Of a stretch of DNA of 64,000 bases, positions 1 through 64,000 are shown one piece after another; position 1 is the first letter of the stretch, and each line of letters begins with the position of its first letter. The position numbers were made by a program, and so were the translations under genes. A model generated the notes under the pieces. That model saw nothing but the letters and a program-made list of their open reading frames with translations. It ran no database searches and was not told the origin of the DNA. Source of the stretch: Crocinitomicaceae bacterium (GTDB lineage Bacteria > Bacteroidota > Bacteroidia > Flavobacteriales_D > Crocinitomicaceae); the NCBI GenBank assembly GCA_023957475.1, contig JAMLHA010000002.1:96465-160464 (forward strand), in the 5' to 3' direction.

Positions 1-1
1 C

Positions 2-970
2 ATGGGCGCTTCCAATGACAATATTGAAGAAGCATTAAAAACAAACCCAAAAAATGTTTGCGGATTAAAAATATTTATGGGTTCGTCAACAGGTAACATG
101 CTGGTTGACAATGAAACAACCTTGACAAATCTGTTTTCAAGAATCCCTTTTTTAATTGCAACGCATTGCGAAGATGAGGCAACTGTGCGGGCAAATAAAG
201 AACATTATCAGGCAATTTATGGAGAAGAAATCCCAATCGAATTGCATCCAATCATTCGCTCTGCAGAAGCCTGTTACTTGTCATCATCACTTGCTGTTGG
301 CTTAGCGAAGAAATACGGCACTCGATTACATGTTTTGCATATTTCAACAGCCAAAGAGTTGGATTTATTTGACAACACCCTACCTTTGGAGCAGAAAAAA
401 ATAACAGCAGAAGCGTGTGTGCATCACTTGTGGTTTAGCGATGAAGATTATACAACCAAAGGAAATTTTATAAAGTGGAATCCTGCTATTAAAACTGCTG
501 AAGATCGAGCAGCTATTTGGAAAGCTGTTTTAGATAATCGGATTGATGTGATTGCAACAGATCATGCGCCGCATACCATCGAAGAAAAACAGTTGAAATC
601 CTATTTCAAAGCTCCATCTGGAGGTCCTTTGGTGCAACATGCTTTAGTAGCTATGTTGGAAAAAGTGAATCAAGGCGTACTTTCAATAGAAAAAGTAGTT
701 GAAAAAATGGCTCATGCACCTGCTCAATTGTTTCAAATCAATAAAAGAGGCTTTATTCGAGAAGGTTATCATGCTGATATAGTTGTGGTTGAAAATAAAA
801 AGAACACAGTTCATTCGTCAAATCTATTGTATAAATGCGGTTGGTCACCTTTTGAAGGAGTTGAATTCTCGCACGCTGTGACAAAAACATTTGTGAATGG
901 AAATTTGGTTTGGAACAACAATCAAATTGTTGAAGGAAACATTGGTCAACGCATGATTTTTGACAGATAA
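2..970 (+). CDS. pyrC: Dihydroorotase, class I (5' end outside window)
   Basis: Hydrolyses/condenses N-carbamoyl-aspartate to dihydroorotate, the third step of pyrimidine synthesis, in the cytoplasm. The visible 322 residues are the C-terminal three quarters of an amidohydrolase TIM barrel. Class I enzymes usually have about 420-450 residues, so roughly 100-120 residues lie upstream and the first visible Met is probably internal. Visible motifs are GLKIFMGSS near residue 21 (its Lys is the likely carbamylated metal bridge), THCED at 54-58, LHVLHIS at 109-115 and ATDHAPH at 185-191, whose Asp is the catalytic base. The stop overlaps the next start (TAATG). pyrR and pyrB follow 1.5 kb downstream, which supports a pyrimidine role; hydantoinase is the less likely alternative. 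Confidence 0.9.
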   Translation: MGASNDNIEEALKTNPKNVCGLKIFMGSSTGNMLVDNETTLTNLFSRIPFLIATHCEDEATVRANKEHYQAIYGEEIPIELHPIIRSAEACYLSSSLAVGLAKKYGTRLHVLHISTAKELDLFDNTLPLEQKKITAEACVHHLWFSDEDYTTKGNFIKWNPAIKTAEDRAAIWKAVLDNRIDVIATDHAPHTIEEKQLKSYFKAPSGGPLVQHALVAMLEKVNQGVLSIEKVVEKMAHAPAQLFQINKRGFIREGYHADIVVVENKKNTVHSSNLLYKCGWSPFEGVEFSHAVTKTFVNGNLVWNNNQIVEGNIGQRMIFDR

Positions 971-1437
971 TGAAGCTTTTTTACATATTGATTATTTGTT
1001 TGGGGTTTGTGGCATGCAAATCGGAAGGAAAATATCAAGCAGATAAAGTTCCATCTGTTTTGCTTTCAAAAGATCAAATGACGGATATTCTAACTGATTT
1101 AACAATTTTGGAATCAGCCTATCAAAATAAGTACATTCAAGTTTCCAGGTATAGCTATTTGTTGATCAAAGATGCCGATTCAATTTTTTTGAAACACGGT
1201 ACTAATAAACTCGTTTTTGATGAAAATATGGTTTATTATAGCTCAGGAATTGAAGATTTAGCAACTATTTATCAAGAAGTTAAAAATAGAATTGAAAATT
1301 TAAGAAACACCTTGCCGTACGAAGAAAATCAGCAGGATACAGTTGATAAAACAAACAATGAGGTTGTAGGAGTTGACAGGAGATTGCCGTTTAAAACGGA
1401 AGAAGATATTCAAAATGTTCAAGGAACATCGAATTAA
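970..1437 (+). CDS. DUF4296 lipoprotein
   Basis: A 155-residue predicted lipoprotein. The N-terminus is a short signal peptide ending in a lipobox (GFVAC, Cys at residue 16), followed by KSEGKYQ. The body carries the pattern of the Bacteroidetes DUF4296 family: LSKDQMTDILTDL, then ILESAY, then a YSYLLIKDADSIFLKHG-type segment where the family has an FxxDS signature. The start ATG overlaps the pyrC stop (TAATG), so the two are probably translationally coupled. Biochemical function is unknown; it probably sits in the periplasm or on the outer membrane. The C-terminal 30 residues are polar and low in complexity. Confidence 0.75.
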   Translation: MKLFYILIICLGFVACKSEGKYQADKVPSVLLSKDQMTDILTDLTILESAYQNKYIQVSRYSYLLIKDADSIFLKHGTNKLVFDENMVYYSSGIEDLATIYQEVKNRIENLRNTLPYEENQQDTVDKTNNEVVGVDRRLPFKTEEDIQNVQGTSN

Positions 1438-1440
1438 TGG

Positions 1441-1448
1441 TATTTTTG
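1441..1448 (+). promoter_or_regulatory. -7 promoter element upstream of the TerC gene
   Basis: TATTTTTG matches the Bacteroidetes -7 consensus TAnnTTTG and lies 24 bases before the TerC start codon, giving a short leader. No clear -33 TTG is seen at the expected distance, so the call is tentative. Confidence 0.4.
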
Positions 1449-1472
1449 TGTAAATTTTTTAAATAGATATAT

Positions 1473-2441
1473 ATGACAGTCTGGATTATTTTTTTCTTAT
1501 TAATTACGTTCTTTTTGGCGTTAGATTTAGGTGTGTTTCATAAAAAAGATGCCGTTGTAACAATTAAAGAATCGTTAATCTGGACAGCTATTTGGGTGAC
1601 TATTGCCTTGTTATTCGGAATCGCCATTTATTTTATCTATGAAAATCAGTTATTTGGATTAAATACACATGGAATAAATGGTATCAATGCCATGACTGAA
1701 TATTATACAGGATATGTGTTGGAAGAATCATTGAGTATGGACAATATTTTTGTCATCGCAATGATTTTTAAGTTTTTTAAAATTCATCCATTGTACCAAC
1801 ATAGAGTACTGTTTTGGGGAATTATAGGAGCTGTTGTTTTTAGATTAGTGATGATATTGTTAGGACAGGCATTTATTGAGCAATTCTCATGGTCCATGTA
1901 TGTTTTTGGAGGTATTTTAATTTGGTCAGCTCTTAAAATGTTGAAAAAAGAAGATGAAAATAGCGATTTTAAAGATACAATGGGAGTTAAACTATTAAGC
2001 AAAATCTATCCAATCGACTGGACTATTCAAAACGGACATTTTATCGAAAAAATAGATGGAAAAAAAATTGCTACACCGTTATTGGCTACATTGATAGTAA
2101 TTGAATTTACGGATGTGCTTTTTGCCGTGGATTCCATTCCTGCTATATTTAGTATCACCACCGATCCATTTATTATTTTTAGCTCCAATATTTTTGCTAT
2201 TTTAGGGTTAAGAAGTCTGTATTTCTTCTTGTCAGGCATGATGGATAAATTTGAATACATCAAAACGTCACTTGTATTTGTATTGTTATTCGTCGGATCG
2301 AAAATGATTTTCCACGATTATTTGGAATTTTTAAGTGAACATACATGGATTTCATTGGTTGTAATACTCGTGTTTTTAAGTGGAGGAGTTGTTGCCTCAA
2401 TCATTTCAAATAGACGAAAGGAGAAAAAATCTAGCTGTTAA
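1473..2441 (+). CDS. TerC/Alx family integral membrane protein
   Basis: A 322-residue membrane protein with about nine hydrophobic segments, the usual length for the TerC/Alx family. Family hallmarks are ESLSMDNIFVIAMIF near residue 85 and EFTDVLFAVDSIPAIF near 211, containing the acidic residues linked to metal handling, then an SNIFAILGLRSLYF segment. Family members are tied to manganese export or metal loading of secreted proteins and to tellurite or alkaline-pH responses. Here it has its own predicted promoter and stands between a lipoprotein gene and pyrR, so context adds little. The C-terminal tail is basic and cytoplasmic. Confidence 0.85.
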   Translation: MTVWIIFFLLITFFLALDLGVFHKKDAVVTIKESLIWTAIWVTIALLFGIAIYFIYENQLFGLNTHGINGINAMTEYYTGYVLEESLSMDNIFVIAMIFKFFKIHPLYQHRVLFWGIIGAVVFRLVMILLGQAFIEQFSWSMYVFGGILIWSALKMLKKEDENSDFKDTMGVKLLSKIYPIDWTIQNGHFIEKIDGKKIATPLLATLIVIEFTDVLFAVDSIPAIFSITTDPFIIFSSNIFAILGLRSLYFFLSGMMDKFEYIKTSLVFVLLFVGSKMIFHDYLEFLSEHTWISLVVILVFLSGGVVASIISNRRKEKKSSC

Positions 2442-2493
2442 TGAACAATCTATGAAATTGTTATTAAGTTGTAAAAAATAATTGTGTTTATCT

Positions 2494-2526
2494 CTTGCAA
2501 TTTGATTTTGAATTTCATTATCTTTG
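2494..2526 (+). promoter_or_regulatory. pyrR promoter, possibly giving a leaderless mRNA
   Basis: TATCTTTG (2519-2526) fits the -7 consensus TAnnTTTG and CTTG (2494-2497) sits 21 bases upstream as a possible -33 box. The expected start of transcription, about 6-7 bases past the last G, falls on the ATG at 2533, so the transcript may have no leader. Confidence 0.5.
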
Positions 2527-2532
2527 TTGCTG

Positions 2533-3081
2533 ATGGAAAAGCAAATCATTCTGAACAATAGGCATATCGAACTGACGCTAAAACGCCTTTGTTATCAATT
2601 GATTGAATCTCACAATGATTTTTCAAATTCAATAATTATTGGGTTGCAGCCTCGAGGAATTCATGTTGTGACACGAATAAAAAAAGAATTAGAAGCAATT
2701 CTAAATAGAGAAATTGTATGTGGTAATTTGGATATAACATTTTACCGCGATGATTTTAGAAGGAGAGAACGTCCGTTGATTCCAAGTGTCACAAATATTG
2801 ATTTTGATATAGAAGGAAAAAATATCATTTTAGTAGATGATGTTTTATATACTGGACGAACAATTCGTGCTGGATTGGATGCTTTATTGGCATTTGGGCG
2901 ACCATCAAAAGTGGAATTATTAGCTTTTATCGATAGAAGATTCAATCGAGATTTGCCGATACAAGCAGATTATATTGGATTTAAAGTAGATACACTCAGT
3001 CAAGAACGTGTTTCCGTTGAGTGGAGAGATATAGAAGGAGAAGACAAAGTCATGTTATTTACACCTGAAAACAATGGATAA
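2533..3081 (+). CDS. pyrR: PyrR: pyrimidine regulator / uracil phosphoribosyltransferase
   Basis: About 182 residues, the normal PyrR length, with a type I phosphoribosyltransferase fold. The PRPP loop reads ILVDDVLYTGRTIRAGLDAL, the PyrR-type version of this signature. Earlier parts include GLQPRGIHV (dinucleotide/flexible loop) and LDITFYRDD. In other bacteria PyrR binds pyr mRNA in response to UMP and can make UMP from uracil and PRPP; whether the RNA role exists here is unknown, and no attenuator hairpin is visible upstream. I chose ATG 2533; an in-frame TTG at 2524 would lie inside the -7 box. The stop overlaps the pyrB start by 8 bases, which indicates an operon. Confidence 0.9.
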   Translation: MEKQIILNNRHIELTLKRLCYQLIESHNDFSNSIIIGLQPRGIHVVTRIKKELEAILNREIVCGNLDITFYRDDFRRRERPLIPSVTNIDFDIEGKNIILVDDVLYTGRTIRAGLDALLAFGRPSKVELLAFIDRRFNRDLPIQADYIGFKVDTLSQERVSVEWRDIEGEDKVMLFTPENNG

Positions 3082-4003
3082 TTTAAGTGTTGATCATCTA
3101 ACCGGAATTAATAATTTAACAAAAGCAGATATTGAATTAATTCTGAAAACAGCTGAAACTTTCAAACAAGTTATTAATCGGCCAATTAAGAAAGTTCCTT
3201 CACTTAGAGATATCACCATTGCCAATTTGTTTTTTGAAAACTCGACACGAACCCGTTTGTCATTTGAATTAGCCGAAAAAAGATTGTCAGCAGATGTCGT
3301 TAATTTCAGCGCAGCAAACAGCTCAGTGAAAAAAGGCGAAACATTGATTGATACAACCAATAATATTCTTTCCATGAAAGTGGATATGGTGGTAATGCGT
3401 CACCCAAACCCTGGAGCAGCAAAATTTCTTTCAGAACGAGTGAATGCACGCGTTATTAATGCAGGTGATGGAACGCATGAACACCCAACACAAGCACTTT
3501 TAGATGCATTTTCTATTCGAGAGCAATTGGGAACATTGGAAGGTAAAAAAGTGGTGATAGTTGGAGATATAACCCATTCAAGAGTAGCTCTTTCAAACAT
3601 CTATTGTCTTCAAAAAATGGGGGCAGAGGTGATGGTATGCGGACCAACCACATTGATTCCGAAATACATTGCTGAATTAGGTGTAAAAGTTGAACACAAC
3701 CTACGAAAAGCATTGGAATGGTGTGATGTTGCCAATATGCTACGCATCCAATTAGAGCGTCAAGATATTAAGTATTTCCCATCTTTGAGAGAATACAGTA
3801 TGTTATTCGGTCTGGATAAAAAATTACTCGATTCATTGGATAAACGAATAATAATCATGCACCCAGGCCCAATCAATAGAGGTGTAGAAATCACGAGTGA
3901 TGTAGCCGATTCAGACCAATCAATCATTCTTCAACAAGTAGAAAATGGAGTAGCTGTTAGAATGGCGTGCATTTATTTGTTGGCATCTAAAATTGAACGT
4001 TAG
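3074..4003 (+). CDS. pyrB: Aspartate carbamoyltransferase catalytic chain
   Basis: Joins carbamoyl phosphate and aspartate to N-carbamoyl-aspartate, the committed pyrimidine step, in the cytoplasm. At 309 residues it is full length. The carbamoyl-phosphate site reads FFENSTRTRLSFE near residue 54, followed by HPTQALLDAF near 137 and HPGPINRGVE near 263, all diagnostic of ATCase rather than ornithine carbamoyltransferase. It overlaps pyrR by 8 bases and shares its promoter. No pyrI regulatory chain is adjacent, as is usual when PyrR is present. Downstream is a gene-free patch of repeats. Confidence 0.95.
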   Translation: MDNLSVDHLTGINNLTKADIELILKTAETFKQVINRPIKKVPSLRDITIANLFFENSTRTRLSFELAEKRLSADVVNFSAANSSVKKGETLIDTTNNILSMKVDMVVMRHPNPGAAKFLSERVNARVINAGDGTHEHPTQALLDAFSIREQLGTLEGKKVVIVGDITHSRVALSNIYCLQKMGAEVMVCGPTTLIPKYIAELGVKVEHNLRKALEWCDVANMLRIQLERQDIKYFPSLREYSMLFGLDKKLLDSLDKRIIIMHPGPINRGVEITSDVADSDQSIILQQVENGVAVRMACIYLLASKIER

Positions 4004-4110
4004 ATGATTTTATGATGTTATGACAGAATGACTAATTGATGTTATGACGGGATGATGTTATGACTGGGTGATTTTATGACTGGATGATTTTATGACTGGA
4101 TGATTTAGTC
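4004..4110. repeat. Short imperfect direct repeats with core GATGATTTTATGACTG
   Basis: Just after pyrB the units GATGTTATGACAGAATGA, GATGTTATGACGGGATGA, GATGTTATGACTGGGTGA and then GATTTTATGACTGGAT (twice) occur head to tail with 16-20 base spacing. No reading frame uses them. The reverse complement of the same core appears at 49480-49570. The rest of this 340-base gap holds two small palindromes (4106-4185) and the promoter region of the next gene. Confidence 0.8.
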
Positions 4111-4185
4111 CCATCGGGACGAGGCCTTTGTAGAAAATTTACATTCCCTACTCGATAAAGCACCGTAGGTGCGACATTTTTGTCT
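4106..4185. repeat. Two REP-like palindromes (GTCCC-atc-GGGAC and GCACC-gta-GGTGC)
   Basis: Two short hairpins, GTCCCATCGGGAC (about 4109) and GCACCGTAGGTGC (about 4160), each have 5-base perfect arms and a 3-base loop. Each is followed by a similar tail (GAGGCCTTTGTAGAAA and GACATTTTTGTCTA). The pattern looks like interspersed palindromic elements that spread through many Bacteroidetes genomes. The region is noncoding. Family membership is inference; only the palindromes and tails are directly visible. Confidence 0.6.
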
Positions 4186-4318
4186 ATTGATTGATTTTTT
4201 AAATAAATGCCTTTTCCCCTTTCTTTTACATTTTGTTTTTCTCCTATATTGAAGTTATTAACAATTAATTGTCGTTTAAAAAATAACGGTTAAATACGTG
4301 TTGATAAATAAAAATTAT

Positions 4319-4326
4319 TATTTTTG
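4319..4326 (+). promoter_or_regulatory. -7 promoter element upstream of the STAS gene
   Basis: TATTTTTG matches TAnnTTTG 17 bases before the start codon. A TTG at 4301-4303 lies 15 bases upstream, shorter than the usual 19-20, so the -33 assignment is weak. Confidence 0.4.
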
Positions 4327-4343
4327 AAGAAATATGGAAAGTA

Positions 4344-4679
4344 ATGAATTTCGAAACTACTCAAAATCGTAATACAGCAATCATTAAAACACTAGTTGAA
4401 AAACTAGATGCTTCAAATGCTCCTTCTTTAAAATCAGAATTAGTTGTATTAAATAAAAATGGAGTCAATACAATCGTTTTGGACTTTTCGGCAACCAAAT
4501 ATTGTGATTCTTCTGGGTTAAGTGCTGTTTTGACGGCCAATCGATTGTGTAAGGAAGCTAGTGGTAGATTTGTTTTGTGTGGCTTAAATTCTACCATCGG
4601 CAAGTTGATTGCTATTTCTCAACTGGATAAAGTTTTAACCATTACAGAAAATATTGAAGAAGCTAAGCAATTGATGTAA
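4344..4679 (+). CDS. STAS-domain anti-anti-sigma factor-like protein
   Basis: A 111-residue single STAS domain of the SpoIIAA/RsbV type. The loop DFSATKYCDSSGLSAVL near residue 48 carries the DSSGL motif whose first Ser is phosphorylated by a partner kinase in characterised members; FVLCGLN follows as in the family. In other bacteria such proteins bind an anti-sigma factor when unphosphorylated and free the sigma factor. No anti-sigma kinase or sigma gene is beside it here, so the partner is unknown. The next gene begins with GTG directly after the stop, so it is probably co-transcribed with RNase Z, an arrangement common in Bacteroidetes. Confidence 0.85.
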   Translation: MNFETTQNRNTAIIKTLVEKLDASNAPSLKSELVVLNKNGVNTIVLDFSATKYCDSSGLSAVLTANRLCKEASGRFVLCGLNSTIGKLIAISQLDKVLTITENIEEAKQLM

Positions 4680-5594
4680 GTGAGTTTTGAAGTAACAATA
4701 TTGGGAAGTGGCGGGGCATTGCCTACTTTAAATCGAAATTCATCTGCCCAATATGTAAATTGCTCAAATAAGCATCTGTTAATTGATTGTGGTGAAGGGA
4801 CACAAATGCAAATGCGCAAGTTTGGTGTTCATTTTCAACGCTTAGATATCATCTTAATTTCACATTTACACGGAGATCATTTTTTTGGATTGGTAGGTTT
4901 GCTAAGTACCATGCGCCTTTTGGGTAGAGATGGGAAACTAACCATTATTTGTCCCAAAGGATTACCCGAAATTATTCGTCAGCAATTAGAAGTTGGATAC
5001 GGTAAACTCGATTTTGATATCCATTACATAGAATTAACAGGAAAGGAACACCAGTTGGTTTACGAAGATAAGTCAATTGAAATTCTTTGTTTTCCTCTTA
5101 AACATAAAATTCCAACCAACGGCTTTTTGATAAAAGAAAAGCTAAAAGAACGGAAAATGAAGAAGGATTTATTGGATCACCCATTGTTGAAAGTGGAATA
5201 CATTCATCGATTGAAAAAAGGAGAAGATGTTATCGCTGAAAATGGAACTGTTTTAAAATCCAACTATTTTACAGAAGAACCAGCGCAACCGTTGTCTTAT
5301 GCTTATTGTTCGGACACTGCTTACGCTGAAAAAATAGTTGATTGTATAAAAAATGCCACAGTTTTGTACCACGAAGCAACTTTTTTAGAACAACACAAAG
5401 ATTTGGCGAAAATAACACAACACTCAACCTCAAAACAAGCGGCAACAATTGCTAAGATGGCAGGCGTTAAAACATTGTACATGGGACATTTGAGTGCTCG
5501 GTATGATGAAACAACTTCGTTTATAAACGAAGCGAAAGAAATTTTTGACAATGTATTTTATGTCGAAGATGGAATGAAAATTATTGTACAATAA
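4680..5594 (+). CDS. rnz: Ribonuclease Z (tRNA 3' endonuclease)
   Basis: A metallo-beta-lactamase-fold nuclease that trims the 3' trailer of tRNA precursors in the cytoplasm. Its 304 residues match the short ElaC form. The N-terminus FEVTILGSGGALPTLNRNSS is the family opener. The zinc motif SHLHGDHFFGL lies near residue 61, the Asp of CSDTAY near 212 bridges the metals, and the histidine of TQHST near 250 and of MGHLSARY near 270 complete the site. The GTG start abuts the STAS stop with no gap and fits the conserved N-terminus. Confidence 0.92.
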   Translation: MSFEVTILGSGGALPTLNRNSSAQYVNCSNKHLLIDCGEGTQMQMRKFGVHFQRLDIILISHLHGDHFFGLVGLLSTMRLLGRDGKLTIICPKGLPEIIRQQLEVGYGKLDFDIHYIELTGKEHQLVYEDKSIEILCFPLKHKIPTNGFLIKEKLKERKMKKDLLDHPLLKVEYIHRLKKGEDVIAENGTVLKSNYFTEEPAQPLSYAYCSDTAYAEKIVDCIKNATVLYHEATFLEQHKDLAKITQHSTSKQAATIAKMAGVKTLYMGHLSARYDETTSFINEAKEIFDNVFYVEDGMKIIVQ

Positions 5595-5614
5595 CAAAGT
5601 ATAGTTTATATTTG
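5584..5614 (+). promoter_or_regulatory. Promoter of the epimerase-CBS gene, leaderless geometry
   Basis: TTG (5584-5586), a 20-base spacer and TATATTTG (5607-5614) together match the Bacteroidetes consensus closely. The start codon begins 6 bases after the box, about where transcription should begin, so a leaderless mRNA is predicted. The promoter overlaps the end of rnz. Confidence 0.6.
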
Positions 5615-5619
5615 TATAA

Positions 5620-6624
5620 ATGAAAATATCTGCATCCATATACAGCGATAAATCACGCTCATTAAAAGAAGTAATCGATGATCTTGTAAATCATCAGGTA
5701 GATATGTTGCATGTGGATTGTAACGATGATTTGACTGTTTTTGACGACATCAAACGAATAAAATCATGGTGCGATTTGCCGATTGATTTGCATATTATTA
5801 CCGATACACCTTCCAAATATTATCCTTATTTAGAAGAAAATCCGGTTGATTATGTAACGTTTCAGTATGAAAATTTAAAAGAAGAATTAAACATACCCAA
5901 AACAATTAAAGGGAAAAAAGGATTGGCTATTATTACTCCAACACCCATTGATGTGTTCAGTAATTACCAAGATTTTGACTTTATTTTGATTATGGCAACC
6001 ATTCCAGGTCAAAGTGGCGGGATTTTTGATAAGATTAATTTTGATAAAATACGAAAGTTTAGAAATAAATTCCCGGCAAAGTCCATTCATGTTGATGGTG
6101 GAGTGAACGGAGAGGTTTCCTTTATTTTGCGAAATATGGGAGTAACTTCATCTGTAAGCGGTTCTTATTTGTTCAAAGGCCCTAGTATTGGACATCAATT
6201 GATGAATTTAATCAAACGAAAAATTGAATCCAAATACCGTGTTGAAGACTTTATGACACCCATTGAAGAATGCCCAGTTGTTGAAATTGAAAATTTGACA
6301 TTTAAACAAGTGATTCAATCAATTGAACAAGGAAATCTAGGGTTTACCTTAGTCGTTGGGAAAAACAATCATTTTGAAGGGTTGATTTCAAATGCCGATG
6401 TAAGAAAAGCGTTGATTAAACACGTTGATGACTTTAACAAAATTGAAGCCTTGGAAACAATTAACCAATCACCTGTAACAATTGCAGATGAGGCAACAGT
6501 AATAGAATTGTTAAAAACAGTAAAGAAAACACCTTTTATCGTTTCTTACCTTCCTGTTTTGGATGCGCAGAAACGAGCTGTTGGTGTAGTCAACTTCGCT
6601 AATCTAATAAAAGCTGAATTATAA
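5620..6624 (+). CDS. Ribulose-phosphate 3-epimerase-like barrel fused to a CBS-domain pair
   Basis: A 334-residue two-domain protein. Residues 1 to about 195 form an epimerase-type TIM barrel: HVD at 31-33, DLH at 56-58, MATIPGQSGG at 125-134 (family MSVNPGFGGQ) and HVDGG at 157-161 retain the four metal ligands His31, Asp33, His58 and Asp159. Met of the usual HVDVMDG loop is replaced (HVDCND). Residues about 210-334 form two CBS repeats starting VEDFMTP, with NLGFTLVV and GLISNADVRKAL resembling the CBS tail of KdsD/GutQ arabinose-5-phosphate isomerases. A KdsC-like phosphatase lies two genes on. Inference: ribulose-5-phosphate epimerase activity controlled by a nucleotide bound to the CBS pair. 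The substrate is not proven. Confidence 0.7.
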   Translation: MKISASIYSDKSRSLKEVIDDLVNHQVDMLHVDCNDDLTVFDDIKRIKSWCDLPIDLHIITDTPSKYYPYLEENPVDYVTFQYENLKEELNIPKTIKGKKGLAIITPTPIDVFSNYQDFDFILIMATIPGQSGGIFDKINFDKIRKFRNKFPAKSIHVDGGVNGEVSFILRNMGVTSSVSGSYLFKGPSIGHQLMNLIKRKIESKYRVEDFMTPIEECPVVEIENLTFKQVIQSIEQGNLGFTLVVGKNNHFEGLISNADVRKALIKHVDDFNKIEALETINQSPVTIADEATVIELLKTVKKTPFIVSYLPVLDAQKRAVGVVNFANLIKAEL

Positions 6625-6677
6625 ATTTTTGTTTATAATTAAGCGACATATTTACTACCAACTACTTAAGTTTTTGT

Positions 6678-6685
6678 TATTTTTG
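6678..6685 (+). promoter_or_regulatory. -7 promoter element of the DAHP synthase gene
   Basis: TATTTTTG (TAnnTTTG) stands 23 bases before the ATG in the 84-base gap after the epimerase-CBS gene, giving a leader of roughly 17 bases. No convincing -33 box is visible. Confidence 0.45.
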
Positions 6686-6708
6686 TACGAATTTATTAAT
6701 AAAGTAGT

Positions 6709-7707
6709 ATGATATTACACATTAAAAATGGTGTAAATAGAGAGCGAATAGAAGCAATTTCTAAAGAATTAAATGCTTTTCATATCCATTACCAAGGTAA
6801 AGAAGTATTGATTACGGCATCTAATGTAAAAGAAGTACCGGATTCTGTAGCGAATGATGTTGAAAGTTATTGGGTTGCTGATTCGGATATTCAATTGGCT
6901 TCTAAAAAATATCAACAAGAAAAGCGAGAAATTCAGTTAGGAAACATCCTTATAGGTGGATCAACTAAAAATACGGTTTTAATTGGTGGACCTTGTTCGG
7001 TTGAATCCGAAGAGCAAATTCGTCAATCATCAGAATTGCTTAAATCGTTGAAGTTATCTGTATTGCGAGGAGGTTGCTACAAACCGAGAACCAGTCCGTA
7101 TTCTTTTCAAGGAATGGGAAAGGATGGCTTGAAACTATTAGCTAAGATGCGAGAAGAGTATGGTTTGACAGTTATTACAGAAGCAAGAGATGCCACACAT
7201 ATTGATGACATAATTGAATACTCAGATATTATTCAAGTAGGCGCAAAAGCAATGTACGATCAAGGGATTTTACGAGCTTGTGCAAAAACCACAAAACCTG
7301 TTTTGATAAAAAGAGGATTTGGAACAACTTTACAAGAATTTGTACAAGCATCTGAGTTTGTGTTGGCTGGAGGAAATCCAAATGTTGTTTTATGCGAAAG
7401 AGGTATCCGAACATTTGAAACAAAAACTCGTTTTACGCTAGATTTATGTGGTGTAGCTTGGTTGCAAGAATATACGAATTTACCAATTATTCTTGACCCA
7501 TCTCATGCAATTGGTCATGCTTATGGTGTGCTGCCCTTAGCTAGAGCATGTGTTGCCATGGGAGTTGATGGATTGTTGATAGAAGCACACCCAAATCCTA
7601 AAGTTGCAAAATCTGATGCTTCGCAACAATTAAATCATCAAGAATTTGTAAATTTGAAACAAGAATTGGAAACAGTTGCAAAAGCTGTTGGTTATAATTT
7701 GATATAA
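6709..7707 (+). CDS. aroF: 3-deoxy-7-phosphoheptulonate (DAHP) synthase, type I-beta
   Basis: Condenses phosphoenolpyruvate and erythrose-4-phosphate, opening aromatic amino-acid synthesis in the cytoplasm. Residues 1 to about 70 form the ferredoxin-like regulatory domain seen in Thermotoga/Bacteroidetes-type enzymes, and the barrel follows. GGPCSVES near 93 and RGGCYKPRTSPYSFQG near 120 are DAHP synthase signatures; KDO-8-phosphate synthase has PCVIES instead. LIKRGFGTT and DPSHAIGHA carry the substrate Lys and the metal His. Length 332 is normal. The next gene starts 3 bases after the stop, so it is in an operon with the KdsC-like phosphatase. Confidence 0.92.
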   Translation: MILHIKNGVNRERIEAISKELNAFHIHYQGKEVLITASNVKEVPDSVANDVESYWVADSDIQLASKKYQQEKREIQLGNILIGGSTKNTVLIGGPCSVESEEQIRQSSELLKSLKLSVLRGGCYKPRTSPYSFQGMGKDGLKLLAKMREEYGLTVITEARDATHIDDIIEYSDIIQVGAKAMYDQGILRACAKTTKPVLIKRGFGTTLQEFVQASEFVLAGGNPNVVLCERGIRTFETKTRFTLDLCGVAWLQEYTNLPIILDPSHAIGHAYGVLPLARACVAMGVDGLLIEAHPNPKVAKSDASQQLNHQEFVNLKQELETVAKAVGYNLI

Positions 7708-7710
7708 ACA

Positions 7711-8382
7711 ATGCTACTAGAAGAAAACATCAAAGGGTTGTGTTCAAAATTCGGATTGGATTTTGTTGCTTTTTTATCAGATTTTGGTATTGAAAATGTT
7801 CAAGAATTATCCATTTTTGATTTAAAAGCTATTGCCGAAGAATACGATGTGGATTTGTATGCTTTGTTGTTTAAACCATTATTTCCTGTTCAACATTTAA
7901 AAGATAAATTAAATAAAATTAAGTTATTGATACTAGATGTTGATGGTGTGATGACCGATGGAGGGATGTATTTTTCAGAAAATGGTGATCAAATAAAGAA
8001 ATTCAATACAAAAGATGGAATGGCAATCATTGGTCTTACTAAAAACAATTTCCAAGTAGCCATTATTTCATCAGGATTTGTATCCAATGCCGTTCAAAAA
8101 CGTGCAGATATGCTCGGAATTCAGAATTGCATTGTGTCAAGAGAAAATAAATTTGAAGTATTGAAAAGGCTATTGAATGATTTGAATTTAGAATTATCAG
8201 AAGTAGCCATGATTGGAGATGATATCAATGACATTGAAATTATGAAAAATTGTGCCATTGCAGCTTGTCCAAAAGATGCGGTACAAGAAGTAAAAGGATT
8301 TTGTCATATCGTTTTACAATCAAAAGGAGGTGAGGGATGTGTGAGAGAATTCATTGATTTACACCTAAATAAAATAAATTAG
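7711..8382 (+). CDS. KdsC-like HAD phosphatase with a helical N-terminal extension
   Basis: Residues about 70-223 form a small C0-type HAD phosphatase. Motif I is LLILDVDGVMTDG, motif II ISSGF, and motifs III/IV are K then MIGDDINDIEIM; GGEGCVREFID closes the fold as in KdsC, which dephosphorylates KDO-8-phosphate for lipopolysaccharide. The first 65 residues are an added helical segment (LSIFDLKAIAEEYDVDLYALL) that I do not recognise; plain KdsC starts near the DVDG strand. It is coupled to the DAHP synthase gene (3-base gap). The likely role is KDO formation; another sugar phosphate cannot be excluded. Confidence 0.75.
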   Translation: MLLEENIKGLCSKFGLDFVAFLSDFGIENVQELSIFDLKAIAEEYDVDLYALLFKPLFPVQHLKDKLNKIKLLILDVDGVMTDGGMYFSENGDQIKKFNTKDGMAIIGLTKNNFQVAIISSGFVSNAVQKRADMLGIQNCIVSRENKFEVLKRLLNDLNLELSEVAMIGDDINDIEIMKNCAIAACPKDAVQEVKGFCHIVLQSKGGEGCVREFIDLHLNKIN

Positions 8383-8409
8383 TTATATTTATAGACTCGA
8401 ATAATAGAA

Positions 8410-9642
8410 ATGAAACAAGTTAGATTAGGAATAATAAAGGAAGGAAAGGTGCCTCATGATTTTCGTGTTCCATTAACTCCAAAACAATGTAAAATTGTTG
8501 AAACAAAGTTTCCGGAAGTAAAAATCATTGTACAGCCTAGTCCATATCGCTGTTATTCCGATGAAGAATACAAAGAATTGGGTATCGAATTAAATGAAGA
8601 CTTGTCTTCTTGTGATATTATTATTGGTGTAAAAGAGGTAAATATTGAGGATTTAATCCCAAACAAAAAATTTATGTTCTTTTCGCACACCATGAAAAAG
8701 CAAGCCTACAATCAAAAGCTGATGAAAGCCATATTGGATAAAAAAATTCAGTTGATTGATTATGAGGCTTTAAAAGATAAAAACAACAAACGAATTATTG
8801 GTTTCGGACGTTATGCTGGAGTTGTTGGCACCTACAATGGCTTTTTAACATTGGGATTGAAATTGGGAACATACAATTTGAAACCAGCTAATTTATGTGA
8901 ACATAGAGAGGAATTAGAACAAGAATTGGTTAATGTGAAATTGCCTCAAAACACAAAGATCGTTGTTACCGGATGGGGTAGAGTAGGAAATGGTGCTAAA
9001 GAAATTTTGGATTTATTGCCGATTAAAGAAGTAAGTCCTCGTGAATATTTAGAGAATAGCTTTGATGAACCTGTTTATACACATTTGGATACAGAGGATT
9101 ATTACGCACCAATTGATGGAGGTGAGTTTGTGAAAGCAGATTTTTATAGCAAACCTGATACTTATAAGTCAATTTTAGCTAATTACATTAAGAAAGGAAC
9201 AACAATGTATATTCCTTGTCATTTTTGGAGTAACAAAGCACCTATTCTTATTTCTGAGGATTTATTGAGAACACCGAATCTTAAATTGCAAGTAATTGCG
9301 GATATTTCTTGCGATATAAAAGGGCCAATTGCAAGTACAATCAGACCAAGTAAGATTTCAGATCCTATTTATGGTTATGATCCTGTAACTGAATCAGAAA
9401 CTGATTTCAAAAAAGATGGCGTTATAGCTGTGATGGCAGTTGATAATTTGCCTTGTGAATTGCCAAAAGATGCTTCTGAAGATTTTGGTAATGAATTAAT
9501 CAAGCATGTTTTGCCAAGATTATTTAGAGAGGATCCTGATAATATTATATTTAGAGGTTCTGAAACCGATTTAAATGGGAATCTGACAACACATTTTTCT
9601 TATCTAGAAGATTACATTGCTGGAAGTGTTAAGCAATTCTAA
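8410..9642 (+). CDS. Saccharopine dehydrogenase-like NAD(P)-dependent oxidoreductase (AlaDH/PNT family)
   Basis: A 410-residue member of the alanine dehydrogenase/transhydrogenase superfamily. The N-terminus RLGIIKEGKVPHDFRVPLTP is the substrate-domain opener with the conserved Arg and Lys. FFSHTMKKQAYN and the IDYE stretch match lysine-forming saccharopine dehydrogenases. IVVTGWGRVGNGAKEIL near residue 182 is the nucleotide-binding Rossmann loop, and ADISCDIKGPI near 298 is the conserved C-terminal signature. Proposed reaction: reversible saccharopine to lysine plus 2-oxoglutarate, or a related amino-acid dehydrogenation. No other lysine gene is adjacent. Confidence 0.75.
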   Translation: MKQVRLGIIKEGKVPHDFRVPLTPKQCKIVETKFPEVKIIVQPSPYRCYSDEEYKELGIELNEDLSSCDIIIGVKEVNIEDLIPNKKFMFFSHTMKKQAYNQKLMKAILDKKIQLIDYEALKDKNNKRIIGFGRYAGVVGTYNGFLTLGLKLGTYNLKPANLCEHREELEQELVNVKLPQNTKIVVTGWGRVGNGAKEILDLLPIKEVSPREYLENSFDEPVYTHLDTEDYYAPIDGGEFVKADFYSKPDTYKSILANYIKKGTTMYIPCHFWSNKAPILISEDLLRTPNLKLQVIADISCDIKGPIASTIRPSKISDPIYGYDPVTESETDFKKDGVIAVMAVDNLPCELPKDASEDFGNELIKHVLPRLFREDPDNIIFRGSETDLNGNLTTHFSYLEDYIAGSVKQF

Positions 9643-9659
9643 AAATTAACCTTTTTAGC

Positions 9660-10850
9660 ATGAAAACGAACCTCTTTTACAAACCGACTTTTACGCTAGT
9701 GATTTTGTTCATTATTGCTACTATGACTCAATTTGTTGCATTTTCACAAACAACGGTAATTGATTCAATTCTATTAGATGGACTCCAAAGGAGCTATCGG
9801 TTATATGTGCCTTCTATCTACAATTCAACAAGTGCAGATAGACCACTGGTGATAAATATGCATGGTTATACGAGTAACGCAACTCAACAAGAACAATATA
9901 CCAAGTTCTCGCCGATTGCAGATACAGCTAATTTTTTGGTTGTTTATCCTCAGGGAACGTATATCCCAAGTACAACAGACTCCTATTGGAATGCAAACTT
10001 TTATCCAACAGGAGTAGATGACATTCAATTTATTTCAAACTTGATTGATACTTTAGTTGCCAATTATCGCATAGATGTCAATCGAATTTATGCAACAGGT
10101 TTTAGTAATGGTGGTTTTATGAGTCATACACTTGCGTGTGAATTGAGTGATAAAATTGCTGCAATAGCTTCTGTTTCGGGTACCATGGCTATTTATACGC
10201 AATATGGTGTCAATGGAAGTTTGTGCAACCCAACTCGACCAGTTCCTGTGATGCAAATCCACGGAGATGCAGATAATGTTGTTCCTTATAATGGAGGGGC
10301 AAGTATCAACCTACAAATAGCACCAGTAGATTCCGTTTTGAATTTTTGGATACATCATAATAACTGCAATTCAACTCCAAGTGTGGATAATATTCCAGAT
10401 ATTGATACATGGGACAATTGTACTGCAACCCATTATTTATGGAATGGGGGTGATTTAGGTGTAACCATTGAATTGTATCGAATTAATTTAGGAGGGCATA
10501 CTTGGCCTGGTTCTTTTCCAATAAATATTTGGGAAGCAACCAATCAAGATATGAATGCACCTAAAGAAATCTGGCGATTTTTTAACAGTCACCAACTTGG
10601 AGGAACTGATGCTGGATTAACTAGCGTCAATAAAGATCATTTTACTATAGATGTGTATCCAAATCCTACTAAAGATGTATTGTATATAAAAACAACTGTG
10701 AAAACGAATATAACAATTCAAGATGTGTGTGGAAAGACAGTCTTAAATGGAACAAATAACACTGTTTTAGATGTAAGTCATCTTGAATCGGGTGTATATT
10801 TTGTAGTGGATTTGTTGAACAATAGTAAAGTTAAATTCATTAAGGAATAG
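9660..10850 (+). CDS. Secreted PHB-depolymerase/feruloyl-esterase-like hydrolase with T9SS type A tail
   Basis: An exported esterase of 396 residues. A signal peptide covers about 1-30 (ends VAFSQ). The catalytic domain is an alpha/beta hydrolase of the LpqC/polyhydroxybutyrate-depolymerase group: PLVINMHGYTSNA, nucleophile Ser149 in GFSNGGFM, the acid in HGDADNVVPY (Asp203 or 205), and His280 in GGHTWPG. Residues about 325-396 are a type A T9SS sorting domain (VYPNPTKDVLYIK near the start, SGVYFV near the end), so the protein crosses the outer membrane by type IX secretion. The natural ester is unknown. Confidence 0.85.
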   Translation: MKTNLFYKPTFTLVILFIIATMTQFVAFSQTTVIDSILLDGLQRSYRLYVPSIYNSTSADRPLVINMHGYTSNATQQEQYTKFSPIADTANFLVVYPQGTYIPSTTDSYWNANFYPTGVDDIQFISNLIDTLVANYRIDVNRIYATGFSNGGFMSHTLACELSDKIAAIASVSGTMAIYTQYGVNGSLCNPTRPVPVMQIHGDADNVVPYNGGASINLQIAPVDSVLNFWIHHNNCNSTPSVDNIPDIDTWDNCTATHYLWNGGDLGVTIELYRINLGGHTWPGSFPINIWEATNQDMNAPKEIWRFFNSHQLGGTDAGLTSVNKDHFTIDVYPNPTKDVLYIKTTVKTNITIQDVCGKTVLNGTNNTVLDVSHLESGVYFVVDLLNNSKVKFIKE

Positions 10851-10888
10851 CGTTTTTATCGATTGTTTACTTATAGAAGAGAACCTTC

Positions 10889-12286
10889 ATGATAGAAAAA
10901 GGAAATAAAAAGACAATAAAAGGTTGGATATTTTATGATTGGGCTAATTCGGTTTATAATTTAGTTATATCTTCAGCTATCTTTCCTATTTTTTATGACA
11001 ATGTAACGACGAGAGCTTTTCTCGATAATTACAATGCAGAAAATGGTTTGAGTCTCACAAAAGTACCTGATGATGTAAATGTGGTTGTGAGCATTTTTGG
11101 CACTCATTTATCTCCCTCTGTATTGATGTCATTTACTTTGTCAATCTCCTTTTTAGTGGTTTCCATACTATCTCCAATGTTATCAGGAATTGCTGATGTA
11201 ACAGGTTCAAAAAAGCGTTTTATGCAATTTTTTTGTTACCTAGGGGCATTGTCGTGTATTTCATTGTACTGGTTTGGTAAAGCACCATTTGAAATTGGAA
11301 TGTTGTCCGTTTTTCTGGCAAGTATTGGGTTTTGGAATAGTTTGGTTTTTTACAATGCTTTTCTACCAGAGATAGCAGCACCAGAAGAACATGATAAAAT
11401 CTCTGCAAGTGGTTATACTATGGGGTATTTAGGAAGCATGATTTTACTTGTGATATGCCTTGCTATTATAATGGGGATTGGTGATAAATATACCAGTCTA
11501 AGTTTTATTCTTGTAGGTATTTGGTGGGTTTCTTTTAGTCAGATTTCATTTCGAGTTTTACCCAATAATGTGTATAATAAACAGAAGACTTCAAATAAGT
11601 TAATGAAAGGATTTTCTGAACTTAAAGCCGTTATGTCAGAATTTAGAGGCTTAAAGAAACTTAAAAGATACCTGTTGTCTTTCTTCTTTTTCAATACAGG
11701 TGTGCAAACAGTTATGTTGATGGCTGTACTGTATGCAAAGAGAGAAATTTTTTCAGGAGAATACGAAGATCAAGCAACTACAGGGTTAATTTTAGCCATT
11801 CTTTTAATTCAATTATTGGGAGCATTAGGTGCATATATTCTATCTCGTGTTTCTAATTTTATTGGAAACATTAAATCATTAATTATTTCGGTTACTATTT
11901 GGGTGGCGCTTTGTATATGGGCCTATTTTATTAAAACGCCAATGGAATTCTATTATTTGGCTTCTGGAGTAGGTTTGGTAATGGGTGGTACTCAATCTTT
12001 AGCAAGATCAACTTATTCAAAATTTTTACCTAAAACGGAGAATCATGCATCTTATTTTTCTTTTTATGATGTGACCGAAAAAGTTGGTATAGTTTTTGGT
12101 ACTTTATTCTTTGGGTTGATGGAATATTTGACAGATGATTTGCGTTCGTCTATCTTGTCAGTAATTTTCTTCTTTTCAATTGGTTTACTTCTACTTTTGT
12201 TTGTTCCGAAGGAGGAGGACAAAGAAGAAACGGACTTTGATAAACAATTAACGCAGGATAATCCTGTATTGGATTATTTGTCGTAA
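10889..12286 (+). CDS. MFS transporter, UMF1/Atg22-like
   Basis: A 465-residue inner-membrane protein with about 12 hydrophobic helices. The opening KGWIFYDWANSVYNLVI is the hallmark of the UMF1 family, related to the yeast vacuolar effluxer Atg22. ARSTYSKFLPKTENHASYFSFYDVTEKVG in helix 10-11 is also typical. Substrates of bacterial members are poorly known; amino-acid export is a guess from yeast. The following regulator begins 13 bases after the stop and may be co-transcribed. Confidence 0.8.
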   Translation: MIEKGNKKTIKGWIFYDWANSVYNLVISSAIFPIFYDNVTTRAFLDNYNAENGLSLTKVPDDVNVVVSIFGTHLSPSVLMSFTLSISFLVVSILSPMLSGIADVTGSKKRFMQFFCYLGALSCISLYWFGKAPFEIGMLSVFLASIGFWNSLVFYNAFLPEIAAPEEHDKISASGYTMGYLGSMILLVICLAIIMGIGDKYTSLSFILVGIWWVSFSQISFRVLPNNVYNKQKTSNKLMKGFSELKAVMSEFRGLKKLKRYLLSFFFFNTGVQTVMLMAVLYAKREIFSGEYEDQATTGLILAILLIQLLGALGAYILSRVSNFIGNIKSLIISVTIWVALCIWAYFIKTPMEFYYLASGVGLVMGGTQSLARSTYSKFLPKTENHASYFSFYDVTEKVGIVFGTLFFGLMEYLTDDLRSSILSVIFFFSIGLLLLLFVPKEEDKEETDFDKQLTQDNPVLDYLS

Positions 12287-12298
12287 ATTTAACCTGCG

Positions 12299-12865
12299 AT
12301 GAAGGAAGAATTAGCAATAAAAAACATGGTTTGTGATCGATGTATCATGGCTGTCAAAAATGAATTAGACCATTTGGCTATTGATTATTCAGCTGTTACC
12401 TTAGGAAAAGTATCTTTAATAAAACCCATTTCTGAAGAACAAAAGGACGTATTAAGTGCTAATTTAACTAAAATTGGTTTTGAATTATTAGCAGATAAAA
12501 GAGGACAATTGGTTGAAAAAGTTAAAAATTTAATCATTGATTTAATTCATCACAATAAAAAGCCCTTACAGGTGAATTTATCTGATTATATTAGTAAAGA
12601 ATTGAACATGGATTACAGCTCTATTAGTAAATTGTTTTCTGATATTGAATCAACAACAATTGAAAAATTTGTAATAGCGCAAAAAATTGAAAGAGTTAAA
12701 GAATTGATTAGTTACAATGAATTAAATTTAAGTGAAATCGCTATTGATTTACATTATTCTAGTGTAGCTCATTTAAGTAGTCAATTTAAAAAGATAACTG
12801 GGATAACACCTTCTGAGTATAAAAATCAATTAATAAAGAATCGAATACCGTTAAGTGATATTTAA
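12299..12865 (+). CDS. AraC-type regulator with N-terminal heavy-metal-associated-like domain
   Basis: 188 residues. Residues 1-65 resemble an HMA metal-binding fold: KNMVCDRCIMAVKNEL has the M-x-C-x-x-C metal loop and the GFELL strand closes the domain. Residues about 85-180 form an AraC HTH pair: LSEIAIDLHYSSVAHLSSQFKKITGITPSEYK is the conserved second helix-turn-helix. The domain order suggests a regulator that senses a soft metal such as Cu(I), or a thiol/redox signal, with the CxxC. No metal pump lies next to it, so its targets are unknown. It ends 6 bases from the convergent oxidoreductase gene. Confidence 0.8.
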   Translation: MKEELAIKNMVCDRCIMAVKNELDHLAIDYSAVTLGKVSLIKPISEEQKDVLSANLTKIGFELLADKRGQLVEKVKNLIIDLIHHNKKPLQVNLSDYISKELNMDYSSISKLFSDIESTTIEKFVIAQKIERVKELISYNELNLSEIAIDLHYSSVAHLSSQFKKITGITPSEYKNQLIKNRIPLSDI

Positions 12866-12871
12866 TGGAAA

Positions 12872-14575
12872 TCAGTCATTGTTTCCTCTTTTTTTAGCAG
12901 TTTTTTCTGCTGGAGTTGGTTTTCTAACCCAATTATTTGAATAAGGCACTAAAAAAAATGTTTTTTCAATAGTTTCAATAGTTACTGTTCCATCCATATA
13001 TCCTGCTAATAATTTAAAAGCTGGCTTGTTTTCTCTTTTTAACACCAATAAAGTTGAGTTTAGAGCTGCTTTAACGGCAATAGGAATTCCACCACCTAAC
13101 TCTGCCCAATGACCACTTTGGAATACATTTTTAAGGGGAGTTTTGTATTGGGCTACTTTTGCTTGCATATTTTTTTTGCCCGGACGAGTACCCATCATAG
13201 AGCCATTTCTATTTCCTGTATATCTGTAATGAGTTATTGGTGTTGCAATGTCTAAGTAAAGAATATGAGATTGAATATCAATATTTAATTTCTTTTCTAT
13301 TCGTTCAATAATAATCGAAGCTACTTGTTTTTTATTTTCTTTGTATGCTTCACCTCTTTTAAATGTATTATTGTTCTGTTCTGTTTCCCAATAATTATAT
13401 TGGTCAAAATAAGAAGGGATAAATATAGTTAATGTCCCTTGACCCGAAGGTGCTAGACTTTTGTCACGAACAGATCCAGACATAATATGGATACCACAGG
13501 TTTGAGGATTGCCATCACTGTATGCCTTTCTGCTAAGATTATTATCGGCAATAAAATACATAGATTCATCAAAGCCTAAACTTTCGCCTGAACAATCCAA
13601 TGCAATAGAAATTGTAAATGCAGAAGCATAAATTTCGGATTGTTCTATTTTAGCTAAAAAATGTTGTGAATATTTACTTTTAGGGAGCAACTGGTCATAT
13701 AAGAAATGGGCATCACAAGCGGCAATTATATACTTACATGAAATGTTTTTGGATTCATTTTTGTGTATATATTCTATTCCTGTAGCAAATTCATTATTTG
13801 TACTAATTGATTGAACTTTAGATTGATAATGGATGGTGGCATGACATTCATAGCAAACATGTTCTAACCACTCAGCAAAGGTCTGACTCCCACCTTCAGG
13901 AGGCAATTGATAATCTTGAATATATGCCCATCCGATTGGAATTAAGCACGACAAAAGATCTGGTTCTGATTTGAATAGATTTAGTAATTTAGGATTTGAA
14001 AAGTATTTTTTTAATCCCAATTCTACTTTGTCACTAGAGTACGAAATATGAGGAATAAAAGGAGAAACAAATTGCAACATTTTTAGACCCCTACTGGCTT
14101 TTTCAAACGCTCCCATAGTTGAGAGATTTCTATTGATATTTCTGAATTTTTTAAATGATTTACCAATTTTTTTTGCGTTGTTAATGAATTGCTCTATACC
14201 ATCTTTATCTTCTGGAAAATCAGTTATCAATTTTTTTTGAAAAGATTCAATATCAGTTGTTAAATCAATGCTATAATCGTCTGAAATTATTTTTTTTATT
14301 AGGTGTTGAGTTTTTGTCTTCGGAAAATCTGTTCCAATCAATCTAAAAGCTTGAGAAACCAAACCATCGTTACCGCATTGGTTGAGCCAATGTATTGCTG
14401 AATCGAATCGAAAGTCCATACGGTTAAACCCCGCAATATATCCACCTGGACGTGCGTCCATTTCCAAAATACAAACCTTGTATCCTAAACGACTAAATAA
14501 AGCACCAGAAGTTAGACCGCTAATTCCAGCGCCAATTATTACAATATCGTAGTTGGTCGTTGTTAATTGATTCAA
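12872..14575 (-). CDS. FAD-dependent oxidoreductase of the CrtI/CrtISO/retinol-saturase group
   Basis: A 567-residue flavoprotein. The N-terminal dinucleotide motif reads DIVIIGAGISGLTSGALFSRLGYKV followed by E-x-D-x-RPGGYIAGF, as in phytoene desaturase and carotenoid isomerase/retinol saturase relatives. GGIPIAVKAALNSTLLV near the C-terminus is the second FAD signature. Members act on polyenes or other hydrophobic substrates at the membrane. No other carotenoid gene is present nearby, so the exact substrate is not known. The last 20 residues are basic (KKRGNND). It is convergent with the AraC gene. Confidence 0.75.
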   Translation of the reverse strand: MNQLTTTNYDIVIIGAGISGLTSGALFSRLGYKVCILEMDARPGGYIAGFNRMDFRFDSAIHWLNQCGNDGLVSQAFRLIGTDFPKTKTQHLIKKIISDDYSIDLTTDIESFQKKLITDFPEDKDGIEQFINNAKKIGKSFKKFRNINRNLSTMGAFEKASRGLKMLQFVSPFIPHISYSSDKVELGLKKYFSNPKLLNLFKSEPDLLSCLIPIGWAYIQDYQLPPEGGSQTFAEWLEHVCYECHATIHYQSKVQSISTNNEFATGIEYIHKNESKNISCKYIIAACDAHFLYDQLLPKSKYSQHFLAKIEQSEIYASAFTISIALDCSGESLGFDESMYFIADNNLSRKAYSDGNPQTCGIHIMSGSVRDKSLAPSGQGTLTIFIPSYFDQYNYWETEQNNNTFKRGEAYKENKKQVASIIIERIEKKLNIDIQSHILYLDIATPITHYRYTGNRNGSMMGTRPGKKNMQAKVAQYKTPLKNVFQSGHWAELGGGIPIAVKAALNSTLLVLKRENKPAFKLLAGYMDGTVTIETIEKTFFLVPYSNNWVRKPTPAEKTAKKRGNND

Positions 14576-14674
14576 ATTTTAAATTTTAAATTGCTTTCGT
14601 AAAAATAGAATGAACATTTCGCTTTATTTGCTTAAGTATGTTAAAAAAAAGTAAAAAAAGTTAATTTGTATAGT

Positions 14675-15064
14675 TTATTTTTTTTCTAATTGTTTAAATT
14701 TTAATGAAATAGAATTTACACAATAGCGCAAACCAGTAGTTGTTGGGCCATCGTTAAAAGCATGTCCTAAATGACCTCCACAGTTCTTGCAAGTAATTTC
14801 TATTCTTGACATTCCATGTGAATAATCGGGTGCTTCTTCAATTTTCCCTTCAATTGAGTTATCAAAGCTTGGCCATCCACAACTTGACGAGAATTTATGT
14901 TTACTAATAAACAAACGTTCGCCACATCCTGCACAAACATATTCACCGTCTTCAAAAAAGTTGTTGTAAATACCGGAAAAGGGACGTTCTGTCCCCTTTC
15001 TTCGTAATATTTGATATTGCTCAGGAGTTAATTTCTTCTCCCAGTCAGATTCAGTTAGATGCAT
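14675..15064 (-). CDS. msrB: Peptide-methionine (R)-S-oxide reductase
   Basis: Repairs the R-epimer of oxidised methionine in proteins. 129 residues, a full single MsrB domain. Two zinc CxxC pairs are present (CAGCG and CKNCG), with HKFSSSCGWPSFD and GHAFNDGP in between, and the catalytic Cys in RYCVNS near residue 118. There is no signal peptide, so it is cytoplasmic. Its start overlaps the stop of the upstream lipoprotein gene (TAATG), showing translational coupling. Confidence 0.95.
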   Translation of the reverse strand: MHLTESDWEKKLTPEQYQILRRKGTERPFSGIYNNFFEDGEYVCAGCGERLFISKHKFSSSCGWPSFDNSIEGKIEEAPDYSHGMSRIEITCKNCGGHLGHAFNDGPTTTGLRYCVNSISLKFKQLEKK

Positions 15065-15465
15065 TATTTCTTTTTTCTTTCAATCGTTTGGTTTGAATTT
15101 TCATTCAATGCATCGTGTATGTTTTCTTTCGCTTTTTCTTCTATTTTCTTTTGTCTTCCTTCAGAAGAAATAGTTTGAGTTGAGTTGTTTTTGACAGCAT
15201 CATTAATAGCTTTCTTAACCTCTTCTTCAGTCTTTTCTACTTTTTGTGTTACTGTTTTTTTACTAGCTTCAGAAGCTTGTGTGTTTTCAGTAGATGTTAC
15301 TTCATCGACTACTTGTTCACCAGTGTCTGCAGCATCTTCAGTTGTGTCTATAACAATTTCTTCTGTAGAAGTTTCTGGGGAATGCTCTTCGTTGTTATTA
15401 TTAGATGAACAACTAGCTAAAATAAATGCTCCTAGAGCAACAATAGATAAAAATTTTAATTTCAT
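15064..15465 (-). CDS. Hypothetical low-complexity lipoprotein
   Basis: 133 residues with a lipoprotein signal peptide (LSIVALGAFILASCSS, Cys19). The mature part is acidic then charged: a Glu/Thr-rich stretch followed by Lys/Glu-rich repeats with two similar units (KNNSTQTISSEGRQKKIEEK and NENSNQTIERKKK). I recognise no domain. It is coupled to msrB by the TAATG overlap. Its biased composition suggests an extended periplasmic or surface-anchored linker. Confidence 0.65.
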   Translation of the reverse strand: MKLKFLSIVALGAFILASCSSNNNNEEHSPETSTEEIVIDTTEDAADTGEQVVDEVTSTENTQASEASKKTVTQKVEKTEEEVKKAINDAVKNNSTQTISSEGRQKKIEEKAKENIHDALNENSNQTIERKKK

Positions 15466-15537
15466 ATAAGGTATATTAATGTTAAAACGTTTAGCAATAT
15501 TAATTTAATTTATTCAATTTAAGAAATTTTGGATAAA

Positions 15538-16101
15538 TTAAAATGTATAAATTTTTTTAGTAGTGATACAAAAATGTAAAGAAATATCGGTTTCGTCTCT
15601 ATCTTCAATGGTTTCAATTGCGTCAAAGTAAGACAAGCCAATGAAAATACAATCCTTTTTGCACTGTTTTAAGAAGCGATCGTAGAATCCTTTGCCATAC
15701 CCTACACGATAACCTTTTCTATCAAAGCATAATAAAGGTACTAAGACCACATCAATTGATTGCTCATTGATTTCTTCTCCATAGGTAGGTTCAGGGATAT
15801 CGAATTTGTTTTTTTTTAGTTGATCCTCATCTTCAAATACGATATGCTTCATTGTATTGGATGAAAAATCAGCAACGGGTAAAACAAATTGTATATTTAA
15901 TACTTCTTTTAATTCTAATAGAGGAGAGGTGTTTATTTCTTTTTTAGAAGAAATAGGAAGAAAAATACTAATAATCTTATTGGATAAATCAAATTGATCT
16001 ACCAATAATTCTAAAATAAGATTTGATTTTTCTTCAATATCCGTGTCAGAAAGTTGCTTCCTCTTGTCTAAAAATACTTTCCTACATACTGATTTAATCA
16101 T
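15538..16101 (-). CDS. 5-formyltetrahydrofolate cyclo-ligase
   Basis: ATP-dependent conversion of 5-formyl-THF to 5,10-methenyl-THF. 187 residues, the family norm. Motifs: an N-terminal KRKQLSDTDI segment, the IFLPISSKKEINT substrate loop, VVLVPLLCFDRKGYRVGYGKGFYDRFL carrying the ATP-binding GYGKGFYDR signature near residue 131, and GLSYF. It overlaps the ybaB-type gene upstream by 4 bases, so the two form an operon downstream of guaB. Confidence 0.9.
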   Translation of the reverse strand: MIKSVCRKVFLDKRKQLSDTDIEEKSNLILELLVDQFDLSNKIISIFLPISSKKEINTSPLLELKEVLNIQFVLPVADFSSNTMKHIVFEDEDQLKKNKFDIPEPTYGEEINEQSIDVVLVPLLCFDRKGYRVGYGKGFYDRFLKQCKKDCIFIGLSYFDAIETIEDRDETDISLHFCITTKKIYTF

Positions 16102-16397
16102 AATCCAGGGAACATGCTTTTTGCAGAACTCATAACTTCTTGCTCATTTACGTTATTCGCTTTTTCTATAGCTTTGTTAAGAGCAACGGCTATTAAATCT
16201 TCTAAATCTTCTTTTGACATCTGTGTGTGATCGGTATTGATAGAAATGGATTTAAGATTTCTATTACCAGTTAATTCTATGCGAATTAATCCATCACCAG
16301 CTTCGCCTTCAACAATGATTGAGTCAAGACGTTTTTTACTATCTTCTGCAAGGTTTTTCATTGCATTAAGCTTGTCCAACATACCAGAACCAAACAT
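16098..16397 (-). CDS. YbaB/EbfC nucleoid-associated protein
   Basis: A 99-residue small DNA-binding protein of the YbaB/EbfC family. The order helix (MLDKLNAMKNLAEDSKKRL), two strands with GDGLIRIELTGNRNLKSISI, then helix (KEDLEDLIAVALNKAIEKAN) fits the dimer fold. It is classically next to recR/dnaX, but here it lies between guaB and the folate cyclo-ligase, overlapping the latter by 4 bases. It may bridge DNA; no specific target is visible. Confidence 0.85.
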   Translation of the reverse strand: MFGSGMLDKLNAMKNLAEDSKKRLDSIIVEGEAGDGLIRIELTGNRNLKSISINTDHTQMSKEDLEDLIAVALNKAIEKANNVNEQEVMSSAKSMFPGL

Positions 16398-16412
16398 TTT
16401 TTCAAGTTTTAT

Positions 16413-17885
16413 TTAACGAATACTGTAATTAGGAGCTTCTCTACTAATGGTTACGTCATGTGGATGAGATTCTCGCATTCCAGCACTAGTGATTCTTACA
16501 AATTTAGCTCCTTTTAATTTAGCAATCGATGGAGCACCGCAATACCCCATACCAGCACGAAGTCCACCAATAATTTGATGCATTACTTCAAATAAATTTC
16601 CTTTGTAAGGCACGCGTCCAGAGATACCTTCTGGTACTAATTTCTTAATGTCATCTTCAGCGTCTTGAAAATACCTGTCTTTAGAACCTTTTTGCATTGC
16701 TTCTAAAGATCCCATACCTCTATAAGATTTGTATTTTCTTCCTTCAAATATGATTGTTTCGCCTGGAGATTCTTCAACACCAGCTAACATGGAACCAACC
16801 ATAACAGTGTCAGCTCCAGCAGCTATAGCTTTTACAATATCCCCCGTGTATCGAATTCCACCATCGGCAATAACGGGTACTCCAGAGCCTTCAATTGCTT
16901 TAGCAACATCGTTAACAGCAGATAGTTGAGGAACACCAACACCAGCAATTATTCGAGTTGTACAAATTGATCCAGGCCCGATACCTACTTTTACAGCATC
17001 AGCTCCAGCTTCTACTAAGTATTTTGCTGCTTCTGCAGTTGCAATATTTCCTACAATTACGTCCAATTGAGGGTATTTTGCTTTAACTTCTTTTAATTTA
17101 TCTACAACACCTCTTGTATGTCCATGAGCAGTATCGATCACAATTGCATCAACACCTGCATCATAAAGCGCATCAACTCGTTGAATAGTATCGTGTGTAA
17201 CTCCAACAGCTGCTGCTACTCTTAATCTCCCAAATGTGTCTTTACAAGAGTTTGGATGTGTTTTTACTTTAATAATATCACGGTATGTAATTAACCCGAT
17301 TAATTTATTGTTTGAGTCAACTACAGGTAATTTTTCTATTTTATTTTCTTGCAAAACAATTTCAGCAACCCCTAAATCTGTTTCTTCTTTTGTTGTGACA
17401 ATGTTGTCTCTTGTCATAACTTCAGTAATAGGACGTCTATTGTCTTTTTCAAATCGTAAATCTCTATTGGTTACAATACCTTTTAAGATGCCGTTTGAAT
17501 CAATTACAGGGATGCCACCTATTTTATATTCCTTCATTAAATTTAATGCGTCACCAACCGTACGATTTTCATCCAATGTTACAGGATCTAAAATCATGCC
17601 ACTTTCAGAACGTTTTACTTTTCTAACTTCTAAAGCTTGTGCTTCAATCGACATGTTTTTATGTATGACACCAATCCCACCTTGTTGAGCAATAGCAATT
17701 GCTAATTGAGATTCTGTAACAGTATCCATGGCCGCAGAAACAATGGGTGAAAAAACCTCAATATTTCTTGTGAATTTACTTTTTAACTGAACTTCTCTAG
17801 GTAATACTTCTGAATAGGCAGGAACCAATAAAACATCATCGTATGTTAATCCTTCCTGTATGTTTGTGACGTTTGAAAGAGACAT
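16413..17885 (-). CDS. guaB: IMP dehydrogenase
   Basis: Oxidises IMP to XMP with NAD+, the committed step to guanine nucleotides. 490 residues: a TIM barrel interrupted near residues 95-205 by two CBS repeats ([13 protein letters not shown] marks one). The catalytic Cys sits in [15 protein letters not shown], the dinucleotide/phosphate loops are [10 protein letters not shown] and MVGSMLAG, and the Arg flap is [19 protein letters not shown]. The start follows the -7 box at 17917-17924 by about 32 bases. Confidence 0.97.
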
Positions 17886-17916
17886 TTGAACTTATTTTTT
17901 ATAAATAAAATTCTTG

Positions 17917-17924
17917 CAAAATTA
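17917..17924 (-). promoter_or_regulatory. -7 promoter element of guaB
   Basis: On the minus strand this reads TAATTTTG, matching TAnnTTTG, about 32 bases before the guaB start. The gap upstream to the hydrolase gene is 122 bases, so the promoter lies in the only place available. Confidence 0.45.
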
Positions 17925-18007
17925 AGTATAAAAAATCAATTAAACATGAGTTAAACACATTTTTTAACGCATTATTAACGAAATAATCATCGATAAGAAC
18001 AATTTAT

Positions 18008-19402
18008 CTAGTTTTTTACTTGTAAAATCCAATTTTTCACGAATTCAAGAAAATCGGGTGACAATGTTTCTTCAATTAACTGATATTCTGAGGGAGAACC
18101 ACTTTTTGCAGTTTGAAATAGATGATTGAGACCAGGGAAAACATGTACAGTATTGTTTTTACCGTTGATTAAAATCTGTTGCATGGGTTGTAGATTTGCT
18201 CTTACTGATACTTGTAAATCCTTCTCGCCAAATAAAGCCAGTGTCGGACAATTTACTTTTTCTAGATATTCTTGTGGTGAAATAAGTAAAAAGGTTTTCA
18301 TCCATTCATTTGTCATTGTGTAAGCTGTTTGACGTGCTAGTGTTTTTGCAGTTGTAGATTTGGGGACAGTGATATTTAGCTCCCGAATCCATCGTTCTAT
18401 TTTCAAGGCTAATTCCTGAGTTAAATTTGGATTGGTAGAATTAGAAACAATGTATTCTATAATTTGTTTGTTCAAAACAGTTTCCTTTTCTATATCCTTT
18501 TCATCTTCTTCCGACGCTCTTGCTATTAATTCCTGTTGATCTGGAATGATGATACTACCAGGAACACTTGGACCAGCCATTAGAACAATGAATTTTACAG
18601 CTGAATTTCTAGTTGCAATAATGGGGGCAATTAAACCTCCCTCGCTGTGGCCTATGATTCCAATATGCGATTTATCAACTCCTTTTTGTTTGCTTAGGAA
18701 GTTAAAAACAGCTTCGGCATCATCTGCAAAATCAAATGTAGATGCTTTGGTGAAATCACCCGTTGATTTTCCAACTCCTCGGTCGTCATACCTAAGTACA
18801 GCTATTCCATTTCGAGTTAAATAATCAGCCAAAACCCAAAATGGTTTGTGGTTCATAATTTCCTCATCTCTGTTCTGTTGACCACTTCCAGAAATCAAAA
18901 TAACAGCAGGATGAGTCCCTTTTGTAAAAGGCGTAGTGAGCGTTCCTACTAGTTTTACAGTTTCGTTTTTCGTTTTTATTTTTACTTCTTTTTCTTTGTA
19001 AGGAAATGGCGCTTGTGGTATTTGAGGTCTTTTTGGGGTAGTTAACTCCCCAGAATAACGAGAAAGAATTAAAGGTAAATCAAACCCATTTTGATGAAAG
19101 ATTCCATGTATTTCATCATTTTTAAACTTACCATTGTAAATAGCACCCATTAAAGGGAAATCAATTAATATAGAATCATTTTCTATAATAGTAGTTTTGT
19201 TTGCTGATATTCCAAATGTGTTTTGATCAGGGCTATCTAATTTTGTTATATATATATTGTCGTGCTCATTAATATGTAATGCAATCCTTAGTTCTATTCC
19301 AGATATTTTTATTTTACCTAACCAATCACCTATAAATTGATTCGTTTGACAAGATGCATTTAAAGAAGATACAATAGCTATAAATAGGATCAAATATTTC
19401 AT
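18008..19402 (-). CDS. Secreted alpha/beta-hydrolase (dienelactone-hydrolase/prolyl-peptidase-like)
   Basis: 464 residues. The first 19 residues form a signal peptide (IAIVSSLNASC could also be a lipobox). Residues about 20-120 form a beta-rich N-terminal domain of unknown role. The alpha/beta hydrolase begins near 140: LISGSGQQNRDEE oxyanion region, YDDRGVGKSTGDF, nucleophile Ser in GHSEGG near 253, acid in ALFGEKDLQV near 388, and His in FPGLNHLFQ near 426. It probably acts in the periplasm on an ester or peptide. The DRGVGKS and SGSGQQNRDE motifs are shared by a broad Bacteroidetes family without a defined substrate. Confidence 0.8.
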   Translation of the reverse strand: MKYLILFIAIVSSLNASCQTNQFIGDWLGKIKISGIELRIALHINEHDNIYITKLDSPDQNTFGISANKTTIIENDSILIDFPLMGAIYNGKFKNDEIHGIFHQNGFDLPLILSRYSGELTTPKRPQIPQAPFPYKEKEVKIKTKNETVKLVGTLTTPFTKGTHPAVILISGSGQQNRDEEIMNHKPFWVLADYLTRNGIAVLRYDDRGVGKSTGDFTKASTFDFADDAEAVFNFLSKQKGVDKSHIGIIGHSEGGLIAPIIATRNSAVKFIVLMAGPSVPGSIIIPDQQELIARASEEDEKDIEKETVLNKQIIEYIVSNSTNPNLTQELALKIERWIRELNITVPKSTTAKTLARQTAYTMTNEWMKTFLLISPQEYLEKVNCPTLALFGEKDLQVSVRANLQPMQQILINGKNNTVHVFPGLNHLFQTAKSGSPSEYQLIEETLSPDFLEFVKNWILQVKN

Positions 19403-20821
19403 ATCGGTTGATTTTATTGAATTACAAATGTATTAAATAAATAGACAAATGATTGTTTAAGAGAGTAGATACGATGAAATAAATTTTTTTTCAAAAAAAA
19501 CTTTAAGCGGATGATTACTCCCACCAATGAAAAAGAGCAAATAACAAGTTCTGACTTTACCTCAGGGCAAAACAATCAATGGTAATGATGCAAAAACGAG
19601 ATAAAGAATCAAAGCTTGAGACGATCACGCTGAGATGCTACAAACACAATAGTTGATAATAGCTGCATTAAAAGATCGCAGAAAGGATAATAATCACCAT
19701 TGGGATAACCGATAATCATCAATAACCACAAAATGACATCGAAGAGTACGAAAAGAAAAATATGTTAAACGACATGTTAAATATACAGCCACATTGAACA
19801 TAAGAATTTCTTCAACAACACTGGTATAATCCAAAATCCACTATTGAGAGAGACGCAGCGCACAGACGGTGGTAGACATCGCAGATGATCAAACGCCGAT
19901 ACGATAACCAGCAATAATGTAATAAGGCTGGAAACCAGAGTGCGGTCAAATATGAGTGCAATAACTGAATCGTTAAATAACCGGAAAAAGCGCCGTGGTA
20001 AACCGCACGACTTACGCCGCGCCGATATTGCCTGAATTGATATGATCAAATACAAAGGTGAATTTATCGGAACAGACGACAACACACATAAAAACCCGGA
20101 AGTGATCTTGAAGAAACACCACCAGGTCCCGGCAGTTGTAGGCAAACCAAGTTACATGAACTACAAGGTTGTAATTGAAGAACATCAGGCTGCCAATCTT
20201 CGGCGGCTACCGCCGCACAATATGAGTATAGAATCACGGCACTGAGCAAACCGGGACGCTGGACACATAAGATCGATAATCGGTTAATAAACTGTAATAC
20301 AAGAGCTAATAGTAATAGATATAACCGTTCGACGTTAATTTTTAGCCCACCAAATATACTGGCACTCCCGCCAATGAGTGGGTGGAACCAACAAAATAGA
20401 TGTCCTGTAGCTAGTAATAGAGCACCACTGATAACAGAATAGTGGTAGGCCTAAATTCAAGCCAACTACTACAAGTAGAGTAAAGAGTGAGCAGAGGCGA
20501 GGTAAAGACATTAAAAATCTCTTCATTCATCATCTTTAAAATTCAAATTGTATATTGTATCAGCTCAGCCGCTGACACTGCCCGCACTATAAATATCGGT
20601 CTGACCTGATATCCTCCACTTACAAGTAAAGAGTGTAGAGTTAAGAGTACAGGAAAGTCTGAACTCCTCACTCAGGACACAAAACAAAAAAAAGGGTTTT
20701 ACTAATTAGATTTAGTAGGCTTAACAATAAAAGTTCATTGACATATTGGAATTGATTGGAGCAGAAAGAATCAATCAAGAAGAAATAGAATAACGAGAGT
20801 TATAATTATGTAAAAAAGGTT
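19403..20821. other. 1.4 kb gene-free segment before the 23S gene, compositionally unlike its flanks
   Basis: No intact gene, no 16S rRNA motif and no tRNA cloverleaf was found. The left part (19500-19900) is rich in A/C; 19900-20300 is clearly richer in G+C than neighbouring genes. At about 20042-20290 one frame followed by a shift reads as a plausible protein remnant (KYKGEFIGTDDNTH, then AAQYEYRITALSKPGRW), so a decayed gene is possible. The last 150 bases (GTTCATTGACATATTGG onward) resemble the usual Bacteroidetes leader just before 23S. The segment occupies the place where 16S, tRNA-Ile and tRNA-Ala would be expected. Confidence 0.55.
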
Positions 20822-20822
20822 T

Positions 20823-23645
<2,823 letters not shown>

Positions 23646-23702
23646 ACCTTTACTTGATTGTTTAAAATCTTTTTGCTCCGATCGTCCGATATAAGACATT
23701 TT

Positions 23703-23766
23703 TTAGTTCAGAGTTTAGAGTTTAGAGTTCAGAGTTTCTGCACTCATCACTCCTAACTCATAACTA
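23703..23766. repeat. AGAGTTT tandem motif in the 23S-5S spacer
   Basis: The spacer contains TTCAGAGTTTAGAGTTTAGA-type units four times and then the roughly complementary ACTCCTAACTCATAACT. Such arms could pair and bring the rRNA ends together for processing. Related AGAGTTAAGAGT strings occur near 20630. Pairing is inference. Confidence 0.4.
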
Positions 23767-23774
23767 GTATGATT

Positions 23775-23886
<112 letters not shown>

Positions 23887-23892
23887 TTTTTA

Positions 23893-23927
23893 AAAAGAGG
23901 TTGTTCAATTTGGACAACCTCTTTTTT
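23893..23927 (+). terminator. Intrinsic terminator of the rRNA unit
   Basis: AAAAGAGGTTGT pairs with ACAACCTCTTTT around a short loop, followed by a T-run (CTTTTTTG). A near copy of the hairpin (AAGAGGTTGTCA/TGACAACCTCTT) terminates the gene at 52572. Confidence 0.85.
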
Positions 23928-23976
23928 GTTTTATATGTCCCGTCCTAACATAGCGTTACACTAAAAAAGTAATGTT

Positions 23977-24405
23977 ATGGAAAGTTTTGAGAACAAGTAC
24001 GTTAAACGTACACAGAGGGATTACAGCATGCCCTTTAAGTTAGCTGTTATTAAAGAAGTTCAATCAGGAGAGATTGGCATTAACGCTGCTATGCGTAAGT
24101 ATGGTATTCAAGGTCGTGATACTATTCGTACTTGGATAAGAAAATATAGTATATTTGATGATGATAACACATCAAAGTTAAATTCTATGAAGACTCCGCA
24201 ACAACGCATAAAAGAGCTGAGCAACAAGTACGTCGTTTAAAGCATGAGAAAGAGTTTTAGAGGGTGCCTTACTGAGACAGAAGACAAAGCCGCCATCCTC
24301 TACAAGGTAATTGAGTTAGCTGAAAAAGAATATTTAATTCCAATAAGAAAAAACTCCTTACCCGATCAGTCCAAAAAATTAGCAAAGAAAGGGAAAAACC
24401 AATAA
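23977..24405 (+). pseudogene. IS3-family orfA (HTH transposase subunit), frameshifted
   Basis: The first 87 codons are open: YSMPFKLAVIKEVQSGEIG, then NAAMRKYGIQGRDTIRTWIRKY, which is the helix-turn-helix that binds the IS ends. After about 24222 a frameshift ends the frame at 24240. In the next frame the expected coiled-coil continues (EQQVRRLKHEKEF), and a lost T near 24256 shifts again to LEGALLRQKTKAAILYKVI and EKEYLIPIRKNS, ending at 24405. An intact OrfA would have about 140 residues. Confidence 0.8.
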
Positions 24406-25264
24406 ATTATCTTTGTGGATTGGTCGGGATAAACAGACAGTATTATTACCGTAGTTTTTGGATTAAAAGAAAAAAATACAGAAAGTAAAACTAAGTTATA
24501 TCGCTTACTAATGACGTTCGCAGTAAGATGCCTCGCATAGGAACTCAAAGCTCTTACTTCCTATTAAGAGAGCCTTTACAAGAGATGCACATCGGTAGAG
24601 ATAAGCTGTTTAAAATTCTAAAAGCAAACAACACGCTTATACAACCAAAGAAGTTATCGAATAACAACAACTCGCATCATCGTTTTTGGCAAAACACAAG
24701 AACTTAGTTGAAGACCTTGTTATAAAACGACCTGAGCAAGTCTGGGTATCTGATATAACTTACCTTAAAGTGATAAAAACTGTTACTTAGCATTGATAAC
24801 AGATGCTTACTCTAAGAAGATAATGGGATATGATGTCTCTAATAGTCTTGCAACCACCGGTACGTTAAGAAAACTTTTTAAAATGGCTGTTAAAAACAGA
24901 ATGTATAAAGATAAACTAATACACCATTCTGATAGGGGAATACAATATTGTAGTGATAATCATCGTTAAAGCTTTAAGTAAAGCAAATATAACACCCAGT
25001 ATGACTGAGAAGTACGATCCTTATGCGAATGCGGTTGCTGAACGAATAAACGGTATTCTAAAGCAAGAGTTTTTTCTTGAAGAATACAATATAGACTTGT
25101 CTATGATGAAGAAGGTGGTTAAAGATGCAGTGAGTATTTATAATGATTATAGACCTCATTATTCATGTCATATGAACACACCAAATAAGATGCATAGACA
25201 AAGAAAAATAAATATGAGAACGTATAAAAAAATTAAGCTGGAGGAACTAGTTCCTCCAGCTTAA
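24396..25264 (+). pseudogene. IS3-family orfB (DDE integrase), multiple frameshifts and stops
   Basis: The remnant starts in the -1 frame at an A-rich slip site (GGGAAAAAC) with NYLCGLVGINRQYYYRSFW, the usual OrfB opening. Fragments spread over several frames include EPLQEMHIGRDKLFKIL, WVSDITYLK (first Asp), ITDAYSKKIMGYDVS, HHSDRGIQY (second Asp) and NAVAERINGILKQEF (Glu). So all three DDE residues survive but on separate pieces. The longest intact piece covers 24953-25264. Inactive. Confidence 0.85.
25233..25264. repeat. 32-base perfect palindrome at the 3' end of the insertion sequence
   Basis: The left arm TTAAGCTGGAGGAACT is followed at once by its exact reverse complement. It encodes the last codons of orfB (KLEELVPPA) and its stop. 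As RNA it would form a 14-16 bp stem followed by an A/T stretch, so it may end the transposase transcript or block read-through. Confidence 0.85.
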
Positions 25265-25301
25265 TAAAAATGTTTAAATTTGTAGTATAAACTTGTAACG
25301 C

Positions 25302-25754
25302 TTATTTAGGACTACACAATAAACTTTTTTGTGTGTTAATAAGGTTAATTTTAAATATTCGTTCGTTGTGTTCTCCTAAATAGATTTCAATCTTTATTGT
25401 ATTTTCAGGTAATAAAGATTCAGCTACTTGTGGCCACTCTATAAAGCAATAAGCACCATCAGAGAGCATTTCTTCCATACCTATATCGTATATTTCTTCG
25501 GTGTCTTGAATGCGGTATAAATCAAAGTGGTATATTTTTCCAAAAACAGAACTGTTATAGGTGTTAACAAGCGAATAAGTTGGAGAACCATTGGGTTGCT
25601 CTATTCCCATTTGTCGCAATACTTCTTGTATGAATGTTGTTTTACCAGTTCCCATTTCTGCTTCGAAAATAAAAACTTTATGATTCTTAAATTTTTCTAA
25701 GAACAACGATGCATATTTAGGTAATTCTTCAATGTTGGATACAATATACTGCAT
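25302..25754 (-). CDS. tsaE: TsaE, tRNA threonylcarbamoyladenosine biosynthesis ATPase
   Basis: Small P-loop ATPase that works with TsaB/TsaD in t6A37 modification of tRNA. 150 residues with Walker A in FEAEMGTGKTTFIQEVLRQ near residue 37, NGSPTYSLVNTY, YHFDLYRI and FIEWPQ near 106, all typical. The last four codons plus stop (CSPK*) lie inside the right inverted repeat of the adjacent insertion sequence, so the IS rewrote the C-terminal tail. The catalytic body is complete, so it should still work. The start is 3 bases from the pfkA stop: an operon. Confidence 0.9.
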   Translation of the reverse strand: MQYIVSNIEELPKYASLFLEKFKNHKVFIFEAEMGTGKTTFIQEVLRQMGIEQPNGSPTYSLVNTYNSSVFGKIYHFDLYRIQDTEEIYDIGMEEMLSDGAYCFIEWPQVAESLLPENTIKIEIYLGEHNERIFKINLINTQKSLLCSPK

Positions 25755-25757
25755 GGT

Positions 25758-26732
25758 TTATTTTTTCGTCCTTAATTGTTCTATGACCTCTAATTTTGAT
25801 GCATTGGGTGCACCTGACTTCTGTGTGGCATAATCAATCGGTTGTGTGATAATTTTACCCCCTTTTGTAGCAATGTATAAATTGGTTTGGTTTTCTACTA
25901 ATAATTCTACAGCCTTTATTCCCATTCTTGAGGCAATTATTCGATCGTATGCAGATGGATTTCCGCCTCTTTGTAAATGACCTAAAACGGTTGTTCTTAA
26001 ATCATAATCAGGTAAAAAAGGCTTAACTTTTTTCATAATTGTTAGTGCATCACCAGCATCATCTCCTTCGGCAACAATAATGATTGAACCTCTTTTCCCT
26101 TTATTAAATTCTTTAATGTTTTCAACCAATGCTTGAATATCAGTAACTTCTTCAGGTATTAAAACCGATTCAGCTCCAGATGCAATTGCTGCATTTAATG
26201 CTATAAAGCCTGAATCTCTTCCCATCACTTCAACAAAGAAAACACGTTTATGGCTACTTGCTGTATCTCTGATTTTATCTACAGCTTCTATAACTGTGTT
26301 TACAGCAGTATCGTAACCGATTGTATGATCTGTACCAAAAATATCATTGTCTATTGTACCAGGAATACCAATAATAGGAACGTTAAATTCATCACCAAAT
26401 ATTTTAGCGCCTGTTAGTGAGCCATTTCCTCCAATAACAATCATTCCTTCTACTGCTAATTGCTGCAGGTATTCAAAAGCTTGTTTTCTACCTTCTTTTG
26501 TTTGGAATTCTTTGCTTCTTGCAGAACCAAGTATTGTACCGCCTTTTTGAATAATATTGTTTACATCATCGTAATTTAAGTTTGTACTCCTTTGTTTTAT
26601 TAAACCATCAAATCCATCTAAAATCCCAATACATTCCATGTTTTGATTTAAACAATACTTTGTGATAGCTCGAATACAAGCATTCATTCCTGGAGCATCT
26701 CCACCTGATGTTAGAACAGCAATTTTCTTCAT
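25758..26732 (-). CDS. pfkA: 6-phosphofructokinase
   Basis: Phosphorylates fructose-6-phosphate with ATP in glycolysis. 324 residues. VLTSGGDAPGMNACIRA forms the ATP site (GGDAPG type, ATP-dependent), GTIDNDIFGTDHTIGYDTA carries the catalytic Asp, EVMGRDSGFIAL and LGHLQRGGNPSAYDR match the bacterial Pfk. It is followed by tsaE in the same unit. Confidence 0.95.
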   Translation of the reverse strand: MKKIAVLTSGGDAPGMNACIRAITKYCLNQNMECIGILDGFDGLIKQRSTNLNYDDVNNIIQKGGTILGSARSKEFQTKEGRKQAFEYLQQLAVEGMIVIGGNGSLTGAKIFGDEFNVPIIGIPGTIDNDIFGTDHTIGYDTAVNTVIEAVDKIRDTASSHKRVFFVEVMGRDSGFIALNAAIASGAESVLIPEEVTDIQALVENIKEFNKGKRGSIIIVAEGDDAGDALTIMKKVKPFLPDYDLRTTVLGHLQRGGNPSAYDRIIASRMGIKAVELLVENQTNLYIATKGGKIITQPIDYATQKSGAPNASKLEVIEQLRTKK

Positions 26733-26761
26733 ATTATAAAATTACAAGAAATTTTTAAAAT

Positions 26762-26795
26762 AAAAAAGCCTGTCTTTAAAATAAAAACAGGCTTT
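26762..26795 (-). terminator. Intrinsic terminator of gyrB
   Basis: On the minus strand AAGCCTGT and ACAGGCTT form an 8 bp stem followed by TTTTTTA. It lies between the gyrB stop and the pfkA start. Confidence 0.85.
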
Positions 26796-26813
26796 GTGTA
26801 TCATAAATTACAA

Positions 26814-28796
<1,983 letters not shown>

Positions 28797-28808
28797 TTAT
28801 ATAGCTTG

Positions 28809-28816
28809 CAAATTTA
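28809..28816 (-). promoter_or_regulatory. -7 promoter element of gyrB
   Basis: The minus strand reads TAAATTTG, a TAnnTTTG match about 40 bases before the gyrB start. No -33 TTG is evident. Confidence 0.4.
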
Positions 28817-28934
28817 AGAAATTAAAGGAGTATAAAGTAGTAAAATTGATGAATCAATTCAATACTTATCAACAAATAATTAACGATTTCCGTATAAATG
28901 AAAAAATACGTGGGTTTTTAGCGAAAGGTTTTGC

Positions 28935-30263
28935 TTAGGTTTTTTTTGTTACTCGTTTTAAAACTAAATAACCTAAAACTCCTCCTATAATTGAAGCTGA
29001 AAAAATACCTATTTTTGCTTGCATAACGTATTCTTCATGTGTGAAAGCTAAAGAGGTTACAAACAACGACATAGTAAAGCCAATTGATGCCAATAAGCCC
29101 AATCCGAATAGATTTTTTAGGTTCATTCCTGTTGGAAATTGTGCAATTTTTAATTTAGCACTTAACCATGTAAAACCAAATACTCCAATAACCTTGCCAA
29201 AAAGGAGTCCAAACGCAACTCCTATCATTACGTTGGTATTGAATAAAACATCAAAGTTTATATCCAAAATATTAACTCCAGCATTTGCAATGGCAAAAAT
29301 GGGTAGAATTAAAAATGTAATGGCCGGATGCATGGCGTGTTCCAATTTCTGAAGCGGTGGTATCGCTTTATTGGTATCTTTTTTTAAATTATCCAATACT
29401 TCTAATTGTTCATTTGTGAGCGTTGGTATTGTGTCTTTTGGATCTATTTTCTTAAAGCTATTTAAATGTTCTTGTAGTTTTTCGATATAGGACTCTTCCT
29501 TAAGTTTTACATCGGAAGGAATGATAAATGCAGCTAAAACAGCAGATATCGTAGCGTGAACTCCTGATAATAAAAATGAAGTCCAAACCCCACAAATACC
29601 CAGAATGGCATAAAACCAAACACTTCTTACCCCTGTCTTTTTACCTAAGTACATGATTAAAAGAATAATAACTCCAATCGATAAATTAAAAATTGAAATG
29701 TCTGATGTGTAAAATAAAGCGATAACCAATACAGCTCCTAAGTCATCAACAATGGCTAATGCTGTTAGAAATACTTTTAGAGGTAATGGAATGCGATCTC
29801 CTAATAAGTAAAGTACACCAAGCGCAATAGCAATATCTGTGGCCATTGGAATTCCCCACCCACTGTGTACTTCTCCAACTGGATTTAGGCTAAAATAAAT
29901 GAATGCTGGTACAATCATTCCACCAATTGCAGCAATAATAGGAAGCAATGCTTTACGGGGATTAGCTAATTCACCAGCAACAAATTCACGTTTTAATTCG
30001 AGTCCAACCACAAAAAAGAAAATAGACATTAAACCATCATTGATCCAATGTAGAATGTCGTGCTCAAGATAGGTCGTACCGTTGAAATAGAAACCAAACT
30101 TGTATTCTAAAAGTTCAAAATAATAGTTTGACCAAGGTGAATTAGCAAGAAAAAGTGCTATTATAACACTGATTCCTAAAACTAAACCACCTGATTTTTC
30201 TTGTTGAATGAATTTCTGTAAAGGTGCAACTACTTTTTCTATTGGAGTTTTATCTTTTGTCAT
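28935..30263 (-). CDS. nhaA: Na+/H+ antiporter NhaA
   Basis: Inner-membrane sodium/proton antiporter for pH and sodium homeostasis. About 442 residues with 11-12 hydrophobic helices. MATDIAIALGVLYLLG and ALAIVDDLGAVLVIALFYT carry the transport Asp residues; GLELKREFVAGEL near residue 70 is the family opener. The loop around residues 265-300 (LKEESYIEKLQEHLNSF) is longer than in E. coli. I set the start at 30263 (MTKDKTPIE); an upstream ATG at 30320 would add 19 residues but has a promoter box inside it. Confidence 0.93.
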   Translation of the reverse strand: MTKDKTPIEKVVAPLQKFIQQEKSGGLVLGISVIIALFLANSPWSNYYFELLEYKFGFYFNGTTYLEHDILHWINDGLMSIFFFVVGLELKREFVAGELANPRKALLPIIAAIGGMIVPAFIYFSLNPVGEVHSGWGIPMATDIAIALGVLYLLGDRIPLPLKVFLTALAIVDDLGAVLVIALFYTSDISIFNLSIGVIILLIMYLGKKTGVRSVWFYAILGICGVWTSFLLSGVHATISAVLAAFIIPSDVKLKEESYIEKLQEHLNSFKKIDPKDTIPTLTNEQLEVLDNLKKDTNKAIPPLQKLEHAMHPAITFLILPIFAIANAGVNILDINFDVLFNTNVMIGVAFGLLFGKVIGVFGFTWLSAKLKIAQFPTGMNLKNLFGLGLLASIGFTMSLFVTSLAFTHEEYVMQAKIGIFSASIIGGVLGYLVLKRVTKKT

Positions 30264-30290
30264 TTTGTAGTTAAAATTTTGTGTAAAACA

Positions 30291-30298
30291 CAAAGCTA
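30291..30298 (-). promoter_or_regulatory. -7 promoter element of nhaA
   Basis: The minus strand reads TAGCTTTG (TAnnTTTG), 27 bases before the ATG at 30263. Its position inside the longer reading frame supports the shorter NhaA start. Confidence 0.45.
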
Positions 30299-30520
30299 AT
30301 TGAAAAAAAACATTTATCACTTAAAACCCGTTGTTTTATTGTTAAAAAATATAAAAAATAACTTGTTAACCTTTGTGTTTTTACTAAAACCTGTATGTTT
30401 TCAAGTGCTAAGAATAGAATTTTATGCCCTTTATAGATGAATAAAAAGAATTCCTTTAGAATAATCTTTTTAATTCAGTTGAAAATATTAATTTCGCAAA
30501 CAGATCAAACTATAAAATCC

Positions 30521-31999
30521 ATGAAAAAAGTATTAATAGCCAATAGAGGAGAGATTGCAAGAAGAGTTATTCGAACACTTAAAGCAATGGATATTAAGAG
30601 TGTAGCAGTTTATTCAGATGCAGATAGAAATGCACCCCACGTTTTAGAAGCTGATGAGGCAGTTTATCTTGGTGGTAGTCCTGCTGCTGAGAGTTACCTT
30701 AAAATGGATTTAATTATAGACTACTGCAAGAAATTAGGAGTTGATGGTGTTCACCCTGGTTATGGTTTTTTATCTGAAAATGCGGAGTTTGCTCGAAAAC
30801 TGAAGGCAAATGGTATCACATTAATTGGTCCTTCACCAGAGTCTATGGAAATAATGGGTGATAAATTAAGTGCAAAACAAGCTGTTAAAGGATATGGTGT
30901 GCCACTCGTGCCTGGTGTTGATGAAGCGATTACGGATGTTGAAAAAGCCATTAAAATTGCCAACGAGATAGGATATCCAATTTTAATTAAAGCTTCTGCC
31001 GGTGGCGGTGGAAAAGGAATGCGCTTAGTTGAAAGAAGTGAGGATTTTAAAGAGCAAATGCGTTTGGCGCAAAGTGAGGCACGTTCTTCTTTTGGAAATG
31101 ACGCTGTCTTTATAGAAAAATTTGTAACAAAACCTCGACATATTGAAATTCAAGTATTTGCAGATAGAAGTGGAAACGCTGTTTATTTGTTTGAGCGTGA
31201 ATGTTCTGTTCAACGTCGTTATCAAAAAGTTATAGAAGAAGCTCCGAGTGCTATTTTAACACCTGAGTTAAGAAAGAAAATGGGTGAAGCAGCTGTAGCA
31301 GTTTGTAAAGCATGTAATTATGAAGGAGCAGGTACTGTTGAATTTATGTTAGATGGAAACATGGATTTCTTTTTCTTGGAAATGAATACACGTTTGCAAG
31401 TTGAACACCCAGTAACTGAAGAAATTACAGGTTTGGATTTAGTTGAATGGCAAATCAGAGTGGCAAGAGGAGAGAATTTACCATTGAATCAAGAAGAATT
31501 AAAAATCAACGGGCATGCGATTGAAATTCGCGTATATGCTGAAGATACATTGAATGGATTTACACCAGATATTGGAAATTTAAAGCGTTATCGTGTTCCT
31601 TCTGGTAGAGCGGTTAGAGTAGATGATGCTTTTGTAGAAGGTATGGATATTCCTATTTTTTACGATCCAATGATTGCTAAATTGTGTGTGTGGGGCAAGG
31701 ATAGAAAATCAGCTATTTCGAGAGCCATTAAAGCAATTGATGAATACCAAATTTCGGGAGTGAAAACTTCTTTGGATTTTGGGAAGTTTGTTTTAAAACA
31801 CGATGCATTTAGAAGTGGAGATTTTGACACCAATTTTGTAAAGAATTATTTTTCAGATCCAAAAGTTGTAAATACAGCAATGGAGGACGAGAAAGATGCG
31901 TTGCAATATGGTATTGATCAAATCTGGGAAGGTGTGTTGAAACAGCATGAAAAAGAATTCCGTTCCAGAAATATTGAAAGTAGTTGGGTAAAAGCATAA
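30521..31999 (+). CDS. accC: Biotin carboxylase subunit of an acyl-CoA carboxylase
   Basis: Carboxylates biotin on its carrier protein with ATP and bicarbonate. About 492 residues. Opening KKVLIANRGEIARRVIRTLK, glycine-rich ATP loop KASAGGGGKGMRLV near residue 160, ERECSVQRRYQKVIEEAPS, and FFFLEMNTRLQVEHPVTEE with the catalytic EMN and Arg are all present. The upstream in-frame ATG at 30437 would prefix 28 non-conserved residues, so ATG 30521 is preferred. No biotin-carrier gene is adjacent; acetyl-CoA or propionyl-CoA carboxylase cannot be told apart. Confidence 0.88.
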   Translation: MKKVLIANRGEIARRVIRTLKAMDIKSVAVYSDADRNAPHVLEADEAVYLGGSPAAESYLKMDLIIDYCKKLGVDGVHPGYGFLSENAEFARKLKANGITLIGPSPESMEIMGDKLSAKQAVKGYGVPLVPGVDEAITDVEKAIKIANEIGYPILIKASAGGGGKGMRLVERSEDFKEQMRLAQSEARSSFGNDAVFIEKFVTKPRHIEIQVFADRSGNAVYLFERECSVQRRYQKVIEEAPSAILTPELRKKMGEAAVAVCKACNYEGAGTVEFMLDGNMDFFFLEMNTRLQVEHPVTEEITGLDLVEWQIRVARGENLPLNQEELKINGHAIEIRVYAEDTLNGFTPDIGNLKRYRVPSGRAVRVDDAFVEGMDIPIFYDPMIAKLCVWGKDRKSAISRAIKAIDEYQISGVKTSLDFGKFVLKHDAFRSGDFDTNFVKNYFSDPKVVNTAMEDEKDALQYGIDQIWEGVLKQHEKEFRSRNIESSWVKA

Positions 32000-32071
32000 T
32001 TTTTTGTTTGAACTTTAAATTAAAAGTGCTACTTTTACGGCACAAAAAATTGAATTAAAATCTAATTCCAA

Positions 32072-33283
32072 ATGAATTTACACGAATATCAAGGAAAATC
32101 AATACTTAAAAGTTACGGTGTATCTGTACAAGAAGGTATTGTTATCGACAAAGTTGAAGATGCTTTAGAAGCAGCTAAGAAATTAACAGAGCAAACAGGT
32201 ACTGGTTGGTACGTAGTTAAGGCTCAAATCCATGCAGGAGGACGTGGTAAAGGAAAAATCCAAGAAACGGATTCAAACGGAGTTGTTTTGGCTAAAGGAC
32301 TTGATGAAGTTGAAGCAAAAGTGAAAGGTATTTTGGGTGGACACTTGATGACGGCTCAAACAAACGGAAAAGCAAAGAAAGTAAATAAAGTGATGATTGC
32401 TCAGGATGTTTATTATCCAGGTGAATCTGAAACAGAAGAGTTTTACATGTCTGTTCTTTTGGATAGAGAAAAAGGTAGAAATACTATTGTTTACTCAACT
32501 GAAGGAGGAATGGATATTGAATCTGTTGCTGAACATACTCCAGAAAAAATATTTAAAGAAGAAATTGATCCACGCGTTGGTATTCAAGGTTTTCAAGCAA
32601 GAAAGATTGCTTTTAACTTAGGTGTTAGCGGTCAAGCATTTAAAGAAATGGTGAAGTTTGTAACCGCTCTTTACAATGCGTATGTAGGTATTGATGCTTC
32701 AATGTTTGAAATCAATCCAGTGTTAAAAACATCTGATAATAAAGTTATTGCAGTTGATGCAAAAGTTACTTTGGATGGAAATGGATTGTACCGTCACCCA
32801 GATTATGCTGCATTAAGAGATTTATCTGAAGAAGATCCTACAGAAGTAGAAGCTGGTGAAGCTGGTCTTAACTTTGTTAAATTAGATGGTAATGTTGGAT
32901 GTATGGTGAATGGTGCTGGTTTAGCAATGGCTACTATGGACATCATTAAATTATCAGGTGGTAATCCTGCTAATTTCTTGGACGTAGGTGGTACAGCTAA
33001 TGCTGAACGTGTTGAAAAAGCTTTCCATATCATTTTGAAAGATCCAAATGTTAAAGCAATTTTGATCAATATCTTTGGTGGTATCGTTCGTTGTGACCGT
33101 GTGGCACAAGGTGTGGTTGATGCTTATAAAAACATGGGAAATATTCCAGTTCCAATCATTGTTCGTTTACAAGGAACAAATGCTGAAGAAGCGAAAAAAT
33201 TGATTGATGAATCAGGGTTAAATGTTCATTCAGCTGTATTGTTACAAGAAGCAGCTGATAAAGTGAAAGAAGTTTTAGCTTAA
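32072..33283 (+). CDS. sucC: Succinyl-CoA synthetase, beta (ADP-forming) subunit
   Basis: TCA-cycle enzyme making ATP from succinyl-CoA. 403 residues. The opener MNLHEYQGKSILKSYGV and the ATP-grasp elements VVKAQIHAGGRGKG and FEINPV are typical. The C-terminal ligase domain has NGAGLAMATMDIIKLSGGNPANFLDVGG and NIFGGIVRCDRVAQG. The partner sucD is not in the window. A strong terminator follows. Confidence 0.95.
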   Translation: MNLHEYQGKSILKSYGVSVQEGIVIDKVEDALEAAKKLTEQTGTGWYVVKAQIHAGGRGKGKIQETDSNGVVLAKGLDEVEAKVKGILGGHLMTAQTNGKAKKVNKVMIAQDVYYPGESETEEFYMSVLLDREKGRNTIVYSTEGGMDIESVAEHTPEKIFKEEIDPRVGIQGFQARKIAFNLGVSGQAFKEMVKFVTALYNAYVGIDASMFEINPVLKTSDNKVIAVDAKVTLDGNGLYRHPDYAALRDLSEEDPTEVEAGEAGLNFVKLDGNVGCMVNGAGLAMATMDIIKLSGGNPANFLDVGGTANAERVEKAFHIILKDPNVKAILINIFGGIVRCDRVAQGVVDAYKNMGNIPVPIIVRLQGTNAEEAKKLIDESGLNVHSAVLLQEAADKVKEVLA

Positions 33284-33302
33284 TCGATTTAAATTCATTG
33301 TA

Positions 33303-33340
33303 AAAATGGCGTTGCATGAATGTGACGCCATTTTTGTTTT
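33303..33340. terminator. Bidirectional intrinsic terminator between sucC and the MFS gene
   Basis: AAAATGGCGT pairs with ACGCCATTTT (10 bp, 12-base loop). T-runs follow on both strands, so it can end sucC on the plus strand and the MFS gene on the minus strand, whose stop overlaps its edge. Confidence 0.85.
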
Positions 33341-34556
33341 AATCTTCTGCCAAAGGCATTTTGTTTCTCACATACAAAAATCCTATTCCTGTAATGATAA
33401 GAATAATAATATTAATCACCCATAAATAAGCGAACGAATAATGTTCGATAAACAAGGTGGATAAATATGGCATCACTATAAATGCAGCGGAAATACTTAA
33501 TCCATTTAACCCCATGTAAGCACCTCTATTCTTTGTTACAGAGCGTTTTGCTGCAACTGTTGACATAAACGGTAGTGCAAGTATTTCAGCAACACTTAGA
33601 AGTGACATAGCAAAGAAACACGATAAAAGACTGGAGTCAAAAAGTAACCATAAATAAGAGAATGCCAAAAACAAGCAACTGAGCATTAAGATGACATAGA
33701 TGTTTATTTTCTTCTCGATACTACTAACTAATATCATTTCTGTAAATACTACAAATAAACCATTAAAGCCAAGTAGTAAACCGATTTCTAATTGAGAAAA
33801 ATTTAATACTTGCTTATAAAACAAAGGAAGAATACTAATCAATTGGAAGAAAATACAAGAAAATAAAAAACAATACACGCTGAATAGAACATACCATTTG
33901 TCTTTGTATGGAGATTGCTCAAATGCATAAGGGTTTACTTCTTCATTTACAATAGTGTTCTCATTTCTTGATTTACGTTTAAAGAAATAAACGAAAAATA
34001 CGATTGCCGTTGTAAATACAGCAAATCCATTTCCATAAAACAACCAAGCGTAAGAAAAAGTAGCCAAAAAACCACCGAGCGCAGGTCCCATTGAAAACCC
34101 TAAGTTAATCGCTAATCGATTTAGCGAAAAGGAGCGCGTGATATTTCCTTTTTTAGCATACGAAGTGATAGCTGCTGAGTTTGCAGGACGAAAACTCTCG
34201 TAAATTGTACTTAAAATGAATATCGTTAGATAAACTTCATGTGGTTCTGTTATATGTGAAAGCAAAACAAACAAAGGAGCGGATAAAATAAGTGTAAAGA
34301 ATTGGACATAAAAAGCACCAATTCTATCAGTAAGCCAACCTCCTAAAATGGAACCTAAAAGTGAACCAACGCCAAAGAAACTCATAGCTAATCCTGCTTG
34401 ATCTGTTTTAAACCCTAAAACGGACGTTAGGTAAACTGTAAGAAAAGGAATAACCATTCCACCAGTTCTGTTGATTAACATCACCAATGAAAGCATCCAA
34501 GATTCAACGGATAAACCTTTAAAAGATGAAATATATAAGGATAAAAATTTTTTCAA
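33339..34556 (-). CDS. Major facilitator superfamily transporter
   Basis: A 405-residue inner-membrane transporter with 12 predicted helices. The loop between helices 2 and 3 reads GSLLGSILGGWLTDRIGAF, the MFS signature (G-x-x-x-D-R). GPALGGFLATFSY follows in helix 5. The central loop (KRKSRNENTIVNEEVN) is cytoplasmic. It resembles drug or sugar exporters of the DHA1 type, but substrate cannot be read from sequence. Confidence 0.85.
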   Translation of the reverse strand: MKKFLSLYISSFKGLSVESWMLSLVMLINRTGGMVIPFLTVYLTSVLGFKTDQAGLAMSFFGVGSLLGSILGGWLTDRIGAFYVQFFTLILSAPLFVLLSHITEPHEVYLTIFILSTIYESFRPANSAAITSYAKKGNITRSFSLNRLAINLGFSMGPALGGFLATFSYAWLFYGNGFAVFTTAIVFFVYFFKRKSRNENTIVNEEVNPYAFEQSPYKDKWYVLFSVYCFLFSCIFFQLISILPLFYKQVLNFSQLEIGLLLGFNGLFVVFTEMILVSSIEKKINIYVILMLSCLFLAFSYLWLLFDSSLLSCFFAMSLLSVAEILALPFMSTVAAKRSVTKNRGAYMGLNGLSISAAFIVMPYLSTLFIEHYSFAYLWVINIIILIITGIGFLYVRNKMPLAED

Positions 34557-34606
34557 GGTTTAAAAATGCAAATATATTTATTAATTCTATTATGGGGCGT
34601 TGAAAA

Positions 34607-34644
34607 TAAAAAGCCTTCCTGAAACTATCAAGAAGGCCTTTTGC
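34607..34644 (-). terminator. Intrinsic terminator of secA
   Basis: On the minus strand AAGGCCTTCTTG pairs imperfectly with CAGGAAGGCTT, followed by TTTTTATTTT. It starts 16 bases after the secA stop. Confidence 0.85.
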
Positions 34645-34659
34645 TTTGTTATAGTGTGA

Positions 34660-37600
34660 TTACTTACCGTGACATTGTTTGTACTTTTTACCACTTCCAC
34701 AAGGACATGGATCATTTCTACCAATTTTTTCTTCGGCAACAACTGGCTCTCTTTTCACTGGTTGTTGATAAGAATTTTCCATTGCTTCCTGATAATCATT
34801 TCGACTATTTTCAACAATATCTGAAGATGTTGTTTCTTTAGCTTTTGCATATTGATTTTCTTGTCGAATTTCTTTAGCGGATGCTTCAACTTTATTGTCA
34901 ATTTCTAAATCTAATTTTAATAACAATTCAACAGCTTCTTTGTTCAAGCGATCGAGCATTGCTTTAAAAAGCTCAAAAGATTCCAATTTGTAGATTAACA
35001 ATGGGTCTTTTTGTTCGTATTGAGCATTGTTAACAGCAGAACGCAATTCATCCATTTCTCTTAAATGTTCTTTCCATTCATTGTCAATGCTATTCAATAC
35101 AATAGCTTTTTCTAATTGTTTTGGAATATTTCTTCCTTCAACATTGTATGCTTCCTCAATTTGTACTCCGATTTGCATTGTGCGTTTACCGTCAGTTAAT
35201 GGAATAGCCATTGTTTTGTAACGATGCGATTCATTTTCTTGAACATACTTAATTTGAGGCCAGCAAAGATTGATAACACGTTCGTTTTTCTCTCTGTAGT
35301 GCTGAATAATTGCCATGTATATTTTCTCTGTTAAAGGAACTTGATCAATAGTCGCAAATTCTTCAGCAGAAATAGGTGATTGAATACTTAAATCACGTAA
35401 CAATTCATTTTCAAAGTTATTGAAATCACCTTTAAAGTTTTTCATTGCTATGGCGTCAGCTGTATCGTAGAACATATTGTCAACATCCACGTCTAAACGA
35501 TCTCCAAATAGTGCATTTCTACGTTTTTTGTAAATAGCTTTACGTTGCGCATTCATTACGTCATCAAATTCCAATAGTCGTTTACGAATACCGAAGTTGT
35601 TTTCTTCAACTTTTTTCTGAGCTCTTTCGATGGATTTTGAAACCATTGAGTGGGTAATAACTTCACCTTCTTTTAGTCCCATTCTATCCATTAATTTCGC
35701 AATACGTTCAGAACCAAATTTACGCATTAAATCGTCTTCCAATGAAACGAAGAATTGAGAAGAACCTGGATCACCTTGACGTCCAGAACGACCTCTCAAC
35801 TGTCTATCAACACGTCGAGAATCGTGTCTTTCAGTTGCAACGATTGCCAAACCTCCGGCCTCTTTAACACCTTCGCCTAATTTGATATCGGTACCACGAC
35901 CAGCCATGTTTGTGGCAATAGTTACAGCACCAGCTCTACCTGCTTCGGCTACGATTTCAGCTTCTTTTTGGTGTTGTTTAGCATTCAAGACATTGTGTGC
36001 AATTCCTTTCATTTTAAGCATTCTACTTAACAACTCAGAAATTTCTACTGTTGTTGTACCAACCAATACCGGTCTTCCTTCTGTCACTAAACGTTCTGTC
36101 TCTGCTATTACAGCAGCAAATTTTTCACGAGCAGTTTTGAATACCAAATCGTTTTTATCGTTACGCAAAATAGGTCTATTGGTAGGAATAACAACAACAT
36201 CTAATTTGTAAATATCCCAAAATTCTTTTGCTTCTGTTTCTGCCGTACCAGTCATACCAGCTAATTTGTGGTACATACGGAAGTAGTTTTGCAATGTAAT
36301 TGTGGCATAAGTTTGTGTAGCTGCTTCTACAGTTACATTTTCTTTTGCTTCAATCGCTTGGTGTAATCCGTCGGAATATCTACGACCTTCCATAATACGA
36401 CCAGTAGATTCATCAACGATTTTAATTTTTCCTTCGATTACAACGTATTCAACTTCTTTTTCAAATAACGTATAGGCTTTCAACAGCTGGTTTACAGAGT
36501 GAATTCTTTCTGACTTAATGCTGTAATCACGAACAAGTTCACTTTTCTTTGCTTGGAATTGTTCTGCAGGTAAATTTTCTTTCGATAAAGCAGCTATTTG
36601 TGAGCCGATGTCAGGCATTACGAAGAAATTACGGTCATCTTTTCCAGATATTAGGTCAATTCCTTTATCAGTAAGTTCAATGGTGTTTTGTTTTTCATCA
36701 ATGACAAAGAACAACTCTTGGTCAATTTCTTTCATGCGTTTTCCTTGTTCTTGCATGTAGAAATTTTCTGTTTTTTGTAAGTGAGCTTTAACACCAGGCT
36801 CTGATAAATATTTTATTAAAGCTTTATTTTTAGGTAAACCTCTGAATGCTCGTAATAGTGCAATTCCACCTTGTTCCAAGTGTTCTTTACCTTCTTTTTT
36901 GTTTTCAAAACCATCTTGGATAACCGCCAACATCTTTTTCGCATCGGCAAGGCATTGAGTAACTAATTGGCGTTGAGCTGCAACAATTGTTTCAATTCTT
37001 GGTTTTAATTCATGAAATTCGTGTTCATCTCCTTTTGGCGTTGGTCCAGAAATAATCAATGGTGTACGAGCATCATCAATCAATACAGAGTCCACCTCAT
37101 CCACAATTGCATAATGGTGTTTTCCTTGCACCAATTCATCTGGGTGACCAGCCATGTTGTCACGAAGGTAGTCAAAACCAAATTCATTGTTTGTACCAAA
37201 TGTAATATCAGCTTTGTAAGCTTGTCTTCTTTCATGTGAATTTGGTCGGTGTTTATCAATGCAATCTACTGTTAATCCGTGGAATTGGTACAATGGACCC
37301 ATCCATTCGGAGTCACGTTTTGCTAAGTAATCATTCACAGTAACGAGGTGAACACCTTTACCAGCTAATGCATTTAAATAAACAGGAAGCGTAGCCACTA
37401 ACGTTTTACCTTCCCCTGTTTGCATCTCTGAAATTTTACCAGTGTGAAGTACAGCTCCACCCATCAATTGCACATCGTAATGTACCATGTTCCATTCCAC
37501 TTCTGCACCAGCAGCTGTCCATTTGTTGTGCCAAATAGCTTTGTCACCTTCTATAGTAATACCATCTTTTTTAGTTGCTAAATCACGGTCAAAATCTTGT

Positions 37601-37995
37601 ACAGTAACAACCAATTGTTTGTTTTCAGACCATCTTCTAGCTGTTTCAACAACTACAGCAAATGCTTCTGGCAAAATTTCCTTTAAAGTTTCTTCAATTT
37701 TTTCATCAATAACTTTTGTCATTGAATCAATCTTGTCGTACAAATCTTCTTTCTCGTTTATAGAAAGCGTTGGTTCTTCTACTTTAATTTTTAAATCAGC
37801 AGTTTCTTCTTCTAATGCTTTTATACTTTCTTTTACCTTTGTTTGAAAGCCAACTGTCTTTGCTCTTAATTCATCGTCTGATAGCGATTTGAATTGCTCT
37901 TGAAAAGCTCTGGTTTGATCAATGTATGGTTGATATTCTTTTCTGTCTTTAGTTGATTTATCTCCTAAAAATGCTTTTAATAAGTTTGAGATCAT
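34660..37995 (-). CDS. secA: Preprotein translocase ATPase SecA
   Basis: Motor of the Sec export pathway. 1111 residues, longer than the 900 of E. coli, with the extra part around residues 330-460 as in other Bacteroidetes. Walker A MQTGEGKTLVATLP near residue 185, DEVDSVLIDDARTPLIISG (DEAD-like box), TNMAGRGTDIKLG, and RQLRGRSGRQGDPGSSQF (arginine finger) are present. The tail carries the zinc SEC-C motif CPCGSGKKYKQCHG. It provides the export route needed by the signal-peptide and T9SS proteins in this window. Confidence 0.96.
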   Translation of the reverse strand: MISNLLKAFLGDKSTKDRKEYQPYIDQTRAFQEQFKSLSDDELRAKTVGFQTKVKESIKALEEETADLKIKVEEPTLSINEKEDLYDKIDSMTKVIDEKIEETLKEILPEAFAVVVETARRWSENKQLVVTVQDFDRDLATKKDGITIEGDKAIWHNKWTAAGAEVEWNMVHYDVQLMGGAVLHTGKISEMQTGEGKTLVATLPVYLNALAGKGVHLVTVNDYLAKRDSEWMGPLYQFHGLTVDCIDKHRPNSHERRQAYKADITFGTNNEFGFDYLRDNMAGHPDELVQGKHHYAIVDEVDSVLIDDARTPLIISGPTPKGDEHEFHELKPRIETIVAAQRQLVTQCLADAKKMLAVIQDGFENKKEGKEHLEQGGIALLRAFRGLPKNKALIKYLSEPGVKAHLQKTENFYMQEQGKRMKEIDQELFFVIDEKQNTIELTDKGIDLISGKDDRNFFVMPDIGSQIAALSKENLPAEQFQAKKSELVRDYSIKSERIHSVNQLLKAYTLFEKEVEYVVIEGKIKIVDESTGRIMEGRRYSDGLHQAIEAKENVTVEAATQTYATITLQNYFRMYHKLAGMTGTAETEAKEFWDIYKLDVVVIPTNRPILRNDKNDLVFKTAREKFAAVIAETERLVTEGRPVLVGTTTVEISELLSRMLKMKGIAHNVLNAKQHQKEAEIVAEAGRAGAVTIATNMAGRGTDIKLGEGVKEAGGLAIVATERHDSRRVDRQLRGRSGRQGDPGSSQFFVSLEDDLMRKFGSERIAKLMDRMGLKEGEVITHSMVSKSIERAQKKVEENNFGIRKRLLEFDDVMNAQRKAIYKKRRNALFGDRLDVDVDNMFYDTADAIAMKNFKGDFNNFENELLRDLSIQSPISAEEFATIDQVPLTEKIYMAIIQHYREKNERVINLCWPQIKYVQENESHRYKTMAIPLTDGKRTMQIGVQIEEAYNVEGRNIPKQLEKAIVLNSIDNEWKEHLREMDELRSAVNNAQYEQKDPLLIYKLESFELFKAMLDRLNKEAVELLLKLDLEIDNKVEASAKEIRQENQYAKAKETTSSDIVENSRNDYQEAMENSYQQPVKREPVVAEEKIGRNDPCPCGSGKKYKQCHGK

Positions 37996-38017
37996 TTATT
38001 TTAAAATTTTAGAGTGT

Positions 38018-38025
38018 CAAAAATA
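38018..38025 (-). promoter_or_regulatory. -7 promoter element of secA
   Basis: The minus strand reads TATTTTTG (TAnnTTTG), 23 bases before the secA start. A 19 bp palindrome lies about 85 bases further upstream. Confidence 0.45.
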
Positions 38026-38108
38026 CTATTTTTTCTTTCTTTTCTACTAAAAAAAACATGTTAAAAAATTACAAAAGTATATAGTCATAAATCGTTCCAT
38101 TCTATCCA

Positions 38109-38149
38109 ATTATAAATTATTCTGACATTCTGTCAGAATAATTTATAAT
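38109..38149. repeat. Perfect inverted repeat, 19 bp arms and 3-base loop
   Basis: ATTATAAATTATTCTGACA is followed by TTC and its exact reverse complement. There is no T-run after it on either strand, so it is not a standard terminator. It sits between the terminator of the operon ending at 38201 and the secA promoter. It could be an operator, an RNA hairpin or a small mobile palindrome. Confidence 0.9.
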
Positions 38150-38152
38150 AGC

Positions 38153-38180
38153 ATAAAAAAAGCATGATTTCTCATGCTAT
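38153..38180 (-). terminator. Intrinsic terminator of the iron-sulfur operon
   Basis: Minus strand: AGCATGA, loop GAAA, TCATGCT, then TTTTTTTATGC. It ends the transcript of the gene at 38201. Confidence 0.75.
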
Positions 38181-38200
38181 TTCGTCTATTTTTGATTCAA

Positions 38201-38644
38201 TCAAATAACTTTTTTCCACTGGTTTTTAAATTCACCCAGCGTTCTTAATGTTGGGTCAAAATAAATAGCTCCTTTGTGGTTGTTAATTTCTGAATAATGG
38301 ACATTTTTCTTTTGTCCGTTTTCTTCAATAACAACATTCATTCTGTCTAAGAAATTTAAATTGTATTCTTTTTCCAATCTTCTTAGAAAGTGAATGGAAC
38401 TGTCAACCGAACAACCAGAAGCAATTGTTTTTTCTTCGTTTACCAAAAATAATATAAAATAATCGTCTAAAATTGTTGCTCCTCCATATAGTTTATCGCC
38501 ATGAGAAGCCCAATCTTTAGAAAATTCAGTTAATTTTTCTTGAATGGCTGGTTGAACCGCTTTAGGAATAGCTCCTTGATTGTGGTAAACCCAGATTTTA
38601 CTTGTTTCTGGGAAATCTTCTAATAAATTATAAGTCTGCTGCAT
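38201..38644 (-). CDS. Conserved protein of unknown function, Fe-S operon
   Basis: 147 residues, cytoplasmic, no signal peptide. It begins YNLLEDFPETSKIWVYHNQG and contains ASGCSVDSSIHFLRRLEKEY with a single conserved-looking Cys. I recognise no catalytic motif. Related Bacteroidetes proteins are often labelled ABC transporter ATPase, but there is no Walker A here, so that label is not supported. It overlaps the preceding (Fe-S)-binding protein gene by 17 bases, which argues for a linked role in the same redox operon. Confidence 0.7.
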   Translation of the reverse strand: MQQTYNLLEDFPETSKIWVYHNQGAIPKAVQPAIQEKLTEFSKDWASHGDKLYGGATILDDYFILFLVNEEKTIASGCSVDSSIHFLRRLEKEYNLNFLDRMNVVIEENGQKKNVHYSEINNHKGAIYFDPTLRTLGEFKNQWKKVI

Positions 38645-39416
38645 TTGCTATTAATTCTGATACGTCCATTACTTTTACATCACCTTCTTTCTCAAAATGT
38701 TTCACACCATCTGTCATCATTGTGTTACAATAAGGACAAGCGGTTGCAACAATAGAAGCTTTTGTTTCCAATGCTTCCTCTGTTCTTAAAACATTGATTT
38801 CTTTTGTCCCAGCTTCTGACTCTTTGAACATTTGTGCACCTCCTGCACCACAACAGATTGCGTTTTTCTTGCAGTGACGCATTTCAACCAATTCTGCATC
38901 TAATTTTCTAATTAAATCGCGTGGAGCTTCGTAAATGTTATTTCCTCTACCAAGATAACATGGATCATGATACGTAATTTTACGACCTTTGTAATCGCCT
39001 CCTTCAATTTTTAATTCACCAGATTGCAATAGTCCGTTGATTAATTGAGAATGGTGAACAACTTCATAGTTACCACCTAAACCAGGGTATTCATTTTTGA
39101 TAGTATTAAAACAGTGCGGGCAACCAGTTACAATTTTTTTAATGCCATAGCCATTTAAAACTTGAATATTTGTCATGGCTTGCATTTGGAATAAAAATTC
39201 ATTTCCAGCACGTTTTGCAGGATCTCCAGTGCAACTTTCTTCTACACCCAATACAGCAAAGTTGATTTTACAATGCGCTAATATCTTAACGATTGCTTTT
39301 GTTACCTTTTTTGCTCTGTCGTCAAAGCTACCAGCACATCCAACCCAAAATAAAACATCGGGCATTTCACCTCTCGCTGCAAATTCAGCCATTGTGGGCA
39401 CTTTTAGATTTTCCAT
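38628..39416 (-). CDS. CCG-domain (Fe-S) oxidoreductase, HdrB/GlcF-like
   Basis: 262 residues with two cysteine-rich CCG domains. The first has VGCAG near residue 26 and TGCPHCFNTIKNEYP near 112; the second has YHDPCYLGRGN near 150, KKNAICCGAGGAQMF near 184 and ACPYCNTMM near 226. Such domains hold an unusual [4Fe-4S] cluster in heterodisulfide reductase, glycolate oxidase and succinate/lactate systems. It is encoded with a membrane ferredoxin-type protein (39877-41214), so the pair may pass electrons to or from the quinone pool. The electron donor is unknown. Confidence 0.85.
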   Translation of the reverse strand: MENLKVPTMAEFAARGEMPDVLFWVGCAGSFDDRAKKVTKAIVKILAHCKINFAVLGVEESCTGDPAKRAGNEFLFQMQAMTNIQVLNGYGIKKIVTGCPHCFNTIKNEYPGLGGNYEVVHHSQLINGLLQSGELKIEGGDYKGRKITYHDPCYLGRGNNIYEAPRDLIRKLDAELVEMRHCKKNAICCGAGGAQMFKESEAGTKEINVLRTEEALETKASIVATACPYCNTMMTDGVKHFEKEGDVKVMDVSELIANAADL

Positions 39417-39445
39417 TGTTGTTTTATTATATTAATATGTTTATT

Positions 39446-39874
39446 CTATTTTTCAAATACCTGAATAGTGACAGTTTTGTCAATTAAATCAGTAAATTTC
39501 CCTTCGTATCTTGTTGCTCTTACCATGTGATTGTCTATCCAATGATAGTTTCCACCACGTGGTTTTCCCATTAATAAACCGTGGTATTTGAAACCATTTT
39601 TAGCTAACCATCTTTCAGTTACATCTCGGTGTTCCTCCGTTCTCGAAGTAAAAAAAGTAATGATATGACCTTCATCGTACCATTTGTTTAATGTTGCTAA
39701 TGCTTCTGGATACAATTCGGCGGTTTCCATTCGTTTAGGTTCTTCATTTGGAATATCATCACAAATAGTACCGTCAATATCGATTAAATAATTTTTCACA
39801 TCAGAAGGTAAAACAGGGCTGATTTTGCACCCATTTTCTTCTAATTCAATTAAGTTGTTTAATTTATTTGACAT
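39446..39874 (-). CDS. HAD-superfamily phosphatase-like protein
   Basis: About 142 residues from the ATG at 39874; a longer frame to 39925 would run into the upstream gene. Motif I is IDIDGTICDD near residue 33, motif II is FTSRTEEHRDVTERWL near 77, and GKPRGGNYHWIDNH provides the later Lys and Asp. The lack of a large cap places it with small HAD enzymes acting on larger or protein/sugar substrates. It sits 2 bases after the membrane Fe-S gene and belongs to the same operon. Substrate unknown. Confidence 0.75.
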   Translation of the reverse strand: MSNKLNNLIELEENGCKISPVLPSDVKNYLIDIDGTICDDIPNEEPKRMETAELYPEALATLNKWYDEGHIITFFTSRTEEHRDVTERWLAKNGFKYHGLLMGKPRGGNYHWIDNHMVRATRYEGKFTDLIDKTVTIQVFEK

Positions 39875-39876
39875 AA

Positions 39877-41214
39877 TTATTGTTCGTTTTCCCAGTTTAA
39901 ACGATCGGTAGGAGAGAATTGCCAAGGAGCACCATTGTTTTCAATGTTTGTAAACATATTTGCTAATTCACTTGGTGCTTTAGACTCTTCCATAACTAAA
40001 TAACGACGCATTTCTGTAATTATTGAAAGAGGATCGATATTTACCGGACAAACTTGTACACAAGCGTTGCAAGATGTACAAGCCCATAATTCTTCTTCTG
40101 TAATGTGATTGTACAATAAGCTTTTGCCATCATCGTAATCTTTTCCGTGTTTGCGGATGTTGTCTCCAACAATATCCAGACGATCACGCGTATCCATCAT
40201 GATTTTGCGTGGTGACAATAATTTACCTGTTTGATTTGCTGGACATACAGAAGTACAACGACCACATTCAGTACAAGTGTAGGAATCCAATAATTGTTTC
40301 CAAGATAAATCGGTAACATCTTTAGCACCGAAACGTTGAGGTTCTGCAACTTCTCCATCAGAAGAAGCAGCAAAAGGATCGGCATTTGGATCCATCATTA
40401 ACTGTACTTCTTTTGTTACAGAATCTAAGTTGGTAAATTTGCCTTTAGGCTCTAAATTTGAATAATACGTATTTGGAAAAGCCAATAAAATGTGTAAATG
40501 CTTAGAATAGGGAAGGTAGTTTAAGAATACAAAAACCATTCCAATGTGTCCCCACCATCCAATTCTTTCAATCACATGCAAAGCACCTTCTGACAAACCA
40601 CCAAATAATGCTGGGCCGATGAATTGACTAACTGTAAAACCAAAAGAGCCATCGTTTAAGTTTGTAGCATGTGACATTCCATTTCTGTATAAAACTTCAT
40701 CAGCTCCATTCATCATGAAAATAAAACAGATAAGGATAAATTCAAATACAAGAATTAGATTTCCATCTATTTTAGCCCAACCAACCATTTCTCGCATGTT
40801 GAAACGAGGAAGTTTTAATAGATTTCTTCTGGAAAGGAAAGAAATTGTAGCGATGAATGCCAATACAGATAGGATTTCAATGAAACTCACCAAAAACGTA
40901 TAAAATCCACCCAATGATTCTCTGAAAATTCGGTGAGTACCCGTTAAACCATCAACAACGATTTCAATTAATTCTATTTGCGTAATAATAAAAGCACTGT
41001 AGATACATAAATGCAGTAATGCAGCAATCGGACGATCAAACATCTTTTTTTGCCCAAAAGCAATTAAGAACATGGTTTTCCAGCGTTCTTTGGAATTGTT
41101 TTTACGTTCAATTTCTCTACCTAGAAGAATATTTTGACGGATCTTGTACATGTTCCATGCAAAGAAACCGGAGCCTCCTACTAACAATAATCCGAATAGA
41201 ATTGCACTAATCAT
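39877..41214 (-). CDS. Membrane-bound 4Fe-4S protein, HdrC/NarI-like fusion
   Basis: 445 residues. The N-terminal 270 contain five or six membrane helices with a NarI/DsrM-like arrangement and several His (for example LLHLCIYSAF, ERIGWWGHIGMVF) that could bind heme b. The C-terminal part has two [4Fe-4S] motifs, CTECGRCTSVCPANQTGK near residue 311 and CTSCNACVQVCPVN near 373. With the CCG protein downstream it forms an Hdr-like quinone-linked electron-transfer module. Which substrate couples to it is not visible; acyl-CoA or lactate oxidation are family precedents. Confidence 0.8.
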   Translation of the reverse strand: MISAILFGLLLVGGSGFFAWNMYKIRQNILLGREIERKNNSKERWKTMFLIAFGQKKMFDRPIAALLHLCIYSAFIITQIELIEIVVDGLTGTHRIFRESLGGFYTFLVSFIEILSVLAFIATISFLSRRNLLKLPRFNMREMVGWAKIDGNLILVFEFILICFIFMMNGADEVLYRNGMSHATNLNDGSFGFTVSQFIGPALFGGLSEGALHVIERIGWWGHIGMVFVFLNYLPYSKHLHILLAFPNTYYSNLEPKGKFTNLDSVTKEVQLMMDPNADPFAASSDGEVAEPQRFGAKDVTDLSWKQLLDSYTCTECGRCTSVCPANQTGKLLSPRKIMMDTRDRLDIVGDNIRKHGKDYDDGKSLLYNHITEEELWACTSCNACVQVCPVNIDPLSIITEMRRYLVMEESKAPSELANMFTNIENNGAPWQFSPTDRLNWENEQ

Positions 41215-41215
41215 A

Positions 41216-42253
41216 TTATTTCGTTTTTGTTGAGTCTAAAAGTTGTTTCAATTGTCTTTCTTCACTTGGTGTTAAAGGAACTCCTTTGGTTTTAGCTCCA
41301 AAAACAGAGAAATGAATGTATCTTTCAGGATGTACTTCAATATCTTCCACTAAACTTTGTAAACGTTTGTTAGTGATATTTAACTCGTTGTACAATTGAT
41401 CGTCTTTGATTAATTTTCCTAAAGTTCCTTCTCCTTGTGTTGCAGATTCCAAAACAGAATTGAACTTAGTAAGCGTTGTTTTTGCTTCTGAAATTACACC
41501 TTTGAAGTCAGCTGTGACCAAATCGTCGGAGAATGTTTTTAAATTACCAAGAATACCTTCAATCTTATCGTTGCTCTTATGTAAGTTACCAGTGATGGAT
41601 TCAACGTTTGATAAAATGTTTGATAATTTTGCTTTTTCAGAAGCTACTAATCCTTGTAAATCATTCGCAATGGAGCCAAATTTTTGCAAAGCAAATTGTA
41701 CATCTTTAAAAGTAGTTTTTAATTCCGAGGCAGCTGTTGTGTCCCAAAAAGATTGAAATGAAACGATGAATTTATCTACTGAAGTTGCTACATCTTGTAC
41801 TTTTTGAACCAATGGGTCTGCATATTCTTTAACATCAGAAATTAAGCTACTACCAGCACCTCCTTGGATATAATCACCAGGCTTGTGGTAAGAAGCTATT
41901 TCTTCACTTGGTTCAATAATTAATCCTTTACTCAATAAATCGATACTTCCAGGGTGAATACTTGAACCAACAGGGATTTTAAAATCTCTGTCCTGAATGC
42001 TGATGCGCATCATTACTTTTTGATTAGGCTCTTTTTTGTTGGTTAATTTAACCTCTAATACTTTACCAACGATAACGCCGTTCACATAAACGGATGTTGC
42101 AGGTGCTACACCTCCAGATTCACTTAGATAAACATAATAGGTGTCATCACCACCAAAAAAACTGTTACCTTTTAAAAAATTGATACCTGCAATGAGTAAA
42201 GCTATTGCTATTACAGCTGCTATACCTGTTTTTAATTCTTTAGAAATTTTCAA
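41216..42253 (-). CDS. MCE/MlaD family lipid-transport protein
   Basis: 345 residues. One N-terminal membrane anchor (TGIAAVIAIALLIAGINFL) is followed by an MCE domain at about 37-120 (YYVYLSESGGVAPATSVYVNGVIVGKV is the family start). The rest is a long helical region (about 150-310) able to form a tunnel, ending in a charged tail. In Gram-negatives MlaD rings carry phospholipids between membranes with an ABC transporter; no MlaE/MlaF gene is adjacent. It starts 8 bases after the amidase stop, so the two are co-transcribed. Confidence 0.85.
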   Translation of the reverse strand: MKISKELKTGIAAVIAIALLIAGINFLKGNSFFGGDDTYYVYLSESGGVAPATSVYVNGVIVGKVLEVKLTNKKEPNQKVMMRISIQDRDFKIPVGSSIHPGSIDLLSKGLIIEPSEEIASYHKPGDYIQGGAGSSLISDVKEYADPLVQKVQDVATSVDKFIVSFQSFWDTTAASELKTTFKDVQFALQKFGSIANDLQGLVASEKAKLSNILSNVESITGNLHKSNDKIEGILGNLKTFSDDLVTADFKGVISEAKTTLTKFNSVLESATQGEGTLGKLIKDDQLYNELNITNKRLQSLVEDIEVHPERYIHFSVFGAKTKGVPLTPSEERQLKQLLDSTKTK

Positions 42254-42261
42254 AACGCTTA

Positions 42262-43449
42262 TTAATTTTTCGCTAATTTAATAGCTTTTTCTATATCTAT
42301 ACGCATTCCGTTAAAAAAAGCGATGACAAAAGCATATTCAAAACCTTCCTTTCGGAGCTTGTTTTTGTAGTCATTCGCTGATTTAAAGTCATTTACAAAG
42401 TGACCTGTAGCGTATTTATACAAGCCATCTTGTTTGTATTCAAAAATTTGTAAATTCTTGAATTCATTACTTGTCAAAGATAACTTTTTTTGAGAAGTTT
42501 GGATTTGTATTTTAAAAATAACTTTATCTTTTTCGTCTGTTGAATTGTTGGATGTGTTGGTGATTGGCTGATTCTCAACAGTTGTTTTTTGTTCTGTAAC
42601 CGAATTTTCTACATGAATTCCTTCCAATTCGTTTTTGTATTTTCTAAATGCTTTGAACATTGATTCAGCCATTTTCTTTTGATTCTCACTTTTGGCTAAA
42701 AAGTTTTCTTCTTGTACATTGGTTAAGAAACCTGTTTCAATTAGTACGCTTGGCATGGTAGTTTTATAAAGTACTAAGAATCCTGCTTGTTTCACTCCTC
42801 TGTCAAAACGCCCTAATGATTTGAATTCACCTTGTAATTTACTAGCAAAATTGATGGATTGATCCAAAAAGACACTCAATTGCAATTGACGAGCAATAAT
42901 TGCATCGGGTGATAAATCAAAGTTTTTGTACTTCTGTCCACCGTCGTCTTCTAAATAAATGGTGGAGTTTTCACGTTCTGCAATTTTTTGTTGCGATTCT
43001 GTTCGGTGAAGTCCTAAAACGTATGTTTCTACTCCATAAGCTGTTGGTGCAGCAGAATTGGCATGAATACAAATGAATAAATCGGCATTGTTTTTATTGG
43101 CAATGCGTGCTCGTTCGTCCAATTCAACAAATACATCCTTGTCTCGTGTGTAAATAACTTTTATTTCTGGATAAGTTTTTTTAATGAACTCACCAAGTTG
43201 AAGAGCAATGTTTAAACAAACAGTTTTTTCGTTTGAATGCGCGCCATGACATCCAGGGTCTTTTCCTCCATGTCCAGCATCGATAACGACTGTTTTAATT
43301 GCCGCATTATGCAATTCATCTTTTTGCGCAAAAGTGGAATTTAGCAAAAGAAAAACACATAGAAATGAAAAAAAGGCATGGAATTTGTATAATCCAAGTA
43401 TTTTTGTGTCCAGAAATGGGTTATTTTTTAGTTTTGCATCCATAAACAT
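42262..43449 (-). CDS. N-acetylmuramoyl-L-alanine amidase with SPOR-like tail
   Basis: Cuts the stem peptide from peptidoglycan in the periplasm. 395 residues. A hydrophobic signal segment ends near NSTFAQ. The Amidase_3 domain has VVIDAGHGGKDPGCHG near residue 55 (zinc His), FICIHANSAAP near 126 (second His), and SVLIETGFLTN near 235 (zinc/catalytic Glu). Residues about 310-390 look like a SPOR-type septal peptidoglycan-binding repeat (FKIQIQTSQKK, YKYATGHF). A second in-frame ATG at 43443 is equally possible. Confidence 0.9.
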   Translation of the reverse strand: MFMDAKLKNNPFLDTKILGLYKFHAFFSFLCVFLLLNSTFAQKDELHNAAIKTVVIDAGHGGKDPGCHGAHSNEKTVCLNIALQLGEFIKKTYPEIKVIYTRDKDVFVELDERARIANKNNADLFICIHANSAAPTAYGVETYVLGLHRTESQQKIAERENSTIYLEDDGGQKYKNFDLSPDAIIARQLQLSVFLDQSINFASKLQGEFKSLGRFDRGVKQAGFLVLYKTTMPSVLIETGFLTNVQEENFLAKSENQKKMAESMFKAFRKYKNELEGIHVENSVTEQKTTVENQPITNTSNNSTDEKDKVIFKIQIQTSQKKLSLTSNEFKNLQIFEYKQDGLYKYATGHFVNDFKSANDYKNKLRKEGFEYAFVIAFFNGMRIDIEKAIKLAKN

Positions 43450-43462
43450 TAAATGTAAGTTA

Positions 43463-43470
43463 CAAAGTTA
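43463..43470 (-). promoter_or_regulatory. -7 promoter element of the amidase-MCE operon
   Basis: Minus strand TAACTTTG (TAnnTTTG) 14-20 bases before the amidase start, in the 31-base divergent gap shared with lptD. The gap is so short that both promoters must overlap coding or each other. Confidence 0.45.
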
Positions 43471-43480
43471 TTAGCTAAGC

Positions 43481-46003
43481 TTGAGCAAAAAACGTACCAT
43501 ATTGTTTTTTTTCTTCCATACATTGTTAATAATGTGTGTTCCACTCAATTTGTTTGGTCAAGTTTCTGGTGGAGACACCATTTATATCAATGATGATAGC
43601 ATGAATAGTATCTCCAAATACAGTGCCAGAGATTCAATTTATGCCGATTTAAAGAAAAAACAATTGCATTTATATGGAGAAGCAACTGTGGAAACAGAGG
43701 ATATGAACTTAAAAGCGGGTTATATTCTTGTGGACATGAATACCGAAGAAATTACAGCCACCTATCTATTGGATGAAGAAGGAAATATGATTGAAAAACC
43801 GTTGTTTACAATGGGGAATGACGAAGTTGAGGCACAAACATTAAAATATAACTTATCCACGAAAAAGGCTTATATAGAAGCTGTGAAAATAAAACAAGAT
43901 GAGATGTACTTGTATATGGGTAGAGCAAAACGTCAAGCAAATGAAGAGATCCATTTTGTAGAAGGGCGCTTTACTACTTGTGATTTGGATGAACCGCATT
44001 ATCATTTTCAATTATCTAAAGCTGTTTTGGTTCCGAATAAACGAATTGTTACCGGCCCAATGAATTTATACATTGCAGGTGTGCCAACACCATTAGGGTT
44101 GCCTTTTAGTTATATTCCTCAAAAAGATCAAAGTGATCGAACACATGGTATTTTATTTCCAGAATTTGTGCCGATGTCCGAATATGGTTTTGGTTTGAAT
44201 AATCTTGGTTATTACATTCCTATTAATGATCGGGTACAGACTTTTATCTATGGTTCTATTTATTCACGAGGTAGTTGGGGAGTGAGAAATGTTACGGAAT
44301 ATGCAAAAAGATATAAATTTAAAGGGAATTTGGAATTGGGATTTGAACAATTTAGAAGTGGTTTTCCAACCAATAAAAACTTAAATAATATAAAGTTCTT
44401 GTGGACACATCGTCAAGAAGCAACTGCAAATCCAAAATGGAATTTCAATACCAATATCAATTTTATTTCAAGTAACAATACAAAAAACAATTTAGATCCG
44501 CTAAACAACGATTATTTTAAAAACACGTTGCTTTCTGATATCAATTTGAATCGAAGTTTTCCAGGTAAACCGTACCGAATATCTGCTAAAATATCCTTGA
44601 ATCAAAACTCACAAACTAAAAACATCGCTTTAACAAGTCCGATTATAAATTTCTCCACCAATCAGTTTTTTCCACTAAAAAAGTTGTTAAAGGCAGAAAT
44701 TTTTCAACGTTTAGGAGTTATTTACAACATTGAAGGCCAAAATAGATCAACGTTTAAAGACAGTTTGTTGCGCAATGGAGATTTTGGCGGAATTGGACAG
44801 CAATTTATGTACGGATTGCGTCAACGAATTACAATTCAAACCACTGGAGGTATTTTTAAAAATGTCTTGAAGTTGACACCAAGCATTAATTATGGTACTA
44901 TTCTCAACTTTCAACAAATAAATAAATCGTATGATGCTGCGACCAATTCTACGCTGACAGATACTATTAATAAAGTTGGATTGGCACATGATTTATCACT
45001 CAATTTGTCGGCAACAACGGCATTGTACACGTATTATCGTTTTGTTGGGAAGAATAAACCCATTATGCGACATGTGTTAACTCCTACAGTATCTTTTAGT
45101 TACAAACCATTGTTGACTAAAAATAGAGAAGATTTTGTTGGTGTAAATATGGCGCCGATCACTTATTCACCTTTTTCAAATAGTGTTTACCAATATTCGG
45201 CAACAAAAGATCAAGCGTTGATTAATTTTGGGGTTAACAATACCTTTGAATTGAAGCGTAAATCGGATAAAGATACTGTTACAGGTTTTCAAAAAATACG
45301 AATTATTGATGCGTTTAGCGTGTCGGGGAGTTACGATGTATTACGAGATTCCATGAATTTATCGAATTTAAACATTAGTTTGCGAATTAGTCCAGTAAAA
45401 TGGTTAAATATTGTTGGTAATTCCTCCGTTTCTTTCTATGGTTGGGATGCAACGACAAATGCAACCGTGAAAGAGTTTGCTCTTAAACACAATAAAAAAT
45501 TAGGACGTTCGATGACCAATTCGATTGCGACTACGATTACTATTACATCGAAAGAGAGTAGAGAGAAAATTGAGGAAAATAAAGAGTTAGTTTCTCAAAA
45601 TTGGCAAGCTGATTACGATTATTTTTACTTACATCCAGAACGCATTGTTGATTTTAGGATTCCATGGAAAATAAATATCTCACATCAATTCAATATCAAT
45701 AGGAATACGTATAAAACGCCCTATAACAATAAGGAATTTCAACTAATACATACTCTAAATATTGATGGAGATATCAGTATCACCAAGCGTTGGAAGTTGG
45801 GAGCTGTACTCAATATTGATTTAAAAGATAAAAAAGTAACCAATGGTTATTTCTCTTTAAATCGAGATATGCACTGTTGGGCGCTTTCGTTTAGATGGAC
45901 GCCTATTGGCTATAACAAAAGTTTTTTGCTAACCATCCGAAATACTTCGTCATTGTTTAAAGATGCTAAGTTAGATTTTAGAAAACCACCGGCTTTTTTA
46001 TAA
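43481..46003 (+). CDS. lptD: LPS-assembly protein LptD-like (OstA)
   Basis: Outer-membrane protein that inserts lipopolysaccharide. 840 residues. Signal peptide about 1-27 (ends NLFGQ). Residues about 35-150 are an OstA/LptA-like beta-jellyroll (QLHLYGEATVETEDMNLKAGYILVDM), and the remainder is a long beta-barrel with the conserved LptD segment PFSYIPQKDQSDRTHG near 205. The divergent amidase and MCE genes match an envelope role. The start is a TTG; no nearby ATG gives a signal peptide. Confidence 0.85.
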   Translation: MSKKRTILFFFFHTLLIMCVPLNLFGQVSGGDTIYINDDSMNSISKYSARDSIYADLKKKQLHLYGEATVETEDMNLKAGYILVDMNTEEITATYLLDEEGNMIEKPLFTMGNDEVEAQTLKYNLSTKKAYIEAVKIKQDEMYLYMGRAKRQANEEIHFVEGRFTTCDLDEPHYHFQLSKAVLVPNKRIVTGPMNLYIAGVPTPLGLPFSYIPQKDQSDRTHGILFPEFVPMSEYGFGLNNLGYYIPINDRVQTFIYGSIYSRGSWGVRNVTEYAKRYKFKGNLELGFEQFRSGFPTNKNLNNIKFLWTHRQEATANPKWNFNTNINFISSNNTKNNLDPLNNDYFKNTLLSDINLNRSFPGKPYRISAKISLNQNSQTKNIALTSPIINFSTNQFFPLKKLLKAEIFQRLGVIYNIEGQNRSTFKDSLLRNGDFGGIGQQFMYGLRQRITIQTTGGIFKNVLKLTPSINYGTILNFQQINKSYDAATNSTLTDTINKVGLAHDLSLNLSATTALYTYYRFVGKNKPIMRHVLTPTVSFSYKPLLTKNREDFVGVNMAPITYSPFSNSVYQYSATKDQALINFGVNNTFELKRKSDKDTVTGFQKIRIIDAFSVSGSYDVLRDSMNLSNLNISLRISPVKWLNIVGNSSVSFYGWDATTNATVKEFALKHNKKLGRSMTNSIATTITITSKESREKIEENKELVSQNWQADYDYFYLHPERIVDFRIPWKINISHQFNINRNTYKTPYNNKEFQLIHTLNIDGDISITKRWKLGAVLNIDLKDKKVTNGYFSLNRDMHCWALSFRWTPIGYNKSFLLTIRNTSSLFKDAKLDFRKPPAFL

Positions 46004-46031
46004 TCTAAAAATATTGGACGAGAAAAAATAG

Positions 46032-46039
46032 TACATTTG
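46032..46039 (+). promoter_or_regulatory. -7 promoter element of the heme A synthase gene
   Basis: TACATTTG (TAnnTTTG) follows the lptD stop by 28 bases and lies 22 bases upstream of the GTG at 46061. It overlaps the alternative TTG start at 46037, which argues for GTG 46061. Confidence 0.5.
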
Positions 46040-46060
46040 TTGAAATCAAAATATAGAAAA

Positions 46061-47140
46061 GTGACAACAACAACATTAAACGAAGAATTACGTAAAAAGA
46101 AAATCATTGCAATTTGGTTGCTTATTGGTGTGTTTATGATTGTTTTTCAAATCGTAACAGGAGGAGTGACAAGATTAACGGGGTCTGGTTTGTCTATGAC
46201 AGAGTGGGATCCAATTATGGGGGCTATTCCGCCGTTGAATGATGCAGATTGGCAAAAAGCGTTTGAAGGATACAAAGATATAGCACAATTCAAATACATC
46301 AATAACGATTTCACTATTTCAGATTTTAAATTTATTTTCTTTTGGGAGTGGTTTCATCGTTTGTGGGCACGTACAATAGGTGTCGTATTTGTGATTCCAT
46401 TTATTTATTTTTTAGTGAAGAAATACATTACCAAAGAAATGATTACTCCGTTGATTATCTTATTTGGTCTTGGTATTGCTCAAGCTTTTATTGGTTGGTA
46501 CATGGTTCAAAGTGGACTTGGTGATTCTGAATTGGTAAGAGTGAGTCACATTCGTTTGGCTGTTCACTTATTAACGGCTTTGGGTTTGCTTGCTTATACC
46601 TTGTGGTTTGCCTTGCAACTGCTCATTCCTCAGGAAAATATTGTTAGAGATTCTAAAACAAGAAATTTTTTCTTAATTACCCTTGTTTTGTTAACCATTC
46701 AATTGGCTTACGGTGCATTTATGTCGGGCTTATTAGCTGCATTGATAGCTCCTTCATGGCCTACGATGAATGGATATTGGATTCCGCCAGGAATGACTGA
46801 AATGAGTTGGTTAAATTCTCAATTGAATGTTCAATTTATTCACCGATTGGTAGCGTATTTATTGTTCTTCTTAGTTATTTATGGTTCTTATAAAGCATGG
46901 AAATTGGCGAAAGCTTCCAATGCCAAAATATTGAAAAAAGCGTCATTGTGGCCAATGTTTTTTGTAGTAACACAAGTTTTACTGGGTATCTTTACCGTTA
47001 TTTCTGTTCCCCACATTAAAAGAGGGAGTTTTAGTACTTATGAAACGTTGGCACAAACACATCAGGTTGTAGGGATGCTTTTACTCATTTCGGTAATCGT
47101 TATTTTGTACTTAGTTAGAGGTAATAAATCAACAAATTAA
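46061..47140 (+). CDS. ctaA: Heme A synthase (CtaA/COX15)
   Basis: Oxidises heme O to heme A for cytochrome c oxidase at the inner membrane. About 359 residues with eight helices. GGVTRLTGSGLSMTEWDPIMG near the first helix, WEWFHRLWAR, RVSHIRLAVHLLTAL and the later VQFIHRLVAYLLF and THQVVGMLLL provide the four conserved His for the two hemes. The WPTMNGYWIPP loop is typical of COX15. The longer frame starts with TTG at 46037; GTG 46061 fits the promoter better. Confidence 0.9.
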   Translation: MTTTTLNEELRKKKIIAIWLLIGVFMIVFQIVTGGVTRLTGSGLSMTEWDPIMGAIPPLNDADWQKAFEGYKDIAQFKYINNDFTISDFKFIFFWEWFHRLWARTIGVVFVIPFIYFLVKKYITKEMITPLIILFGLGIAQAFIGWYMVQSGLGDSELVRVSHIRLAVHLLTALGLLAYTLWFALQLLIPQENIVRDSKTRNFFLITLVLLTIQLAYGAFMSGLLAALIAPSWPTMNGYWIPPGMTEMSWLNSQLNVQFIHRLVAYLLFFLVIYGSYKAWKLAKASNAKILKKASLWPMFFVVTQVLLGIFTVISVPHIKRGSFSTYETLAQTHQVVGMLLLISVIVILYLVRGNKSTN

Positions 47141-47143
47141 GCA

Positions 47144-47746
47144 ATGGCATGTTACGAATTTAATGGTTTTAAACCCGTTGTAAAACCTTCGAGTTTTATT
47201 CACCCAAACGCAACAGTAACGGGCAATGTAATCATTGGAGAGAATGTTTATATTGGTCCCGGAGCGGCATTGCGAGGTGATTGGGGACAAATTATCATTG
47301 AGGATGGTTGCAATGTACAAGAAAATTGTACTATTCACATGTTTCCTGGAACAACTGTTACATTGAAAAAAGGAGCGCACATTGGTCATGGAGCAATTGT
47401 ACATGGTGGAACGATTGGAGAAAATAGCATGATTGGTATGAATGCTGTTATTATGGATGATTGTGAGATAGGAGAGGAGAGTATTGTTGGTGCTTTGGCA
47501 TTTGTTCCTGCAAAAACGATTTTACCAAGAAGAAGTTTGGCAGTTGGTAACCCAGCAAAAGTAATCAAAGAAGTGAGCGATGAAATGATTGCATGGAAAA
47601 CAAAGGGAACAGCGTTGTATCAAGCGTTGCCAGGTGAATGTCATGCGCATTTACGACTTTGTGAACCATTAACTGAAGTTGAACCCAATCGTCCTGCTCA
47701 AGAGAAAATGTACGAAACGTGGGAGAAAATTAAAAAATCAAATTAA
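47144..47746 (+). CDS. Gamma-carbonic-anhydrase/PaaY-like hexapeptide protein
   Basis: 200 residues. The left-handed beta-helix is built of hexapeptide repeats: VTGNVIIGENVYIGPGAALRGDWG, IEDGCNVQENCTIHMFPG and GAHIGHGAIVHGGTIG. The three His that bind metal in gamma-carbonic anhydrase (IHMF, IGHGA, VHGG) are all present. PaaY-type proteins act as thioesterases in phenylacetate catabolism, others hydrate CO2; without neighbours the role stays open. It starts 4 bases after ctaA and is probably co-transcribed. Confidence 0.8.
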   Translation: MACYEFNGFKPVVKPSSFIHPNATVTGNVIIGENVYIGPGAALRGDWGQIIIEDGCNVQENCTIHMFPGTTVTLKKGAHIGHGAIVHGGTIGENSMIGMNAVIMDDCEIGEESIVGALAFVPAKTILPRRSLAVGNPAKVIKEVSDEMIAWKTKGTALYQALPGECHAHLRLCEPLTEVEPNRPAQEKMYETWEKIKKSN

Positions 47747-47769
47747 TTGATTGTTACAATTCTGTGTTT

Positions 47770-48402
47770 ATGAAAGAAGAACTAAATAAATTTTCAACTG
47801 TATTTGAACCAGAATTGCTTGTTGAAATTGAAAAACAAGCTTCAATTATTGAAATCGAAGAAGGAAAAACAATTCTTGATGTTGGTCAAGCTGTGCGCAC
47901 CATTCCGTTGCTTATTAGTGGGATTCTTAAAGTTTCTAGGTTTGATGAATCGGGGAAAGAATTGTTACTTTATTATGTGCATTCCAATGAAAGTTGCGCC
48001 ATGACTTTTACTTGTTGTATGCAACAATATCCAAGCGAAATAAAAGCTGTTGCCGAAACAAATGCAAAAATGATTGCCATTCCAATTGGTGTGATGGATG
48101 AATGGCTGTCTGTCTATCCAACATGGAAAAGTTTTGTTATGAAAACAATTCGTGGGCGCTTCAATGAATTGTTAAACACTATCGATCAATTGGCATTTCA
48201 AAAATTGGATGAACGGTTGATTACCTATTTAAAAGAAAAGTCACGTGCAACGGGTTCTGCGCTCATTAATCTATCTCACGAAGAAATAGCCAATGAATTA
48301 GCGTCATCAAGAGAGGTTATTTCACGTTTATTAAAGAAATTAGAGAACGACGGCAAGGTGTTGTTATACCGCAATCAAATCAAGCTGTTGAGTTCTTTGT
48401 GA
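47770..48402 (+). CDS. Crp/Fnr-family transcriptional regulator
   Basis: About 210 residues: an N-terminal cyclic-nucleotide-type sensor (IIEIEEGKTILDVGQ, IPLLISGILKVSRFDESGKELLLYY) with SCAMTFTCCMQQ, three Cys that could hold a cluster or react with thiol signals, then a long helix and a winged HTH (LSHEEIANELASSREVISRLLKKLENDGKV). Downstream lies the DUF2892-DUF6132-rhodanese operon. A GTGAC-AAAA-GTCAC palindrome overlaps this gene's stop and is positioned for activation of that operon. ATG 47770 is preferred to GTG 47764. The regulator is likely Fnr-like; cAMP binding is not supported. Confidence 0.88.
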   Translation: MKEELNKFSTVFEPELLVEIEKQASIIEIEEGKTILDVGQAVRTIPLLISGILKVSRFDESGKELLLYYVHSNESCAMTFTCCMQQYPSEIKAVAETNAKMIAIPIGVMDEWLSVYPTWKSFVMKTIRGRFNELLNTIDQLAFQKLDERLITYLKEKSRATGSALINLSHEEIANELASSREVISRLLKKLENDGKVLLYRNQIKLLSSL

Positions 48403-48415
48403 CAAAAGTCACGAA
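48396..48415. promoter_or_regulatory. Crp/Fnr-type operator
   Basis: TTTGTGAC-AAAA-GTCACGAA has GTGAC/GTCAC arms that are perfect and outer bases that pair with one mismatch. Its centre (48405.5) is about 42 bases before the start of transcription predicted from the -7 box at 48435-48442, the class II activator position. The site overlaps the stop codon of the Crp/Fnr gene. Binding is inferred. Confidence 0.65.
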
Positions 48416-48434
48416 ATAAACGATTCTAATTCTC

Positions 48435-48442
48435 TAATTTTG
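48435..48442 (+). promoter_or_regulatory. -7 promoter element of the DUF2892-rhodanese operon
   Basis: TAATTTTG (TAnnTTTG) lies 18 bases before the DUF2892 start. No -33 box is found, as expected for a promoter that needs an activator at the site centred on 48405.5. Confidence 0.55.
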
Positions 48443-48459
48443 TTTTAAAATTAAGCGTT

Positions 48460-48675
48460 ATGAATAGTATAAAGAATATTGGAACAATAGATAAAGCATT
48501 AAGAGTCAGTGCTGCATTGCTTATTGCAATTTTGTATTTTACTAATGTGCTATCGGGGACAGTAGCTATTATTCTGTTAATTTTAGCTGTGGTATTTATT
48601 GCTACAAGTTTCATTAGCTTCTGCCCATTGTATTATCCTTTTAGAATTTCAACTAGAAAAAAACAAACGAAATAA
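48460..48675 (+). CDS. DUF2892 family membrane protein
   Basis: A 71-residue protein with two membrane helices. The opener NIGTIDKALRVSAALLIAILYF and the end FISFCPLYYPFRIST match DUF2892, whose members are often fused to or encoded with rhodaneses and thiosulfate or sulfide genes. The Cys of FCPLY is conserved in the family. It is first in an operon of four genes under the predicted Crp/Fnr site. Confidence 0.8.
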   Translation: MNSIKNIGTIDKALRVSAALLIAILYFTNVLSGTVAIILLILAVVFIATSFISFCPLYYPFRISTRKKQTK

Positions 48676-48676
48676 A

Positions 48677-48880
48677 TTGAAGAAAATAGTACTGAAATAT
48701 AAATTAACCATTATTGGATTGATAGTGGGAGCAATAGGAGGTTATGCTTATTATTATTTTGTAGGTTGCGCTAGTGATTCTTGTGCGATTACTTCAAAAC
48801 CACTCAATAGTACGTTGTATGGTATGTTGATGGGTGTGCTATTGTTTACAAGTTTTAAAAAAGAAAAAACAACTAAATAA
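48677..48880 (+). CDS. DUF6132 family small membrane protein
   Basis: About 68 residues starting from TTG 48677, one base after the DUF2892 stop; the longer frame to 48599 would overlap that gene. It has two hydrophobic helices (LTIIGLIVGAIGGYAYYYF and LNSTLYGMLMGVLLF) around a GCASDSCAITSKP loop with two Cys, the hallmark of DUF6132. The loop probably faces the periplasm and could bind a metal or sulfur. Function is unknown; co-location with two rhodaneses suggests sulfur or redox work. Confidence 0.75.
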   Translation: MKKIVLKYKLTIIGLIVGAIGGYAYYYFVGCASDSCAITSKPLNSTLYGMLMGVLLFTSFKKEKTTK

Positions 48881-48887
48881 AAATAAG

Positions 48888-49145
48888 ATGAAATATAAAA
48901 CAATCATTGATGTTAGAACTCGTGAAGAGTATATGGGTGGAAATGTAGCAGGAAGTGTTAACATCCCATTGAATGAATTTGTAGATAGAATTGACGAAAT
49001 CAAGCAAATGCCTCAACCTATTGTATTGTGCTGCATGAGTGGTGCAAGAAGTGGACAAGCAACAGACTATTTGAAAAGTTTAGGAATTGAATGCGACAAT
49101 GGTGGTTGTTGGTTAGACGTTAATTTTATGGTAAAAAACAATTAA
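48888..49145 (+). CDS. Single-domain rhodanese (sulfurtransferase)
   Basis: 85 residues, a minimal rhodanese. DVRTREEYMGGNVAGSVNIPL is the CH2A-like opener and the active loop reads CCMSGARSGQA with the catalytic Cys. The longer reading frame beginning at 48834 would overlap the previous gene, so ATG 48888 is used. Typical reaction: moving sulfane sulfur to a thiol acceptor. The second rhodanese follows after 9 bases. Confidence 0.85.
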   Translation: MKYKTIIDVRTREEYMGGNVAGSVNIPLNEFVDRIDEIKQMPQPIVLCCMSGARSGQATDYLKSLGIECDNGGCWLDVNFMVKNN

Positions 49146-49154
49146 TGATATAAG

Positions 49155-49466
49155 ATGGGATTTTTTGCAAAATTATTTGGTCTTGGTCCAAAGGTAGATT
49201 ATAAAGAATTACTTCAGAATGGAGCTCAAATTATTGATGTAAGAACAAAACAAGAATACCAAGGAGGGCATATTAAAGGCTCTATAAATATTCCGTTACA
49301 ATCTTTATCTACCAACCTTTCAAAAATAAAGAAAGATAAAGCCATTATTACTTGTTGTGCTTCTGGAATGAGAAGCGCAAGTGCAAGAAACATTTTGAAA
49401 GCTAATGGATGTAAAGATGTTTACAATGGTGGTGGCTGGATGAGTTTGAATAGTAAATGTAATTGA
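49155..49466 (+). CDS. Second rhodanese (sulfurtransferase)
   Basis: 103 residues. A 20-residue N-terminal hydrophobic/helical part (MGFFAKLFGLGPKVDY) precedes IIDVRTKQEYQGGHIKGSINIPL. The active loop is CCASGMRSASA. It resembles the upstream rhodanese (about one residue in three by eye), which suggests an old duplication in one operon. The two may transfer sulfur in series. It is the last gene before a run of repeats. Confidence 0.85.
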   Translation: MGFFAKLFGLGPKVDYKELLQNGAQIIDVRTKQEYQGGHIKGSINIPLQSLSTNLSKIKKDKAIITCCASGMRSASARNILKANGCKDVYNGGGWMSLNSKCN

Positions 49467-49479
49467 GTTGATGTTATGA

Positions 49480-49572
49480 TTGGTTGAATCAATAAGTCAT
49501 AAAATCAACAAGTCAATTATTCATCTAGTCATCTATTCATAAAATCAACAAGTCATCCAGTCATCAAAAAAA
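49480..49572. repeat. Short repeats with core CATAAAATCAACAAGTCAT
   Basis: AGTCATAAAATCAACAAGTCA and TTCATAAAATCAACAAGTCAT occur 45 bases apart with several further AGTCAT units. They are the reverse complement of the 4004-4110 family (ATGACTTGATTTTATGA-like). The block lies between the convergent ends of the rhodanese operon and the gene at 49573. Confidence 0.75.
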
Positions 49573-50994
49573 TCAATGTTTTTCTTGATTGAGTGCTTTT
49601 TGAAGTTCGAAAAAAACTTTGTCTATCGTTTCATATAAATTATTCGGTTGTGGTCCCAAAGCAGGAGCTTGAACAATGTATGAATACGAATCAATAAGGA
49701 TATAATACGGGTTTGAAACGACTCTGTAATTATTAAAAATAGAATTTTCGTCAGGAACAATAGCAACATCCCAATCCAATTGGTCGATGTTGTTTTTGTT
49801 TTTCCTGTAATCAGACTCCTTACAAATCGTTAAAAACGTTACTTCTTTATTGTATTTTTGGTATAAATTTTTGAGAATAGGTAGCTCTATTTTATTTTTT
49901 TCAGAAGTTGGATCATAAAAATGAAGGTACAAATAACTTCCTTTGTAATTTATCAATCCTTTCTTTTCGCCTTTTAGTGTTTCTAATGCGAATTGAGGTG
50001 CTTTTCCCCCGTTTACAACCTCTGTTAAGCGATTGATGATATTGGTAGCTATTAGCTTGTTTGCACTAAATAAAGCATTGCTTTTAACGCTATCCAATAC
50101 TGTAAGTATATTGGTTTGCGGATATTCTGGAGAATAATACAACTCGGATAGTAATTGTACCATAACCATTTCTCGAATACGCATATTGATAAGCGTAAAT
50201 TCCAATCCCAATGCATTCATGATAACTGTAGGGCTACTTTTTAATAATCCCAAATAAACACGGTTATTAACTTCCATCGGAATGGTGGTCATCATACCTT
50301 TATAGAACTTTTTGAAATAGTCCATATAGGCATCATTTCTATACAAAACAGGTTGGTGTTTGATGTAAAAATCATGCTTTTCATAGCGATTTCTGTTGGC
50401 AGCTTGCTGAATGTTGTCAATGGTATTCGCAATGGTAAAACGGACGTAATCAAAAATATATTGTCCCGTATCTTTTAGATAGTATTTTTCTGTTGCCAGT
50501 TTAAAGCTATCCAAGTTTTTATTGAATAAAACGGGATTTCTGAGGGCATCCGCATAGTTAAGTGCGAGAAAATTGTCCATCCAACGGTTGAATCCCAGTA
50601 CTTTATAGTTGATATCGTTTGAATCTAAATCATAAAACGTTACTTCAACTTGATTTCCAGCTGGTCGATAAGGCGTTCGTTTGTCCTTTTGGGGAAAGTA
50701 TATTGTGTAATTTCCACCTGGTTGAATGTATAGAAATGATTGGTTGTTTTCAATGGTTAAGAGAACTTTTTGTGTTTCTGCAATGGAAAAAGTCATCGTG
50801 AATGTGGAATCGCTATTGATTGTTGATGAAGCAATTGTTGAGGTATGCATACTTATATAGTCCTCAATTTCCTTGACTTGTATTTTCTGTCCAATATAGG
50901 CAGGTGCATATCCTTTGATGTTCACAAATGAATTTTCTTGTCCAAAAACAAAGGAACAAGCCAAACATAAAAAAACAATTAATAATTTCATCAT
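49573..50994 (-). CDS. Secreted protein with TlpA/thioredoxin-like C-terminus lacking CxxC
   Basis: 473 residues. Signal peptide about 1-18 (FLCLACSFVFG). The N-terminal part has strands like DUF4369 domains (VNIKGYAPAYIGQKIQV), then a large helical middle. Residues about 335-470 resemble a TlpA thioredoxin fold (APQFALETLKGEKKGLINYKGSYLYLHFYDP), but where active members have W-C-x-x-C this protein has YDPTSEKNKIE, and a NPYYILID segment replaces the cis-Pro strand in the normal place. It therefore probably does not do thiol exchange. It may be a scaffold or binding protein of the periplasm. Confidence 0.7.
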   Translation of the reverse strand: MMKLLIVFLCLACSFVFGQENSFVNIKGYAPAYIGQKIQVKEIEDYISMHTSTIASSTINSDSTFTMTFSIAETQKVLLTIENNQSFLYIQPGGNYTIYFPQKDKRTPYRPAGNQVEVTFYDLDSNDINYKVLGFNRWMDNFLALNYADALRNPVLFNKNLDSFKLATEKYYLKDTGQYIFDYVRFTIANTIDNIQQAANRNRYEKHDFYIKHQPVLYRNDAYMDYFKKFYKGMMTTIPMEVNNRVYLGLLKSSPTVIMNALGLEFTLINMRIREMVMVQLLSELYYSPEYPQTNILTVLDSVKSNALFSANKLIATNIINRLTEVVNGGKAPQFALETLKGEKKGLINYKGSYLYLHFYDPTSEKNKIELPILKNLYQKYNKEVTFLTICKESDYRKNKNNIDQLDWDVAIVPDENSIFNNYRVVSNPYYILIDSYSYIVQAPALGPQPNNLYETIDKVFFELQKALNQEKH

Positions 50995-51034
50995 TACACC
51001 TTTTAGTGTTTCCTTACATAAATTGTACCAAATA

Positions 51035-51490
51035 TTAAACGAGTAAATTGGAATTCGTTACAAATTGTTCAATAGAAGCCCCATTTCTGTGTATTTCACG
51101 AATAATTGTGGAGCTAATTGCAGAAAATTCAGGATCCGTTAAAAAGATCACTGTTTCGATGTTTGAAATGGATTGATTCATGTGGGCAATGGAACGCTCG
51201 TATTCATAATCTTTGGAATCTCTGAGTCCACGAATGATAAATTGCGCATCAACATCTTTGCAAAAATCAACAGTCAATTTGTTATATGATTCAATTTTAA
51301 CATTGGGCTCATCCTTAAAAAGGTGTTGGATGTGATTCATTCTTTTTTCGGTTTCAAACATATAGTTTTTCGTACTGTTAATTCCAACGCCAATAACCAC
51401 TTCATCAAATAGTTTTAAAGCTTTTCTTACTACTACTTCGTGTCCTTTTGTAAAAGGATCAAAAGAACCTGGAAACAAACCTCTTTTCAT
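51035..51490 (-). CDS. coaD: Phosphopantetheine adenylyltransferase
   Basis: Fourth step of coenzyme A synthesis, ATP plus 4'-phosphopantetheine. 151 residues, normal length. GLFPGSFDPFTKGHEVVV holds the nucleotide-binding TxGH motif, FIIRGLRDSKDYEYE the phosphopantetheine site, and ISSTIIREIHR the second ATP loop. It starts 2 bases before the gap stop, so it is co-transcribed with gap. Confidence 0.95.
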   Translation of the reverse strand: MKRGLFPGSFDPFTKGHEVVVRKALKLFDEVVIGVGINSTKNYMFETEKRMNHIQHLFKDEPNVKIESYNKLTVDFCKDVDAQFIIRGLRDSKDYEYERSIAHMNQSISNIETVIFLTDPEFSAISSTIIREIHRNGASIEQFVTNSNLLV

Positions 51491-51492
51491 CT

Positions 51493-52485
51493 TTATAGTT
51501 TTATGTAGTTAATCAAATCTACCAGTCGATTGGAATAGCCTGCTTCGTTGTCATACCACCCAACAATTTTCACCATGTTTCCAACAATACTTGTTAGCCC
51601 AGCATCGTAAATGCAACTTGCAGGGTTGCCCAAAATATCAATGGATACAATAGGGTCTTCGGTGTATTCTAAAATACCTTTTAGTTCACCTTCGGCAGCC
51701 TTTTTCATGGCCGTATTTATTTCTTCAATGGTAATTGATCCTTTGATAGACATAGTAATGTCAGACAAAGAGCCGTCTTTTACAGGAACTCTAACAGCTC
51801 CACCACCCATTTTTCCTTCAAATTCGGGGAAAATACGTGTAATGGCTTTTGCCGCACCTGTTGTTGTTGGAATAATTGATTCTGTTGCCGCTCTTGCTCG
51901 TCTTAAATCTTTATGGGGAGCATCGTGTAAACGTTGGTCAGCAGTATAACTATGAACCGTTGTAATGAATGCATTTTCGATTTCACAAATAGTTTTCATT
52001 ACGGCAATGAGTGGAGCTATGTTATTGGTTGTACAAGAAGCGTTTGAGATAACTGTTTCGCTACCATCTAACAAATCTTGATTGATGCCCATCACGATTG
52101 TTTTGACATCATTTGATGGAACGGCAGAAATGATTGCTTTTTTTGCTCCAGCAGCAATATGAGCACTTGCCAATTCCTTTGTTTTAAACAAACCAGTTGA
52201 TTCAATTACGATGTCGATATTAAACTGCTTCCAAGGAATTTGACTCGGGTCTTTTTCTTGTGAGAAAATGATTTTTTTCCCGTTTTCAAATACAAAAGCA
52301 TTGTCAACAACAGTGAACTTATGCGGATACACCCCATGAACACTATCGTATTTAAAAAGATGTGCCAATGTGTTTATATCAGCCAAATCGTTGACCAAGG
52401 CGATGTTTATACCTTCTTGTTGGAGAGCTATTTTTGTGAAATAGCGACCAATTCTTCCGAAACCATTTACTCCAACTGTTTTCAT
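51493..52485 (-). CDS. gap: Glyceraldehyde-3-phosphate dehydrogenase
   Basis: Glycolytic or gluconeogenic NAD-dependent enzyme. 330 residues. NGFGRIGRYFTKIAL is the Rossmann opener, VISNASCTTNNIAPL near residue 145 carries the catalytic Cys, and HSYTADQRLHDAPHKDLRRARAA binds phosphate. WYDNEAGYSNRLVDLI closes the domain. The sequence IVLVN..DLADINTLAHLFKYDSVHG is typical of bacterial GAPDH. Followed by coaD on the same transcript. Confidence 0.95.
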   Translation of the reverse strand: MKTVGVNGFGRIGRYFTKIALQQEGINIALVNDLADINTLAHLFKYDSVHGVYPHKFTVVDNAFVFENGKKIIFSQEKDPSQIPWKQFNIDIVIESTGLFKTKELASAHIAAGAKKAIISAVPSNDVKTIVMGINQDLLDGSETVISNASCTTNNIAPLIAVMKTICEIENAFITTVHSYTADQRLHDAPHKDLRRARAATESIIPTTTGAAKAITRIFPEFEGKMGGGAVRVPVKDGSLSDITMSIKGSITIEEINTAMKKAAEGELKGILEYTEDPIVSIDILGNPASCIYDAGLTSIVGNMVKIVGWYDNEAGYSNRLVDLINYIKL

Positions 52486-52506
52486 TATTCGTTGTATTTG
52501 TTCTTA

Positions 52507-52537
52507 CAAAAGTACACAAAACAAAAGAGGTTGTCAA
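52507..52537 (-). promoter_or_regulatory. gap promoter
   Basis: Minus strand TTG (52535-52537), a 20-base spacer and TACTTTTG (52507-52514) match the Bacteroidetes promoter. The start of transcription would be near 52501, about 15 bases before the gap ATG. The -33 box lies inside the terminator hairpin of the neighbouring upstream gene. Confidence 0.5.
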
Positions 52538-52556
52538 TTTTGACAACCTCTTCTTT
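52520..52556 (-). terminator. Intrinsic terminator of the first type-B T9SS protein gene
   Basis: AAGAGGTTGTCA pairs perfectly with TGACAACCTCTT (12 bp, loop ATTT), followed on the minus strand by TTGTTTTG. It nearly copies the hairpin after the 5S gene. Confidence 0.85.
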
Positions 52557-52571
52557 TATTTTTTTTGAAAT

Positions 52572-55412
52572 TTAGTGAACAACTTCGATAAAACCATGTT
52601 TTTCTAATTTGTCGCCACCGTATATTTTTGCTTTGATTGTGTAGAAATAAACACCTTCAGGAACAATGTGACCTGAACGATCTTTACCATCCCAGTTGCC
52701 ATTCAAATCACTGTATTCGTATATAATATTCCCCCATCTATTTACGATAACACAATTAAATTCAGCAATACCATCTGCATCCACAAACCAGATATTATTT
52801 CCTGCTTGAGAAGACAGAGAAATAACGTTTGGAGCTTGGATATCACATAAGTGATATGAAATTAGAGCAGAATCTGTATAGGTGTAACAATTATTACTGA
52901 TTGTTACGTAATACATACCTGACTCTGAAACCATAATTGAAGGAGTTGTAGCTCCTGTATTCCACATATAAGTAACAGGTGTACTTGGTTCTAAAGCACC
53001 CAATTCATACGTAATACCGAAACACAAGTTGGTATCTTTTACTTCTGTATAAATATATCCAGGGAAATTAATTGTTGCATCATACGTTACATCACAGAAA
53101 TTGTCATAATACTGAATGTGGTAATCTCCAGGAGTTGAAACAGTTAGCAATGGATTTGCAGAGTTGTTATTCGGATTAAAATGAGAAGCAGTATCTTCCG
53201 CCCAAGCTGTTGCCGGATTATCTACAACACTCCAAGTTCCTCCTTGGAAGCTACTAACAGACAAACCATTGGTACCTAAATTACATGCAGTTTGTGGAAC
53301 TGTAGGGAATCCAGAAGGAACAAATAAAATAACCGCTTGATCTTTCAATGTAGGACAGTATTTATCTGTATAAGTTACTTGTGCACTATAAGGAATCGTG
53401 TTTACATGAATTGTAGGATTAGGAATGTTTGGATCAGAGAATGTAATATCTTGCGGTGCTACAGTTGACCAAACTCCACCGTTAAATGAATTAACAGTCG
53501 CTATATCGACATCATACGTATCTCCACAGATGGTATCGTCTGCAAAAATAGTAGGAGGGAAGGTAAATATTAATTCTGCTTCCAATTCATTTCCACATGG
53601 ATTGCTCAAATTAATGGTGTAAATACCATACGTTGATGCTGTAATCGTTGGATTATTAGCTGTAGGATTAGAAAATGAAATTTCGGGATTTGGTGAAGAC
53701 CAACTACAACTTGTTCCAACAGATGAACCAGTTACTTGATATGTTAAGTTGTTACATGATACAGCATCATTAAAAATAGTAGATGCTACACCTTGTGAAA
53801 TTGTAAATGTTGTATCGTTGTTACACAAGCCTGTTGTGTCTGAATTGTAAATATGGTATGTACCAGGTCCTAAGATAATTGTATCACCACTATCAACCGC
53901 TGGGTTTCCTGTGTTCCAATTCATCACTTGAATAGCTGTTGGTTGACCGATTGAAATTTCAGTACTAGTTTCACCTGGACATAAGAATAAGTTTCCTTGT
54001 AAATTAAATGCAGCTGGTTCTGGTACAAAAATATCCGCTTCTACACGTTTGTAACAACCGTTTTTATTAACTGTTACACCATAAGTACCTGTTTGGGTAA
54101 CAGTACTTGTTGGTTGTGTAGATAAATCATCCCATAAATAACCATCATAAGGGCCATTCAAAACACTTATAGGGAATTGGTCACAAGCTGTTGTGAAACT
54201 CAATTGTGGATCTAAAACAATGTTTGCATCTACAATTTCGATGTAGAATGTTAAGTTGGTTATACCTGGTGTTGGTGAATAGTCATCTGTTGCAGTTACA
54301 ACAATGGTGTAAACACCCGCTGCAGCTGCTGTGCCAACAGCACTTAATACAATAGAAGCCACGTTGCCAGATACATTACTTTCTTCTGTTAAAGTAGTTA
54401 AACCACCATCATTGTATGTGATAGAAGTTGTTTGATTTAATTCAGGAGAAAGGAATGTAATCATAAAGTGTGCAGTATCTCCATAAGTACAAATTTTAAA
54501 TGTATCACATGAAGAAACCCCTTGTGCAATTGGTGGAATATTGTTTGCATTTGAAATATCAAAGAAATAGCTTTTATAATCCAAATAAGAAATTCCATCG
54601 TTGTTTCCTAATGGGCCGTCAAAATCAATTCCAGCATGATCAAAACGACCAATTAAGAAATAACCGACATTGTCTCCTTTATTAGCACCTGCAGTTGCTG
54701 GAACTCCTCCAAATCCATTCACACCACTTGATGCAGAACCAGTTGTCCATTGCATGTCTTGGTAACAAAAAGCAATATTTTTTCCGTCAGGAATTGATGG
54801 ATCTGTGCCATCTGTTAAAATTAATTGAAAGGTATTTAATTTATCACCTTGTGTATTGTAATATCCTACAGCTTCCCAGTTAACAAAGATAGCATGAGGA
54901 GTTATTTTATACAATACTTGTCCGTTTCCACCACGTGTATCAACATCCCCCCAAAAAGGTGCAATAATTTTGTTGTTGTTAGATGGAAATGCTGTTGATG
55001 AATAAGTGGATAAACCAGAACCAAATGTTACGTTCCCATTGTTATTGATGTACAGCGATGTGTAATTGGTTCCGTAAAAATTAAATGAGAAAGGTAAATT
55101 AATAACCCCACTTGATCCATCATCATTTGGAGCTAGTGCCAACGTATATGTAGCATCTGGCTGCACATAACAATCACAATCTGTAGATCTTGAACTTTTT
55201 GGTGTGTTATTTATTGCTGGTTTTGCTTTGCCAGTAACAATTTCATTCTTCAAATCTAATGCAATAGAATATTGATCCAATGTTCCATTAGCTTTTGCTT
55301 TGTGATACTCAGGCGAGTCAACTTTAATTACTTTCTGAGCAAAGGTTGTTGTAACAGCTAGAAATGTAGTTGCAAAAAGGAATAATAAACAATTTAATTT
55401 TTTTAAATTCAT
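52572..55412 (-). CDS. Large extracellular protein with T9SS type B sorting domain (first paralogue)
   Basis: 946 residues. Signal peptide about 1-25 (ends TTFAQ). Residues about 80-290 contain a nidogen-like beta-sandwich (LPFSFNFYGTNYTSLYINNNGNVTFG, then APFWGDVDTRGG). The middle is a string of beta-rich immunoglobulin/PKD-like units, many starting with ACDQ, DTICGD or SCNN, and the last about 90 residues form the type B sorting domain (NVISLSSQAGNN, NRWGN, WDGKD, GVYFYTI). It should cross the outer membrane by T9SS and stay on or near the surface as an adhesin-like protein. Confidence 0.85.
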   Translation of the reverse strand: MNLKKLNCLLFLFATTFLAVTTTFAQKVIKVDSPEYHKAKANGTLDQYSIALDLKNEIVTGKAKPAINNTPKSSRSTDCDCYVQPDATYTLALAPNDDGSSGVINLPFSFNFYGTNYTSLYINNNGNVTFGSGLSTYSSTAFPSNNNKIIAPFWGDVDTRGGNGQVLYKITPHAIFVNWEAVGYYNTQGDKLNTFQLILTDGTDPSIPDGKNIAFCYQDMQWTTGSASSGVNGFGGVPATAGANKGDNVGYFLIGRFDHAGIDFDGPLGNNDGISYLDYKSYFFDISNANNIPPIAQGVSSCDTFKICTYGDTAHFMITFLSPELNQTTSITYNDGGLTTLTEESNVSGNVASIVLSAVGTAAAAGVYTIVVTATDDYSPTPGITNLTFYIEIVDANIVLDPQLSFTTACDQFPISVLNGPYDGYLWDDLSTQPTSTVTQTGTYGVTVNKNGCYKRVEADIFVPEPAAFNLQGNLFLCPGETSTEISIGQPTAIQVMNWNTGNPAVDSGDTIILGPGTYHIYNSDTTGLCNNDTTFTISQGVASTIFNDAVSCNNLTYQVTGSSVGTSCSWSSPNPEISFSNPTANNPTITASTYGIYTINLSNPCGNELEAELIFTFPPTIFADDTICGDTYDVDIATVNSFNGGVWSTVAPQDITFSDPNIPNPTIHVNTIPYSAQVTYTDKYCPTLKDQAVILFVPSGFPTVPQTACNLGTNGLSVSSFQGGTWSVVDNPATAWAEDTASHFNPNNNSANPLLTVSTPGDYHIQYYDNFCDVTYDATINFPGYIYTEVKDTNLCFGITYELGALEPSTPVTYMWNTGATTPSIMVSESGMYYVTISNNCYTYTDSALISYHLCDIQAPNVISLSSQAGNNIWFVDADGIAEFNCVIVNRWGNIIYEYSDLNGNWDGKDRSGHIVPEGVYFYTIKAKIYGGDKLEKHGFIEVVH

Positions 55413-55471
55413 GATAAATATCTATTTGTTTCTATATAGACTGCAAAATTATTAAATAAGTTGCTTCTAAC

Positions 55472-55517
55472 CTAAAAAAAAGCGGGGTAAATGTTTAAAA
55501 AAATCATTTACCCCGCA
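55472..55517 (-). terminator. Intrinsic terminator of the second type-B T9SS protein gene
   Basis: GCGGGGTAAATG pairs perfectly with CATTTACCCCGC (12 bp, 11-base loop); on the minus strand TTTTTTTT follows. It separates the two paralogous genes, so each is a separate unit. Confidence 0.9.
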
Positions 55518-55539
55518 AGTATTAATAAAAATATAACAT

Positions 55540-58500
55540 TTATTCAACTACATGAATGAAGCCTTGTTTCATGATTTTTTCGCCTCCTTCGCGTGTTGCA
55601 TCAATTTTGTAAAAATAAACACCTTCCGTTACTGGGTGACCTTTCATGTCTTTTCCATCCCAACCACTTGTGATGTCATTGTACTGATAAATAAGGTTAC
55701 CCCATCTGTTTAAAATGATACAATTAAAATCAGCTATACCATCAGCATCAACAAACCAAATGTTGTTTCCTGCTTGTGATGATAATGAAATGACATTTGG
55801 AGCTTCTATTTCACATACTTTGAAATCGATGAATGCAGAATCTTTGATTGAATAACATTCATTTGATGCAGTAACTGTATAATTACCTGATTGAGTTACC
55901 TGAATAGATGTTCCAATTTCTCCATTGTTCCATACATAACTTGTTGCATTTTTACTATCCAAGTCTAATGTGTAAGTTACACCCATACACAATGTTGTAT
56001 CATTTATATTTACCCAAGGGTAGTCAATAAAGTTTAACGTCACTGTTTCAGAGTAACCACAAGCAGCATCTGTAAAAGTCAACGTGTATTGTCCAGCAGT
56101 TGGATTGGATGATACCGTTACTGTTTGAGGTGTCATTCCGCCAGCTGTTCCAGGTCCAGTTACAAATACCAATGCTGTGTCTTCCAACCAAGGTGTAGAA
56201 GGATTATCCTGCACTGTCCACATTCCTGTGCCGTATGAAGATGTTGTTAAAACTTCGGACATATCACCGCATGAATATGCTGGTGGAGCAATAACAATTG
56301 GTTTTGGTACAAAGATTAAGTTGGCATTATCCGAACCACATTCATTTGTTAACGTCAACGTAACGTTAGTAACTCCTGCATTTGGTGTAAATATTGGTGC
56401 AACAACTGATGCAGATGGTGAGAATGTACCACTGTTTGTTGGATTCATCGTCCAAGTACCAGAACCATTATTAAAGATACTATCTGCAGGAACTAAGAAA
56501 GAAGTGTTACAAATAGTTGTGTCACTAAAGATGGTTGGATTATTAACCTCAGTTACAATAGCAGTATCAGAGGCTATGCAGCCATTGCCATCATCTGTTG
56601 CAGTTAAAGTAAATGTTGCTCCTGATGGTACTGTTGGATTTGGAATGTTGGAGAAGTCATACATCGTGACAGAACCATTTGTTGCATCCCAAGAGAATGT
56701 AATAGTACTTCCACTATTAGAAGAAGCAGAACCTTGTAGTGTCACTGTTCCATTTTCACAAATAAACAAATCTGGTCCAGCACTTACAGTTGGAGGAGTA
56801 TTGTTTAAAGTGATTGTAATGGTTGTATCAGAACTACAATGATTGGCAGGATTTGTTACTGTATAGGTATAAGTTCCAGCTCCTATTACTCCAATTACAT
56901 TATAAACTAATGTGTCACCTGATTGTGCAATATTAGATGGATTTGAAGCAGTCCAAATTCCAATGCCTCCAATATCCGATGTTCCAGCAATAGCAACAAT
57001 AGGATCGTTACATGTAATTTCTGTGCCTTGTGGAGTTAAAATATCAAGGATAGGTTGATTTAAATCTCCTAATATTTCGATTAAATCAGATGAAGTACAT
57101 CCGTGAGTTGCATCTACAGCTGTTAATACATAAGTACCTGGACTATTGATGTCAATAGACGAGTTTGATGTACTTGATGTTATGTTTCCATCAGCTGTTG
57201 TCCAACCAAATGTTATTCCAGTTTGAGTTCCTGATGAATTTGAAACATGACCGACTATAGTTGTCGTTGGATTCAAACAATCTAAGTTAATTGCAGGATC
57301 AATTGATACTATTGGATTATAACCACCTGAGATTACTTCTACTGTGTCAACACTAATACAGTTGTCAGGAGCTGGGCCCGTAACTGAAATAATATAGAAT
57401 CCAGCGGAGTTAACAACTGGTGCGGTTGTGGTTTGCCCAGATACAAACCCATTGTCTCCTCCATATAAGTCCGTCCAACCGTAGGTGACCCCAGGAGTAG
57501 AGGAAGAACCGCTTAATGTAAATGTGTTTGTTGATGGATCTAAACAGTTAAATATTGCTGGTGAAACCACATTCACATCTGGTTTTGGACTAATAGTAAT
57601 ATTTAAAGTCGCATTTGGAGCACAATATCCAGGGCCTGGAGTGAATGTATAAACAGTTGTTCCAGGTGTTGATGTGTTAATTGTTGCTGGCGACCAAGTT
57701 CCTGTGATTCCTTCCAATGATGCACTTGGTAATGTTGGTGCTACACTTCCTTCACAGGCAGAAATAGCATTAAACGTAGGTGTGCTTGATGAAGGTGCTG
57801 TATAGTTCAATACATGTGTCAATACATGTGAACACTCAGGAGAACCACTAAAATACGCTTCAATTTGACAGGAAGGATTGCTTAAGCTTAAACCAGTTAA
57901 TGTATAGGTGTAAGGTGCAGATCCTAAAGGAATTGTAGTTGTATTCCCTTCACAATCTTTAATAACAATATCACCGACTAATGAGGATGGAGGAGTAATG
58001 GTTACTTCCCCGTCAACGGAATAAACGCCATTGACGCCATCACAGTTGTTTAAAGTTAAATCGTTGCTTAATAGGTCACAACAAGCTTGTACGTGAACAT
58101 TTACAGTATAGCTATTTGTTGAAGGACACCCTTGAACACCTCCCTGTGAGTTAACAGTGTAAGAGTATGTTCCTACAGATGAAGGTGGAGTTATTGTAAC
58201 TGTGGCACCGTTTAAACCACTCAATCCTGGAGCAGCATCCCATGTATAAGTTCCGTCACCACCATACGCAGTTACGGTAATTGATTCATCTAAACAAAGC
58301 GTAACATCTTGCCCAACATCTACACCAACCGGTATAGCAACACCACTAGTAGCTACAAATGTATAATCACAAACATCCCCTCCATAACCATCAATCATGA
58401 TGTAGTATTGATTGCCAGGAATTAAACCGTTTGCTGTTACGTTATATGGTGTGTTTTGAGCGTACATCTCATTCACACAAACTTTACTTGATACAGCTCC

Positions 58501-58875
58501 ACTGTTACAACTGGCTGCTTCAAAAATCATGATTTGAATAGCTTCATCGTCAGTGCAGTTATATACATAAGTATTAAAAGAAATGGAACTAGATTGTGCA
58601 GTAAACGATAAAAATGCATTGTTTTCAATAGAACCACAAAAAGCACTATTTAATTGCGACCAATAATTAGCAGTGTATGAACTCGCAGTTGTTCCACAGA
58701 ATCCGTGTGGGTTACATATTGGAGTTGCAATACAAGCCGTGTTTCCAGGAGGCGGGTTAACCGCGCATGGAGGTAATCCCGGTGGTGGTGGAACCATTGT
58801 CCCCCCTCCTCCAAAGGCAAATTGTGTAATTAAGAATGTACTTGCTAAGAGTAGTGAATATATGATAGTCTTCAT
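55540..58875 (-). CDS. Large extracellular protein with T9SS type B sorting domain (second paralogue)
   Basis: 1111 residues. Signal peptide about 1-22, then a Pro/Gly/Cys-rich stretch (GGGGTMVPPPPGLPPCAVNP) absent from its neighbour. Residues about 60-180 look like a pre-peptidase beta-sandwich (FLSFTAQSSS, IPGNQYYIMIDGYGGDVCDYTF). A series of PKD/SprB-like repeats of about 80-90 residues follows. The last 90 residues are a type B sorting domain almost the same as in the 52572 gene (NVISLSSQAGNN, WFVDADGIA, NRWGN). The large size and Ser/Thr/Gly/Asn-rich repeats fit a surface adhesin. Confidence 0.85.
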   Translation of the reverse strand: MKTIIYSLLLASTFLITQFAFGGGGTMVPPPPGLPPCAVNPPPGNTACIATPICNPHGFCGTTASSYTANYWSQLNSAFCGSIENNAFLSFTAQSSSISFNTYVYNCTDDEAIQIMIFEAASCNSGAVSSKVCVNEMYAQNTPYNVTANGLIPGNQYYIMIDGYGGDVCDYTFVATSGVAIPVGVDVGQDVTLCLDESITVTAYGGDGTYTWDAAPGLSGLNGATVTITPPSSVGTYSYTVNSQGGVQGCPSTNSYTVNVHVQACCDLLSNDLTLNNCDGVNGVYSVDGEVTITPPSSLVGDIVIKDCEGNTTTIPLGSAPYTYTLTGLSLSNPSCQIEAYFSGSPECSHVLTHVLNYTAPSSSTPTFNAISACEGSVAPTLPSASLEGITGTWSPATINTSTPGTTVYTFTPGPGYCAPNATLNITISPKPDVNVVSPAIFNCLDPSTNTFTLSGSSSTPGVTYGWTDLYGGDNGFVSGQTTTAPVVNSAGFYIISVTGPAPDNCISVDTVEVISGGYNPIVSIDPAINLDCLNPTTTIVGHVSNSSGTQTGITFGWTTADGNITSSTSNSSIDINSPGTYVLTAVDATHGCTSSDLIEILGDLNQPILDILTPQGTEITCNDPIVAIAGTSDIGGIGIWTASNPSNIAQSGDTLVYNVIGVIGAGTYTYTVTNPANHCSSDTTITITLNNTPPTVSAGPDLFICENGTVTLQGSASSNSGSTITFSWDATNGSVTMYDFSNIPNPTVPSGATFTLTATDDGNGCIASDTAIVTEVNNPTIFSDTTICNTSFLVPADSIFNNGSGTWTMNPTNSGTFSPSASVVAPIFTPNAGVTNVTLTLTNECGSDNANLIFVPKPIVIAPPAYSCGDMSEVLTTSSYGTGMWTVQDNPSTPWLEDTALVFVTGPGTAGGMTPQTVTVSSNPTAGQYTLTFTDAACGYSETVTLNFIDYPWVNINDTTLCMGVTYTLDLDSKNATSYVWNNGEIGTSIQVTQSGNYTVTASNECYSIKDSAFIDFKVCEIEAPNVISLSSQAGNNIWFVDADGIADFNCIILNRWGNLIYQYNDITSGWDGKDMKGHPVTEGVYFYKIDATREGGEKIMKQGFIHVVE

Positions 58876-58878
58876 AGT

Positions 58879-59268
58879 TTATTGTTTTTCTAAAGTGATT
58901 TTTTCTCGAACTCCATTTGAATAAGCAAAAATCAACTTACACACATTTGCATCTTGGTATTCAATTTTTGCTGTGGCTAATTTTCTATCTCTTTTTTGGT
59001 TTTTGTCAATTGACTGAACTTCAGGAGATGTTACTTCCAAGACATATTGCCCAAGTTTTTCCTCAACAATGAAGAATGCGTAAAGAGGTTTGTTGTCTTT
59101 GTACGAAACAATTCTTAAATCATCGACAACTACTTTGTCGAAATTATTTCCAGATAGTACTTTGTACGAACCTGAAGAAATAGGATTCTTTACTGTTTGA
59201 GAAAAAGAAAAACTGCTAATTAAGATAAAAAGGCTTAATATCGTCGCAGCAATAGTAATGTGCTTCAT
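58879..59268 (-). CDS. Hypothetical small secreted protein
   Basis: 129 residues with a signal peptide (about 1-23, ending SFSFSQ). The mature part is a compact mixed alpha/beta sequence (FDKVVVDDLRIVSYKDNKPLYAFFIVEEKLGQYVLEV) with one Cys and no recognised motif. It ends 3 bases before the large type-B protein start, so the two should be co-transcribed. A helper or periplasmic partner of that protein is a reasonable but untested idea. Confidence 0.65.
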   Translation of the reverse strand: MKHITIAATILSLFILISSFSFSQTVKNPISSGSYKVLSGNNFDKVVVDDLRIVSYKDNKPLYAFFIVEEKLGQYVLEVTSPEVQSIDKNQKRDRKLATAKIEYQDANVCKLIFAYSNGVREKITLEKQ

Positions 59269-59409
59269 AATAGCTAATAATTTTAATAGACTTATATTCA
59301 GTTATGTTTTATTTATTTATTCAAGACGTTTTGAACTTCAATAAAGTTGCATCTCAAAAAAAAAATTTGTTCAAAAATAGAAAAAAAACTTATTTTCCAA
59401 CTAAAATTC

Positions 59410-59417
59410 TAATTTTG
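59410..59417 (+). promoter_or_regulatory. -7 promoter element of lnt, leaderless geometry
   Basis: TAATTTTG (TAnnTTTG) ends 6 bases before the ATG at 59423, so transcription should start at or next to the start codon. No -33 TTG is seen in the A-rich upstream stretch. Confidence 0.45.
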
Positions 59418-59422
59418 CTATT

Positions 59423-61000
59423 ATGGGATTAACTGTTAAAAATAGTGTTTTTGGAATCGTGTTAATTGCTATTACTTTGGTAATAAGTAGTTTGATTTGG
59501 AATACTTCATTTGCGTCATTTTTTGTTTTTGTTGATTTAACTCCTTTGTTTTTAGGTGTTTATTTGATTTGTAAAAATAATAAAATAAAATGGTATTATT
59601 TACTATTGTTTATTTATTTATTCAAATTGGTGTTGGTTTTTTGTCAAATGTTTTGGTTGAAAGATGTGACATTTGATACTTTCTATTTGGCTGTTTTCAC
59701 ACATTCTTTCTTTTTTGTTTTAATTTTAACCCCTTCGGTTTTGTTGTTAAGAGCAAAAAACAAAATGTTTATAATGTACTATATTATAGCAACATGGATG
59801 GTGTTTGAATACTTGATGCAAAACTTCCCTTTACTAAGTCCTTTTTATTTATTGGGAACAACCATTGGTGATCATCCTTTTTTAATACAAAGCTATTCGT
59901 TAATTGGTGTTGAAGGTGGTAGTTTATGGATTTTACTGACCAATTTCTTTGTTTTTAAATTGATTTTAGCTTTAAAGAATAAAACCAGTTTTAAAAAGTC
60001 ATTTTTGCAGTTGATTATTGTGTTTTTTGCGCCAATTATTGTTGGTCAGGTGTATCAGTTACTAATTACTAATAAAGATGCCAATAAAATCGAAGTGGCA
60101 GCATTGCATGTTCATTTTAATCCAGTGAATTACAATTATGCGCTCCATCCTGATGAGGTAATTGACTCGTTATGGAATTTATCCAAAGGAGTGTCTAAAG
60201 ATGCACAATTGATGGTATGGCCAGAAACGGTTATAACAAGTCTTGGTTGGTTTTCAGAGTTTGATAAAAATCCCTATGTGGACTCTCTTCAAAAGAAGTT
60301 AATAACACATCCCAATTTAACCTTGGTGTTTGGAGCAAATTTATATTCTGTCGGAAATGATTCTTCCGATCAGCAATTGAATTACGATCCTCAAAACAAC
60401 TATTATTATTATGTGCACAATTTAGCATTTTCTCTTTCGAGTGAAAAATCAATCGTTTATAGAAGTAAGGAGGTATTTGTGCCATTTCAAGAGCAAATTC
60501 CGTATGTCAATTTCTTTCCGATTCTGAAGAAATTGATAACTGTTGTTGGAAATCCTAATTATTATGCAGAATTGAAAAATGATATGGATGTTCACCGTTT
60601 GTTAAATGGAGGTACTTATTCACCATTGTTATGTTATGAGATTTGTTACCCCATTTTTACTGCACAAATGAGTGATGATGCTGGTTTTATCGTGTTATCA
60701 GGCAACGAGCACTGGAATACAAGCGAAAATGGTTCGAGAATTTATTACAATATCTTAAAAGCCATTGCTGCTCAAAATGCTTGTCCAATTGTTAAAAGTT
60801 CCAACAATGGTGTTTCTGCTATTATTGACGGAAATGGATACACAATGGCAAAAAAAGCGTTTGATGATACGGGAATCATTAGTGCTAAAATTAATTTAAG
60901 GGAGAAAAGTACTTTTTATTCTTATATAGCTGGTTACACATCTGTATTGGCATTGTTGGCTTTGCCTATTCTCATTTTTAAAGGAAGAAAAAAAGACTGA
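59423..61000 (+). CDS. lnt: Apolipoprotein N-acyltransferase
   Basis: Adds the third acyl chain to lipoproteins at the inner membrane. 525 residues. The N-terminal half has six to seven helices. The C-terminal carbon-nitrogen hydrolase domain faces the periplasm, with Glu in MVWPETVI near residue 268, the Lys of the FVPFQEQIPY loop region and the catalytic Cys in SPLLCYEICYP near 410. VLSGNEHWNTSENGSR replaces the family N-DAWFG pattern (NEHW), a variation also known in Bacteroidetes. It serves the lipoproteins in this window (970, 15064). Confidence 0.85.
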   Translation: MGLTVKNSVFGIVLIAITLVISSLIWNTSFASFFVFVDLTPLFLGVYLICKNNKIKWYYLLLFIYLFKLVLVFCQMFWLKDVTFDTFYLAVFTHSFFFVLILTPSVLLLRAKNKMFIMYYIIATWMVFEYLMQNFPLLSPFYLLGTTIGDHPFLIQSYSLIGVEGGSLWILLTNFFVFKLILALKNKTSFKKSFLQLIIVFFAPIIVGQVYQLLITNKDANKIEVAALHVHFNPVNYNYALHPDEVIDSLWNLSKGVSKDAQLMVWPETVITSLGWFSEFDKNPYVDSLQKKLITHPNLTLVFGANLYSVGNDSSDQQLNYDPQNNYYYYVHNLAFSLSSEKSIVYRSKEVFVPFQEQIPYVNFFPILKKLITVVGNPNYYAELKNDMDVHRLLNGGTYSPLLCYEICYPIFTAQMSDDAGFIVLSGNEHWNTSENGSRIYYNILKAIAAQNACPIVKSSNNGVSAIIDGNGYTMAKKAFDDTGIISAKINLREKSTFYSYIAGYTSVLALLALPILIFKGRKKD

Positions 61001-61089
61001 TTTTAGAATATTTGTAAAGATTTGATAAATAGGGTTTGTTAGTTCAATCAATTATTGTAAATTTAACCTCTCAAAATAAATAAATGCTT

Positions 61090-61704
61090 ATGCACATTGC
61101 TATTGCTGGAAATATTGGTTCAGGAAAAACAACACTAACTCAAATGTTGGCAAAACATTATGGTTGGGAAACGCATTTCGAAGATGTGGAACAAAATCCT
61201 TACTTGAATGATTTTTATGAGGATATGCAACGTTGGTCATTTAACCTTCAAATTTATTATTTGAATTCACGTTTTACTCAAATTCAAGAAATTAAACAAT
61301 CACAATCAAACGTTGTTCAAGATAGAACTATTTATGAAGATGCGTTTATTTTTGCTCCCAATTTGCATTCAATGGGGTTAATGACAACACGTGATTTTGA
61401 AAATTATTTTTCATTGTTCAATTTGATGGATTCTTTCGTTTCTGCTCCCGATTTGTTGATTTATTTGCGTGCAAGTGTTCCAACATTGGTTAGCCATATT
61501 CAACAACGTGGTCGTGATTACGAGGAAAGTATCCGATTGGATTATTTGAAGCGTTTGAATGAACGTTATGAAGCTTGGATTTCTACTTATGATAAAGGTA
61601 AATTACTTATCGTTGATATTGATAACAACAATTTCCCTGAAAGTCAGGAAGATCTTGGAACGATTATCAATTCTATTGATGCAGAAATTCATGGGTTATT
61701 TTAA
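61090..61704 (+). CDS. Deoxynucleoside kinase
   Basis: Phosphorylates deoxynucleosides in the salvage pathway. 204-206 residues of the dNK/dCK/dGK family. P-loop IAIAGNIGSGKTTLTQML, the substrate motif RWSFNLQIYYLNSRF, the DRTIYED motif (ERS-like) near residue 80 and RASVPTLVSHIQQRGRDYEESI carrying the lid Arg residues are present. The actual base preference cannot be told. ATG 61090 (MHIAIAG) is as likely as 61084. It begins about 85 bases after lnt. Confidence 0.88.
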   Translation: MHIAIAGNIGSGKTTLTQMLAKHYGWETHFEDVEQNPYLNDFYEDMQRWSFNLQIYYLNSRFTQIQEIKQSQSNVVQDRTIYEDAFIFAPNLHSMGLMTTRDFENYFSLFNLMDSFVSAPDLLIYLRASVPTLVSHIQQRGRDYEESIRLDYLKRLNERYEAWISTYDKGKLLIVDIDNNNFPESQEDLGTIINSIDAEIHGLF

Positions 61705-61716
61705 TATGCTATACAA

Positions 61717-62682
61717 ATGATTGTAGTTACTGGTGCAGCGGGTTTTATCGGAAGTTGTTTGGTGAGTTTCCTCAACCAAGAAGGATACGATGAGATTGTT
61801 GTGGTAGATGATTTTTCAAGAAAAGAAAAAGATCAAAATTTAATTGGAAAAACAATTGCAGCAAAAGTTCCTCGCTCGGGATTTAATGCTTGGCTGAAAG
61901 ATTTTGCTTCAGAAGTTGATTTTGTATTTCATATTGGAGCTAGAACGGATACAACAGAATTCAATAAAGCCATTTTTGATGAGTTAAATGAACGTTTTTC
62001 TCAAGAAGTATGGAAAACATGTGTGGAGCATCAGATTCCTCTGGTTTACGCAAGTTCAGCTGCAACCTATGGTTTGGGTGAGTTTGGTTACAAAGACGAT
62101 CATGCAATCATTGAAAAATTAAAACCATTAAACCCGTATGGCGATTCCAAAAATAATTTTGACAAATGGGTGCTGAAACAAACTGAATTCCCTCCATTTT
62201 GGGCAGGTTTGAAGTTTTTTAATGTGTATGGACCAAATGAATACCACAAAGGAAGAATGGCAAGCGTGATTTTTCATGCGTTTAATCAAATTTCTTCAAC
62301 CAATGGTATGAAATTATTCCGTTCACACAATCCGAATTATACCGATGGTGGACAGTTACGTGACTTTGTTTATGTGAAAGATGTCATCAATGTTTGCAAA
62401 TTCTTAATGGAACAAAAACCTCAAAGTGGTATTTATAACTTGGGTTCTGGCAAAGCGCGAACATTTCTTGATTTAGCAAAAAATACATTTAAAGCGATGA
62501 ATCGACAAGAAAGTATTGAGTTTATTGATACTCCGTTAGATATTCGCGATAAGTATCAGTACTTTACTGAAGCTGATATGTCGAAGTTGATTGGGCAAGG
62601 TTATTCCAAGCCATTTTATACACTTGAAGAGGGAATTGCCGATTACGTGCAAAACTATCTCTCAGCAAACAAATATTATTAA
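61717..62682 (+). CDS. hldD: ADP-L-glycero-D-manno-heptose 6-epimerase
   Basis: Turns ADP-D-glycero- into ADP-L-glycero-manno-heptose for the LPS core. 321 residues. MIVVTGAAGFIGSCLVSFL is the SDR nucleotide motif, ASSAATYG near residue 111 and PYGDSKNNFDKW near 139 give Ser/Tyr/Lys. LKFFNVYGPNEYHKGRMASV is a HldD signature distinct from GalE. It agrees with the LPS genes elsewhere in the window (LptD, KdsC-like). Confidence 0.9.
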   Translation: MIVVTGAAGFIGSCLVSFLNQEGYDEIVVVDDFSRKEKDQNLIGKTIAAKVPRSGFNAWLKDFASEVDFVFHIGARTDTTEFNKAIFDELNERFSQEVWKTCVEHQIPLVYASSAATYGLGEFGYKDDHAIIEKLKPLNPYGDSKNNFDKWVLKQTEFPPFWAGLKFFNVYGPNEYHKGRMASVIFHAFNQISSTNGMKLFRSHNPNYTDGGQLRDFVYVKDVINVCKFLMEQKPQSGIYNLGSGKARTFLDLAKNTFKAMNRQESIEFIDTPLDIRDKYQYFTEADMSKLIGQGYSKPFYTLEEGIADYVQNYLSANKYY

Positions 62683-62712
62683 TAAATAGGTTGTCCTTAT
62701 AAAATAAAAATT

Positions 62713-63903
62713 ATGTACGGAAAAATGAAAGATTATTTAGCTTCTGAATTGAAAGCTATTGAAGAAGGTGGGATTTATAAAAGAGAACGTATTATTACAA
62801 GTCCGCAAGGGGCTAATGTGCATGTAAGTACAGGAGAAAATGTAGTTATTATGTGCGCCAATAACTATTTGGGATTGTCGTCGCATCCAGCGGTTGTACA
62901 AGCAGCAAAGGAAACATTGGATACACACGGATTCGGAATGTCATCTGTACGTTTTATCTGTGGAACACAAGATATTCACAAAGAATTAGAAGGTAAGATT
63001 GCGAAGTTTTACGGCACAGAAGATACAATTCTTTATGCAGCTGCTTTTGATGCAAATGGTGGTGTTTTTGAACCGTTATTTGGCGAAGAAGATGCTATTA
63101 TTTCCGATGAATTGAACCATGCGTCGATTATTGATGGTGTACGTTTGAGTAAAGCACAACGTTACCGTTACAAGCACTCTGATATGGCTGATTTGGAAGA
63201 ACAATTGAAAAAAGCACAAGCGCAACGTTTTCGAATCATCGTAACGGACGGAGTCTTTTCTATGGATGGCGACATTGCAAAAATGAATGAAATTTGTGAC
63301 TTAGCGGATAAATATGATGCCTTGGTAATGACTGATGAGTGTCACTCTGCTGGATTTATCGGGAAAACAGGCCGAGGTGTGCCTGAATACCACAATTGTA
63401 TGGATAGAGTGGATATCATTACTGGTACTTTAGGAAAAGCATTGGGTGGAGCCATGGGTGGTTATACAACTGGTAAAAAAGAAATCATCGATATGTTGCG
63501 CCAGCGCTCACGTCCTTATTTGTTCTCTAATTCATTAGCTCCGTCAATTGTTGGTGCTGCAAACAAGGTGTTTGATTTGTTGAGCTCCACAACTGAATTG
63601 CGAGATAAATTGGAAGAAAACACGAAATACTTTAAAAAACACATTATCGAAGCTGGTTTTGACATCAAACCTGGTGATTCACCAATTGTACCGATTATGT
63701 TGTACGATGCAGCATTGTCTCAACAATTTGCAGATGAATTGTTGAAAGAAGGTGTTTATGCTATTGGTTTCTTCTATCCGGTTGTTGCAAAAGGTCAAGC
63801 GAGAATTAGAACGCAAATTTCTGCTGCTCATTCAAAAGCGGATTTGGATAAAGGGATTAATGCCTTTATCAAAGTTGGAAAGAAATTAGGTGTGATAAAA
63901 TAA
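62713..63903 (+). CDS. kbl: 2-amino-3-ketobutyrate CoA ligase (glycine C-acetyltransferase)
   Basis: PLP enzyme that splits 2-amino-3-oxobutyrate with CoA into glycine and acetyl-CoA in threonine breakdown. 396 residues. [20 protein letters not shown] near residue 76, [14 protein letters not shown] near 132, [11 protein letters not shown] near 178, [16 protein letters not shown] near 209 and the PLP Lys in [15 protein letters not shown] near 241 are present. The opening [21 protein letters not shown] and the N-terminus match Kbl rather than BioF or HemA. Tdh is not in the window. A terminator follows directly. Confidence 0.92.
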
Positions 63904-63907
63904 TAAA

Positions 63908-63932
63908 TTGGCTCTGAAAGGAGCCTTTTTTA
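63908..63932 (+). terminator. Intrinsic terminator of kbl
   Basis: GGCTC, loop TGAAAG, GAGCC, then TTTTTT. The short stem and T-run abut the start of the next predicted gene. Confidence 0.75.
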
Positions 63933-64000
63933 TGATAAAGCAGACGAACTTAATCTATACAGGTTCTTCGGAAAGACAATCACTTTACGATTTGTTTTTG
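63932..64000 (+). CDS. 5' end of an unidentified gene (runs off window)
   Basis: An ATG opens a frame that stays open to the end of the window and begins MIKQTNLIYTGSSERQSLYD. Only 23 residues are visible and I do not recognise the product. The codon use is like the neighbours. It starts right after the kbl terminator, which leaves no room for its own promoter, so read-through or a later start is possible. Confidence 0.45.
   Translation, partial: MIKQTNLIYTGSSERQSLYDLFL

Follow-up and report, generated by a model that had tools for sequence, protein, structure and literature searches.

At a locus of a Crocinitomicaceae bacterium, the gene of a Crp/Fnr-type regulator is followed by genes for two small membrane proteins and two rhodaneses, and a palindrome lies between them, across the regulator's stop codon. 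This raised the question whether the regulator controls the genes behind it through this palindrome, and which signal it would respond to. The stretch of DNA analysed here (64,000 nucleotides, referred to as the window) is situated on contig C12 of a 3.14 Mb genome. Considered likely is a reading in which the protein is a class II Crp/Fnr activator of this operon and of a wider regulon, with a C-x5-CC motif that would sense reactive sulfur or a related thiol-oxidising signal.

The locus and its predicted operator

The regulator (210 aa) is encoded on the plus strand at 47770–48402, starting at ATG 47770, as assigned from Pfam, homolog alignment and predicted fold. It is preceded on the same strand by a COX15-CtaA gene (46037) and a gene for a hexapeptide-repeat protein of the PaaY/gamma-carbonic-anhydrase kind (47144). 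Behind it, again on the plus strand, are encoded a DUF2892/YgaP-like transmembrane protein of 71 aa (48460–48675; Pfam PF11127, 1.2e-19), a DUF6132 membrane protein (48677–48880; Pfam PF19628, 8e-07), whose reading frame probably starts at the TTG at 48677, and the single-domain rhodaneses A (48888–49145) and B (49155–49466), both matching Pfam PF00581.

The putative operator, TTTGTGAC-AAAA-GTCACGAA, spans 48396–48415 (centre 48405.5), with the TGA stop codon of the regulator gene (48400–48402) inside its left half-site (TG-TGA-C). The only TAnnTTTG in 48381–48470 is TAATTTTG (48435–48442, plus strand), and a -33 box is absent, no TTG being present in 48401–48440. The first-pass annotation, which had described a palindrome over the stop codon, a single -7 box and a missing -33 box, was accurate on all of these points.

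Binding at -41.5, which is the class II position for activators of the CRP type, is textbook knowledge for Crp/Fnr proteins. Because the TAnnTTTG box of Flavobacterium psychrophilum spans -12 to -5 relative to mapped starts (PMC9723704), transcription is predicted to begin at 48447 on the plus strand, which leaves a leader of 13 bases and places the centre of the palindrome exactly at -41.5.

Within the window, TGTGAC-N4-GTCACA occurs with up to one mismatch at one place, against 0.09 expected. Allowing up to 3 mismatches gave 22 matches where 21.8 would be expected by chance, and the window contains as many as 56 generic 8+8 inverted repeats (4-base spacer, no more than one mismatch), so that the palindrome by itself proves little. 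The evidence from the window is modest, and the case for an operator rests on relatives. Before the gene of this regulator, no upstream copy of the palindrome that would point to autoregulation was found, the best match having 5 mismatches; a few relatives do carry such a copy. Separately, at L175/L114 (G031:C46) the Crp/Fnr regulator is read in one frame (about 330 aa) together with a DUF983-like membrane protein, behind a full operator-promoter, possibly a fusion with autoregulation in more distant homologs.

Conservation of the site and its pairing with the regulator

Relatives of the regulator obtained by protein search belonged almost exclusively to Bacteroidota; the loci examined comprised 80 that carry a related regulator, plus 30 of the same family. 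A palindrome within 2 mismatches was present near the end of the regulator gene in 80 loci (68 non-redundant), in the conserved form TGTRAC-N4-GTYAC. When the 68 loci were aligned on the palindrome, the -7 box was the sole other strongly conserved element downstream: TTTG started exactly at +41 from the palindrome start in 55 of them and was displaced by one base (+40 or +42) in another 6, which keeps the geometry within one base in 61/68. No conserved -33 element was seen in this alignment, and TTTG was absent where such a box would lie. Whether relatives keep the palindrome before this operon had been named beforehand as one test of the idea; they do, and the proposed class II spacing without a -33 box is likewise kept across Bacteroidota. 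The conserved sequence geometry is that of a class II activator promoter, with an operator near -41.5 of the predicted start, a replaced -33/-35 element and a retained -7/-10 element.

The palindrome itself was found anywhere from over the stop codon to about 80 bases past it, and the -7 box moved along with it. Its spacing is thus constant relative to the -7 box and highly variable relative to the stop codon, as expected of an operator tied to a promoter and not of a terminator or hairpin that marks the end of the regulator gene. Some close homologs of the same family have no site beside the regulator gene (e.g. L092, L094–L097, L099 and L100), and several genomes of this kind carry full sites elsewhere, a full site being defined as the palindrome, 26 bases and TTTG.

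The recognition helix of the regulator, SREVISRLL, agrees with CRP at R180, E181 and R185. Residue 182 corresponds to CRP Glu181, which contacts the very base pair that varies (G/A) among the sites considered here. Arg180, Glu181 and Arg185 make the specific base contacts of CRP (PMC12531629). In the homologs, residue 182 is E or V; E182 was found with TGTGAC in 36/38 cases and V182 with TGTAAC in 41/42. The pairing was maintained at loci in which the stop codon is not embedded in the half-site (9:1 versus 0:15), which are informative because the stop codon cannot dictate the base there. A tree built without the residue-182 column implied about 8 changes of the residue and about 9 of the half-site base, and its well-supported branches provided 3 independent pairs, which changed in the same direction or showed no difference, never the opposite. 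The Fisher value of the pairing (3e-19) overstates the independent evidence, since 3 well-supported pairs are too few for significance alone. The covariation nevertheless ties this Crp/Fnr protein to this predicted site, and would mean that the classic specificity position of CRP, Glu181, has been varied again in nature.

Co-occurrence pointed the same way: among 198 genomes of the phylum, a full site was present in 29/68 with the regulator and in 1/130 without it, figures that are inflated by kinship, and a reversed control pattern gave 4 and 5 hits, respectively. The counts for this comparison and for the family-wide one below were made by hand. That the regulator belongs to the site, as had been assumed, is supported across Bacteroidota by residue–base covariation and by co-occurrence. 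Genome comparison thus gives strong support to the site, its spacing and its pairing with the regulator.

As a further observation, the stop codon coincided in 55/82 loci, in an identical register, with the TRA of the left TGTRAC half-site, so that the same bases end the regulator protein and constitute its predicted binding site. The type of stop codon (TGA or TAA) tracks the predicted DNA specificity of the regulator (E182 or V182).

The predicted regulon

The genome contains three perfect full sites, and the reversed control gave none. One precedes the DUF2892-DUF6132-rhodanese operon described above, the second a DUF302 gene (C12:237727, L120) and the third a thioredoxin gene followed by a rhodanese-thioredoxin fusion (C31:95144, L121). 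In relatives (L009, L010, L012 and L017), the thioredoxin and rhodanese-thioredoxin genes are located inside the same operon, with the order DUF2892, OsmC, DUF6132, rhodanese, rhodanese, thioredoxin and rhodanese-thioredoxin; a small membrane protein and sometimes a ferritin-like/Dps gene are found ahead of the thioredoxin. The stand-alone thioredoxin pair with the same operator and spacing therefore gives independent support. The first-pass annotation had pictured a local sensor switching on this operon. The site at the operon is conserved, as this required, but "local" is too narrow, given at least two more loci in the same genome.

A site with one mismatch lies before a methyltransferase gene and a TauE/SafE exporter gene (L123), both of which probably belong to the regulon, judging from the site. 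Apart from this case, sites with 1–2 mismatches in the genome were rejected as evidence, as they were fewer (36) than in the reversed control (60). Two-mismatch palindromes (such as AGTGACAAAAGTCATA) located 26 bases before TTTG were also noted at C2:121736, C8:34529 and C12:177769 (L132, L136 and L140), at the genes of three paralogous small lipoprotein-like c-type cytochromes; these sites may be those of another regulator or weak members of this regulon.

Family-wide, 105 full sites were counted, against 5 control hits. Genes linked to sites in other genomes comprised, by Pfam, DUF2892, rhodanese, TauE/SafE, MBL-rhodanese, Sulf_transp (YeeE/YedE), OsmC and thioredoxin, and, by eye, a CoA-disulfide-reductase-like protein, a peroxiredoxin, a sulfite-oxidase-like protein and a SulP-like transporter. 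The sulfur-related character of the targets, suspected from the one operon, recurs across Bacteroidota at the level of site prediction, and rhodanese, persulfide-dioxygenase-like and sulfur transport genes are the targets that would be expected of a sulfane-sulfur regulator. Some site-linked genes are not obviously related to sulfur; in Chryseobacterium and relatives (L074–L077), the same operator-promoter precedes a gene for outer membrane efflux (Pfam OEP), which would not be expected among the targets of this regulator family.

The cysteine motif, the candidate signal and the mode of action

The protein is a member of the Crp/Fnr superfamily, with Pfam HTH_Crp_2 and Crp scoring above cut-off and a predicted structure that matches Crp/Fnr structures (E about 1e-13). 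The three cysteines in SCAMTFTCCMQQ, which the first-pass annotation located correctly and proposed as possible sensors, are Cys76, Cys82 and Cys83 (C-x5-CC). They are invariant in 109/110 homologs, in which they are nearly always the only cysteines of the protein; the exception, L087 (40% identity), retains the first. The motif is positioned at the cAMP phosphate-binding cassette of CRP. The region reads SCAMTFTCCMQQYPSE, equivalents of CRP Glu72 and Arg82 are missing and Pfam cNMP_binding scores below its gathering threshold, which does not correspond to a cAMP-activated CRP. Nor is the pattern that of a 4Fe-4S FNR, as the N-terminal cysteines are absent and Cys76, Cys82 and Cys83 are the only ones. 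The genome comparison, from which this invariance and the regulon content were read, instead offers three candidate cysteines, where a persulfide sensor needs at least two that are conserved and available for reaction. The monomer was predicted with a pTM of 0.59, and with a pLDDT of about 61–63 in the cysteine loop the model is too uncertain to show how the three cysteines are arranged.

To our knowledge, the regulators of persulfide and sulfane sulfur belong to other folds (ArsR, CsoR, NtrC (FisR), MarR, OxyR and PerR). A search of the open literature, with subscription papers and regulon databases outside its scope, returned no description of a cysteine-based Crp/Fnr reactive-sulfur regulon in Bacteroidota. 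In E. coli, YgaV, a cysteine regulator of the ArsR-family SqrR/BigR type, controls the rhodanese protein YgaP and is sulfide-responsive (PMC9774250). In both systems a cysteine regulator is found beside a rhodanese-DUF2892 gene, the domains fused in E. coli YgaP being separate here; YgaV, however, is an ArsR-fold repressor, whereas a Crp/Fnr fold at an activator position is predicted here. In staphylococci, the cst operon is a sulfur-handling gene cluster under the sulfane-sulfur sensor CstR, which like YrkD has the CsoR-type fold. The YrkD/NreBC cluster of Bacillus licheniformis similarly places sulfur-handling genes under a sulfane-sulfur sensor (PMC9918477). Both YrkD and CstR differ from the present case as repressors of another fold, in systems without a Crp/Fnr protein.

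Among Crp/Fnr proteins, E. coli CRP shares the fold, the three helix residues, a TGTGA-N6-TCACA site and the class II position, and differs in having its cAMP cassette where C-x5-CC is found here, and in that the regulon predicted here is small and specific. NtcA of cyanobacteria was the best NCBIfam match (3e-12, far below cut-off) and among the top structural matches. It binds GTA-N8-TAC, which resembles the TGTAAC-type sites of V182 homologs, but senses 2-oxoglutarate, governs a nitrogen regulon and has no such cysteine motif. The closest solved sequence (2.7e-29 by profile) was PDB 3dv8, a Crp/Fnr protein of Eubacterium rectale whose function is not described; it shares two of the cysteines (76 and 82, C-x5-C) and has a helix of related sequence, HREVITRML, but lacks the third cysteine and comes from another phylum. 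Its cysteines suggest that this sensor type reaches beyond Bacteroidota.

In the proposed mechanism, a disulfide or polysulfide bridge within C-x5-CC would fix the DNA-binding form of the dimeric protein, which would bind the palindrome at -41.5 and recruit RNA polymerase to the promoter with its -7 box and no -33 box. The two membrane proteins and two rhodaneses would thereby be turned on, and the DUF302 protein and the thioredoxin and rhodanese-thioredoxin pair through sites of the same type. Activation, and a signal of persulfide, polysulfide or other redox nature, are what we infer from this arrangement; persulfide or polysulfide appears most likely, because the predicted targets handle sulfane sulfur and because of the YgaV-YgaP parallel. 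We give about even chances to the broader proposal of a Bacteroidota-wide reactive-sulfur regulon under a class of Crp/Fnr sensors of its own, in which C-x5-CC replaced the cAMP cassette, persulfide or polysulfide chemistry replaced the ligand, and repeated E182/V182 switches re-tuned the operator between TGTGAC and TGTAAC. If true, a cysteine-based Crp/Fnr activator would fill the role of persulfide regulator for a large and abundant phylum, and the regulon would give context to DUF2892, DUF6132 and DUF302. The predictions for operator, promoter, start site and the three candidate cysteines are resolved to single bases or residues.

The main rival retains regulator and operator and has them respond to a general thiol oxidant, nitric oxide, a metal or heme, with rhodaneses and thioredoxins repairing the damage downstream. 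OsmC, Dps-like ferritin, thioredoxin and peroxiredoxin genes in the regulon would suit it, C-x5-CC could bind a metal, and the cysteine loop is of low confidence in the model. Most targets, however, are specific to sulfur transfer or transport (rhodaneses, MBL-rhodanese, TauE/SafE and Sulf_transp), and in E. coli the corresponding YgaV-YgaP system is sulfide-responsive (PMC9774250), so that this alternative is regarded as possible but the less probable account of the signal.

That the regulator represses, or blocks read-through from its own gene as a roadblock with the operator covering its own stop codon, is unlikely. The operator does lie at the regulator's end in most loci, and the cysteine regulators YgaV and YrkD of similar operons are repressors (PMC9774250, PMC9918477); the fixed -41.5 position and the lost -33 box are nevertheless characteristic of an activator site, and the promoter spacing is kept when the operator shifts off the stop codon. 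Binding of the site by another Crp/Fnr paralog is very improbable: the genome does encode two or more further clear Crp/Fnr proteins, but their recognition helices (TATETVIRLL and RVETVIRSL) differ from SREVISRLL, and both the covariation with residue 182 and the joint occurrence across the phylum link the site to the 47770–48402 regulator. That the palindrome forms an RNA hairpin or terminates transcription of the regulator gene, all else being coincidental, is scarcely credible, and the constant spacing to the -7 box largely refutes it. Although the transcript can form an 8-pair hairpin, it has no T run or terminator-like site, is no more stable than shuffles (z -0.88), and the same sequence recurs at the same promoter distance far from the regulator gene.

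Elsewhere in the window, a perfect inverted repeat, GGTTGTCAATTTTGACAACC, unrelated to the palindrome at 48396–48415, was noted at 52529–52548 between two minus-strand genes, upstream of a glyceraldehyde-3-phosphate-dehydrogenase-like gene (51493–52485).
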